From Bacteroidota bacterium (GTDB taxonomy: Bacteria; Bacteroidota; Ignavibacteria; UBA10030; UBA6906), in the NCBI GenBank assembly GCA_030835135.1, contig JAUQWO010000028.1:1-42951 (forward strand): a DNA stretch of 42,951 nt, given 5' to 3'. How positions within the stretch are numbered: the stretch's first letter is position 1; each line of letters starts with the position of its first letter. Shown one piece after another: positions 1 through 42,951 of the stretch. The notes below the pieces were generated by a model that was not told where the DNA came from, searched no databases, and saw only the letters and a program-made list of their open reading frames with translations. A program made the position numbers and the translations under genes.

Positions 1-223
1 GTGGCCTCAGAGGCCGCCCGCGCTCCGCCAGGCGATCCTCTCCCCCTCTGCGCACACCGCCCGGTGGCGCACAGATACCCTCCATCGACCCCACCGAGAA
101 CAGCGCGCAATCACAGGCTTCAGGCAGGGTACTCTCCCAGAACATGTCGAGGTCTGCCGGCTCTCACCGCTCCCGCCGATACCGCCACACCTCTTTAGGA
201 GGAAGGCCTGAAGGCATGACTCC

Positions 224-727
224 TCAACGGGTTGTGAGCCGCCCGATAATGTCCGATCGCGCTGGATACATGGCGAGCAGCTCATCACGCCGGGCGAGAT
301 CGAAGTCGGTAAAATCAAACCCAGGAGCAACAGTGCATCCGACCAGCGAATAGCCTCGCTTCTGAGGTCCCTCGGCACCCATCCAGATCCCTCGTGGCAC
401 GGCAACAACGTACTGCTCCCCCTTCCGGGGATCCTTTCCCAGGCAGACACTCCCGTACGTCCCATCCGGATGGAGCAGGTGCAGTGTGAGCGGGACACCC
501 TCATAGAAGTGCCATAACTCATCCGAACGAAGCCTGTGGAAACGCGAGACTTCCCCCGATCGGAGGAGAAAATAGATCGATGTCACGCATGAACGCGAGC
601 CCAGATACCGCTCGGGGAGAGCGGAGGGAGCGAAGCGGTCAGCCGAGCGGAAGACTTCTCTGTACCACCCACCCTCGGGGTGCGGTTGGAGCTCCAGAGC
701 AGTGATCAGGGAGCGGATCGGGTGCAT
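224..727 (-). CDS. DUF985 cupin-fold protein
   Basis: A 167-residue protein of the DUF985 (cupin_5) family, small single-domain beta-barrel proteins related to yeast YML079w whose physiological ligand is not settled. The family's opening signature HPEGGWYREVFRS is near the N-terminus, followed by the cupin-like segment with FHRLRSDELWHFYEG and, near the C-terminus, VAPGFDFTDFDLA. Length is normal for the family. An upstream ATG at 748 is possible, but I chose 727: a TTTTG-N20-TATATTCG promoter ends three bases upstream of this ATG, so the mRNA would be leaderless and the longer form would begin inside the promoter. No partner gene is visible. Family assignment is firm, function unknown. Confidence 0.88.
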   Translation of the reverse strand: MHPIRSLITALELQPHPEGGWYREVFRSADRFAPSALPERYLGSRSCVTSIYFLLRSGEVSRFHRLRSDELWHFYEGVPLTLHLLHPDGTYGSVCLGKDPRKGEQYVVAVPRGIWMGAEGPQKRGYSLVGCTVAPGFDFTDFDLARRDELLAMYPARSDIIGRLTTR

Positions 728-730
728 ACC

Positions 731-763
731 CGAATATACGACAATCATTCGGGATGAGCAAAA
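731..763 (-). promoter_or_regulatory. Bacteroidota-like promoter of the cupin gene
   Basis: Read on the minus strand: TTTTG (763-759), 20-base spacer, TATATTCG (738-731), then GGT and the ATG at 727. Same architecture and spacer length as other promoters in this window. Transcription would start at or next to the start codon. Confidence 0.6.
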
Positions 764-765
764 GG

Positions 766-796
766 TTGTATCTCTCCTGCCGACTGACTACCTTCA
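766..796 (+). promoter_or_regulatory. Possible promoter upstream of the beta-helix gene
   Basis: TTG (766-768), 20-base spacer, TACCTTCA (789-796). It matches the TTG-N20-TAnnTT pattern seen elsewhere in the window, but the next start codon is 135 bases downstream, so the assignment to the gene at 932 is tentative. Confidence 0.3.
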
Positions 797-931
797 GTCA
801 TTCGCGATCGCAATGAACTACCCCCTTCTTTCCCGTCCTGCGAACGGATCGCCACGCATCCTGGCACCCGCTCTCCAGACCCGGAGCGGTCTTCCGTCTC
901 CGGACATCCATGGACCATCCCGTGAGTTACC

Positions 932-3163
932 ATGAGAACCCTGATCGTCTGCCTTGCTCTTCTCTGTGTCCTCCCGCTGCGCGCCGAAGAGCGGTTGTCC
1001 CCTTCCACGACGCTCTACGTCTCGCCCTCAGGGAATGATCGCTGGTCGGGTCGCCTCCCCTCACCCAACCCGACGAACACCGACGGTCCGCTGGGAACGG
1101 TACACCGCGCCCGCGCGATGGTCCGGCGTATCATGAAGTCCTCCACGGCGGGATCAGATACGGTCATCGTCTATCTCCGGGGCGGGACGTACGTTCTCGA
1201 TTCGTCGCTCACGTTCCGTGAACCGGACAGCGGAACCGAACAGCGGCCGCTCCTCTGGTCGGCGTTCCAGGGAGAGCGGGTCAGACTCACCGGCGGCCCG
1301 GCGGTGACGGGATTCACCGCCGTCACGGACAGTACCGCACGCGCGCGCATCGCTCCGGCAGTGCTGCCGCACATCGTGCAACTCGATCTTCGCGCACTCG
1401 GTATCCGCAACTATGGCACGATCACGCCGCGGGGCAATCCGGGCATGGAACTCTACGTCGATGGCGTGAGGATGCGGCTCGCGCGCTGGCCCAATGAAGA
1501 GTGGCTGCACATTGCGGACGTCCCGCAATCGGGCGATACACTCTACAATGCGGGGCTCGAACGCGAGAAGCGGTTCAACGGCGTCCCGGTGGGCAGACAC
1601 TTCGGCCGGATCACGTATGGCGATGACCGTCCATCCCGCTGGGCACCTGCCGGCGACATCCTGCTGCACGGCTACTGGACCTGGGACTGGAGCGATTCCT
1701 TTCAGAAAGTGGAGCGGATCGATACGGAACACCGCGAGATCACGATCGCGAGTCCGCACCACAACTATGGCTACACGAAGAACCAGCGGTACTACTTCCT
1801 GAACATCCTCGAGGAACTGGATACGCCGGGCGAGTGGTACCTCGACCGCACGCGCGGGATCCTTTTCCTGTACCCTGTCGCGCCGGGAAGCATGGGGACA
1901 GCCGAGGTCTCCCTCCTGGAATCCCCGCTCGTCAGGTGCGACAGCACATCGCATATCATCCTCCGCGGGATCGCCTTTGAGAACACTCGCGGCACCGGGA
2001 TCAGCATCAGCGGCGGTGAGGACATCACGGTCGATGCATGCACCTTCCGTCACCTCGGCAGCGATGCTGTCGTCGTGAACGGCGGACGCGCCCATGCGAT
2101 CCTCAACTGCGAGGTGAGCGATGTCGCACGCGGAGGCGTCCTGCTTGCGGGAGGCGACCGGCACACGCTCACGCCCGGCAGGCACCGCGTCTTCAACACG
2201 GCGGTCCATCACTACAGCACCTGGCTGCGCACGGGATCCTATGGCGTGATCCTGGACGGCGTCGGCAACACGATGGAACACTGCCTGATCCACCACGCGC
2301 CGTTTGAAGCGGTGTACATCAAGGGGAACGACCATACGGTGACGCTCTCGGAGATCCACAGTGTGATGAAGGAGTCGGGCGACGCGGGCGCGATCCACAC
2401 CGGACGCAATTGGACCTGGCGCGGCAACCGGGTGACCGACAACTATTTCCACGACCTGCAGGGACCCGGACTTCACGGCGTGATGGGTATGTACATGGAT
2501 GATTGGGCGAGCGGGTTCACCGTGACCGGCAACATCTTCTATAGGGCGGGACGGGCGACGCTGATCGGCGGCGGACGCGACAACATCGTCGAGAACAACC
2601 TGTACGTCTCCTGCAGCCCATCGGTACATCTCGACGCGCGCGGACTGAGCTGGGCGGGCTACTACTTCGACGGGACCTATACGGTTCTGTTCGATGGGCT
2701 GAAAGAAATGCGGCACGACCAGCCCCCGTACAGCACGCGGTATCCGGCGCTCGCGTCGCTCCCCGGACCGACGCAACAACTGCCGATGAACAACCGCATC
2801 GCGCGCAACATCTCCTGGGGCGGACGCTGGATGGACATCTATGACTATCTTGCCTTCAACAAATCCGTCTCGACCATCGCGGGCAACATCATCGGCGATG
2901 CGGTGGTCCTCCGCCGTCGTGCAGACGGCCAGACCGGATGGGATCCGTACTATCTCGACATCGATACGAAGGAAGGGTTCCTCGCGATCGGTGCCGGCGA
3001 CCCGCGGTGCGCAGAAGAATTCCCGGGCAATGTGTTCGTCACGACACCTCCGGTCCTCTTCGATCCCGAACGGCGCACGGTGACGATCCCGGAAGACTCG
3101 CCTGCCCGGTCGGCCGGCTTCGTGCCTCTGCGTTTCGGTGAAATGGGCCTTCTCCGCCGCTAG
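932..3163 (+). CDS. Secreted right-handed parallel beta-helix protein
   Basis: A 743-residue exported protein with a signal peptide of about 19 residues ending near LRAEE. The segment LYVSPSGNDRWSGRLPSP followed by GPLGTVHRARAMVR is the N-terminal signature of large secreted right-handed beta-helix proteins with polysaccharide-lyase or glycosidase folds. The middle (about residues 330-560) has the repeated short hydrophobic rungs of a beta-helix, for example ILRGIAFENTRGTGISISGG, ILNCEVSDVARGGVLLAGG and TVTLSEIHSVMKESGDAG. It probably acts on polysaccharide outside the cell or in the periplasm; substrate and catalytic residues cannot be named from sequence alone. There is no T9SS tail, so the protein is probably periplasmic or exported by another route. 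Confidence 0.85.
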   Translation: MRTLIVCLALLCVLPLRAEERLSPSTTLYVSPSGNDRWSGRLPSPNPTNTDGPLGTVHRARAMVRRIMKSSTAGSDTVIVYLRGGTYVLDSSLTFREPDSGTEQRPLLWSAFQGERVRLTGGPAVTGFTAVTDSTARARIAPAVLPHIVQLDLRALGIRNYGTITPRGNPGMELYVDGVRMRLARWPNEEWLHIADVPQSGDTLYNAGLEREKRFNGVPVGRHFGRITYGDDRPSRWAPAGDILLHGYWTWDWSDSFQKVERIDTEHREITIASPHHNYGYTKNQRYYFLNILEELDTPGEWYLDRTRGILFLYPVAPGSMGTAEVSLLESPLVRCDSTSHIILRGIAFENTRGTGISISGGEDITVDACTFRHLGSDAVVVNGGRAHAILNCEVSDVARGGVLLAGGDRHTLTPGRHRVFNTAVHHYSTWLRTGSYGVILDGVGNTMEHCLIHHAPFEAVYIKGNDHTVTLSEIHSVMKESGDAGAIHTGRNWTWRGNRVTDNYFHDLQGPGLHGVMGMYMDDWASGFTVTGNIFYRAGRATLIGGGRDNIVENNLYVSCSPSVHLDARGLSWAGYYFDGTYTVLFDGLKEMRHDQPPYSTRYPALASLPGPTQQLPMNNRIARNISWGGRWMDIYDYLAFNKSVSTIAGNIIGDAVVLRRRADGQTGWDPYYLDIDTKEGFLAIGAGDPRCAEEFPGNVFVTTPPVLFDPERRTVTIPEDSPARSAGFVPLRFGEMGLLRR

Positions 3164-3198
3164 ACACCGATTCACCGATGTAGTCACATCATACTCAC

Positions 3199-3220
3199 TT
3201 CTGCAGCCGTGTGTGCAGAA
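3199..3220. terminator. Small hairpin after the beta-helix gene
   Basis: TTCTGCA and TGCAGAA form a 7-bp stem around an 8-base loop, 36 bases after the stop codon of the beta-helix gene. There is no T-run, so termination is only a suggestion. Confidence 0.3.
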
Positions 3221-3267
3221 ATGATAGTGTGACCCATGTCATTTCTACAAAATGTGACGGCCCGCAC

Positions 3268-3298
3268 TTCCTTCCCCCCCGTTTCCGCGTTATATTAG
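3268..3298 (+). promoter_or_regulatory. Probable promoter of the HEYGH metalloprotease gene
   Basis: TTC (3268-3270), 20-base spacer, TATATTAG (3291-3298). The -7 box is as good as others in the window; the upstream element is TTC rather than TTG. It implies a leader of about 80 bases before the ATG at 3386. Confidence 0.45.
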
Positions 3299-3385
3299 TG
3301 CACGATCGGACGCCACTCTCCCTCCCCTATGGACAGAGTCCGATCATCGGAAACAGCAGCACACGCCATCACAAGCACAGAACTC

Positions 3386-5359
3386 ATGGACATGACAACG
3401 ACGACGAACCGCATCGCGCATTCCGCACTGGTGATCGCACTGGTGGTGGCGTGTGGCAGCATCGGACTCGCCGGCGACGGAAGCACGCTGTACTACACCG
3501 CTTCCGCGAAGACCGACGGCCGTGGCGTCGTCCGTTCGCTCTATAATGTCCGGAGCCTCGCGAAGTCCGGCAGTGCGGCAAGCGCCGCACGGTCGTTCCT
3601 CTCGGCCCATACCACTGCACTCGGCATCGGCAACGTCACGCTCGGCACAGAACAGACGGTGATCGCCCCGGGTGGGGCGCATGTGCGCATCGCCCAGGTC
3701 CACCGCGGCATTCCTGTGTATGGAGCAGGCGTGTCCGTCGCCACCAACGCGGCACATCAGGTGACCATGGTCAGCAACGCAACGATCGCCGATATCGAGG
3801 TCGCCACCGCGCCGCAGTTCGACGCGCAGCGCGCCGTGATCCTTGCGCGCGCCGCACTGCACACCGGCGACCGTGCGATCGGCTCCCCCGACTCCGCCTC
3901 CCTCGTGGTGTTCCGTGCCGCCGATGGGAGTGACCATCTTGCCTACCGCGTGACGATCACGCGCGAAGAACCTGCGGGCGATTGGGAACTGATCCTGGAC
4001 GCAGAATCCGGTGCGATCCTCCAGCAGCAGGATATGTTCGTCAAGTATGAAGAAGGCCAGCGCGTCCGGGGCAGCGGCATGGTCTACGTGACCGACCCGT
4101 TGAGCTCCGCGCGTCAGGCGTACGGTGCGAACGGATTCGTCGATGCCGGCGACACCGACTCTGATTCGCTCAATGCCTACCGCACGCGCGTCGGGCTCGA
4201 CTCTGTCACGTATACGGGTGGGCAGTTCGTCCTGCAGGGACCGTATTGCACGCTTGCGGATATCGAGATGCCCATCGATTCGATGTTCTCGGCAGCGACC
4301 CCCGATGGATTCGATTTCACGCGCTCGCAGCAGGGTTTCGAAGCGGTGAACGCATTCTATCATATCACCGCATCGTACCGCCGCCTGCTGGACCTCGGCT
4401 TCTCCTCGGACCGCCTCGCCGCGATCCGCGTGGACCCGCACGGCTTCCAGGGGCAGGACAACTCGCACTTCAGCCCGACGGGCAACTGGGTGTCGTTCGG
4501 CACGGGCGGGGTCGATGATGCAGAGGATGCCGACGTGATCTGGCATGAATACGGCCACGCGATCCAGTATGCCTTTGCACCCACCTGGGGCGGCGGCGAA
4601 TGCGCGGCACTCGGCGAAGGGTATGCGGATTACTGGGCGGCGTCGTTCTCCCGCTCCGCCGGTGCGTGGACTGCCGCTGATGCCCAGTTCAACTGGGTGT
4701 ACAAGTGGGACGGACACAACGAGTTCTGGGGTGGCCGGAAGCTGAACGACGCCCGCACGTATCCGTTCGGCACGCTCTCCGCCCACACCGCCGGACAGAT
4801 CTGGTCATCGGCATTGATGTCGATCTGGAACGATCTCGGCCGCGACGTGACGGACCGCCTTGTCCTGAAGAGCCTCCTGTATCTCGGCTACGGCGCGACG
4901 GCAGTGGACGCGGCGCATGCGATGCTGCAGGCCGACCGCGATCTCTACAACGGCGTGCACATCGCGACACTGGTGCACTGGCTGGGCAGCGTCAAACACT
5001 TCATCGATCCGTCGATCGCCGGAGGATCGGCCACGGACGTCGAGGATGACACCGTCATGCCGCAGTCGTTCGGGCTGGCGCAGAACTATCCGAATCCGTT
5101 CAACCCGACCACGGCGCTGCCCTTCACGCTGGCATCTGCCGCCCGCGTGCGGCTGGCCATCTACAACGTCCTCGGACAGGAGATCGCGGTGGTCGCCGAT
5201 GCGGACTACGCAGCGGGTGCACACACCGCACAGTGGAATGCATCGAATCAGGCGGGGACAGCGGTGAGTTCCAGCATGTACATCGCGCGCCTCACGGTCG
5301 TGCCGGCGGCGGGTGGTGAGCCGATGACCTTCACGCGCAAAATGGTCCTGATGCGCTGA
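3386..5359 (+). CDS. Secreted zinc metalloprotease (fungalysin/thermolysin-like) with T9SS sorting domain
   Basis: A 657-residue exported gluzincin-type protease. The start chosen (MDMTTTTNR) gives a clean signal peptide; an in-frame ATG at 3329 would put a non-signal segment in front. An FTP/PepSY-like propeptide occupies about residues 30-230 (VHRGIPVYGAGVSV, VILARAALHTGD). The zinc site is H387-E-Y-G-H391, with E411 in GEGYADYW as likely third ligand, 20 residues after the second His as in M4/M36 peptidases. A C-terminal sorting domain starts at about residue 566 with QNYPNPFNPTT and runs to the end, so the protein should be secreted by a type IX system. It converges with the HD-domain gene only four bases downstream. 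Confidence 0.88.
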   Translation: MDMTTTTNRIAHSALVIALVVACGSIGLAGDGSTLYYTASAKTDGRGVVRSLYNVRSLAKSGSAASAARSFLSAHTTALGIGNVTLGTEQTVIAPGGAHVRIAQVHRGIPVYGAGVSVATNAAHQVTMVSNATIADIEVATAPQFDAQRAVILARAALHTGDRAIGSPDSASLVVFRAADGSDHLAYRVTITREEPAGDWELILDAESGAILQQQDMFVKYEEGQRVRGSGMVYVTDPLSSARQAYGANGFVDAGDTDSDSLNAYRTRVGLDSVTYTGGQFVLQGPYCTLADIEMPIDSMFSAATPDGFDFTRSQQGFEAVNAFYHITASYRRLLDLGFSSDRLAAIRVDPHGFQGQDNSHFSPTGNWVSFGTGGVDDAEDADVIWHEYGHAIQYAFAPTWGGGECAALGEGYADYWAASFSRSAGAWTAADAQFNWVYKWDGHNEFWGGRKLNDARTYPFGTLSAHTAGQIWSSALMSIWNDLGRDVTDRLVLKSLLYLGYGATAVDAAHAMLQADRDLYNGVHIATLVHWLGSVKHFIDPSIAGGSATDVEDDTVMPQSFGLAQNYPNPFNPTTALPFTLASAARVRLAIYNVLGQEIAVVADADYAAGAHTAQWNASNQAGTAVSSSMYIARLTVVPAAGGEPMTFTRKMVLMR

Positions 5360-5363
5360 CGCG

Positions 5364-6161
5364 CTACGCCTCTTCCCGGAGGCGACGTGCCAGCACGGCG
5401 GCGACCGTGGCATATGCGGCGTCGGCAGCGGGCACATCCGGCAACGCCGCGCGCAGTTTCTCCAGATACTTCCTCCGTCGAACCGCCTTCAGCGTCGGCA
5501 CGAAATTCATATCGTACACCCACCCCATCTGGAGCAGCTTGAAATCGTTCTGATTCCGCAGGTGCGCGCTGCGCACGATGCGCCCAGCCAGCAGGTCGGC
5601 CAGCACTTCCGGCGTGAAGTCGCTCGACTCCCGGAGGCCGACCGCGATCGCATGATTCTTCTTGTCCGGGTGCGCGTTGTAGTAATTGATCACCAGGCGC
5701 AGGATATCCAGCTTGTCCGCATCCCGCATCAGCCGTGAGAACAGCAGGACCTCGGGGTTCGTCACCCCCGGGGGTATCTGCGGCAGGTTGTGGTACGCGA
5801 TCGCGCGGCGGATGATGCTCCTGTCGTGCGGCGTGAAGCGGTCGAGCACCGACTTCTTCCGGAGGATCGCAAGGGTGAGCTTCGCGTGGTTCTCCGACTG
5901 TGCGTCGGAGAACGTGCGGTGGCGGCGGTACTGCTCGAACCTCCCGACGTCGTGCAGCAGCACGATCGTCCCGATCATGCGCAGCGACGCGGCATCGAGG
6001 CCGATGCCGCGGGCAACCATCAGCGCTTCGCGGCCGACCCGCGCCGTGTGGGTATCCTTCAACCGCATGTTGCGCCGCAGATCGGCATCACCCGTCATGT
6101 ACTCCGCGACGTGGTCCGTGAACCACGCACGGAGCCAGCGCACATCCTGCACCGTGACCAT
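5364..6161 (-). CDS. HD-domain metal-dependent phosphohydrolase
   Basis: A 265-residue cytoplasmic protein with an HD phosphohydrolase core. Visible metal-binding elements are His38 in KDTHTARVG, the His70-Asp71 doublet in LLHDVGRFEQY, His92 in SENHAKL, and a later Asp in RDADKLDIL. The sequence TFSDAQSENHAKL is typical of stand-alone bacterial HD proteins predicted to cleave nucleotides or phosphoesters; the substrate is unknown. Its ATG follows the stop of the upstream TPR gene with no gap, so the two are co-transcribed and probably translationally coupled. No sensor or GGDEF-like partner domain is present. Confidence 0.85.
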   Translation of the reverse strand: MVTVQDVRWLRAWFTDHVAEYMTGDADLRRNMRLKDTHTARVGREALMVARGIGLDAASLRMIGTIVLLHDVGRFEQYRRHRTFSDAQSENHAKLTLAILRKKSVLDRFTPHDRSIIRRAIAYHNLPQIPPGVTNPEVLLFSRLMRDADKLDILRLVINYYNAHPDKKNHAIAVGLRESSDFTPEVLADLLAGRIVRSAHLRNQNDFKLLQMGWVYDMNFVPTLKAVRRRKYLEKLRAALPDVPAADAAYATVAAVLARRLREEA

Positions 6162-6905
6162 CTACTCATCCTCCCCGAGTTCGCGGATGAACGTCAACGC
6201 CTTCTCCCGGCGGGGCCGGTCGATCGCGGTACGGACCTCCAGCGCTGCAGCCTCGCGGAACATGCGACGGGCCTCACCTTGCCGGCCCTGATCGAGATAC
6301 ACCACGCCGAGTTCATAGCGGTGACGCATGATCTCCGGGGCCAGCCGGATCGCCGTCTTCAGCGCTTCCTCCGCTTCAGTAAAACCGCCCCGCGGGATAC
6401 TCCCGAGCAGGATGGATGCGAGCTGGCGCTTCACCCAGCCAACGTTCCCGAGTGCCCGGAAGAATGAGCCCCGGATCGACCACGCGGCGTCATTCGACGG
6501 GTCCAGCCGGATCGCCGCATCCGTGGCGCTGACAAGTTCCTGCGCGATGCGCACCTGGTCCGACATGCCCGCATCGAGTGCCTGGTAGCCGAGGGCCCCG
6601 GCGAGCCAGGTGTAGCCCTCGGTCATCGTCGAATCGATCTGGATGCACCGGCGCGCCGCTTCCTCTCCCTGTGCCAGCAGCGACTGCCTCTTCGCCGGGT
6701 CCTCTTCCACCTCGGCCATGCACACCGTAACACGGGCCAGTCGCCAGAGAATGTGCCGGTCATGCGGTGCTGCCGACAACCCCTCGCGATACGCTTCCAC
6801 CGCATCCGTGTACGCGATGCGGGCGAACGCCGCATCGCCGCGGTTCATCGCAACGAGGGGGTCACTGCCGAGGGAGAGTACCAGACCGATCAGAGCTACC
6901 ACCAC
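6162..6905 (-). CDS. Exported TPR-repeat protein
   Basis: About 247 residues: an N-terminal signal peptide (VVALIGLVLSLGSDPLVA) followed by a helical-repeat domain with TPR-like units such as GDAAFARIAYTDAVEAYREG and a C-terminal pair around AEEALKTAIRLAPEIMRHRY. It resembles outer-membrane-associated TPR scaffold proteins. The ORF extends back to an ATG at 7073, but that would cross its own promoter and add a non-signal segment. An AGGAGG at 6917-6912 precedes a run of GTG codons at 6908, 6905 and 6902, so the start is GTG at 6905 (spacing 6) or 6902 (spacing 9). Its stop abuts the HD-domain gene. Role unknown, probably envelope-related. Confidence 0.75.
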   Translation of the reverse strand: MVVALIGLVLSLGSDPLVAMNRGDAAFARIAYTDAVEAYREGLSAAPHDRHILWRLARVTVCMAEVEEDPAKRQSLLAQGEEAARRCIQIDSTMTEGYTWLAGALGYQALDAGMSDQVRIAQELVSATDAAIRLDPSNDAAWSIRGSFFRALGNVGWVKRQLASILLGSIPRGGFTEAEEALKTAIRLAPEIMRHRYELGVVYLDQGRQGEARRMFREAAALEVRTAIDRPRREKALTFIRELGEDE

Positions 6906-6931
6906 CACCGACCTCCTGACTAATGGGGTTG

Positions 6932-6962
6932 ACAATGTACGGACATCCGGAGGGACAAACAA
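6932..6962 (-). promoter_or_regulatory. Promoter of the TPR/HD gene pair
   Basis: Minus strand: TTG (6962-6960), 20-base spacer, TACATTGT (6939-6932), followed about 15 bases later by the AGGAGG of the TPR gene. It lies back-to-back with the PAP2 promoter. Confidence 0.5.
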
Positions 6963-6989
6963 GCGCGCCCTCCTCCGGCCCGCTGGTGC

Positions 6990-7020
6990 TTGGCACTCTG
7001 ACGAAATTGTCGTATGTTCC
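6990..7020 (+). promoter_or_regulatory. Promoter of the PAP2 gene, leaderless start
   Basis: TTG (6990-6992), 20-base spacer, TATGTTCC (7013-7020), then four bases and the ATG at 7025. The geometry implies a leaderless mRNA and fixes the start codon. Confidence 0.5.
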
Positions 7021-7024
7021 AAGC

Positions 7025-8002
7025 ATGTTCCAGACCGACATCCACCGGTGGCTGCAATCGTTCGGCACGCCATTCCTCGACCTGCTGATGCGCGGGATCA
7101 GCATCGCCGGCGAGGAAGAATTCCTGGCCCTCATCATGCTCGCCGTGATCTTCGGATCCGAACGCAGGCGCGGATTCCTCCTGACGCAGGTGCTGCTGTG
7201 GACGGCGATCGTGACAGCGATCCTGAAGGATACCCTTGCCCTTCCCCGCCCGGTCGACGTCGACGCGGCCGTCCGCGATGTCGCTGGCGAACGGAATGTT
7301 CCCACGCCGTACAACGGACGCGGGGCCACCGGGTTCCTGGATGTGCTGCCGGCCGACGTCGTCGCGTATTTCCGCTCGATGCCTCATCTCTCCTTTGGCT
7401 TCCCCTCCGGACATTGCAGCACCACGATCGGCGTGAGCGGCTCCGCGGCGATCCTCTGGAGGAAACCATGGCTCCTCTTCACAACAGCAGCCCTGATGGT
7501 CCTGATGCCCCTCTCGCGCATGTACCTGGGCAGGCATTTCCTTGCCGATGTCCTGGGTGGCGTGGTCCTCGGCCTCCTGGCCGTTCTCGTCGTGATCATG
7601 ATCCAACGCGATGCGCCCACAGCGCGTCCGCCGGGATTCATCCGCGTTCTCAACGTGATCGCCCTCTTTGCGCTGCCGGCACTCTGCATCATCCTCTTCC
7701 CGGGTGCTCCCGCGGATGAAGCCGCGATGCTCGTTGGTGTCAACCTCGGAGAAGCGTGGACCGACCGCATGCTCCCGCAACCGGTCCGTCCTGCGGGGCG
7801 ATGGACACGGATACTCCATGTTGCGATCGCCCTCATCGCCTTCATTGCGTTCGTGGCGGGCCTTCGGGCGCTCGTTCACATGATCCCCGGGATCGGAGTT
7901 GCCGGGAACACGGCAAGCAGGCTGCTCGCACCCTGCGGTGCGATCGTCCTGGCATCATGGATCATCGACAATCTCGGCCGCGGAAAACGCTCGATACCGT
8001 AA
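7025..8002 (+). CDS. PAP2-family membrane phosphatase
   Basis: A 325-residue integral membrane protein of the type 2 phosphatidic acid phosphatase family. All three parts of the PAP2 signature are visible: KDTLALPRP (K-x6-RP), FPSGHCSTT (PSGH) and SRMYLGRHFLADVLGG (SR-x5-H-x3-D). Hydrophobic helices surround the motifs and continue to the C-terminus (ALFALPALCIILFPG, IALIAFIAFVAGL), where the protein is longer than minimal family members. Likely substrates are lipid phosphates or undecaprenyl pyrophosphate at the outer face of the inner membrane. In-frame ATGs at 6923 and 6935 were rejected because the promoter at 6990-7020 lies downstream of them. The S9 peptidase gene follows 48 bases later on the same strand. 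Confidence 0.88.
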   Translation: MFQTDIHRWLQSFGTPFLDLLMRGISIAGEEEFLALIMLAVIFGSERRRGFLLTQVLLWTAIVTAILKDTLALPRPVDVDAAVRDVAGERNVPTPYNGRGATGFLDVLPADVVAYFRSMPHLSFGFPSGHCSTTIGVSGSAAILWRKPWLLFTTAALMVLMPLSRMYLGRHFLADVLGGVVLGLLAVLVVIMIQRDAPTARPPGFIRVLNVIALFALPALCIILFPGAPADEAAMLVGVNLGEAWTDRMLPQPVRPAGRWTRILHVAIALIAFIAFVAGLRALVHMIPGIGVAGNTASRLLAPCGAIVLASWIIDNLGRGKRSIP

Positions 8003-8050
8003 GATCTAACTATTTGTCATAACACATGTTAACCATCAGGATGGCATGTC

Positions 8051-10120
8051 ATGTCTAGGACCCGCAGCTATCTCCTTGTGTTCCTTTTCCTCACACCGGT
8101 CCTCACTCAGGCCGAGGTGCTCACCCCCGAAGCCCTGCTCGGCTTGCGGCACGTTGGCACGGCGGTACTCAGCCCGAATGGAACGATGGTCGCGTACACT
8201 ATCGAGATCCCCCGTCAGCCGGGCGATGATCCGGGAGCATCCTACATGGAATTGCACGTGTACGCCAGGGATACCAGGCAGACCAGGGGGTACATCACGG
8301 GCAAGGTACGCGTGAGTTCTCCGGCCTGGAGCCCCGATGGCCGGACGATCGCATGCATCATGAAACGCGGAGAGAAGTCACAACCCCAGGTGTGGACCAT
8401 TCGCACCGATGGAGGGGAGGCAACACCGGTGACCAACGCCGAGACCGGCGTCCTGGCCTTCCGCTGGCATCCCTCCGGCAACTCGATCGGCTACGTCGCC
8501 GAGCTTCCCCGGTCGGCCCGCGCCCGTGCGCTGGAAGCCCGCGGATACCGCTTCATCACCTACGAGGAAGATCTCCGCCCGCGCACGCTGTATCTCGCGG
8601 ACCTCGGTACCACGGCATCTCCGCGAGCGCTCTCCCGTGGAATGAACGTCTGGTCGTTCGAGTTCGCACCCGATGGGAGATCTGCGGCCGTCGCCGCTTC
8701 GCCCCGCAACCTGGTCGACGAAAGCTATATGTTCCAGAAGATCTACCGCATGTCGCTGCAGGATACCTCCTGCACCCTGATCTATACCCCCGCCGGGAAA
8801 CTCGGTCCATACGCCTTCAGTCCCGATGGGTCGAAGCTCGCCCTTGCCGCGGCGGCACGACGGAGCGACAACCAGGTCAGCAGTGGCTATGTCGTGGACC
8901 TTCTATCAGGGGCGGTCCGATCGTTGACCCCCGACAACTTCCGGGGACACACGAGCTGGGTGGGATGGAAAGATGAGAAGACCGTGCTGTGCCGTTCCGG
9001 GGAGGGCGTCGACGTGACCCTGGCAACGGTCCGCACCGATGGCACCGACCGGAAAGTCGTCCTCTCGTCAGCAACAACCGGCATCACCTTCGGGCCAGTC
9101 TCCGCTGTTCCCGGCGCGAAGGTGATGGCCTTCGTCGGACAGACCGTTTCCTGCCCGGGCGACCTGTACCTCTGGTCACCGGGCGATCCCCCGGAGCGGG
9201 TGACCACGCTCAATCCCGGATTGAGCACGACCGCGTTGGGCGCGCAGTCGGTCGTCCGGTATACGTCGCGCGACGGTGTCGCGCTCGAGGGGCTGCTGAT
9301 CACGCCCGTGGGGTACGAGACCGGGAAGAAGTATCCGCTCATCGTCGTGGTGCATGGCGGTCCGGAGTATCATTGGTCCAATTCGTGGGTCACATCCTAC
9401 GGCGAGCCGGGACAGGTCTTCGCGGGCAAGGGGTACGCGGTCTTCTATCCCAATTACAGGTCGAGCACCGGATACGGTCTGGAGTTCGCGGCGTCGGGCC
9501 TCGGAGATCCGGCAGGACGGGAGTTCGATGACATCGCCGATGGCATCGATCATCTTGCCTCGGCGGGGATCGCTGACCGTGAGCGCGTGGGTCTCGGCGG
9601 CGGATCGTACGGCGGCTACGCCGCGGCCTGGTTCGCGACATACTACACGCGCTACGTCCGCGCGGTCGTCATGTTCGTCGGCGTCAGCGACCTCATCAGC
9701 CGCAACAGCACAACGGACATCGCGTATGAGGAGCTGTTCGTGCATTCGGGGAAACCGCTGGAGGAGATGTGGGACCTCGCGCTCAAGCGGAGTCCGGTGT
9801 ACTGGGCGAAGCAGAGTACCACCGCCACGCTGATCTGCGGCGGTGCCGATGACCCGCGCGTCCCACCGACACAGAGCGTGGAACTCTTCCGCCGGATGAA
9901 GATGCATGATCACCCCGCCGTGCGACTCATCCAGTACCCCGGCGAGCAGCACGGCAACGCGCGTCAGCCGGGACGCAGGGACCTGTTGTTCCGGACACTC
10001 GAGTGGTACGATTGGTACGTGAGGGATGCGAAACCGCTGCGGGGAGAGATGCCGCCGTTGGATATATCCGGAAAGTACGGGCTCGAGGGATTGCCCACCG
10101 AAGGAACGCCCTCACACTGA
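8051..10120 (+). CDS. Secreted S9-family (prolyl oligopeptidase-like) serine peptidase
   Basis: A 689-residue peptidase with a signal peptide (SRTRSYLLVFLFLTPVLTQA). Residues about 30-400 form a seven-bladed beta-propeller built from PD40-like repeats (TAVLSPNGTMVAYT, SPAWSPDGRTIACI, FAPDGRSAAV, FSPDGSKLAL). The alpha/beta-hydrolase domain follows (YPLIVVVHGGPEYHW). The catalytic triad is Ser519 in GGGSYGGYAA, Asp600 or 601 in GGADDPRVPP and His634 in GEQHGNAR. Such enzymes cleave short peptides, often acylaminoacyl- or dipeptidyl-type, and here it would act in the periplasm. The propeller probably limits substrate size. No promoter of the usual type is visible in the 48-base gap, so it may be read through from the PAP2 gene. 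Confidence 0.9.
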   Translation: MSRTRSYLLVFLFLTPVLTQAEVLTPEALLGLRHVGTAVLSPNGTMVAYTIEIPRQPGDDPGASYMELHVYARDTRQTRGYITGKVRVSSPAWSPDGRTIACIMKRGEKSQPQVWTIRTDGGEATPVTNAETGVLAFRWHPSGNSIGYVAELPRSARARALEARGYRFITYEEDLRPRTLYLADLGTTASPRALSRGMNVWSFEFAPDGRSAAVAASPRNLVDESYMFQKIYRMSLQDTSCTLIYTPAGKLGPYAFSPDGSKLALAAAARRSDNQVSSGYVVDLLSGAVRSLTPDNFRGHTSWVGWKDEKTVLCRSGEGVDVTLATVRTDGTDRKVVLSSATTGITFGPVSAVPGAKVMAFVGQTVSCPGDLYLWSPGDPPERVTTLNPGLSTTALGAQSVVRYTSRDGVALEGLLITPVGYETGKKYPLIVVVHGGPEYHWSNSWVTSYGEPGQVFAGKGYAVFYPNYRSSTGYGLEFAASGLGDPAGREFDDIADGIDHLASAGIADRERVGLGGGSYGGYAAAWFATYYTRYVRAVVMFVGVSDLISRNSTTDIAYEELFVHSGKPLEEMWDLALKRSPVYWAKQSTTATLICGGADDPRVPPTQSVELFRRMKMHDHPAVRLIQYPGEQHGNARQPGRRDLLFRTLEWYDWYVRDAKPLRGEMPPLDISGKYGLEGLPTEGTPSH

Positions 10121-10136
10121 GGACCGATACACTGCA

Positions 10137-10164
10137 GGAGGCCGGGCTCTGCGGCCCGGCCTCC
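10137..10164. terminator. GC-rich hairpin between convergent genes
   Basis: GGAGGCCGGG pairs perfectly with CCCGGCCTCC around an 8-base loop, in the 54-base gap between the S9 peptidase and the convergent MOSC gene. No long T-run follows, but position and stem strength suit a bidirectional terminator. Confidence 0.6.
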
Positions 10165-10174
10165 CCGCGGCGTA

Positions 10175-10948
10175 TCACATGATCGCCACCGCATCACCTA
10201 CACGTACCGCCTTCCCCGCTTCGTCCGACCCGATCGTCGTATTCACCGAAAGACGGTAGTAGTGATCGAATCGCGCCTTCGCCGCCCACGGGGGCAGAGT
10301 TCGCTCCCGCCGCTCGATGAAGGTCTTCATGAACTGCGGCAGGGCGTCGCCGCTCAACGGTTCCCGTGTCGGCACCACGCAGCGGGCGCACGGATTCTGT
10401 CCCGATAGAACGACGTCGCCAATGCGGAAGCTGATGCTCCCTGTGGCCGTGTACAACCGGTCCTCCCAGAACGCCGGCACACCCGCCACAATGAGGTTCG
10501 GCCGGAAGCGCCGGATCATCTCATCGCGTGAGATCCCCGGGAACCAGCTCGCGACCGCATCCAGCGTGGCCTCGCTGACCACGGTCGGCCCGAACGCCTC
10601 GGTGTCATCGGGGAAACCGCGCACAGGATCGGCATCGAAACGCACGGGTTGTCCCAGCCTGCGCTCGAGCCACCCCGCGATCGCATCATCCTCGTCGCCG
10701 AGCCTGAACGTGAACTCCTCCGTTTCCGATCCCCACGACAGCGTCACGAAATTCCCCGGCAGCATGAAGCGGGCGCGGACCTTGTGGATGGCCTCCGTGG
10801 ATTTGCCACAGATGAATTTTCCGTCGAGCCCGCGCAACGCCCACACGCGGTCGAACTCCAGGATGCCACCGGCCGTGATACGTGCCGACTGCATCCGGAC
10901 CGGGTCCAGCGCCTTGATGGGATAGATGAGGATCGATGCGAGGGTCAT
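10175..10948 (-). CDS. MOSC-domain protein
   Basis: A 257-residue protein with an N-terminal MOSC beta-barrel domain (MTLASILIYPIKALDPV, DRVWALRGLDGKFICG) and a C-terminal MOSC domain. The conserved cysteine and surroundings are seen in GQNPCARCVVPTREP. MOSC proteins handle molybdenum cofactor or sulfur transfer; relatives include YcbX and mARC, which detoxify N-hydroxylated bases. There is no ferredoxin domain such as that of YcbX. It follows the bacilliredoxin gene after 27 bases, so a thiol or redox role for the pair is plausible but inferred. Confidence 0.85.
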   Translation of the reverse strand: MTLASILIYPIKALDPVRMQSARITAGGILEFDRVWALRGLDGKFICGKSTEAIHKVRARFMLPGNFVTLSWGSETEEFTFRLGDEDDAIAGWLERRLGQPVRFDADPVRGFPDDTEAFGPTVVSEATLDAVASWFPGISRDEMIRRFRPNLIVAGVPAFWEDRLYTATGSISFRIGDVVLSGQNPCARCVVPTREPLSGDALPQFMKTFIERRERTLPPWAAKARFDHYYRLSVNTTIGSDEAGKAVRVGDAVAIM

Positions 10949-10975
10949 AGGACGGATGGACCGGACGGAAGCCGG

Positions 10976-11419
10976 TCAATTCCCTGTGGTCGTGGGCTGG
11001 CCGCAGTGCTCCTCGAAGAGGTGGGTCAGGTGCGTTGCGATCGTGCCTGCATCGCGGCTCTCGATGAGATACCGGGGGATGAACTCGACGAGCCGTCCAT
11101 CCTTCCAGAGGGCCATCGAGGGAGAGGAGGGCGGGATCTGGCCGAGATGCTCGCGAACGCGGGCGGTGGACTCGATGTCGCCACCCGCAAATACCGTTGT
11201 GAGAGTGTCGGGCCGAACGCCTGCGTTCTGCAGAGCAATACCGATGGCCGGACGGGCTTTCCCGGCCGCGCAACCACACACCGAATTGATCACGAGGAGG
11301 TTGGTGCCCTTCCCCTCGAGAATGGACCGGTCAACATCTTCCACGGTCCTGAGTTCCTTGAAACCGAGACGGGTCAGCTCGTCCCTGTACGGCTGGATCA
11401 TCTGTGGATCGTAGCGCAT
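10976..11419 (-). CDS. Bacilliredoxin, BrxA/BrxB family
   Basis: A 147-residue protein of the YphP/YqiW family (BrxA/BrxB), thioredoxin-fold proteins that remove bacillithiol from proteins in Bacillus. The family's CGC motif is at Cys48-Gly-Cys50 in VINSVCGCAAG; the N-terminus MRYDPQMIQPYRDEL and the later GQIPPSSPS also match the family. Length is typical. Bacteroidota-group bacteria carrying this protein often make bacillithiol, but no bacillithiol synthesis gene is in the window. It lies 73 bases after the aconitase gene on the same strand with no obvious promoter of its own. Confidence 0.9.
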   Translation of the reverse strand: MRYDPQMIQPYRDELTRLGFKELRTVEDVDRSILEGKGTNLLVINSVCGCAAGKARPAIGIALQNAGVRPDTLTTVFAGGDIESTARVREHLGQIPPSSPSMALWKDGRLVEFIPRYLIESRDAGTIATHLTHLFEEHCGQPTTTGN

Positions 11420-11492
11420 GGAAACATTCCTATGAGTGGATACTGGTGCTCTGCTCTTAGGAACATCGCCATGCGCCCACGGGTTCCAGCGG

Positions 11493-14006
11493 TTACCGGC
11501 GCCGCTTGACGGCCTTCACCACACGCTTCTTTGCCGCCTTCACCACGCGCTTCTTCGCGGCCTTCGGCTTCCCCTTCCTGGCGAGGGTGACTTTGCCCTT
11601 CTTCACGACTCTCGCTTTGGCTCTGGCTTCTGTCTTCGCCTTCTTCGGGGCCTTCGCAGCACCCTTCTTCGCTGTCCCCCGCTTCCTCTTTGCTGCCACC
11701 GTGGCCCTGGCCTTCTTCGTTCCCCTCTCCTCCTTCACATTTACGCGCGACGTGCCTTTCGCGATCAGATTCAGAGCGCTGCCGGCCTTGTACCATCCGA
11801 TCTGGTTCTCATTGAACGTATGGTTCATCACGCACGCGTCGGTAGTGCCATCACGGTGCTTCAGTACCAGCGTCAACGGCACACCGGGAGCGAATGCCGC
11901 GAGGCCGGTGATCGATGCGCGATCATCCTCGCGCACCTTCTCGTAATCCGACGGATCGGCGAATGTGAGCGGCAGCATCCCCTGCTTCTTCAGGTTCGTC
12001 TCATGGATACGGGCAAAACTCTTCACAATGATCGCACGTCCGCCCAGCCAGCGCGGTTCCATCGCGGCATGCTCGCGGCTCGAACCCTCGCCGTAGTTCT
12101 CATCACCGACCACCACCCAGCCGAGACCCGCGGCCTTATACTCGCGCGCAACGGCCGGAAATTCCCTGGTCTCTCCGGAGAGGATGTTCTTCCCTGTCCC
12201 CGCCGCACCGGTGAACGCATTCACGGCACCGCTGAACATGTTGTTCGAGATATTGTCGAGGTGGCCCCGGAACTTCAGCCACTTGCCCGCGGGCGAGATA
12301 TGGTCCGTCGTGCATTTCCCCTTCGCCTTCACCAGCACCGGGACGTCGACGATGTCCTTCCCGTCCCACGCCGGGAATGCGGACAACGCCTGCAACCGGT
12401 CGCTGGTCGGAGCGATCTTCACAGCGATCTTCGATCCATCCGCGGCGGGAGCGAGGTATCCGGCAGCACCGGAGGCGAAGCCCTTCGGCGGAAGCTCCGC
12501 GCCATTCGGCGGGGCGAGTTTCACCTTCCCACCGTCCGGCGTGTCGAGTTCGTCCGTCACAGGATTGAAGGTGATGCGTCCGGCCAGCGCAAGCGCGGTC
12601 ACGATCTCAGGACTGGCCACGAACGCGTGGGTCTCGGGGTTGGCATCGTTCCGGGCGGCGAAGTTCCTGTTGAACGAGGTGATGATGGAATTGCGCACGC
12701 CCTTCGCGACGTCGCTCCGCTTCCACTGACCGATGCACGGGCCGCAGGCGTTCGCCAGGACGCTGCCCCCGATCTGCGTTAACACGCTGAGATGCCCATC
12801 CCGCTCGATCGTCGCACGGACCTGCTCCGATCCCGGCGTGATCGTGAACTCGGATCGGGCCTTGAGTCCGTGTGCCAGTGCCTGGCGCGCGATGCTCGTG
12901 GAGCGTTCGATGTCTTCGTAGCTCGAGTTCGTGCAGCTGCCGATAAGGGCAACCTTGAGTTCCTCCGGGAAGTTGTTCTCGCGGACCGCCTGCGCGAATG
13001 CCGAGAGCTTCCATGCACGGTCCGGGGTGAAGGGGCCATTGATCATCGGTTCTAGCGACGACAGGTCGATCTCGATGACCTGATCGTAATAGTCCGCCGG
13101 CGATGCAGCGGTCTCGGGATCCGCCTGCAGGTATTCCGCGATGCCGTCCGCCCGTGCAGCGACCTGTGCCCGCCCCGTGGAACGGAGGTAAGCACTCATG
13201 CGCTCGTCGTAGGGGAAAACGGACGTCGTCGCACCGATCTCGGCACCCATGTTGCAGATGGTCCCCTTGCCGGTCGCGGAGATGGAGGATGTGCCTTCGC
13301 CGAAGTACTCGACGATGGCCCCCGTGCCGCCCTTCACGGTCAGGATACCGGCAAGCTTGAGGATGATATCCTTCGCGCTCGCCCAGCCGTGCAGTTGCCC
13401 TTTCAGGTGCACACCAATGACCTTCGGGAATTTGAGTTCCCAGGCCATGCCGGCCATCACGTCGACCGCATCGGCACCACCGACGCCGATCGCGATCATG
13501 CCCATGCCACCTGCGTTCGGCGTGTGCGAATCCGTACCGATCATCATCCCTCCCGGGAACGCATAGTTTTCCAGGACCACCTGATGGATGATGCCCGACC
13601 CGGGTTTCCAGAACCCGATCCCGTGCCTGGCTGAGACACTCTCCAGGAACGCATAGACCTCGCTGTTCTCCGTCCGCGCCCGGTCAAGATCCGCGTCCGC
13701 CCCCGTCTGGGCAGTGATCAGGTGATCGCAATGCACGGTCGACGGGACGGCGACGGAGGGGATCCCCGCGGACATGAACTGGAGGAGGGCCATCTGTGCC
13801 GTCGCATCCTGCATCGCAACACGGTCAGGCGCGAAATCCACGTAGGAGCTCCCGCGCACGGCGGGGGCCTTCGGCGCGCGCCAGTAGTGGGCGTACAGGA
13901 TCTTTTCTGTGAGAGTCAGGGGGCGGCCGACGAGGCGGCGCGCAACGCGGACCCGGCCGGGGGTACGGGCGTACACCCGTTCGATCATCGGGAGATCATG
14001 GATCAT
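11493..14006 (-). CDS. acn: Aconitate hydratase with C-terminal histone-H1-like basic tail
   Basis: TCA-cycle enzyme interconverting citrate and isocitrate in the cytoplasm. The 837-residue protein is of the mitochondrial-type aconitase class: the [4Fe-4S] ligands fall at Cys358 (GSCTNSS), Cys421 and Cys424 (ACGPCIGQW), and the substrate-binding loop [12 protein letters not shown] is present. The catalytic part ends at about residue 751 (ALNLIAKG), where ordinary family members stop. Residues 752-837 form a tail with about 25 Lys and 13 Arg and only 3 acidic residues, with AAKKRVVK-type repeats. I chose ATG at 14006: GGAGG lies nine bases upstream, and a 63-codon extension to 14195 crosses the promoter. 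Divergent from clpS. Confidence 0.95.
11496..11753 (-). other. Segment encoding the 86-residue Lys/Arg/Ala-rich aconitase tail
   Basis: Low-complexity segment in frame with the aconitase, starting directly after the normal family end. Composition by count is 25 Lys, 13 Arg and 3 Glu in 86 residues. Near the C-terminus an 8-residue unit, AAKKRVVK, is repeated in tandem (about 11512-11559) with slight DNA divergence between copies. It resembles the C-terminal arms of histone H1 and of bacterial proteins such as AlgP or extended HU, which bind nucleic acid. Confidence 0.85.
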
Positions 14007-14052
14007 TGGTGGTGTCCTCCAGGGTGGGCTTGACAATGGAAAATAACGTGGC

Positions 14053-14083
14053 ATAATATACGCAGTGACTGTGCGACGCGCAA
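14053..14083 (-). promoter_or_regulatory. Promoter of the aconitase gene
   Basis: Minus strand: TTG (14083-14081), 20-base spacer, TATATTAT (14060-14053). The leader to the ATG at 14006 is about 42-46 bases and contains GGAGG. Confidence 0.55.
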
Positions 14084-14091
14084 GTGATGGA

Positions 14092-14122
14092 TTGCACAAC
14101 ACCTCGCTTTTTCGTATTTTTG
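14092..14122 (+). promoter_or_regulatory. Promoter of the clpS-alaS operon
   Basis: TTG (14092-14094), 20-base spacer, TATTTTTG (14115-14122), an exact match to the Bacteroidota -7 consensus TAnnTTTG. The clpS start codon is 21 bases downstream. Confidence 0.65.
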
Positions 14123-14143
14123 ACGATACAACCGAATTGACGC

Positions 14144-14422
14144 ATGACCACCAACCCGCTGGGACTCGAGCAGTCGGACGAGGACGTTGCAACACATGAT
14201 CCTGCCAAGGTCATCTTGTTCAATGACAACGTCCACACGTTCGACGAAGTGATCACCCAATTGATCAAGGCAACACGCTGTACGCAGGAAAAGGCGGAAG
14301 GCCTTGCCTGGGAGGTCCATACCCGGGGGAAAGCCATCGTGTTCAGCGGTGAGATGATGCGTTGTGTACAGGTAAGTGGCATCCTTGAAGAGATCCAACT
14401 GATGACCCAGATCGAGGTATGA
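14144..14422 (+). CDS. clpS: ClpS, ATP-dependent Clp protease adaptor
   Basis: A 92-residue ClpS adaptor, which delivers N-degron substrates to ClpAP/ClpCP. The family hallmark [15 protein letters not shown] is present, as is the helix region [20 protein letters not shown]. Length is normal. It begins a plus-strand operon: its TGA overlaps the alaS ATG in an ATGA arrangement, so alaS is probably translationally coupled to it. No clpA or clpC is nearby. There is no clear Shine-Dalgarno in the short leader. Confidence 0.93.
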
Positions 14423-17169
14423 TGAAAGCCGACGAGATACGCCAGAGTTTCCTTGACTTCTTCGCCCGTCACGATCACCGCATCGTCCCCAGCGCACCGG
14501 TGATCCCCCACGGGGACCCCACCCTGCTCTTCACGAACGCGGGCATGAACCAGTTCAAGGACGTCTTCCTTGCCACCGGCAAGAGAGACTATGTCCGGGC
14601 CGCAGACACGCAGAAGTGCATCCGCGTCAGCGGCAAGCACAACGACCTGGAAGAGGTGGGCCGCGACACGTACCACCACACCTTCTTCGAGATGCTCGGG
14701 AACTGGTCCTTTGGCGACTATTACAAGACCGAAGCGATCGCGTGGGCCTGGGAACTCCTGACCAAAGAGTGGGGGCTCGACAAGTCGAGGTTGTACGCGA
14801 CGATCTATGAGACCGACGAGGAGGCGGGCCGGCTCTGGGCGAAGGTCACCGACATCGATCCGACGCACATCCTCAAGTTCGGCAAGAAGGACAACTTCTG
14901 GGAGATGGGCGAAACGGGCCCCTGTGGTCCGTGCTCCGAGATCCACATCGACCTCACGCCGGACAGGTCCGGTGGGGCCCTCGTGAACGCCGGCGACGCG
15001 CGCGTGATGGAGATCTGGAACCTCGTCTTCATCCAGAACAACCGCACGGCAACCGGCGAACTCGAAAACCTTCCCGCCAAGCACGTCGACACCGGCATGG
15101 GGTTCGAACGCGTGTCCGCCGTGCTCCAGGGGAAGTCCTCGAACTACGATACCGATGTGTTCATGCCGATCATCACCGCGATCAGCGATGTGACCGGTCG
15201 CCCGTACACCGCACCGGCGGACCAGGTGGCGATGCGAGTGATCGCGGACCACATCCGGATGCTGAGCTTCGCGATCGCCGACGGCGCGATCCCGGGCAAT
15301 GACGGGCGCGGCTATGTCCTGCGCCGCATCCTGCGCCGGGCCGCACGGTTCGCGCGCGATCTCGGGATGAAGGAACCCTGCATCTACGGGATCACCGACA
15401 CCGTCGCCGCAACGATGGGTCATGTCTTTCCCGAACTCATCGAGAAGCGCGAGCACATCAAACGCACGATCAAGGCGGAGGAAGAGAGCTTCCTCGTGAC
15501 GCTCGACCGCGGGATCCAGATCTTCGAATCCGTCGTCGAACGCATCGGCCACTCCACCGTCTTCCCGGGTGACGACGCATTCAAGTTGTATGACACCTAC
15601 GGGTTCCCGCTCGATCTGACCCAGATGATGGCGGAGGAGCGCGGTCTGAAGGTCGACACCTCCGAATTCACCGGACGGATGGAGGAGCAGCGTACACGCG
15701 CGCGTGAAGCCGGCAAGCAGGAGTCGCAGGGTGTTGCCACCGCACTGATCCGTGAGATCGCCGATCTCCCGCCCACGGAGTTCGTCGGGTACACGACGAC
15801 GGAGACCCCTGCACACCTCGGCCGGATCCTGAGCGGCAAGTACCTCTACCTCGACCGCACCCCCTTCTACGTCGAATCGGGCGGGCAGGTCGATGACAGC
15901 GGCACCATTGAAGGCGATGGGTTCACCGCGGAGGTGGTGGACTCGCTCCGGCTCGATCGCAAGATCATCCATGAGGTGCGGTTCGTGAAGGGGTCCCCCG
16001 ACACGGTCCGCGAAGGTGCCGTGACCGCGCGCGTGGATACCGCCCGGCGCAACGATATCCGCCGCAATCATTCGGCGACACACCTTCTGCATGAATCGCT
16101 CCGGCGCGTCCTCGGCGAGCATGTGCACCAGCAGGGTTCGCTCGTCGCTCCCGACCGGCTCCGGTTCGACTTCCCCCACTTCGGCAAGATCACGCCCGGA
16201 GAGATCCGGGCCATCGAGGATATGGTGAACGGCAAGATCGCGGACGCCATCGCGGTGCACACCGGCGTGGATATGCCGATCGAACAGGCCCGATCGATAC
16301 CGCATGTGAAGATGTTCTTCGGCGACAAGTACGGCGACACGGTGCGGGTGGTGACGATCGACGAGTCCTTCAGCGTCGAGTTCTGCGGCGGCACACACGT
16401 GGCATCCACCGCGGACATAGGCCTGTTCAAGATCATTGCCGAGTCGAGCATCGCCAGCGGCGTACGCCGCATCGAAGCGGTGACCGGGGCCGGTCTGCGC
16501 CACTATATCGAGGAGCAGATCCAGAAGGCCGCCGGCCTCGATGACCGGATCGCCCGGCTCATCGAGGAGCAGCAGGAGTTGGAACGGAACCTCCCTGCCC
16601 CCCGCACGGGAACGTCGCGGTTCGTCCGTCCATCCCTCGGCGCGCTCTCGCTTCCTCCCCGGGGGATCGATCAGCACACGGTGGACACCGTGGAGCAGGG
16701 TCTCCTGGACCGCCAGGCGGCGCTCGAGAGCATCACGTCGTCCGCTGCCGACATGAAGAAGGAGTTGAGCCGGTCACGCGTTGCCGGTGCTGCCGGTGCC
16801 ATCGATGCCCTGCTCACCCGGGCAACGACGGTCAACGGCCTCACCGTCGTCTCCGGACAGGTGGACGCGCCGTCCATGGATGAACTCAAGACGATCGGTG
16901 ACACGCTGCGCAGCAAGCTCGGCAGCGGCGTCGGTCTCCTGGCGGCGATCCATGAAGACAAGGTGTCCCTGGTGTGCGTCGTCACGGATGATCTCGTGGC
17001 AGCGAAAAGGATCGCCGCGGGAACGGTTGTGGGCGCGGTCGCCAAACTGCTCGGCGGCGGCGGCGGCGGACGGCCCCATATGGCGACCGCCGGCGGCAAG
17101 GACATCGCGAAACTGCCCGAGACACTGGCGCAGATCCCCACCATCATTGCATCTCTGACCGGAGCCTGA
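14419..17169 (+). CDS. alaS: Alanyl-tRNA synthetase
   Basis: Charges tRNA-Ala in the cytoplasm. The 916-residue protein has the full class II catalytic domain from the N-terminus (TLLFTNAGMNQFKDVFL, CIRVSGKHNDLEEVG, FFEMLGNWSFGDYYK), the editing domain with zinc-site residues His551 and His555 (NHSATHLLH) and Cys656 and His660 (FCGGTHV), and a C-terminal DHHA1/C-Ala domain with GGGGGGRPHMATAGG. A Pro/Arg-rich stretch around residues 725-760 (LPAPRTGTSRF, LSLPPRG) replaces part of the usual coiled-coil linker. The start overlaps the clpS stop; gmhA follows after two bases. The window also carries a tRNA-Ala gene. Confidence 0.97.
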   Translation: MMKADEIRQSFLDFFARHDHRIVPSAPVIPHGDPTLLFTNAGMNQFKDVFLATGKRDYVRAADTQKCIRVSGKHNDLEEVGRDTYHHTFFEMLGNWSFGDYYKTEAIAWAWELLTKEWGLDKSRLYATIYETDEEAGRLWAKVTDIDPTHILKFGKKDNFWEMGETGPCGPCSEIHIDLTPDRSGGALVNAGDARVMEIWNLVFIQNNRTATGELENLPAKHVDTGMGFERVSAVLQGKSSNYDTDVFMPIITAISDVTGRPYTAPADQVAMRVIADHIRMLSFAIADGAIPGNDGRGYVLRRILRRAARFARDLGMKEPCIYGITDTVAATMGHVFPELIEKREHIKRTIKAEEESFLVTLDRGIQIFESVVERIGHSTVFPGDDAFKLYDTYGFPLDLTQMMAEERGLKVDTSEFTGRMEEQRTRAREAGKQESQGVATALIREIADLPPTEFVGYTTTETPAHLGRILSGKYLYLDRTPFYVESGGQVDDSGTIEGDGFTAEVVDSLRLDRKIIHEVRFVKGSPDTVREGAVTARVDTARRNDIRRNHSATHLLHESLRRVLGEHVHQQGSLVAPDRLRFDFPHFGKITPGEIRAIEDMVNGKIADAIAVHTGVDMPIEQARSIPHVKMFFGDKYGDTVRVVTIDESFSVEFCGGTHVASTADIGLFKIIAESSIASGVRRIEAVTGAGLRHYIEEQIQKAAGLDDRIARLIEEQQELERNLPAPRTGTSRFVRPSLGALSLPPRGIDQHTVDTVEQGLLDRQAALESITSSAADMKKELSRSRVAGAAGAIDALLTRATTVNGLTVVSGQVDAPSMDELKTIGDTLRSKLGSGVGLLAAIHEDKVSLVCVVTDDLVAAKRIAAGTVVGAVAKLLGGGGGGRPHMATAGGKDIAKLPETLAQIPTIIASLTGA

Positions 17170-17171
17170 CC

Positions 17172-17777
17172 ATGGCACATCTCCCCCTTACCATCCTGGC
17201 ACGACAGGCCTATATCGAGGACGAACTCAAGGCCAGCGCCGAAACCAAGAAGAAGATCGCGGAGACCTGCACGGATGTGATCGTGAAGGCCGTGGACCTC
17301 CTGATCCGCACGCTGAACGGAGGCGGAAAGATCCTGCTCTGCGGGAACGGCGGCAGCGCTGCCGATGCACAGCATCTGGCCGCGGAGCTCGTGATCCGGA
17401 TGGACCCCTCGATCAAGCGCCCGGGCATTCCCGCCGTTGCCCTCTCCACCGACACATCGGTCCTTACGGCGGGAGCGAATGACATCGGGTATGACAACGT
17501 GTTTGCGCGCTCCGTCGAGGCCCTCGGACGCAAGGGCGATGCCCTGATCGTGATCAGCACCAGCGGCAACTCCGAGAACATAAACCGTGCCCTCGCACAG
17601 GCCCGCTCCGCCGGGATGGCGACGATCGGGCTCCTCGGGAAAGACGGCGGCACGACGCGCGGACTCGTGGATGTGGCCATCGTGGTCCCCTCGTACAGCA
17701 CCCAGCGCATCCAGGAAGGCCACATCACGATCGGCCATATTCTGTGCGGGATGATCGAACGGGAGATGTACAGCTGA
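17172..17777 (+). CDS. gmhA: Sedoheptulose-7-phosphate isomerase (GmhA-like SIS protein)
   Basis: A 201-residue single SIS-domain protein of the GmhA family, which makes D-glycero-manno-heptose 7-phosphate for LPS inner core or S-layer glycans. The phosphosugar-binding loop CGNGGSAADAQHLAAEL and the second SIS segment VISTSGNSENINRAL are clear, and the C-terminal EGHITIGHILCGMIE has the conserved active-site region. It starts two bases after alaS. Its 3' end overlaps the next ORF by up to 34 bases. Other SIS isomerases such as DiaA are alternatives; the neighbouring glycan gene favours GmhA. Confidence 0.88.
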   Translation: MAHLPLTILARQAYIEDELKASAETKKKIAETCTDVIVKAVDLLIRTLNGGGKILLCGNGGSAADAQHLAAELVIRMDPSIKRPGIPAVALSTDTSVLTAGANDIGYDNVFARSVEALGRKGDALIVISTSGNSENINRALAQARSAGMATIGLLGKDGGTTRGLVDVAIVVPSYSTQRIQEGHITIGHILCGMIEREMYS

Positions 17778-19207
17778 CAGCAGCGGAGAACACACGGCGT
17801 AGCGATGTGTGGGTGCCGGTCCTCGCGGCATGTACGGATGCGGTGGCGATCGCCAGCGCGTTCATTCTTGCCTACTGGATCCGGTTCCGCACTCCGTTCT
17901 TCAGCTCCTTCGGCTTTGTCCTGGAGGAAGCGCCCCCCTTCTCCGCCTACCTCCTCGGTGCCCTGTTCGTCATCCTCGTCTGGCTCGGCATCTTCCGCTC
18001 CCGCCAGATGTACCGGGCCCGCCGCAATGTGAATCTCTCCGACGAGGTCTTCAATATCATCCGCGTCGTGACGTTCGGGATGCTCATCGTCATGAGCGCC
18101 GCGTTCTTCTACCGCGCGTTCTCGTATTCCCGCATCGTGTTCGGCATGGTCTGGGGCTTCTCGATCGTCGGTATCACGCTCGGCCGCATGGTGATCCAGT
18201 GGGCCGAACGACGCTCCTACCGGAAGGGCCGCCACCTCCAGCCGGCGATCATCATCGGCAACGGAGAACTCGCGGAAGCGGTGTACGGCCGCCTCCACCG
18301 TCATGGTTCGTTCGGGTTCGACATTGCCGGCTATTTCGCCGATGCCCCGGCCCCGGACGGAACCCGTCTCGCCTCGGCACCCTGCCTGGGCACCGTCGCG
18401 GATGCACCGGGGTTCATCCGGGAGCACGGGATCCGGCTGGCCTTCATCGCGCTCACCTCACGCGACCAGCCCCGCCTCTTCACCCTGATCAGTGAGTGCG
18501 AGGGCGTGAACATCGAGTTCATGCTCGTGCCCGATATGCTGGATGTGCTGACGAGTCAGGTGCGCGTCCGGGACCTCGAAGGGATCCCGTTCCTCCGCGT
18601 GAAGACCATCCCCCTCGGGGCGTTCGGTCAGGTGGTGAAACGCGGCTTCGATCTGTTCGTTGCCGGCACGATCCTGATCGTCCTCTCCCCTCTGATCGCG
18701 CTCATCGCTCTGGCGGTGCGGCTCACCTCGCCCGGCCCCGTCCTCTTCCGGCAACAGCGCATCGGCCTCGACGGCACGGAGTTCGCCATGCTCAAGTTCC
18801 GGTCCATGGTACCCGGCGCGGAAAAGTTCGACGCCCGGGCCGGACTCGGCATCCGGAACGATCCACGGCGGACACCGATCGGCAGACTGCTGCGGCGGTT
18901 CAGTCTGGACGAACTCCCCCAGCTCTGGAATGTGGTGCGGGGCGACATGAGCCTCGTCGGACCCCGGCCCGAGCGCACGCATATCGTGCGGGAGTTCGGG
19001 CAGAGCGTCCCCCGCTACCTCGACCGCCATCGCGTGAAGACCGGCGTCACCGGATGGGCACAGGTGAACGGTCTGCGCGGCGATACGTCCATCGAAGAGC
19101 GGATCAAGTACGATCTCTACTACATCGAGAACTGGTCGATCGCGTTCGACATCCGGATCCTGCTGCGCACGCTGCGCGCAGCCCTCACGTTCAAAGAGCA
19201 GGAATAG
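17744..19207 (+). CDS. Polyprenyl-phosphate glycosyl-1-phosphate transferase (WbaP/WcaJ type)
   Basis: An inner-membrane enzyme that starts exopolysaccharide or O-antigen repeat units by moving a sugar-1-phosphate from UDP-sugar to undecaprenyl phosphate. Up to 487 residues: about four or five N-terminal membrane helices (from residue 23), a Rossmann-like central domain (PAIIIGNGELAEAVYGRL), one more helix (GTILIVLSPLIALIAL) and the bacterial sugar transferase domain with FRQQRIGLDGTEFAMLKFRS, SLDELPQLWNVVRGDMSLVG and TGVTGWAQVNGLRGD. The start is uncertain: GTG at 17744 overlaps gmhA by 34 bases, while GTG at 17807 would still keep the first helix. Probably works with the Wzz and Wza proteins at 33-37 kb. 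Confidence 0.9.
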   Translation: MRDDRTGDVQLTAAENTRRSDVWVPVLAACTDAVAIASAFILAYWIRFRTPFFSSFGFVLEEAPPFSAYLLGALFVILVWLGIFRSRQMYRARRNVNLSDEVFNIIRVVTFGMLIVMSAAFFYRAFSYSRIVFGMVWGFSIVGITLGRMVIQWAERRSYRKGRHLQPAIIIGNGELAEAVYGRLHRHGSFGFDIAGYFADAPAPDGTRLASAPCLGTVADAPGFIREHGIRLAFIALTSRDQPRLFTLISECEGVNIEFMLVPDMLDVLTSQVRVRDLEGIPFLRVKTIPLGAFGQVVKRGFDLFVAGTILIVLSPLIALIALAVRLTSPGPVLFRQQRIGLDGTEFAMLKFRSMVPGAEKFDARAGLGIRNDPRRTPIGRLLRRFSLDELPQLWNVVRGDMSLVGPRPERTHIVREFGQSVPRYLDRHRVKTGVTGWAQVNGLRGDTSIEERIKYDLYYIENWSIAFDIRILLRTLRAALTFKEQE

Positions 19208-19209
19208 CC

Positions 19210-19521
19210 ATGGTTCCCCTGATCGTGTTCTATGCGCATATCATCGCGTTCACGGCGGTCTTCACCAAACGGTGGCAGGAGGAAGGGGTCAGCGAAGGAT
19301 CTCTCGGCGTCCTGTTCATGCTCCTGATCTTCTTCGTCGGTTGGAGCATGGCCTCGTTCGTGATGCGGCTGGTCCTGCCGCCGGAGGGATTCGGGAGGTG
19401 GTTGGATGCCGACGCTGCGGCACTGGCTGTGCTGGCCGTCGTCGAATCCGTGTTCTACTACTTCTACTTCAAGAAGGATGCACCGCGGGAAGACCAGGAG
19501 GCACCCGTTACTTCACACTGA
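19210..19521 (+). CDS. Small membrane protein of unknown function
   Basis: A 103-residue protein not recognised as a known family. It starts with ATG two bases after the previous stop and has three hydrophobic segments: about 1-18 (PLIVFYAHIIAFTAVF), 32-56 (GVLFMLLIFFVGWSMASF) and 70-88 (ALAVLAVVESVFYYFYF), with a charged C-terminus KKDAPREDQE. Tight spacing makes it the last member of the clpS-alaS-gmhA-sugar transferase operon, so a supporting role in surface glycan synthesis is possible but inferred. Its end overlaps the convergent TonB-like gene by 14 bases. Confidence 0.72.
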   Translation: MVPLIVFYAHIIAFTAVFTKRWQEEGVSEGSLGVLFMLLIFFVGWSMASFVMRLVLPPEGFGRWLDADAAALAVLAVVESVFYYFYFKKDAPREDQEAPVTSH

Positions 19522-20230
19522 ATGTGAAGGACACGACACACCGCTGATCGCGCTGTGGTCCACCCCGTGCCAGCCGGTCGAACCGCCAGCGCTGCACCGC
19601 GCGGATCGCAGCATCCTCACATTTCTTGTTCCCTTTCTGACCCGGTCGCACCGACCGGACGCGCCCATCGGGCGCGACCACTGCTTCCACCTTGATCTGC
19701 GCATCAGCAGTGACGCCGGCGGGAAATCCCGGGAGAGCCCCCGCGGCTTTCCTGCGGCGCCCGCCCCCGATCCACTGGATCGATCCCAACTGGACACTTC
19801 CTGTCACCTTCTTCGGCGTAACGACCCGTGGGCGGCCTGCGGGCGGCTTGTCATTCATTGTGCGAGGGGGAATGGTTCGGACACGAGGGTCGGGCCGCGG
19901 ACGTGCCGTAGGACGTGTGGCATGCGCGCCGCCGCGGGGATACTCTGCGGCCCCGGCAGCTGCGAGGAGCGATGCTCGTACGGCTTCCATCAGGGGAGGG
20001 TTGGCGCGGGTCGGCGATCGAAGGGCTGTCGCTGCGCTCCCGGGTTTGACCGCTGCCACCTCTCGCGCCTTCGTGGTGTCGGGCGGCGCAACGACCGGCA
20101 GAGCATGGGTCGCCCCGGGGCCGGTGATGAGGGTCGTCGTGAAGAAGAACACCATCATGAAGACAGCCAGACCGGCGAGCGAAGCCACGCCGGTCATCGT
20201 CAGAGGTCGATGCTCCGGCGCGAACTTCAT
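19508..20230 (-). CDS. TonB-like energy transducer
   Basis: A 240-residue protein with one N-terminal membrane helix (about residues 14-37), a long Pro/Arg/Ala-rich periplasmic stretch, and a C-terminal TonB-type domain (about 165-240). That domain has the signature VVAPDGRVRSVRPG followed by EDAAIRAVQRWRFDRL. TonB proteins carry proton-motive energy from ExbB/ExbD to outer-membrane receptors. The gene overlaps the ExbB-like gene by four bases (ATGA), so the two are coupled. No ExbD gene lies in the cluster, and no receptor gene is nearby. Confidence 0.82.
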   Translation of the reverse strand: MKFAPEHRPLTMTGVASLAGLAVFMMVFFFTTTLITGPGATHALPVVAPPDTTKAREVAAVKPGSAATALRSPTRANPPLMEAVRASLLAAAGAAEYPRGGAHATRPTARPRPDPRVRTIPPRTMNDKPPAGRPRVVTPKKVTGSVQLGSIQWIGGGRRRKAAGALPGFPAGVTADAQIKVEAVVAPDGRVRSVRPGQKGNKKCEDAAIRAVQRWRFDRLARGGPQRDQRCVVSFTFSVK

Positions 20231-20940
20231 GTCACTTTGCGCCGGAAGAACTCCGGCTCGCTGACAATGGCAGATCGTGACAGCGACGGTGCATCGTCCC
20301 CGGACGTCACCGTGGCCTGAAATCCGGCCGGTCCCTGGCCGAGCATGTCCAGGAACTCACGTGCCGTGAGCTCCATATCATGTGCGATGCGCGTGATGCG
20401 GGCAAGAAGGAGATTGTGCGCAAGCAATGCGACGATCCCCACGCACAGGCCGAACCCCATCGTAAGCAGCGCCTCAGAGATGCCCCCGCTCAGCACAGCA
20501 GCGCTCACCACACCGGCCTGTTCTTCCACGGTCTGCACGGCCTTCACCATCCCGATCACGGCCCCCAGGAATCCGAGCATCGGGGCGACACCGCTGATGC
20601 TCGCAAGAATGGTCAGACGCCGTTCGAGACGATACAGCTCCTCCCGTCCGGCGCCTTCCATGCTTTCGCGGATCTTTGCATCGCCTTCGCTCAGCCGTGC
20701 CATGCCGCGGCGGACCACCGCAACGATGGGGGCTTCCTTCTGGCTGCAATACGTCAGGACCGCATTCACATCGGCATGGCGATAGATGCTCTTGAGCTTG
20801 AGCATGAACTGTCCCGCATCCATGCGCGCATGGCGAAGGACACGCAGCCGGTCGATGACGACATACACGACCAGCAGTGCGCACAGGAGGATGGGCCACA
20901 TGAACACACCCCCCTTTTCCATCATCTCAACCGGATCCAT
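20227..20940 (-). CDS. MotA/TolQ/ExbB-family proton channel
   Basis: A 237-residue inner-membrane protein with an N-terminal helix (FMWPILLCALLVVYVVI), a cytoplasmic loop region, and the conserved paired helices of the ExbB/TolQ family (TILASISGVAPMLGFLGAVI, SEALLTMGFGLCVGIVALLA). It would form the proton channel that drives the adjacent TonB-like protein. It is preceded by the SPOR gene (20-base gap) and overlaps the TonB gene. An ExbD/TolR partner is needed for function and is not encoded here. Confidence 0.88.
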   Translation of the reverse strand: MDPVEMMEKGGVFMWPILLCALLVVYVVIDRLRVLRHARMDAGQFMLKLKSIYRHADVNAVLTYCSQKEAPIVAVVRRGMARLSEGDAKIRESMEGAGREELYRLERRLTILASISGVAPMLGFLGAVIGMVKAVQTVEEQAGVVSAAVLSGGISEALLTMGFGLCVGIVALLAHNLLLARITRIAHDMELTAREFLDMLGQGPAGFQATVTSGDDAPSLSRSAIVSEPEFFRRKVT

Positions 20941-20960
20941 GCCTGCTCCTGATGCGGCGC

Positions 20961-21572
20961 CTAGCGCTGCTTCGCGACGTACACTTCATCTTCCGTCATG
21001 TTCTGCAGCTTCGCGAGGGCTTCCTGGGCCTGGGCGCGCGAGTCGTAATTGCCGACGCGCACGCGATGCCACCCCTGTGCCTGGTCGACGAACGCTTCGT
21101 ACCCGCCCGCAACGAATCGTGCGGCCTGATCCTCCGCTTTCGCTTTCGAGGTCCACGCCGAGAACTGGATCGTGAATTTGCCCGTGCCGGTCGGCACGAC
21201 ACTCAGGTCACGTGCCGGTGCGGCCTTCGCGGGGGCCTGCGTGGCCGCGGGCTCGGGCGTGGCGGCAGGCAGCGGAAGATTCTCTGCCGGCGCTGTCGTG
21301 GCCTGGTCAGCCGGGTTCGGGAGATCGGGTTCCGGCAGCGTCTCCGTGACCACTGGGGCTTTCTTTCCCCACAGGTGGATGACCTTGAAGTAGTTCAGTG
21401 CAAAGACACCTGCCGCGAGGATCACCAGCGCAAGCAGCACCAGGATGAGTGGCGATACCGAGCCGCCACCACCACCGACCTCACGCAATGTCGGGGCTGC
21501 CGGGGCTTTCCCGGTATCCGGCGTGATCGGTTCTGCGCCGGCTGCTTCATCCTTCAGATTGAACCGTGGCAT
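20961..21572 (-). CDS. SPOR-domain membrane protein
   Basis: A 203-residue protein: a short cytoplasmic N-terminus, a membrane helix (about residues 40-60, LILVLLALVILAAGVFAL), a Pro/Ala-rich linker, and a C-terminal SPOR domain (about 130-203; FTIQFSAWTSKAKAEDQAAR and VRVGNYDSRAQAQEALAKL). SPOR domains bind peptidoglycan lacking stem peptides, often at division sites. ATG at 21572 is chosen over 21665 because AAGGAGGG lies eight bases upstream. First gene of the SPOR-ExbB-TonB run. The 232-base gap upstream of it shows no TTG-N20-TAnnTT promoter and no gene. Confidence 0.85.
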   Translation of the reverse strand: MPRFNLKDEAAGAEPITPDTGKAPAAPTLREVGGGGGSVSPLILVLLALVILAAGVFALNYFKVIHLWGKKAPVVTETLPEPDLPNPADQATTAPAENLPLPAATPEPAATQAPAKAAPARDLSVVPTGTGKFTIQFSAWTSKAKAEDQAARFVAGGYEAFVDQAQGWHRVRVGNYDSRAQAQEALAKLQNMTEDEVYVAKQR

Positions 21573-21804
21573 CGATTGACCCTCCTTAGTGGTTCGGATG
21601 ATGATGTTACTGTCTGTCAGGAAGAACCGCGCGGGCGATCGGCGCCGCGCCGGGCCTGATGTCACGCAGCACCGTCATGCATGACCCGCTCATGCTCACG
21701 TGATCATCAGCAAGAGGCACCATGCCCGGATGTGCCGGACAACATAAAGTATCTTCTCAAGTCCCCGTGCTATATCGTTAATTTAGCACTTCGGGCGTGA
21801 GAAG

Positions 21805-22827
21805 TCAAGTTGATGCAGGAAGCCCTTCCATGATCCGTACCAGCATGCCATGCAGGAGATCGCGCTGGTCCGCCCCCCCTGTCTGGCGCGACGCGAATTC
21901 CGTCTCTGCCATGATCCGGAAGGCACGCTCGATCAGGCGCGGCGGAAAAAGCCTCATTGCGGCCAGAAATTCGTCCTTTTTCCAGTTCCAGGCCTTCGGA
22001 AATTCGGACGGATCGCGTTTCTCGCGGGAGGCCACGAGGTGATGCAGCCGCCAAAGTGAGGAGAAGTACCCCGTGAGCATGACGATGAAATAAGGCAACG
22101 CCTGGCCATCGTTTAGCATATGATCCATGATCGTGATCGCGCGCCGCACATCCCCCCGCCCGATGCTCTCCTGGAGCTGAAAGATGGTGAATTCCCGTGA
22201 GAACCCGACCACGTCCGCGACGTCGGCGGCGGTGACGTGTTTCCGGTCGCCAAGGAATGTGAGCAGCTTCACGATCTCGCTATCCACCTCGCGGAGCGAG
22301 GCGCCGACATATGACGACAAGAGGTCCGCGGCATCATCATCGATCGATGCCCCATAGCTGCGCACGCGGTCGCTGATCCAGGACGCCATGGACGAGTCGC
22401 GCACGGGTGCGAATTCGAACGCCGCACCGCGCGCGTTGAGCGTCGAGAACGGTTTGCGGCGCAGGTCCGCCTTTCTGCCGGCCAGGATCAGCACGGTGGA
22501 GGCGGACGGCGACTCCACGTAGCCGGTCAGTTGTTCAAGGTCCTGCACCACCATGCGGTCGATGTTCTTCGCGATCACGACGCGTGTATCGCCCATCATC
22601 GGAAACGACGCGGCCCGCGCAACGATATCGCGCCCCGCCACGTCGCCGCAATCCAGCACATCCAGATTGAATGACCGGAGATCCGCGGGCAGCACGGCAT
22701 CGAGCACGGCGCGCAGCGCGATCTCAAGCAAAAAATCCTCCTCCCCGTGGAGCAGATACACGGGGAGAAAGGACTTCTTCTTGAGTGCGCCCAGCAGGTC
22801 CGCGTATGTCGGCCCGCCCTTTGCCAC
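21805..22827 (-). CDS. holA: DNA polymerase III subunit delta
   Basis: The clamp-loader delta subunit, which opens the beta sliding clamp. The 340-residue protein shows the family's N-terminal segment (FLPVYLLHGEEDFLLEIAL), the internal region STVLILAGRKADLRRK, and the C-terminal helical collar domain (FTIFQLQESIGRGDVRRAI, MLNDGQALPYFIVMLTGYFSSLWRL). Start is GTG at 22827, overlapping the cyclophilin stop TAG by one base, so the two genes are coupled. Length matches the family. Confidence 0.93.
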   Translation of the reverse strand: MAKGGPTYADLLGALKKKSFLPVYLLHGEEDFLLEIALRAVLDAVLPADLRSFNLDVLDCGDVAGRDIVARAASFPMMGDTRVVIAKNIDRMVVQDLEQLTGYVESPSASTVLILAGRKADLRRKPFSTLNARGAAFEFAPVRDSSMASWISDRVRSYGASIDDDAADLLSSYVGASLREVDSEIVKLLTFLGDRKHVTAADVADVVGFSREFTIFQLQESIGRGDVRRAITIMDHMLNDGQALPYFIVMLTGYFSSLWRLHHLVASREKRDPSEFPKAWNWKKDEFLAAMRLFPPRLIERAFRIMAETEFASRQTGGADQRDLLHGMLVRIMEGLPAST

Positions 22828-23441
22828 TACTTCTTTGCCGGTGCGGCGAACGGTTCGCGACGTACGGTGACGCTCTTGATCACGATATCCACCTTCGGCT
22901 TGCCGTCGCGTGCGCCCATCTGCGGAATGATGTCGACCTCACCGATCTTGTCCACGACCTCGATGCCCTTGATCACCTTGCCGAAGATGGTGTAGTTCTT
23001 CGGCATCCGCGGAACGTCCTGGAGCATCACGAAGAACTGACTGGTGTTCGTGTTCGGGCCGCGGTTCGCCATCGCCATCACGCCCTTCAGATAGCCGGCC
23101 TTGTACGACGGCGTCTGGGGATTGAGTTCATCAGCGAATTCACCGCCATAGATGCTCTTCCCGCCCGACCCCGTGCCCGTCGGGTCGCCGCCCTGGATGA
23201 CGAAGCCCTTCGACACGCGGTGGAAGATGATGCCGTTGAAGTATTTCTTCTCTGCGAGGCGGACGAAATTCTCCACCGTCTTCGGAGCATCGGCGCGGTA
23301 CATTTCTGCCTCGAACGTACCGAGCGACGTTTCGATGACCACGATCTCCTTGCTCTCCGGAGCGGCGCTCTGCGCGCCGGCCTGTTCAACTGTCATAGCT
23401 GTCATGATCCCTGCGATGAGTAATGTGAGTGTACGCTTCAT
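22827..23441 (-). CDS. Cyclophilin-type peptidyl-prolyl isomerase, exported
   Basis: A 204-residue periplasmic cyclophilin that catalyses proline cis-trans isomerisation during protein folding. It has a signal peptide (KRTLTLLIAGIMTAMTVEQAGA) and then the cyclophilin domain with the catalytic segment GIIFHRVSKGFVIQGGDPTG, the substrate-binding NTNTSQFFVML and YTIFGKVIKGIEVVDKI. The start at 23441 has GGAGG five bases upstream; an ATG four codons earlier lacks this spacing. First gene of a two-gene operon with holA. Confidence 0.93.
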   Translation of the reverse strand: MKRTLTLLIAGIMTAMTVEQAGAQSAAPESKEIVVIETSLGTFEAEMYRADAPKTVENFVRLAEKKYFNGIIFHRVSKGFVIQGGDPTGTGSGGKSIYGGEFADELNPQTPSYKAGYLKGVMAMANRGPNTNTSQFFVMLQDVPRMPKNYTIFGKVIKGIEVVDKIGEVDIIPQMGARDGKPKVDIVIKSVTVRREPFAAPAKK

Positions 23442-23523
23442 TGAAACCTCCATGTGAGAAAGAAAACAGTACAGGAAAACGGAAACGGGAACCAGGATGC
23501 ATTCAGGCCAGCATGGTATCCGA

Positions 23524-24201
23524 TCACAGGTACAACGTCAATCCGATGCGCGCGCCAAGGGCGAAGAAGTTCAGCGTCGCGGGCTGTCCCTCCGAACCGA
23601 TCCCCGGCGACACGCCGTTCGCATTCCGGAGTTCACCCAGCATCCCTGTCCGCATCGTGCCGGCGAGATGCACGAACAGGTCCTCGGACACCGCGGTGTT
23701 CCCCACGAGCATGACCACCATCCCCGGTCCCTGCGCGGTGTAGCTGGCATCGAGCCCCCCGTACTGCAGGTGGAGGTGCCCGAAGTGGAATCCCCCGCCG
23801 AGGCCGGCGCTCAGATTGTATGCCCCCGCATCCAGGAACGAGTACTCGATCACGACCGAGGGCATGTGCACCGTCGTGGTGAACTCCGTTGTCCCCGCGA
23901 ACAGCCCCGCGGCATTCACGGTGTTGAGCAGATACGCATACTCGAAACGGAGACCGAACCGTTCGCCCACCGGCAGCACGAACGCGCCCGAGAAATCCAC
24001 CGCGACATGATAGCGTTCCAGCCGCTTCGTGAGGCCATAGCCGCCGTTCAGCATGTCCACCACATCACGCTGGGCGAAGTAATTCACGCCGAGCCCCGCA
24101 CTGAAACCCGCGCGGCGCGCTGCGGGGACGCCGGCGGACGACAGACCGGCACCGAGGACCAGCGCAAGGAGACAGCCGGCAACGGCATTCCGCACGCTCA
24201 C
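23524..24201 (-). CDS. Predicted outer-membrane beta-barrel protein
   Basis: A 225-residue exported protein with a signal peptide (VRNAVAGCLLALVLGAGLSSAG) and alternating hydrophobic/polar strands of an outer-membrane barrel (FGLRFEYAYLLNT, YNLSAGLGGGFHFGHLHLQ, LNFFALGARIGLTLYL). The last residues end in a hydrophobic/aromatic pattern that suits BAM recognition. It looks like an eight- or ten-stranded OmpW/OmpA-barrel-like protein without a peptidoglycan domain. The GTG start overlaps the stop of the flippase-like gene (GTGA). No function can be assigned. Confidence 0.7.
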   Translation of the reverse strand: MSVRNAVAGCLLALVLGAGLSSAGVPAARRAGFSAGLGVNYFAQRDVVDMLNGGYGLTKRLERYHVAVDFSGAFVLPVGERFGLRFEYAYLLNTVNAAGLFAGTTEFTTTVHMPSVVIEYSFLDAGAYNLSAGLGGGFHFGHLHLQYGGLDASYTAQGPGMVVMLVGNTAVSEDLFVHLAGTMRTGMLGELRNANGVSPGIGSEGQPATLNFFALGARIGLTLYL

Positions 24202-25229
24202 TTCTTCTCCCCTTCGGCCGTGGCTTCGGAGACCCGGATGTGATCGCGCAGGAAGTAGTACAGCCCGATGAGCGTCACCCCGACGAACCCGACCGCGTGC
24301 GTGACCGTCGCATAGCTCAGCGCCGTCGTCGCGTTCACGGCATACAGCCGGCTCAGCGACTGCGACGTCAGCACGTGATACGTTCCCGTCCCGCCCGGCG
24401 TGGGCATGGCCACACCGATGCTGGAGATCGCCAGGACGACGACCGCGCTCCGGAATCCGAGTGCCTGCAGGTCGAAGGCGTAGTAGGCGGCATACATCAT
24501 CACCGCATACAGCGCCCAGACGAGCACACTCAGGACGAAGATCGCGAGAAAGCGGTCGGGACGTTTCAGGAAGATGAAGCCATCCAGGAATGAATGGACG
24601 CCGCGTTCGATCTTGTCCGCGAGCCGGGGCGCCACCGCCTTACGGACGAGCGTCAGGAGCGCGGAGGTCCAGTTCCGGCGGAGCATCAGCACGATCAGGA
24701 CCGTGAGCGCCACCCCGGTGACGATGGTGACAATGATACCCGTATTCTCCAGCCAGGGGAACGATTCCTTCAGGGGGCCGCGGTAGAGCAGCGGGATCGC
24801 CGCAACCAGCACGATGAAGGACAGGGTATCGATGAGACGTTCGACGACGATGGTGCCGAAGGCAGCGCTCTTGGGGATCCCTTCCAGCTTCCCGATGGCG
24901 TAGGGCCGGACCAATTCGCCGGCGCGCGGGAGGATATTGTTCATCATGTAGCCGACCATCACGCCCGAGAACAGGTTCCGGAGTGAGATGCCCGGCTTGA
25001 CCGGCTCCAGCATGTAGCGCCAGCGCCACGCACGGAGCCAGTGGCTGACCATCAGGGCGGTGAAATACGGGATCATCCACCAGTAGTTCGCCTTCCGCAT
25101 CGAGGCCAGCAATTCACCGAAATTCGTCCCGCGGAAAGCCAGGTACAGAAAGAGCACCGTAACGGCGATACTGATAGTGTATTTGATCAGCGAGCGGACG
25201 CGCGTCGACGCAGCGGGAGCGGTATTCAT
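24198..25229 (-). CDS. Flippase-like membrane protein (UPF0104/LPG synthase transmembrane family)
   Basis: A 343-residue polytopic inner-membrane protein with about eight hydrophobic segments. It matches the UPF0104 family, related to the transmembrane flippase part of MprF: HWLRAWRWRYMLEPVKPGIS, SGVMVGYMMNNILPRAGELVRP and the C-terminal GVAMPTPGGTGTYH are the conserved signatures. Members are thought to translocate lipids. No catalytic lysyl-transferase domain is attached. It follows lolA after 14 bases and overlaps the beta-barrel gene, so an envelope-lipid role is consistent with context. Confidence 0.87.
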   Translation of the reverse strand: MNTAPAASTRVRSLIKYTISIAVTVLFLYLAFRGTNFGELLASMRKANYWWMIPYFTALMVSHWLRAWRWRYMLEPVKPGISLRNLFSGVMVGYMMNNILPRAGELVRPYAIGKLEGIPKSAAFGTIVVERLIDTLSFIVLVAAIPLLYRGPLKESFPWLENTGIIVTIVTGVALTVLIVLMLRRNWTSALLTLVRKAVAPRLADKIERGVHSFLDGFIFLKRPDRFLAIFVLSVLVWALYAVMMYAAYYAFDLQALGFRSAVVVLAISSIGVAMPTPGGTGTYHVLTSQSLSRLYAVNATTALSYATVTHAVGFVGVTLIGLYYFLRDHIRVSEATAEGEKK

Positions 25230-25243
25230 GCGGGAGTGGGCCC

Positions 25244-25900
25244 TCAGCGTAGGTCAACTGTCTCAGCGCCCGCGGGTGCCTGGAACGTGAACCGCGCGTC
25301 CGGCACCCCGGTATTCGTCTTGATGGCATGCACCAGGTACGTGGTCCGTTTCCCGTGCAGGTCAAGGAGTTCCGCTTTGCGGATCAGCCACTCGCCTTCC
25401 TGGACCCAGATCTTCATGGACTTCAGCATTCCGGACCCTTCCGGCGGGGTCAGCTTCAGGACCACGGTCTCGATGGTCCCGACCTTCTCCCGGCCGATGA
25501 GCGTCGGGGCATAATCATCCGGGGCTGCGCCCAGGATCCGCTCGGGCGTCAGCGACCGCTCGTTCAATTTGAAATTGTCCACGAGCACCTGGTTGGTGGA
25601 CGGTGAGTACGACCACACGGTCTTCCCGTCCGTCACGATCACCTGTCCGTCGTACTCGACACGGTACTTGTTGGTCTTCTTGAACACGAGCGTGCCGCTC
25701 ACTTCCTGCTCCACCTGGGCCACGGCAAAGCCGGTCTTCTGGGTGAAGCGGAGTTCGCCATCTCGGATCGCGTCGTACCGGTCGCTCACCTTCTCGAGGA
25801 TGTCCTTCGCCGTATCGCCCGCGTTGGCCGTTGTCAGTGCCGTGGCACACGCCGCCGCGGCGAGGATCCCCCGCCACCATCCCTTCGTCATCGTCATCAT
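25244..25900 (-). CDS. lolA: LolA-like outer-membrane lipoprotein carrier
   Basis: A 218-residue periplasmic protein with a signal peptide (WWRGILAAAACATALTTANA) and a LolA-type fold. Characteristic pieces are ILEKVSDRYDAIRDGELRFTQ, GTLVFKKTNKYRVEYDGQ, IVTDGKTVWSYSPSTNQV and TLIGREKVG. LolA ferries lipoproteins from the LolCDE complex to the outer membrane. Gene order ftsK-lolA is common in many bacteria and supports the call. Its start overlaps the ftsK stop by four bases. Confidence 0.9.
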   Translation of the reverse strand: MMTMTKGWWRGILAAAACATALTTANAGDTAKDILEKVSDRYDAIRDGELRFTQKTGFAVAQVEQEVSGTLVFKKTNKYRVEYDGQVIVTDGKTVWSYSPSTNQVLVDNFKLNERSLTPERILGAAPDDYAPTLIGREKVGTIETVVLKLTPPEGSGMLKSMKIWVQEGEWLIRKAELLDLHGKRTTYLVHAIKTNTGVPDARFTFQAPAGAETVDLR

Positions 25901-28374
25901 CCTTGCAGGATCACATCAAGTTCACTTTCCGATTCCACGAGCACATCGCGCGCTTTGCTGCCGTCCGCGGGACCCACGATACCTGCGGCCTCGAGTTCAT
26001 CCACGAGCCGCGCAGCGCGGGAGTAGCCCACCTTCAGGCGGCGCTGCAGGAGCGAGACCGAGCCCTGCTGATAGCGCACGATGATGCGCGCCGCCTCTTC
26101 GAACAGGTCATCATGCCCGCCCCCGCCGGCACCTTCCGCACTCCGCTTCTTCTCGATGACCGAGGGCAGCTTGAACGGGGACTGATACCCTTGCTGTTTT
26201 CCGATATGTTCCATCAACGCCTCGACCTCGTCGGAGGAGATATAGGCGTTCTGCAGGCGGATGGGTTTCGGACTGCCGCTCGCGAGGTACAGCATGTCGC
26301 CATTGCCGAGCAGCTGCTCCGCACCGTTCATGTCCAGGATCGTGCGGGAATCGGTCTTCGACGCCACCTGGTACGCGATGCGCGCCGGGAAATTCGCCTT
26401 GATCACGCCGGTGATCACGTCCACCGACGGACGCTGTGTCGCAACGATGAGATGGATGCCCACGGCGCGCGCAAGCTGCGCAAGCCGTGCGATGGGCTCT
26501 TCCACTTCGCGCGCCGCCGTGATCATGAGATCGGCCAGCTCGTCGATCACCACGACCAGATACGGCATCTTCACGTGCGGCTGCTCGGGCGTGCTCTTGA
26601 GCTTGCCGCTGGCGATCTTGTCGTTGTAGTCCGCGATGTTCCGCACCGCGGCCTTCGACAGGAGATCGTAGCGCCGCTCCATCTCCAGCTCCGCACCTTT
26701 CAGCCCGAGCACCGCATTGCCCGGCGTCGTCAGGATCTCTTCATTGAGGTCGGGCGATACGGCCAGGAAGTGCTGCTTCAGACGTGAGTACAGCGCGAGT
26801 TCGATCTTCTTGGGATCGATGATCAGGAACTTCAGTTCCGACGGATGCTTCCGGTACAGGAGGCTCGCGATCATGGTGTTGATGCCCACGCTCTTCCCCG
26901 AGCCCGTGGATCCGGCAACGAGAAGGTGGGGCATCTTCGACAGATCGTCCGCGAACACCTCGCCGGCAATGGTCTTCCCCATCGCCATCGGGAGCGCCGC
27001 CTTCGCTTCACGGAACACGTTGGAATTGATGACGCTGCGGATCGTGACGAGCGAGCGGTGCGAATTCGGGATCTCCACGCCCACGGCCGACTTCCCGGGG
27101 ATCGGGGCCATGATGCGGATGCCCCGGGCGGCGAGCTTCAGCGCGATGTCGTTCTCCAGGTTCACGATCCGGCTGATCTTCACCCCGGTGGCGGGGACGA
27201 GTTCATACAACGTGATGACGGGCCCCGGGGTGACGCTCACGCTTTCGAGCTCGACGTCGAACTGGAGGAGGGTTTCACGGAGAAGCTCGGCATTCGCCTG
27301 CAGTTCGGCTTCGTCCACATCCTCCTTCCCGGGCTTCGGGGCATCGAGCAGTTCCACCGGCGGGAAGACATAGTCGATCTCTTCCACCGTGAGTGGCTGG
27401 GCGGGTGCAACGGACCCTTCCCCCGCGGAGTCCTCCAAGGGATCCGGCACTTTCGGATTGATGGTCAGCACGCGCCGCGTGGTCGCGGGCACGCCCTCCG
27501 GACGCGGGGGCTCTTCGAGCGGCCGGCGTTTGATGCTCACGGGAGCGGGCGGCCGGGGTGCCTCTTCCTGTCCGTCCCCGTCGTCGTCGTTTTCCGGGTC
27601 GGCGACAGGCGTCCGCATTTGCACACGTGGCTCCCTGCGGGCCTTCCCTTCGTCGCGTGCTTCGGTCAGTCCGCCGGCATCATCGCCATCCGCCGTCGCA
27701 TCATCACGCTCCTGCCGCTTCCGGTCGTACCAGTCGAGTGCTTTCAGATACCATGTGCGGATGTGTTCGGCGAGCTGGTGCGCGTCGATATCGGCACCGA
27801 TCATTGCCGTGATGAACATGCCCACGCACACGGCGATGGCACCGCCGGCGCGTCCGATGAACCGGGAGAGATAGGTGGAGATGAATTCGCCGACCGCGCC
27901 GCTCCATTCCATGGACGGTCCCGTTTCCGGGAAGATCCTGCGGATCATCCCGAATGCGCCGGCAATGAGGAGGGCCCAGATGATCGAGTAGTTCGTCAGC
28001 GTGATCGCACGGCGATAGTCGCCGCGGCGCAGGATGGTCCAGCCCCACAGCACCATCAGCACGGGGAGGATGAAGACGACGTAGCCGACCGTGGAGCGGA
28101 TGAGAAAATCGGAGAGGATGACACCGACGATCGAGAGGCCATTATGGACCCGGTTCTCGTCGCCGAGATTCGTGCCCTGGCGCCAGAACCCGGAAAACCC
28201 CCTGTCCGCGAACTGTTCATCCGCCGGATCGTAGGTCACGAGTGCGATGAAGAACAGTGCCGCGAGGGTCATGAGCAGGATGGCCAGGATCGCCCACCGC
28301 CGGTTCCCGCCGGGGCGGGCGGAGTCCTTCTTCGGTGGTGCAGAGGCAGGCCGTTGTCTGATCGGTTGAGGCAT
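25897..28374 (-). CDS. ftsK: DNA translocase FtsK/SpoIIIE
   Basis: A septal DNA pump that clears chromosome termini during division. The 825-residue protein has four N-terminal membrane helices (about residues 28-205), a charged Pro-rich linker (about 205-330), the alpha/beta domain (SVTPGPVITLYELVPATGVK), the RecA-like motor with Walker A GSTGSGKSVG and the family signature FLIIDPKKIEL, and Walker B in YLVVVIDELADLM. The C-terminal winged-helix gamma domain (DLFEEAARIIVRYQQGSVS, LQRRLKVGYSRAARLVDEL) recognises KOPS-type sites. An AGG-rich leader 14 bases after comB fits operon membership. Confidence 0.96.
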   Translation of the reverse strand: MPQPIRQRPASAPPKKDSARPGGNRRWAILAILLMTLAALFFIALVTYDPADEQFADRGFSGFWRQGTNLGDENRVHNGLSIVGVILSDFLIRSTVGYVVFILPVLMVLWGWTILRRGDYRRAITLTNYSIIWALLIAGAFGMIRRIFPETGPSMEWSGAVGEFISTYLSRFIGRAGGAIAVCVGMFITAMIGADIDAHQLAEHIRTWYLKALDWYDRKRQERDDATADGDDAGGLTEARDEGKARREPRVQMRTPVADPENDDDGDGQEEAPRPPAPVSIKRRPLEEPPRPEGVPATTRRVLTINPKVPDPLEDSAGEGSVAPAQPLTVEEIDYVFPPVELLDAPKPGKEDVDEAELQANAELLRETLLQFDVELESVSVTPGPVITLYELVPATGVKISRIVNLENDIALKLAARGIRIMAPIPGKSAVGVEIPNSHRSLVTIRSVINSNVFREAKAALPMAMGKTIAGEVFADDLSKMPHLLVAGSTGSGKSVGINTMIASLLYRKHPSELKFLIIDPKKIELALYSRLKQHFLAVSPDLNEEILTTPGNAVLGLKGAELEMERRYDLLSKAAVRNIADYNDKIASGKLKSTPEQPHVKMPYLVVVIDELADLMITAAREVEEPIARLAQLARAVGIHLIVATQRPSVDVITGVIKANFPARIAYQVASKTDSRTILDMNGAEQLLGNGDMLYLASGSPKPIRLQNAYISSDEVEALMEHIGKQQGYQSPFKLPSVIEKKRSAEGAGGGGHDDLFEEAARIIVRYQQGSVSLLQRRLKVGYSRAARLVDELEAAGIVGPADGSKARDVLVESESELDVILQG

Positions 28375-28388
28375 CCTGTCCTTCTCCC

Positions 28389-29150
28389 TTAACGCGCGGG
28401 TTCCTTCTTCTCCTCATTCGGGCGGAGCCGGAGCACGTTCCCGTCCATCCGTGGAACCACCGGAACGGTATCCAGCTCGCTGCAGGCAAGCACATCGGCG
28501 GCGAACCCGATCTCCTCGAGCATCACGCCGTTATCCGACCGCCGCAGCATGCGCTGGAGTCCGCGCGCGTGCCCCTTGTACAGCGACAACGCAGCCGAGG
28601 TGGCATCGGAAACATGGCCGGTCGCCCCGGACCCTTCCGCGAGGAGGTGCAGGAGCATGCCTGCGCAGACCGCATCCTCGATGCAGAACCCGCCGCTGTT
28701 GCCCGCACACACGATCTCCACATCGCCCTGCTGCTGCCGGACGAATTCCGCGACGGCGGAGATATTGACGAAGCTGCACACTGCCAGTTCACGCGCGTGC
28801 CGGGCACGGATGATCGCCGGCGTGCCGTTGCTCGTGAGGAAGACGATCGCCTTCCCCTGAACCCGGTCGGCGGTGAACTCGAGGGGTGAATCGCCGAAAT
28901 GGAACCCTTCGATCATCTTCCCGTTCCGTTCACCGGCGAGCATCGTGACCGCCCCGGCAAGATTCCCGGAGACCCGGGCCGCGGCCTCGACCGTCGCCGT
29001 CGGGATCACCTCCCGTGCGCCATTATGCAGGGCGGTGGCGATGCAGGTTCCCGCACGCAGGACATCCACCACGACGACGACCCGGTCGCGCAGGGCAAGT
29101 TCATCCACAAGGTGAGGGGTAAGATGGAGCTTGGGTGAGGCCATGGTCAC
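28389..29150 (-). CDS. 2-phosphosulfolactate phosphatase family protein (ComB-like)
   Basis: A 253-residue protein of the ComB family, whose archaeal members hydrolyse 2-phosphosulfolactate in coenzyme M biosynthesis. Visible family blocks are VVVVVDVLRAGTCIATAL near the N-terminus, GEFERNG-like AGERNGKMIEGFHFGDSP, FLTSNGTPAI and CAGNSGGFCIEDAVCAG. No other coenzyme M gene is present, so the bacterial substrate may differ. The ORF begins with GTG at 29150 overlapping the gcvT stop; ATG at 29144 is an equally likely start. Part of the rng-to-barrel operon. Confidence 0.85.
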   Translation of the reverse strand: MTMASPKLHLTPHLVDELALRDRVVVVVDVLRAGTCIATALHNGAREVIPTATVEAAARVSGNLAGAVTMLAGERNGKMIEGFHFGDSPLEFTADRVQGKAIVFLTSNGTPAIIRARHARELAVCSFVNISAVAEFVRQQQGDVEIVCAGNSGGFCIEDAVCAGMLLHLLAEGSGATGHVSDATSAALSLYKGHARGLQRMLRRSDNGVMLEEIGFAADVLACSELDTVPVVPRMDGNVLRLRPNEEKKEPAR

Positions 29151-30238
29151 TTCTTCACGAACGGCAGTGGAACAATGGTCGCAGCGACCGGCTTGGTGCG
29201 GATCATCACTTCGATGCCGGCGCCCACCGTGGCGTGATCCGCTGGCACGTACCCCATGCCGATCCCCTTCTCGATCGTCGGGGAGAACGTGCCGGACGTG
29301 ACGTGCCCCGTATCGACACCCGCGATCTGGATCGGATAGCCATGACGCGGGAAGGCCCGGTCATTGACGGTGAAGCCGACGAGTTTCCGTTTCGGCCCAT
29401 CCTCTTTCATGCTCCGGATCGCATCCCGGCCGATGAAGGCTCCCTTGCCCAGGCGGGTGATCCATCCGAGACCCGCCTCCAGCGGATTGGTGGTCGCGTC
29501 GATGTCGTTGCCGTACAGACAGAAGCCCATCTCCAGCCGGAGCGTATCGCGCGCGCCGAGGCCGATGGGTGCGATGCCGAATTCCTTCCCGGCCTGCATG
29601 AGCGCCTCCCAGACGGTGGAGCCGGTCGCGGCGTCCGACGGGAAGTACAGCTCGTAGCCGAGTTCGCCCGTGTAGCCGGTGCGCGAGATCAGCATCGGCA
29701 CGCCGGCGATGGTGGCATGCATCCAGTGATAGTACTGCAGGGGTTCGAGGTCGGTGGGCGTGAGCTTCTTCAGCGTTGCGAGCGCGTGGGGACCCTGCAC
29801 GGCCAGAAGCGACGTGGCGTCGCTCTTGTCGGTGAGCACCACATCGCCACGCACGTTCTCCTGCATCCACGCGATGTCCTTCGCCGTGTTCGCGGCATTG
29901 ATCACCAGCATGAACCGGTCGGCCATGCGATACACGAGGAGGTCGTCCACGATCCCGCCATCGGGATAGCACATGGCGGAATACTGCACGCGGCCCGGGG
30001 TCAGCTTCGAAGCATCGTTGATGGTGATGTTCTGGACGAACGCGAGCGCATCGGCACCCGCCACTTCCACTTCACCCATATGGGAGACATCGAACACGCC
30101 GACGCGTTCACGGACGCACCGGTGTTCCTCCACGATCCCCGGTGTGTACTGCACGGGCATCTCGAATCCCGCGAACGCCACCATCTTGCCGCCGGCATGC
30201 ACGTGCCGGTCAAAGAACGCTGTGCGTTTCAGTGACAT
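29147..30238 (-). CDS. gcvT: Aminomethyltransferase (glycine cleavage T protein)
   Basis: A 363-residue T protein that transfers the methylene group from H-protein-bound glycine to tetrahydrofolate. It starts as the family does (LKRTAFFDRHVHAGGKMVAFAGF), and shows VFDVSHMGEVEVAG, the folate-binding SRTGYTGELGYELYFP region and the C-terminal barrel (VTSGTFSPTIEKGIGMGYV). Length is standard. It is not next to gcvH or gcvP; instead it sits eleven bases after the RNase G gene and overlaps comB. Confidence 0.95.
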   Translation of the reverse strand: MSLKRTAFFDRHVHAGGKMVAFAGFEMPVQYTPGIVEEHRCVRERVGVFDVSHMGEVEVAGADALAFVQNITINDASKLTPGRVQYSAMCYPDGGIVDDLLVYRMADRFMLVINAANTAKDIAWMQENVRGDVVLTDKSDATSLLAVQGPHALATLKKLTPTDLEPLQYYHWMHATIAGVPMLISRTGYTGELGYELYFPSDAATGSTVWEALMQAGKEFGIAPIGLGARDTLRLEMGFCLYGNDIDATTNPLEAGLGWITRLGKGAFIGRDAIRSMKEDGPKRKLVGFTVNDRAFPRHGYPIQIAGVDTGHVTSGTFSPTIEKGIGMGYVPADHATVGAGIEVMIRTKPVAATIVPLPFVKK

Positions 30239-30249
30239 GGTATGTCTTT

Positions 30250-31872
30250 CTACTTGTAAAGGTCGGTCACGTCCTTGTTCTGCTTGCGGGAGATCACGTG
30301 GAACTCGCCGATGGGTATCGAGGAGTCCTCCTCCAGCTTGATCAGGACGAAATACTTCAGCATGATGCGACGCAGACGGCTGATGGTCCCTTCGCGGAGC
30401 GACGGCGCAAGCGACGGGTGGACCCGCAGGGTGAAGCGCGTCTCACGCGTCTCCGACTTGAACCGGTGGATCCACCGCTCGAGCTGATTCAGGGCCGTGG
30501 TCTTCGACGTCACCAGGCCGGTGCCGGCGCATGTGGGGCACGCTTCGGTGAAGCTGTGCAGGATGTTCTGGCGGATACGCTGGCGCGTGATCTGCACGAG
30601 CCCGAACTCGGTCATCGGCAGCACGGTCACCTTCGCCCGGTCCTTCCGGAATTCCTTCTTGAGCTCCTCGTAGACCTTCTTCTTGTTCTTCTCGTCATCG
30701 AGGTCGATGAAGTCGCACACGATGATGCCGCCCAGGTCGCGCAGGCGGAGTTGCCGCGTGATCTCCCGGGCCGCCTCGAGGTCGGTGCGGAGCGAATTGA
30801 TCTCCTGGTCCTTCTTCGGCGCATACCGCCCGCTGTTCACATCGATCACCACCATGGCCTCGGTGGGTTCGATGATGAGGTACCCGCCGCTCTTCATCCA
30901 GACCTTGCGCGCGAGCGTGGTCTCGATCTCTTTTTCGACCCCGTAGGCATCGAAGATCGGATTGCGCTCCTTGTGGAGCTCGATCTTCTCCAGGAGCTGC
31001 GGTGAGGTGTACTTGATGTACGACCGGATCTCTTTGTGCAGCTTCTTGGAATCGATGACCACGCGGGAGACATCGTTCGAGAAGAGATCGCGGATCACGC
31101 TGGACGTCGTCGCGAGATCCTTGTAGAGCAGACACGGGGCCTTCTCGGCCTTCACGGTCTTCTCGATCTCACGCCACGTCGCGATCAGGTCCTCGAGGTC
31201 GTTCTTGATCGACGAGTCTTCCTTCCCTTCGGCCACGGTGCGGATGATGGTGCCGAAACCCGGAGGGAGGATCGCCTGCACCGTACGGCGGAGGCGGCGT
31301 TTCTCTTTGAAGTTCGAGATCTTCTTGGAGATGCCGACCTTGTTGTCGAACGGCAGGAGGACAAGGAAACGTCCGGCCAGGGAGATGTCCGATGTGACGC
31401 GGACGCCTTTCTTCCCTACGGGTTCCTTGATGATCTGGACGATGACCTCCTGCCCCTTTTCGAGGTGGACTTCTTTGGGGGGAGGTTTGGGGGCTGGTGG
31501 GCGCTGGCGGTTGTGCTGACGCTCGTCGCCATTCCCGTTGCCGCGTGCATGCTGATCGTCGGAGGCGCTCCCGGCGGGTGCCGATGCGCCTTCCCCTTCA
31601 CCTTCTTCTTCCTCGTCCTCGATGAGTGTGTTGTACTCATCGAACCGGCTGCCGATGTCCGAGAAGTGAAGGAATCCGTCCTGGCCGAGTCCCAGGTCGA
31701 TGAATGCAGCTCTGATGCCGGGCATCACCTTGGCAACCTTGCCAAGATAGATGTCGCCGACCATTTTTTCCTTATTGGCAGTCTCTACAAAGAGTTCTGC
31801 CAGGCGACCATCCTCGGTGATTGCGATCCGGGTCTCGTTGGCCGCTGCGTTGATAATGATCTCTTTCTTCAT
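30250..31872 (-). CDS. rng: Ribonuclease E/G family endoribonuclease
   Basis: A 540-residue RNase G/E catalytic core, which processes rRNA and decays mRNA. An S1 domain opens the protein (GDIYLGKVAKVMPGIRAAFIDLG) but is interrupted at about residues 82-135 by a hydrophilic insert rich in Glu, Gly, Asn, Gln and Pro. The DNase I-like subdomain carries the metal-binding aspartates in MVVIDVNSGRY and IVCDFIDL, and the Zn-link CPTCAGTG follows. There is no C-terminal scaffold as in RNase E. ATG at 31872 (MKKEIIINAAANETR) is the conserved family start; the 18-codon upstream extension was rejected. Heads a seven-gene minus-strand run with gaps of 15 bases or less. Confidence 0.95.
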   Translation of the reverse strand: MKKEIIINAAANETRIAITEDGRLAELFVETANKEKMVGDIYLGKVAKVMPGIRAAFIDLGLGQDGFLHFSDIGSRFDEYNTLIEDEEEEGEGEGASAPAGSASDDQHARGNGNGDERQHNRQRPPAPKPPPKEVHLEKGQEVIVQIIKEPVGKKGVRVTSDISLAGRFLVLLPFDNKVGISKKISNFKEKRRLRRTVQAILPPGFGTIIRTVAEGKEDSSIKNDLEDLIATWREIEKTVKAEKAPCLLYKDLATTSSVIRDLFSNDVSRVVIDSKKLHKEIRSYIKYTSPQLLEKIELHKERNPIFDAYGVEKEIETTLARKVWMKSGGYLIIEPTEAMVVIDVNSGRYAPKKDQEINSLRTDLEAAREITRQLRLRDLGGIIVCDFIDLDDEKNKKKVYEELKKEFRKDRAKVTVLPMTEFGLVQITRQRIRQNILHSFTEACPTCAGTGLVTSKTTALNQLERWIHRFKSETRETRFTLRVHPSLAPSLREGTISRLRRIMLKYFVLIKLEEDSSIPIGEFHVISRKQNKDVTDLYK

Positions 31873-32102
31873 ACCGTACTGGGGGTTCCAGCCTTTCTTC
31901 CAGAGAGGTGAGCCGGGCAACACCACCGTTACGGAACGAAGAGAGCAGGCTCCCGAGCAGGATCGAGAGACACAATGTTAGGACTGCATACGCTCGCATC
32001 GTTTACCGACCTGTGGTGTCGAACACTGTTGTTTGGGATCGGTCCATGTTCATCCAGAAGAGGAAGCGGTCATCGCCTCACTCAGAACCTGAACTCGTCA
32101 GG

Positions 32103-32133
32103 ATAAACTACGAAAAACCATCATGTGGTGCAA
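32103..32133 (-). promoter_or_regulatory. Probable promoter of the rng operon
   Basis: Minus strand: TTG (32133-32131), 20-base spacer, TAGTTTAT (32110-32103). It lies just beyond the T-run that ends the SRP RNA gene and about 230 bases upstream of the rng start, giving a long leader. Confidence 0.45.
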
Positions 32134-32149
32134 CAGGGACCAATAAAAA

Positions 32150-32249
32150 GAGGCCAAGCTACCCTGCGTCACACCATGGGGTACTGACCGTTGCTTCCTT
32201 CCGGACCTGGCGGGGTTGGGTACCTTGCGGTTGCACAGGACTTGACCTC
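32150..32249 (-). ncRNA. ffs: Signal recognition particle RNA (small bacterial type)
   Basis: The conserved tip of SRP RNA is present on the minus strand: AGGTCCGGAAGGAAGCA (about 32213-32196), which binds Ffh. The outer ends close the long hairpin: GAGGTCAAG (32249-32241) pairs with CTTGGCCTC (32158-32150), and CCTGTG pairs with CGCAGG further in. A TTTTTATT run follows directly. The 100-nt size fits a bacterial 4.5S RNA. The 5' end lies two bases after the tRNA-Ala 3' end, so both are made from one transcript. Confidence 0.93.
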
Positions 32250-32251
32250 AG

Positions 32252-32324
32252 TGGAGCTGATCGGGGTCGAACCGACGACCTCCTCGTTGCGAACGAGGCG
32301 CTCTCCCAGCTGAGCTACAGCCCC
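32252..32324 (-). tRNA. tRNA-Ala (anticodon CGC)
   Basis: Full cloverleaf on the minus strand: acceptor GGGGCTG/CAGCTCC, D-arm GCTC/GAGC, anticodon stem CCTCG/CGAGG with loop TTCGCAA (anticodon CGC), T-arm GTCGG-TTCGACC-CCGAT, discriminator A at 32252. CCA is not encoded. The SRP RNA gene begins two bases downstream. Confidence 0.95.
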
Positions 32325-32400
32325 GAATGTCATACATGGCAAAAGGCAAAGAAAAATTGGTAAAAGCGCTACCGCGTCTCATCGACTCTTACAATGTGTA

Positions 32401-32432
32401 CGAATGTAGGAAATGGGATGGAAAAAAGCAAA
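32401..32432 (-). promoter_or_regulatory. Promoter of the tRNA-Ala/SRP RNA unit
   Basis: Minus strand: TTTG (32432-32429), 20-base spacer, TACATTCG (32408-32401). The tRNA begins about 75 bases downstream. The -33 element is one half of the palindrome CAAATGCATTTG shared with the divergent YdcF-family promoter. Confidence 0.6.
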
Positions 32433-32436
32433 TGCA

Positions 32437-32468
32437 TTTGGAGGAGTGTTCCACCTCTGTTATATTGA
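32437..32468 (+). promoter_or_regulatory. Promoter of the YdcF-family gene, leaderless start
   Basis: TTTG (32437-32440), 20-base spacer, TATATTGA (32461-32468), four bases, ATG at 32473. It forms a back-to-back pair with the tRNA-Ala promoter. Confidence 0.62.
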
Positions 32469-32472
32469 CAGC

Positions 32473-33156
32473 ATGTCCGCACCGCGCATATTCCCCGCCC
32501 TGTTCGTCCGCCGGTCCGTCCCGGTGCCAACGTGGCGCGGATGGTTGCTGATCGTCACGCTCACAGCTGCCGTCGTGTGCTCCCTGCCCGGCGCCCTCTT
32601 CTCCCTGCTGTCTGTCACCGACCCTGTCGGCGCCGGGACGCTTGTCATCGAGGGCTGGGTAGCGGACCAGGCGATCGAGGAAGGCGTTGCATTGTTTCGC
32701 ACGGGACGCTACGATCGGATCGTCACGACCGGCGTCCCGATCGAATACGGCGGATACCTGTCGTCGTATGGCAGCACCGCCAACGTTGCCCGCGCGACCT
32801 GCATGCGGCTCGGTATCGATAGCGCCGCGATCTCGGCTGCGCCTGCGCAGGGTCACATCGAGCGTGACCGGACATACGCGTCCGCGCGGGCGCTCCGGTC
32901 GTGGCTGCAGCGCCACGCACCGGATACCCGGCAGCTCGACATCCTCTCGCAGGGCGTCCACGCACGGCGCACACGGATGATCTTCGCGCGGGTGCTCGGT
33001 GATTCGATCCGGGTCGGCATCATTGCCGCCAGGGAGCTCCGCTACGATGGGAGCACCTGGTGGAAGACCAGCGCCGGCGTGAAGGATATCGGGGCCGAAG
33101 TGGTTGGCTCTCTCTACGCTGCATGGGGACGGGATCAGGCACCGCCCGAAGAATAG
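32473..33156 (+). CDS. YdcF/SanA/ElyC-like DUF218 membrane protein
   Basis: A 227-residue protein with one N-terminal membrane helix (about residues 20-45; WRGWLLIVTLTAAVVCSL) followed by a DUF218-type domain. Family-like features are AGTLVIEGWVADQAIEEGVALF, IVTTGVPIEYG and RDRTYASARALRSWL. Relatives include ElyC and SanA, which affect envelope integrity and peptidoglycan precursors; biochemical activity is poorly defined. The start is ATG at 32473 because the -7 box ends four bases before it; the ATG at 32413 lies upstream of the promoter. Confidence 0.75.
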   Translation: MSAPRIFPALFVRRSVPVPTWRGWLLIVTLTAAVVCSLPGALFSLLSVTDPVGAGTLVIEGWVADQAIEEGVALFRTGRYDRIVTTGVPIEYGGYLSSYGSTANVARATCMRLGIDSAAISAAPAQGHIERDRTYASARALRSWLQRHAPDTRQLDILSQGVHARRTRMIFARVLGDSIRVGIIAARELRYDGSTWWKTSAGVKDIGAEVVGSLYAAWGRDQAPPEE

Positions 33157-33158
33157 AC

Positions 33159-33189
33159 TTGATTTGTTTTCACGCAATACGTATATTAT
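33159..33189 (+). promoter_or_regulatory. Promoter of tRNA-Arg
   Basis: TTG (33159-33161), 20-base spacer, TATATTAT (33182-33189). The tRNA starts eleven bases after the box. The promoter begins two bases after the stop of the YdcF-family gene. Confidence 0.6.
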
Positions 33190-33199
33190 TCGACACACC

Positions 33200-33271
33200 G
33201 CTCCCGTTGTGTAATGGATAGCACGAGTGACTACGGATCACTTAGTCCGGGTTCGAATCCTGGCGGGAGCA
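33200..33271 (+). tRNA. tRNA-Arg (anticodon ACG)
   Basis: Cloverleaf: acceptor GCTCCCG/CGGGAGC, D-arm GTGT/GCAC, anticodon stem AGTGA/TCACT with loop CTACGGA (anticodon ACG), T-arm CCGGG-TTCGAAT-CCTGG, discriminator A at 33271. CCA is not encoded. A34 would need deamination to inosine by TadA to read CGU, CGC and CGA. Confidence 0.95.
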
Positions 33272-33283
33272 CTCCGTAAAAAG

Positions 33284-33330
33284 CAAAGGGAAAAAGGAAA
33301 AGGGTCTGACCCTTTCACTTTTTCCCTTTT
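33284..33330. terminator. Long A/T-flanked hairpin between tRNA-Arg and wzz
   Basis: An inverted repeat: AAAGGGAAAAAG plus AGGGT on the left pairs with ACCCT plus CTTTTTCCCTTT on the right, with a small internal mismatch and a short loop. It lies between two convergent transcription units and ends in T-rich sequence on both strands, as expected of a bidirectional intrinsic terminator. Confidence 0.7.
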
Positions 33331-33389
33331 GTGCTTCGTGCCTTCCCCCCGAAGGGGTGTATTGCCTTCCGGCAGTTTCCTCTGTTTGC

Positions 33390-34409
33390 TTAGCTTCCCG
33401 TCTTCACCCTCTCCACGAACTCCCGCACCTTCCCCCCCCACACGGGCTTCATGGCGTAGTAGGTGCCCAGCACAGCAACGCCGAACAGGAACGCAAGCAC
33501 GGTGTTCGTGGCGCGCTTTGGATGTTCCTTCTTCACGGGCGGTCGGGCGGGATCGAGGACATTGACGACGGAGATGTTCTTGATCTCATCGATCTTCGCC
33601 AGCTCATACTGCTTCTTCAATTCGATCGCGATCGTCGACTTCACCGTCACCTCACGCAGCAGCCGCTGCTGCTCGAGCGTCAGCTGGGGCGAATCGGTCA
33701 CGCGGCGGTTGCGTTCCATGAACGTCTTCAGGTTCTCTTCCGCCTGTCGCAGTTCCTTCTCCACCTCCACGAGGCGCGATTTGATCCACCGGACCTGTTC
33801 GGTGGCGGTGTTGATGCGTTTGAGCCGCATGAACTTGTCCACTTCGGCCACGATCGCGTTCAGCACATCGGCCGCGAGCTGCTGCTCCTCCAATTCCAGC
33901 GTGATCACCACCGTGCTGGTCTTGGTGTCGTACGCCGTGGTGATCAGTCCGCGCAGTTCCTTCAGCGCGCGTTCCATATCCTTCGCCGGGGTCCCCTCAT
34001 CGATCTCCAGGAACGTGATGAGGTTGACCGGCTGCGGGTACCGCCGGGTCGCATACGTGTGTTCGATGACGGGGATCAGGACCGTCTCGCTGGTGAGAAT
34101 GATCGGGTAGAGCCGCGAGACGTCCGCGTTCGGCACACTGACACCCGCGAGCTGGGCCAGTCCGGAGAACTGACTGAGCCCCCCCAGCTTTCCTTTTTCG
34201 GTTTCCGGAAGGAGCGTGGTCGTTGCCTTGTACGTCAGATCGAGCACCACAAAATTGAAGATGGCGGTCACGATGGCGACGCCGACCGACACGATAAGGA
34301 TGCGTTTGCGTTCCGCCCAGACGGGCGCGAGCATCTCCGGCAGGGTGCGCGGGGAGGCGGTGGACTGGTTCCGCGTCCCGGCGGACGGCATGGTCTGCGG
34401 GCCGGTCAT
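33390..34409 (-). CDS. Wzz-type polysaccharide chain-length protein
   Basis: A 339-residue inner-membrane protein with two flanking helices, about residues 36-60 (ILIVSVGVAIVTAIFNFVV) and 307-323 (NTVLAFLFGVAVLGTYYAM), and a long periplasmic coiled-coil region between them (VRWIKSRLVEVEKELRQAEE). The segment LDPARPPVKKEHPKR before the second helix is the Pro-rich Wzz signature. Such proteins set polymer length in Wzx/Wzy or related exopolysaccharide systems. There is no fused tyrosine kinase domain. It overlaps the Wza-like gene by four bases and is co-expressed with it. Confidence 0.9.
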   Translation of the reverse strand: MTGPQTMPSAGTRNQSTASPRTLPEMLAPVWAERKRILIVSVGVAIVTAIFNFVVLDLTYKATTTLLPETEKGKLGGLSQFSGLAQLAGVSVPNADVSRLYPIILTSETVLIPVIEHTYATRRYPQPVNLITFLEIDEGTPAKDMERALKELRGLITTAYDTKTSTVVITLELEEQQLAADVLNAIVAEVDKFMRLKRINTATEQVRWIKSRLVEVEKELRQAEENLKTFMERNRRVTDSPQLTLEQQRLLREVTVKSTIAIELKKQYELAKIDEIKNISVVNVLDPARPPVKKEHPKRATNTVLAFLFGVAVLGTYYAMKPVWGGKVREFVERVKTGS

Positions 34410-36805
34410 TTGGTCACCTGCACAAGCGCTACGGTGATCGCCGCCAGACTGGCGAGGATCGTGACCAGGTCACGGACGATGGGCAGGGTCTTGTCTTCCT
34501 TTTCGATCTTGCGTGGGACGAGGATCGTGCTTCCCGGAAGGATCTCACCGCTCTCCCACTTTTTGCCGCCCGGAAGGAAGACAACGGTATTGTCATCCTC
34601 CGCCTCTTCTTTATAGCCGCCGGCCTGATCGATGTAGTAACTCAGCCCCTCCCCTTCTTCATAAAGGACGGGTGAAGGGACGTAGACCTCGCCGCTCACA
34701 TAGACCACGTCTTCCGTATAGGCGACGTTGATCGAGTCGCCGTCGTACATCACCACGTTATCCCGCGAGCTTGCATCCCCGAGAGCCAGATTGAAATCGA
34801 GCGGAATGAGGCCAGCGTTGTTGAATCGGCGGATGAGCCGCGACCCCTGGAGGTAGGCACCCGGACGGAGCCCTCCCGCACGGCGGAAGATGTCCGCGAG
34901 GCGCTCCCCTTCATACTGGATCGCATAGGTGCCGGGGTACGTTGCATATCCCGTCACCCGGACGAACTTCTGGGTGGAGAACCGGGGGTCGGACGGGATC
35001 GTGAGGACATCGAAATCGTCCAGATGCACGCCCTTGCCGCCATCGTTGCGCCAGTATTCATCATCGCCGCCGATCTTCATCAGCCGCGTATAGGTCTTCA
35101 CATCCTGCGTATCGAGCCGGGCAAGCTCCCAGCCGGTGCGCATAGCGCCTTCCTGCAGGCCACCCGCGGCCATCACAAGATCCGCAACGGTCATGCTGTC
35201 GTGACGGATATACTGTCCGGGGCGGCGCACGGCGCCGAAGACGGACACCGGGTGCTGCGGATGAAACTGGTCGTAACTATAGACGACGACGCTGTCCTCA
35301 TTCAGAAGGGTCAGATCATTGGCAGGGTCGCCCTTCATGGCCATTTCGAGATCGAACCCGATCACTTCCATGCGCAGGTTCTCGTTCATCCGGTAGAGGG
35401 TAGCACGTTTGACGAAGGTCGAGCGCTTGAGACTGTCGGCTGCGCGGACCAGGCCGGAGATCGTCATGCCTGGTGTGAATTCAAAGGGCCCCGGCTTGTT
35501 CACGCTTCCGGCGATCACGACACGGTTCTCATGAAGGCCGATGATGTTCTGGATCTTCACGATATCGCCATTGGCCATCGGGTAGGTGCTGGCGAGAAGT
35601 TCGCTCGCAGACGGGAAGCGGACGTCGAAATCGAGAAGGTCGCGGTCGTATGCACGTCGCTGGTCAAAGGGGACGATCCGTTCCACATGGACGCGCTTCA
35701 CGTCGGCATCGAACCGGAGACCGCCGGCCATGCCGATGAGCGCCCCGAGGGTCTCGCCGGGCTTCAGCTCGTAGATCGCGGGACGGATCACTTTGCCGGT
35801 CACCGCAACGCGGGTGCCGGCGGGTTTCACAAACACGATATCGCCATCCTGGAGGGGTTGATCCTTGCCGCGGTCACCGCCGAGGATGAAGCTGTAGATA
35901 TCGACCGCATGCGCGGTCTCGCCGCGGCGGAGCACCTGGATGTCGCGGAGGGAGCCGTCCGCTGTTGGTCCGCCTGCGAGGTACAGCGCGTGGAGGCCCG
36001 TGGACATCGAGGAGATGGCATATCCGCCGGGTTTGCGCACTTCGCCGAGGACGAACACCTGGATCGTCTTCAGTTTTCCGAGTGACACTTCGAGGTTCGA
36101 GCGGCCGCGCGCCCCGGCGAGGCCGGAGTAGACTGAGGCCATGCGTCGCTGCACGTTCTCGCGGAACTGTTGCACCGTCAGGCCGATGGCATTCACGGGG
36201 CCGACGTCGGGGATGAACACATTGCCTTCGCGGTTCACCTGGAGGCGATGGTTGATATACGTTTCGCCCCACACGCTGATCTGGATCTCATCGCCCGCTC
36301 CGAGCACGTAGGACGGCGGTGTCGCGACGTTGAGTGCGGGCATGAAGGTGCTGGACGGGAAGCGAAAGAGCTCATAGCCGAACGGGCGCATGCTGGAATC
36401 GATGCCGGCGCGGCCGGTGAAGCCAGGGACGGTCAGCGTATCGGAAGCCAGGTGCGCGAGTCCGATGGCGACGACGGCGCTGTCGATCGCTTCGCGGGGT
36501 GTGGTCGTGCGTTGCCAGTTCAGCCGGGGATCGACCGAGAGTTCTTCGGGGGCGTTGGCACCCGGGGAAGCCGTCGGCCGCGTGAGGAAGTCCTGGAGCG
36601 AGATCCCCAACGACTGGGCACGTTTGGTAGCCTCGTCGAGGGTGAGGCCGTATTGTTTCAGAGCTTGTTCGATCTCGGCGGGAGACATTTGTCGCAGGCG
36701 GGATTCCGCTTGTTGGCGGACCTGGTCCTGCGTCTGCGCGGGAGTGATCGTGGGGATGGTGAGGATGATCACGCCGATGCTCAGCCAGCGGTGTAAGCCG
36801 GTCAC
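34406..36805 (-). CDS. Wza-like polysaccharide export protein with multiple SLBB domains
   Basis: A 799-residue exported protein. After the signal peptide (HRWLSIGVIILTIPTITPAQ) comes a helical region with SPAEIEQALKQYGLTLDEA, then the Poly_export domain (YVLGAGDEIQISVWGE, VNREGNVFIPDVGPV). It is followed by about five SLBB domains, each with a V-x-G-x-V-xx-PG turn: VFVLGEVRKPGGY, VAVTGKVIRPAIY, VVIAGSVNKPGPF, VSVFGAVRRPGQY and VYVSGEVYVPSPV. The last 25 residues are hydrophobic (TILASLAAITVALVQV), probably the helix that crosses the outer membrane in Wza. It is much longer than E. coli Wza, as is usual in this phylum. The GTG start at 36805 is preceded by AGGAG. Confidence 0.9.
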   Translation of the reverse strand: MTGLHRWLSIGVIILTIPTITPAQTQDQVRQQAESRLRQMSPAEIEQALKQYGLTLDEATKRAQSLGISLQDFLTRPTASPGANAPEELSVDPRLNWQRTTTPREAIDSAVVAIGLAHLASDTLTVPGFTGRAGIDSSMRPFGYELFRFPSSTFMPALNVATPPSYVLGAGDEIQISVWGETYINHRLQVNREGNVFIPDVGPVNAIGLTVQQFRENVQRRMASVYSGLAGARGRSNLEVSLGKLKTIQVFVLGEVRKPGGYAISSMSTGLHALYLAGGPTADGSLRDIQVLRRGETAHAVDIYSFILGGDRGKDQPLQDGDIVFVKPAGTRVAVTGKVIRPAIYELKPGETLGALIGMAGGLRFDADVKRVHVERIVPFDQRRAYDRDLLDFDVRFPSASELLASTYPMANGDIVKIQNIIGLHENRVVIAGSVNKPGPFEFTPGMTISGLVRAADSLKRSTFVKRATLYRMNENLRMEVIGFDLEMAMKGDPANDLTLLNEDSVVVYSYDQFHPQHPVSVFGAVRRPGQYIRHDSMTVADLVMAAGGLQEGAMRTGWELARLDTQDVKTYTRLMKIGGDDEYWRNDGGKGVHLDDFDVLTIPSDPRFSTQKFVRVTGYATYPGTYAIQYEGERLADIFRRAGGLRPGAYLQGSRLIRRFNNAGLIPLDFNLALGDASSRDNVVMYDGDSINVAYTEDVVYVSGEVYVPSPVLYEEGEGLSYYIDQAGGYKEEAEDDNTVVFLPGGKKWESGEILPGSTILVPRKIEKEDKTLPIVRDLVTILASLAAITVALVQVTK

Positions 36806-36917
36806 GGTTGCGGGTCTCCTGGTCTTGATGGCGATGGACGGGATGGGAGCAGTGCGACGCTATCCACCCGTATCATGAAAACTTGCGAAAAAGGAACGGA
36901 AGAATCAAGGGAAAGGC

Positions 36918-36948
36918 TTGCGGGGGGAAGTAATTTTGCTTATCTTGT
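36918..36948 (+). promoter_or_regulatory. Probable promoter of tRNA-Ser
   Basis: TTG (36918-36920), 20-base spacer, TATCTTGT (36941-36948). The tRNA begins 72 bases downstream, similar to the leader of tRNA-Ala. Confidence 0.45.
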
Positions 36949-37020
36949 CAGCGCACAAAAGAGGTTGCTGTCACCTTCTTTCTGCTTTCTTCATTCTTCT
37001 CTCTTCATAGCTGTACACAT

Positions 37021-37110
37021 GGAGGGGTGGGTGAGTGGCCGAAACCAACGGTTTGCTAAACCGTCGTAGGGAGTAAATCTCTACCGAGAGTTCGAATCTC
37101 TCCCCCTCCG
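37021..37110 (+). tRNA. tRNA-Ser (anticodon GCT), integration target
   Basis: A 90-nt class II tRNA: acceptor GGAGGGG/CCCCTCC, anticodon stem ACGGT/ACCGT with loop TTGCTAA (anticodon GCT), long variable arm GTAGGGAG...CTCTAC, T-arm GAGAG-TTCGAAT-CTCTC, discriminator G. CCA is not encoded. Its 3' 67 bases plus the next base are repeated at 42574-42641, marking the tRNA as the attachment site of the downstream island. Confidence 0.96.
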
Positions 37111-37111
37111 C
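37044..37111 (+). repeat. Left attachment-site repeat (attL) inside tRNA-Ser
   Basis: A 68-base direct repeat of 42574-42641 with a single mismatch (A at 37075 against G at 42605). It covers the anticodon arm to the 3' end of the tRNA, the classic target of tyrosine integrases. Confidence 0.85.
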
Positions 37112-37112
37112 A

Positions 37113-37139
37113 CGAAGCCCCGCCTCTGGCGGGGCTTCG
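37113..37139 (+). terminator. Hairpin after tRNA-Ser, followed by an AT palindrome
   Basis: CGAAGCCCCGCC and GGCGGGGCTTCG form a perfect 12-bp stem with a TCT loop, three bases after the tRNA. It is followed by the palindrome AATTCAGATATCTGAATT (37140-37157). The same hairpin-plus-AT-palindrome layout recurs after the tRNA copy at 42641. Confidence 0.6.
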
Positions 37140-37285
37140 AATTCAGATATCTGAATTTGCCGTATCCCGCCTTGCGTCGATTCCCCGACTACAACACATT
37201 ATTTGACCGCTGCGTGGGCGATTTAGTGTGCGGTCATTTTGAGCACGCTCGCACCGTCCTGGCCCATTTTGAATGGACGGAATAT

Positions 37286-37888
37286 ATGTTCCTCTCCAAA
37301 CGCAGCGGAGTTTATCACCTCTTCTACGAGGACGAGACCGGCAAGCGTCGGTCGTGCAGCACGCACTCGCGCACGAAGCCCGAGGCCATGAAGTTCTTCC
37401 GGGAGTTCGACGCTGAGCGCGCGCGACAGTCCGCCCTCCTCAAGCCCATCTCGATTGAGGAGTTCACGAAGGAGTTCATCAGGTTCTCCGCAGGCATCCA
37501 CACGCCCAAGACCGTTGATGCGAATAGAACGGCTTTGAACGAGTTTGGACGGATCGTCGGCGCCGATCTGGCGACGCACACCATTTCCCAGCCGGACATA
37601 GAGCGGTTCCTTGCGACCAAGATCACTGAAGCATCGGCATGGACGGCGAGAAAGTATCATCTGGCATTGGGCGCCGCATACGAACGGGCACTTACCTGGG
37701 GCCACGTCACCGAAAATCTCTGGCGAAAAGTCAAAAAAAAAGGCCCCTGAGGTCCTGCCCGCCTACTTCACTCGGGAGCAGTTCCGGGCGCTTCTGGATG
37801 TGATCAAGGACCGGAACCTGCGGGAACTGGTCACAGTGGCCGCATTGACCGGTCTCCGGCGAGGAGAACTCCTGGCGATGCGAATATC
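37286..37888 (+). pseudogene. Tyrosine-recombinase integrase, frameshifted and truncated
   Basis: N-terminal part of a phage-type integrase starting at ATG 37286 (MFLSKRSGVYHLFYEDETG), with a SAM-like core-binding domain (SIEEFTKEFIRFSAGIHTPK, YERALTWGHVTENLW). A run of nine A residues (37733-37741) breaks the frame; with eight As it reads on as KVKKKAPEVLPAYFTREQF into the catalytic domain. The first catalytic Arg is in LTGLRRGELLAMR. About three codons later homology stops and sequence belonging to the oppositely oriented HamA-like gene begins; the rest of the catalytic domain, including the Tyr nucleophile, is missing. It cannot be active. Adjacent to attL, as expected for the element's own integrase. 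Confidence 0.85.
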
Positions 37889-38493
37889 TTCCCCTCAGAG
37901 TCACGACCCGCTTCATATAGTCGCTTCGCAATGAAAGCCAACGTTGACGGATTGGGCCTACCATTATGGTCGTCCAAAGCCCGAGCCGCACTCTTTACAG
38001 TAGCGTTGGACAAAAGCTGAGCGCTCTTTGATTCACCCTTGAGGACCTTGACTGTCCCGTTTTTCAACTGCAATATCGCAATGATGTGATTGCCATGCAT
38101 CGGCATCTTTCGATCGCTCTTCCACCGAAACTTGCGGATTGGAACTTTGAAGGGGGTTTGAGAGTCGACATACTCAGTTGCGATCAGCTCACCCAGGTCA
38201 CCCGACTGCGTTCTCTTCGAAATGGGCATGCTGTTTCTGATGGTATTTGCGGCCTTGGGGTAGCCACCCATCTTCATGATGGTGTCTTCTCCCACAAAGT
38301 GATCGCAAAGCAACTTCGAGAGTTCTTTCATCGCAGGTGCTCGACTCTTCGGTCGCTCCTCGTAGATAGGCACTCCGGCGGAAGTCGAAGAGATACGCCT
38401 TAACCAGCGGATAGACAACTTGCTTGGCAATCCTGGTGCAACTCCTTTCCCATTTGAAACCGCGAGCCCTTGGTTCGATACGGTCGTTACCAT
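37831..38493 (-). pseudogene. HamA-like (DUF1837) Hachiman defence protein, 3'-truncated
   Basis: A 220-codon frame resembling HamA, the nuclease effector of the Hachiman antiphage system. Family-like blocks are SKRTQSGDLGELIATEYV, VPIRKFRWKSDRKMPM, VLKGESKSAQLL and GRPNPSTLAFIAKRLYEAG. The E-x-K of a PD-(D/E)xK-like nuclease is kept at Glu154-Ser-Lys156, but HGNHIIAI (134-140) stands where relatives, as I recall them, have RGDD-type acids. From about residue 203 the frame runs through sequence that is antisense integrase, so the true C-terminus is lost. No HamB helicase gene is present. Identification is from recalled family patterns; the start is uncertain, and Met55 is an alternative. Confidence 0.6.
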
Positions 38494-38565
38494 CGGATGT
38501 CATATCGGAGGACTGGGGAACCGCGCCGCATGGATTTCAACTCTTCCTAGGAGGGGGATATGGCC

Positions 38566-38596
38566 TTGAAAATCTCAACTGAAAGTTGTAGATTAC
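38566..38596 (+). promoter_or_regulatory. Promoter of the small Fic-inhibitor-like gene
   Basis: TTG (38566-38568), 20-base spacer, TAGATTAC (38589-38596). It can also be read as a sigma70-like TTGAAA-N17-TAGATT. The ATG is seven bases beyond the box, so the mRNA would be nearly leaderless. Confidence 0.5.
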
Positions 38597-38603
38597 ATTC
38601 ACG

Positions 38604-38771
38604 ATGAAGACCGCCAAACCCTTGTCTAAGACCAACAAATTCCTTCGCGACCCGAAATTGCGTGACGTTCTGATCTTGCGTCATGCTGCGGCCTCGGCGG
38701 CGATAGAAGGCGTGAAACAAGCCAGTCCCCGCGCGGCACGAATTCAGAGAACCCTTCGCTCCTCACGTTAA
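38604..38771 (+). CDS. Small Fic-inhibitor (antitoxin)-like protein
   Basis: A 55-residue basic protein, too short for routine gene calling. It contains ILRHAAASAAIEGVKQ, in which SAAIEG fits the inhibitory motif (S/T)-x-x-x-E-(G/N) that blocks the ATP site of Fic enzymes in class I antitoxins such as VbhA. It has a good promoter and lies next to a fic gene, but points towards it: the two 3' ends overlap by nine bases (38763-38771). Known class I antitoxin genes usually lie upstream of fic in the same direction. The role is inferred from the motif and the neighbour. Confidence 0.6.
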   Translation: MKTAKPLSKTNKFLRDPKLRDVLILRHAAASAAIEGVKQASPRAARIQRTLRSSR

Positions 38772-39395
38772 TCGTTGCGCCAATCTCAATCCCCGTTTGA
38801 TGATGGCCTGCATTGGCCGGTAGTCCGCGTCCAAAGCCGCATGTATAGCGTGTGCGTACCCATCGAATTCCTTCCCACGGGATTTGATGAAACTGAAATC
38901 GATCCCAGGCATCCCAGCCTGATACGCCGAAAGAGTTGCCAATAGACGAGCAGTTCGTCCGTTCCCTCCTCGGTATGGATGTATGAGGAGGAATTCGGCA
39001 TGAACGGGTGCGATCTGAGCCGCAAGTGCATCCTCGTCGACTCTATTGCAGGGCGTAAGGACCCGCAACACCTCACGTTCGAAGTCCTTCATCGCTTGCG
39101 GAATGGCAAATGCAGACGCGAACGGGAATCCTCCTTTTGAGATATTCACTGTCCGGTACGATCCTGCCCATGCGTAGATACCTCCCAGAAACAACCGGTG
39201 AATCTCATCAACATCCGAAAGCGAGAATCTTTGGTCCGCACTTACGGTCTTGACCAGCGTGCCCTCGGCATTCATGTACGCCGCCAGTTCAGCTTCTTCC
39301 AGCTCTCGCACTTTGGTGATATGCTTGAGATTAATCAGAATCCTGCCGCGGGAGCCGGGTTCGCACTCGGACCGTGCATCGGTATGGTATTTCAT
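38763..39395 (-). CDS. Fic-domain protein with variant active-site motif
   Basis: A 210-residue Fic-family protein. Fic enzymes usually transfer AMP from ATP to target hydroxyls; many are toxins. The domain is complete: FLGGIYAWAGSYRTVNISKG, FPFASAFAIPQAMKDFE, then the Fic motif HPYRGGNGR at residues 139-147. The catalytic His, the Asn-Gly anion loop and the final Arg are present, but the fifth position, normally Asp or Glu that holds Mg2+, is Gly143. No inhibitory (S/T)xxxE(G/N) helix is found within the protein; a candidate is in the convergent small gene. ATG at 39395 (MKYHTDARSE) is chosen over 39488, which adds an unrelated segment. Island gene. Confidence 0.88.
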   Translation of the reverse strand: MKYHTDARSECEPGSRGRILINLKHITKVRELEEAELAAYMNAEGTLVKTVSADQRFSLSDVDEIHRLFLGGIYAWAGSYRTVNISKGGFPFASAFAIPQAMKDFEREVLRVLTPCNRVDEDALAAQIAPVHAEFLLIHPYRGGNGRTARLLATLSAYQAGMPGIDFSFIKSRGKEFDGYAHAIHAALDADYRPMQAIIKRGLRLAQRLT

Positions 39396-39814
39396 ACTTG
39401 GCTTCAAATCGTTTTCCGTCGATCGGATGTGCGGGTGGGTGTGCCCCCACCACACCATCTTTCGGTTGGGGAGGCCACATGAAAACATTCATTGCATCGG
39501 CAATGAAGAATCTTACAAAACGGCTCGACCAACATCAATGCGTTCGCGGACATACTTCGGTCCGCCCTTGACATCCCCAACCCTACGGCGCTACAATGAC
39601 CCCGGCGTTGAGCGCCGCCTCGCCTATGCGTATTCAGCGTCAACGGTCCCGGGTGCCACGGGTCCACGAAATCCCAGTTTCACAATTTTCGGGAAGTGCG
39701 GGCATGCGATTGAGTGTGCGGCAGGTCAGGAATTGACGCATTGTGAAGCGGAACGGTCATTCCCAACGGTTTGCCTAACCGTCACACGGTGAGAGACTCG
39801 CGCGCCCGCTGGCA
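39396..39814. other. 419-base stretch without a confident gene
   Basis: It contains a 30-codon ORF at 39479-39571 with a strong GGGGAGG four bases before its ATG, inside which TTCATTGC-ATCG-GCAATGAA (39489-39508) forms a perfect 8-bp hairpin. It could be the stub of a deleted gene. The rest holds the degenerate right-end repeat of the island (39655-39783). No other coding signal seen. Confidence 0.4.
39655..39783 (+). repeat. Internal copy of the island right end with degenerate tRNA core
   Basis: About 129 bases align by eye to 42461-42595 at roughly 80% identity, including GCGATTGAGTGTGCGG and TGTGAAGCGGAACGG. They end in a decayed copy of the tRNA-Ser anticodon arm (CCAACGGTTTGCCTAACCGTC). 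It marks the right boundary of a first element and the left boundary of a second. Confidence 0.65.
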
Positions 39815-41941
39815 CTATCGCAAGAAAAGGCACTTCCTCGTTTCGGAATATGATCCGGCCCGCAACCTGTAGAAGTACACTCCAGTCGGTAATTCACTTG
39901 CATCGAACTGCAGTTCGTGATTTCCAGCTTGCTCCTCTCCATTCTGGAGTATGACAACCTGTTGTCCCAGAGTGTTGTACACAGCGAGCGTGACGTGTGA
40001 TCTGTCTGACACCGCGTAGCGGATCGTAGTGGATGGGTTGAATGGATTGGGATAGTTCTGTTCCAGACCCATCACAGTGACATGTGGCGGATCAGGCCCA
40101 ATTGCGGTGGCGGACAGACCTCGAGTTCTGTATACACCAAGCGGTGTCGCAGCATACAAGAACCCATCGGACGAATAAACAAGGTCGTTGATCGTTGTTT
40201 TTGGAAGGCCATTGGACGCTGGAACAAACATGGAATCGCTCGGACGTATGAGTGCCACCACACCAGATGAGAGACCCAGTGCAACTTCTCCAGCTGAATC
40301 CACCGCAGCAGTCGCAATCTGTCCGCTCCCTCCGTATTGGTTGTACACGCTTCCCCACGAGTTTCCCATGTCACGTGTTCGATACATAGTATTGTTACTC
40401 GTGGATGCGTAAACCAGGTCTGCATCCGCTACGACTATCTTGAGAACAAACGGACTTGTCCACGACGGAGGATCTATCCGCTCCAGGTCCACTCCCTCGT
40501 TACTCGAACGGTAAGCACCGTTGGCTGTCCCGATGAACAACCAATCTGTCGATGGGAAAGCAATGCACCTCACATCCGCAATTCCAAGGGTAAAGGGTCG
40601 CCAGTATCGCCCTCCATCTGTCGAAGAAAAGAAGGTGCGACTTCCTGTTTCAGCAAAAAGGGTTCCATTCGAGCCACGGAAAAGATCTCGGATTTGTTTC
40701 AACTCCATCCCACTGTCACTGGATGCCCATGATTCACCTCCATCCGCAGACCGATACAACCCGTACGATTCCGAACCTACGAATATCCCTTCTGCCTCAA
40801 AATCCTTTATCGTCGTAATGTCGCTCGGCACCCCTTCCCCCAAAAGAGTCCATGATGCCCCGTGATTCGAAGAGGCAAACACCCCGCATCCGTCCGTGCC
40901 AGCGAGGATCCTTCCATCTGCCTGCGCCTCGAGAGCCGTCGGAGTTAGCCATGGCAAGCCGACACTGTTATGTTTCCAGGTTCTACCGCCGTCAATGGAC
41001 GTGTGAACTCCGGAGTCAGTGCCTGCGATCAGACTATCCGCTCCATTCGCCACAAGCGTCCAAACACGGGACTTGCCAAAGGAAGTGGTTATGTGCGACC
41101 ATTCCTGTCCCCCGTCTGTTGTTTTGAACAGCCCTCCATCGGTGACGAAAACGATCACAAACCCGGAAGCGTCCAGCCCCAAGGGGCGCGCGCTAACGTC
41201 GGTGAGGGTTGTTCCCATTGGCTTCCATGTCAGCGCCGTGTCAAGGGAACCCCACACACCGCAGGGTTGATAACTGCGAACATAGATTCCCCCAACATAG
41301 ATATTGCCCAACCGGTCCTCGACTATACTGGAAGGTGCGATGTCGGAACAAACCCGCGTCCAACTCACCCCGTCGTCGGTAGAGCGATATATCCCATCAG
41401 AGGCGCATGCCACGACGTATCCATTTCGGAGCACAGTGATACAGTGGACATGATTGCCATCATCGATCCAGTTGCTCACATGTGCCCATGTAAGTCCATC
41501 ATCCTCGGACCTGTACACACCTTTTGAAGTACCAGCAAACAGAAACCCATGTGGACTGACTCCAAGACCGTAAATCTGGGCCGATACATCCGTGGTCCCG
41601 ACGCGCTTCCAAACATACCCATTGTCGATCGAGCGCCAAATATCTTGCTGACCCGTTCCAGCGAGAAGAGTACCCTTTGAGGTGACGACGATGCACTCGA
41701 AGTTATACGGGGTGGGGGTTCCAGATCCACGCAATCCCCAGGTCGCCCCGCCGTTGGTTGAGCCATAGATCCCAGCGGTCCTGACAGTGACGAACATGTT
41801 CTTGCCGTCCTTTACACTGATCCCACTCACCTGCCCTCCGAACAACCCACCGCACCGGGTCCAGGGTATTGACTGCGCAGATAGAGTAGAAGTGACGGGA
41901 TCCACAAGGTACAGACCGACTACGAGCAGGAGAATTCTCAT
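39815..41941 (-). CDS. Secreted Asp-box beta-propeller protein with T9SS sorting domain
   Basis: A 708-residue exported protein with a signal peptide (RILLLVVGLYLVDPVTSTLS). About a dozen repeats carry BNR/Asp-box motifs (S-x-D-x-G-x-x-W), for example STNGGATW, SEDDGLTW, STDDGVSW, TTDGGQEW, SIDGGRTW, SADGGESW and STDGGRYW, as in sortilin-like and Ycf48-like propellers. A Por-type sorting domain begins with LEQNYPNPFNPSTTIRYAV near residue 620 and ends in RKCLFLR. It is likely anchored on the cell surface by the type IX system; ligand unknown. ATG 41941 is chosen over 42001 because it starts the signal peptide. The DNA appears less GC-rich than the flanking chromosome, as expected of island cargo. 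Confidence 0.85.
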   Translation of the reverse strand: MRILLLVVGLYLVDPVTSTLSAQSIPWTRCGGLFGGQVSGISVKDGKNMFVTVRTAGIYGSTNGGATWGLRGSGTPTPYNFECIVVTSKGTLLAGTGQQDIWRSIDNGYVWKRVGTTDVSAQIYGLGVSPHGFLFAGTSKGVYRSEDDGLTWAHVSNWIDDGNHVHCITVLRNGYVVACASDGIYRSTDDGVSWTRVCSDIAPSSIVEDRLGNIYVGGIYVRSYQPCGVWGSLDTALTWKPMGTTLTDVSARPLGLDASGFVIVFVTDGGLFKTTDGGQEWSHITTSFGKSRVWTLVANGADSLIAGTDSGVHTSIDGGRTWKHNSVGLPWLTPTALEAQADGRILAGTDGCGVFASSNHGASWTLLGEGVPSDITTIKDFEAEGIFVGSESYGLYRSADGGESWASSDSGMELKQIRDLFRGSNGTLFAETGSRTFFSSTDGGRYWRPFTLGIADVRCIAFPSTDWLFIGTANGAYRSSNEGVDLERIDPPSWTSPFVLKIVVADADLVYASTSNNTMYRTRDMGNSWGSVYNQYGGSGQIATAAVDSAGEVALGLSSGVVALIRPSDSMFVPASNGLPKTTINDLVYSSDGFLYAATPLGVYRTRGLSATAIGPDPPHVTVMGLEQNYPNPFNPSTTIRYAVSDRSHVTLAVYNTLGQQVVILQNGEEQAGNHELQFDASELPTGVYFYRLRAGSYSETRKCLFLR

Positions 41942-41947
41942 TTGTTC

Positions 41948-41978
41948 GTTCCATACTTTCAACGTTTGGTTCGCGCAA
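41948..41978 (-). promoter_or_regulatory. Possible promoter of the propeller gene
   Basis: Minus strand: TTG (41978-41976), 20-base spacer, TATGGAAC (41955-41948), six bases, ATG at 41941. Only the TA of the -7 box matches, but spacing and distance to the ATG follow the pattern of the other promoters. Confidence 0.3.
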
Positions 41979-42460
41979 TCCCCAAGCACACTGCATTGCA
42001 CGCGACTCGACAGTCAGCGCAGAAGTGTTCTGAGACCTCGTGCCTCACTTGGGGATTGTGATCTATGAAGATCCGGAGGCGAGCCACGAAAGGGAGTCCC
42101 ATCATGCAAATCCGACGAGACCCGAAAAGTCAATGAACACTTCGTGGTGACGCCACGGGTCAAAACACATCTTCAACCTCTTCAAGAATTCATCGAATGT
42201 GAGTGGATGCTCCGATGTGTCGCTCCAGGTGAGAGACCAAAACACAAAAGCCTCTCCCGCCCTAAAACGGAAGAGGCTGCAACACGTCTCCCCCCCGAAC
42301 GGTGAACATTAAAATACGGATCGTCTTAAGCAACGTCATGGCACACATCGTGGCAGCAAGTCTCTGCAACCTCTTGACATCCGCCACGCCACGATGTTAT
42401 ATTATCTGCGTCGCGCTCACGATCGTCGGCGATGTGGAAGCATGGTTAGCGAAGGCGAGC
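41979..42460. other. Gene-free stretch of the island
   Basis: No convincing coding frame. The only structure seen is a hairpin with AGCCTCT (42249-42255) pairing to AGAGGCT (42272-42278), which may also pair CCG with CGG inside. It could be a terminator for something deleted. A plus-strand ORF at 42302-42520 has no family resemblance and no ribosome-binding site. Confidence 0.35.
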
Positions 42461-42595
42461 GGCACGGGTTTGCGCGACACCCAACTTCACCATTTTCAGG
42501 CTGTGCGAGTGTGCGATTGAGTGTGCGGCGGGTCTGGATTTGACGCAATGTGAAGCGGAACGGAACGGGCATTACCAACGGTTTGCTAAACCGTC
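42461..42595 (+). repeat. Right-end repeat of the island
   Basis: Aligns with 39655-39783. It contains three TGTGCG units (42502, 42510 and 42522), the last inside GCGATTGAGTGTGCGG, then TGACGCAATGTGAAGCGGAA and the start of the tRNA-Ser copy. The pattern suits integrase arm-binding sites next to attR. Confidence 0.6.
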
Positions 42596-42641
42596 GTAGG
42601 GAGTGAATCTCTACCGAGAGTTCGAATCTCTCCCCCTCCGC
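42574..42641 (+). repeat. Partial tRNA-Ser copy (attR)
   Basis: 68 bases matching the anticodon arm to the 3' end of tRNA-Ser(GCT) at 37044-37111 with one mismatch. The acceptor 5' half and D-arm are absent, so this is not a functional tRNA but the right attachment-site repeat. Confidence 0.85.
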
Positions 42642-42642
42642 G

Positions 42643-42696
42643 CGATCCCGCTTCGCGGGATCGAATTAAGAACTAAGAATTCTGAATTCTTAATTC
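42643..42696 (+). terminator. Hairpin and AT palindrome after the tRNA copy
   Basis: CGATCCCGC-TTC-GCGGGATCG (42643-42663) is a 9-bp stem. It is followed by GAATTAAGAA and TTCTTAATTC (42663-42672 and 42687-42696) as a second inverted repeat. Same layout as after tRNA-Ser at 37113-37157, with different stem sequence. Confidence 0.55.
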
Positions 42697-42770
42697 ATTT
42701 CGTCCCCCCCTGCGTCAATCCCCGCCCACAGTCCATTTATGACCGCTCCCTCTCTCGCGCCATCGCCGGA

Positions 42771-42950
42771 CTATTTTATGAGTGCAAGTCGCCGAACGAG
42801 TGTCACGGCTCCCGCCTGCATCCTGTAGAAATACATCCCGCTCGGTAACGAGGCCCCATCGAAGCGCACCGAGTGGTACCCCGGATCCTGATCCTCGTCC
42901 ATCAGCCTAGCTACTTCTTCGCCTAGACTGTTGTACACCAAGATTTTCAC
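42771..42950 (-). CDS. C-terminal end of a T9SS sorting-domain protein (cut by the window edge)
   Basis: The last 59 codons of a minus-strand gene that continues beyond the window. The translation VKILVYNSLGEEVARLMDED followed by GYHSVRFDGASLPSGMYFYR and a final LVRRLALIK is the second half of a Por/T9SS type A sorting domain. The function of the protein cannot be seen from this part. It lies beyond the tRNA-Ser copy, so it is either chromosomal or in a further element. Confidence 0.85.
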   Translation of the reverse strand: MKILVYNSLGEEVARLMDEDQDPGYHSVRFDGASLPSGMYFYRMQAGAVTLVRRLALIK

Positions 42951-42951
42951 A

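Follow-up and report, generated by a model that had tools for sequence, protein, structure and literature searches.

How does a bacterium make the 5' end of its SRP RNA when only two bases separate that RNA from the tRNA encoded before it? The question is raised by a stretch of 42,951 nt, hereafter the window, that spans positions 1 to 42,951 of contig JAUQWO010000028.1 (GCA_030835135.1) from a Bacteroidota bacterium of the lineage Ignavibacteria; UBA10030; UBA6906, whose genome (G000) comprises 4.9 Mb in 88 contigs. The features that bear on the question are the following.

32401..32431, minus strand: candidate promoter, TTG (32431-32429)-N20-TACATTCG (32408-32401), 76 nt upstream of the tRNA, identified by consensus match
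32252..32324, minus strand: tRNA-Ala(CGC) (ARAGORN, 32324..32251; Rfam tRNA, 32324..32252, 64.3 bits)
32250..32251, minus strand: junction, C74 plus U, the sole bases separating the discriminator from the SRP helix (sequence and fold)
32150..32249, minus strand: small bacterial SRP RNA (4.5S type, gene ffs) with a GGAA tetraloop (RF00169 and fold)
32142..32149, minus strand: U-run that follows the SRP helix, probably an intrinsic terminator (strong stem, then UUUUUAUU)
30250..31926, minus strand: RNase E/G family gene (TIGR00757, 495.4 bits; PF10150), the downstream neighbor, outside the stable-RNA unit

Read directly, the minus strand at the junction runs ...CAGCTCC-A(32252)-C(32251)-T(32250)-GAGGTCAAG(32249..32241), so that the two-base gap claimed in the original prediction, between the tRNA discriminator and the SRP helix, is exact (C32251 and T32250), with both genes on the minus strand. 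The tRNA has a cloverleaf and an alanine anticodon, as called by ARAGORN and Rfam, together with a G3:U70 pair in its sequence, which we take to be an alanine feature. Its discriminator is A32252, CCA is not encoded in the genome, and C32251 can be counted as tRNA position 74. The Bacteria_small_SRP model (RF00169) matches at 32247..32149 with 62.4 bits (gathering score, 40), covers model positions 1-97 of 97, and finds no second match in a covariance search of the whole genome. When folded, the 183-nt minus-strand RNA forms the cloverleaf and a single SRP hairpin, joined by three unpaired bases (A-C-U), a fold equalled by 3 of 200 shuffles; the helix of the hairpin ends at 32150, and UUUUUAUU comes next. 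Eleven of the 30 predicted pairs of the hairpin are changed on both sides in the 24 sequences used, out of 56. The hairpin and the U-run are probably the terminator of the tRNA-SRP unit, and are missing from the list of a terminator scan that was restricted to loops of 3-8.

We considered how this arrangement is kept among relatives. RF00169 searches gave 14 matches in 21 genomes of the family and 74 matches in 81 genomes of the order, with no match in seven of those 81. The 74 order matches and one further genome of the family, G013, make up a set of 75 loci, 73 of them with upstream sequence. In 53 of these 73 informative loci, and in four of six families, tRNA-Ala(CGC) lies upstream of the SRP gene on the same strand (f1, 13/13; f2, 24/26; f3, 12/19; f4, 0/10; f5, 4/4; f58, 0/1). 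It is the nearest tRNA in 52 of the linked loci, the remaining one, L062, having two intervening tRNA-Cys calls; at L050, which is counted beyond the 53, the tRNA-Ala is broken by Ns. The spacing, however, is not kept along with the order. Discriminator and helix are 2-3 nt apart in five of the 53 linked loci (the window, L013, L007, L060 and L039), 5-26 nt apart in four f3 loci, and at least 43 nt apart in the other 44. Thus, contact between the tRNA and the SRP RNA is not required. A comparison of ffs neighborhoods in relatives, which had been put forward as a check on the locus, therefore bears out a conserved gene order (53/73) and speaks against a conserved contact (5/53), and we rejected the idea that contact is conserved across the whole order. 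In an Ffh tree of 30 genomes, the contact pairs are scattered: they occur in the genus of the window, in a second f1 genus and in a single f5 genus; the branching within f1 is without resolution.

The longer spacers have a feature of their own. Eight linked spacers (L002, L011, L058, L062, L064, L078, L079 and L087) repeat the 3' end of tRNA-Ala (TCAGCTCCAC, with up to one mismatch), where 0.13 would be expected per shuffled set of linked spacers. Several of these copies stand behind a T-arm in which the loop has been swapped for a longer insert, L011 and L078 have triplets, and the copy in L087 is four bases away from the SRP helix. With three unlinked loci included, such copies are found in 11 of 65 upstream stretches, the one in L050 being the interrupted tRNA itself. 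There are hints here that some tRNA-SRP spacers grew out of the tRNA end.

Which cut, then, would give the SRP RNA its 5' end? According to the original prediction it is the tRNA 3' processing cut; in molecular terms, an RNase Z-type endonuclease would cut after the discriminator, and this cut would be the SRP 5' end, with C-U left on the SRP RNA. The geometry of the junction permits this, and CCA is not encoded. The tRNA ends of the genome argue otherwise: the base after the discriminator is C in 30 of the 30 ARAGORN tRNA calls that were read in G000 (a genome with 45 RF00005 matches), with a full CCA in two, so a cut directly behind the discriminator fits badly. A CCA-enzyme family gene is present (100.3 bits). 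The enzyme itself is also elusive, in that RNase Z (TIGR02651) exceeds its curated cut-off in none of 30 genomes, compared with 9 of 14 control genomes. Sub-threshold matches occur in 29 of the 30, the best with 146.3 bits in G013. The best candidate in G000 is a 298-aa metallo-beta-lactamase protein with 72.4 bits against a cut-off of 292.95; it has four weak structure matches, three of them to RNase Z (best, 37.2 bits over 75 residues). Because five of the 14 controls fall below the cut-off as well, these sub-threshold matches leave room for an unusual, divergent RNase Z. RNase PH was likewise undetected in G000, as it was in four of the 14 control genomes. The comparison of loci brings a further objection: where the gap is at least 43 nt, as in 44 of the 53 linked loci, a tRNA 3' cut alone cannot create the SRP 5' end. 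We therefore regard an RNase Z-type cut as an unlikely source of that end, and the part of the original prediction that relied on it is not supported as worded. Even so, tRNA 3' maturation may be unusual in G000 and its relatives, and since none of the genomes tested has an RNase Z that passes the cut-off, the junction offers a good starting point for asking how tRNA 3' ends arise in this order.

Cleavage at the start of the SRP RNA is compatible with every linked locus, whatever its gap. More probably, then, the cut in dispute is the one that forms the SRP 5' end itself, and in G000 the same event would release the tRNA on its 3' side as well. RNase P is the candidate that we favor for it, and the chances that RNase P cuts between U32250 and G32249, creating the SRP 5' end and releasing the tRNA, seem to us evenly balanced. 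RNase P RNA is found in G000 with 235.6 bits. The first base of the SRP helix is G in 54 of 54 loci, a count that leaves out 19 f3 loci, where the helix starts differently, and two loci at contig edges. In the same set, T stands at position -1 in 38 loci (6 of 13 when the unlinked loci are taken by themselves), and because T is also common at -2 (30/54) and -3 (28/54), the signal at -1 is modest. A T precedes the 5' end of 15 of 29 tRNAs in G000. RCCA is known at the 3' side of the stem in tRNA precursors; the SRP stem has no RCCA on its 3' side, which reads CUUGGCCUCUUUUU, and this counts against RNase P. In the sections of a review that deal with these substrates, U is given as the base found most often at position -1 of tRNAs in many bacteria, its reading through base pairing is argued against, and pre-4.5S RNA is named as a natural substrate of RNase P (PMC11143913).

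Another endonuclease could take the place of RNase P at the SRP 5' end, whether RNase E/G, RNase III or a further one, its cut being followed by trimming. We think it improbable that RNase P is uninvolved in this way. The Bacillus scRNA is matured by RNase III, an enzyme whose cut would here be expected within the helix, and a single-strand cutter would find little room, with just three unpaired bases at the junction. RNase E/G is described, in the portion of one article that concerns it, as an enzyme of tRNA 3'-end maturation (PMC5870498), and 60 of 75 loci have an RNase E/G gene behind the SRP gene (f1, 14/14; f2, 27/27; f3, 14/19; f4, 5/10). Such a neighbor does not imply a functional link. 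The gene follows the SRP gene also at loci that have no tRNA, and none is seen within 1.5 kb in f5 (0/4), which has contact pairs, or in f58 (0/1). For these reasons, we dropped a functional tie between the tRNA-SRP unit and the RNase E/G gene.

A second tRNA elsewhere in the window has a different kind of surrounding. At 37021 lies a tRNA-Ser(GCT), and a 72-nt copy of its 3' part, 97% identical, is found at 42574-42645. Between the two lie what we take, from motifs, to be a phage-integrase-like N-terminus (37157-37750) and a Fic-like HPYRGGNGRTAR protein (38763-39488) on the minus strand. The stretch 37021-42645 is probably an integrated island.

The RNase P reading presupposes that the tRNA and the SRP RNA share a transcript, and we examined the promoters with this in view. 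That no promoter lies between the two genes was part of the original prediction, and it agrees with two consensus scans, a sigma-70 scan of 31500-33000 and a scan for the motif TTG-N19..21-TAnnTTTG, neither of which found a site there. We scored the latter motif across the loci of the order when it ended 3-30 nt before each RNA start; since it was fixed after these sequences had been viewed and relatives are not independent, sharing descent, the p-values given for it are a guide only. A score of at least 8 is reached by 12 of 20 unlinked SRP genes versus 3 of 52 linked SRP genes and 21 of 52 tRNA upstreams, and the difference between unlinked and linked SRP genes gives a Fisher value of 2.5e-6 for the order's loci, with kinship between relatives. 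All three linked genes with such scores are among the 44 with gaps of at least 40 nt; none of the eight with shorter gaps reaches it. The linked set omits L013, at a contig edge, and the unlinked 20 include L050, with Ns in its tRNA-Ala, as well as L067 and L098, which have tRNA 3' remnants; all three score below 8. Per-locus shuffles give p<=0.05 for 8 of 20 unlinked SRP genes, 1 of 52 linked SRP genes and 15 of 52 tRNA upstreams. The promoter motif is thus frequent at SRP genes that stand apart from the tRNA and rare at those behind it, and this distribution, together with the retained gene order, favors a single transcript.

The upstream side is less uniform. In 31 of 52 tRNA upstreams there is no strong promoter motif, and in the window's family the motif passes p<=0.05 upstream of the tRNA in 3 of 12. 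The window's own tRNA has no good match within 3-30 nt (score 6.0, p 0.81). The motif at 32401-32431 scores 8.5 of 9, the best in the 110 nt upstream, a value reached by 22 of 1000 shuffles. By eye, a GGAG..TTTG element recurs in f2 loci, among them L055, L059 and L088, roughly 10-40 nt before the SRP gene and in spacers that otherwise differ; it may be some other kind of promoter or processing signal.

From these sequence comparisons, tRNA-Ala(CGC) and the SRP RNA are likely to lie on one transcript. In this respect the earlier reading is supported, as one unit without a separate SRP promoter (order kept in 53/73; motif at 3/52 linked SRP genes), while its tRNA 3' cut is not supported as worded. 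The core sRNAs of Alcanivorax, 4.5S RNA included, mainly have start sites of their own, as stated in a part of the report on them (PMC9788540). An SRP start site inside the tRNA gene, with adjacency reflecting compaction and no coupling, would account for the sporadic occurrence of contact (5 of the 53 linked loci), a pattern that spacers lost or gained by chance would produce, but we consider it very unlikely here, given that all eight loci with spacers below 30 nt, the window included, and 43 of 44 long-spacer loci lack a motif at p<=0.05 before the SRP gene, and that 12 of 20 unlinked loci score at least 8.

The model that we propose is a two-gene stable-RNA unit with an RNase P cut at its junction, and we would give it, as a whole, about the same chance of being right as of being wrong. 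Transcription would start upstream of tRNA-Ala(CGC), possibly at 32401-32431, and RNA polymerase would read through the tRNA and then the SRP RNA, terminating in the U-run that follows the hairpin. RNase P would cleave the 5' end of the tRNA and then the bond between U32250 and G32249, which would yield the SRP RNA 5' end. Since the two RNAs are here no more than C-U apart, the second cut would leave a tRNA ending in ...A73-C74-U-3'; the trailing U would be trimmed, and the CCA enzyme would finish the tail. In other words, the SRP RNA would be made solely together with tRNA-Ala(CGC), and a coupled supply of the two would follow from their co-transcription.

Such a unit would have consequences beyond the junction. 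SRP RNA serves membrane protein insertion, and to our knowledge the setting of its supply has been little studied outside a few model bacteria. If SRP RNA arises solely as the end portion of a tRNA transcript, the capacity for membrane targeting would track tRNA synthesis directly. One cut may separate two essential RNAs, in an arrangement that recurs in related and distant bacteria. A bolder extension is that, in an order whose tested genomes show no RNase Z above the cut-off, RNase P does both jobs at the junction and so locks SRP output to one tRNA, and that compact pairs are a widely recurring bacterial device in which a tRNA acts as promoter-proximal partner and processing signal; we hold this to be speculative and rather doubtful.

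Linkage of tRNA-Ala to the SRP gene is rare outside the order among the loci scanned for tRNAs, where tRNA-Ala(CGC) lies upstream at 1 of 29 (L103); L101, L105 and L107 lie outside this count. Tight tRNA-SRP spacing is found more widely. In a sample of the phylum, a tight pattern is present in 7 of 395 genomes, of which three belong to the window's order and the remaining four to three other families. In a scan for tRNAs that covered six of the seven loci, five have a tRNA-Ala (four CGC, one GGC); the sixth is near a contig end and has no tRNA. A pattern scan of named genomes, which demanded one T-arm spelling and whose counts are not frequencies, returned at least 115 loci. Among the 115 matches listed, ARAGORN calls a tRNA that covers the matched arm in 104 and none in 11. 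The tRNAs in those 104 listed loci are 92 Ser(GGA), 8 Ala(CGC), 2 Ser(CGA), 1 Gly and 1 Leu. The Ser(GGA) pairs, in the matches listed, come from records titled Spirochaetes, Myxococcota, Gammaproteobacteria, Aquificota and others; Nannocystis pusilla (L122, L131) and Hyalangium versicolor (L154) are among the titled species. In view of the matches in both the phylum sample and the named genomes, compact tRNA-SRP pairs are a recurring kind of arrangement and not a freak. Two of the Ser(GGA) pairs, L163 and L184, are in records titled as Klebsiella pneumoniae MAGs that are possibly misnamed; by eye, L163 resembles L111 (Candidatus Binatia) and L184 resembles L156 (Gammaproteobacteria).

A full-text literature search, with subscription literature mostly outside its scope, found no report of tRNA-Ala-SRP contact pairs or of the recurrence of compact tRNA-SRP pairs. 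Linkage of a tRNA to another stable RNA is, as a kind, already known, and several systems offer points of comparison. The E. coli 4.5S gene stands alone and has its own promoter. As with E. coli 4.5S RNA, the SRP helix here begins with G and RNase P is proposed to cut just before it; unlike in E. coli, the leader would be a whole tRNA plus a two-base spacer. Polycistronic tRNA transcripts in E. coli are reportedly processed by RNase P (Mohanty and Kushner, in 2007). The Pro-Ser tRNA dimer of T4 provides a further RNase P precedent, as covered in part of a review (PMC11143913). In both, RNase P releases the upstream RNA by cleaving where the following RNA begins, as our model would have it, except that the downstream RNA here is an SRP RNA and not a tRNA. 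The tRNA-Ser(GGA)-SRP pairs are closer in layout, with a tRNA directly upstream of the SRP helix, which begins 0-3 nt past the tRNA end in 44 of the 92 pairs among the matches listed (minimum-energy folds); they differ in their tRNA and in having CCA at its end in 42 of the 92 listed. Bacillus, in which a tRNA-Ser lies beside scr, and the archaeal Methanothermus, with its 7S RNA-tRNA-Ser linkage, resemble the window in joining a tRNA to an SRP RNA.
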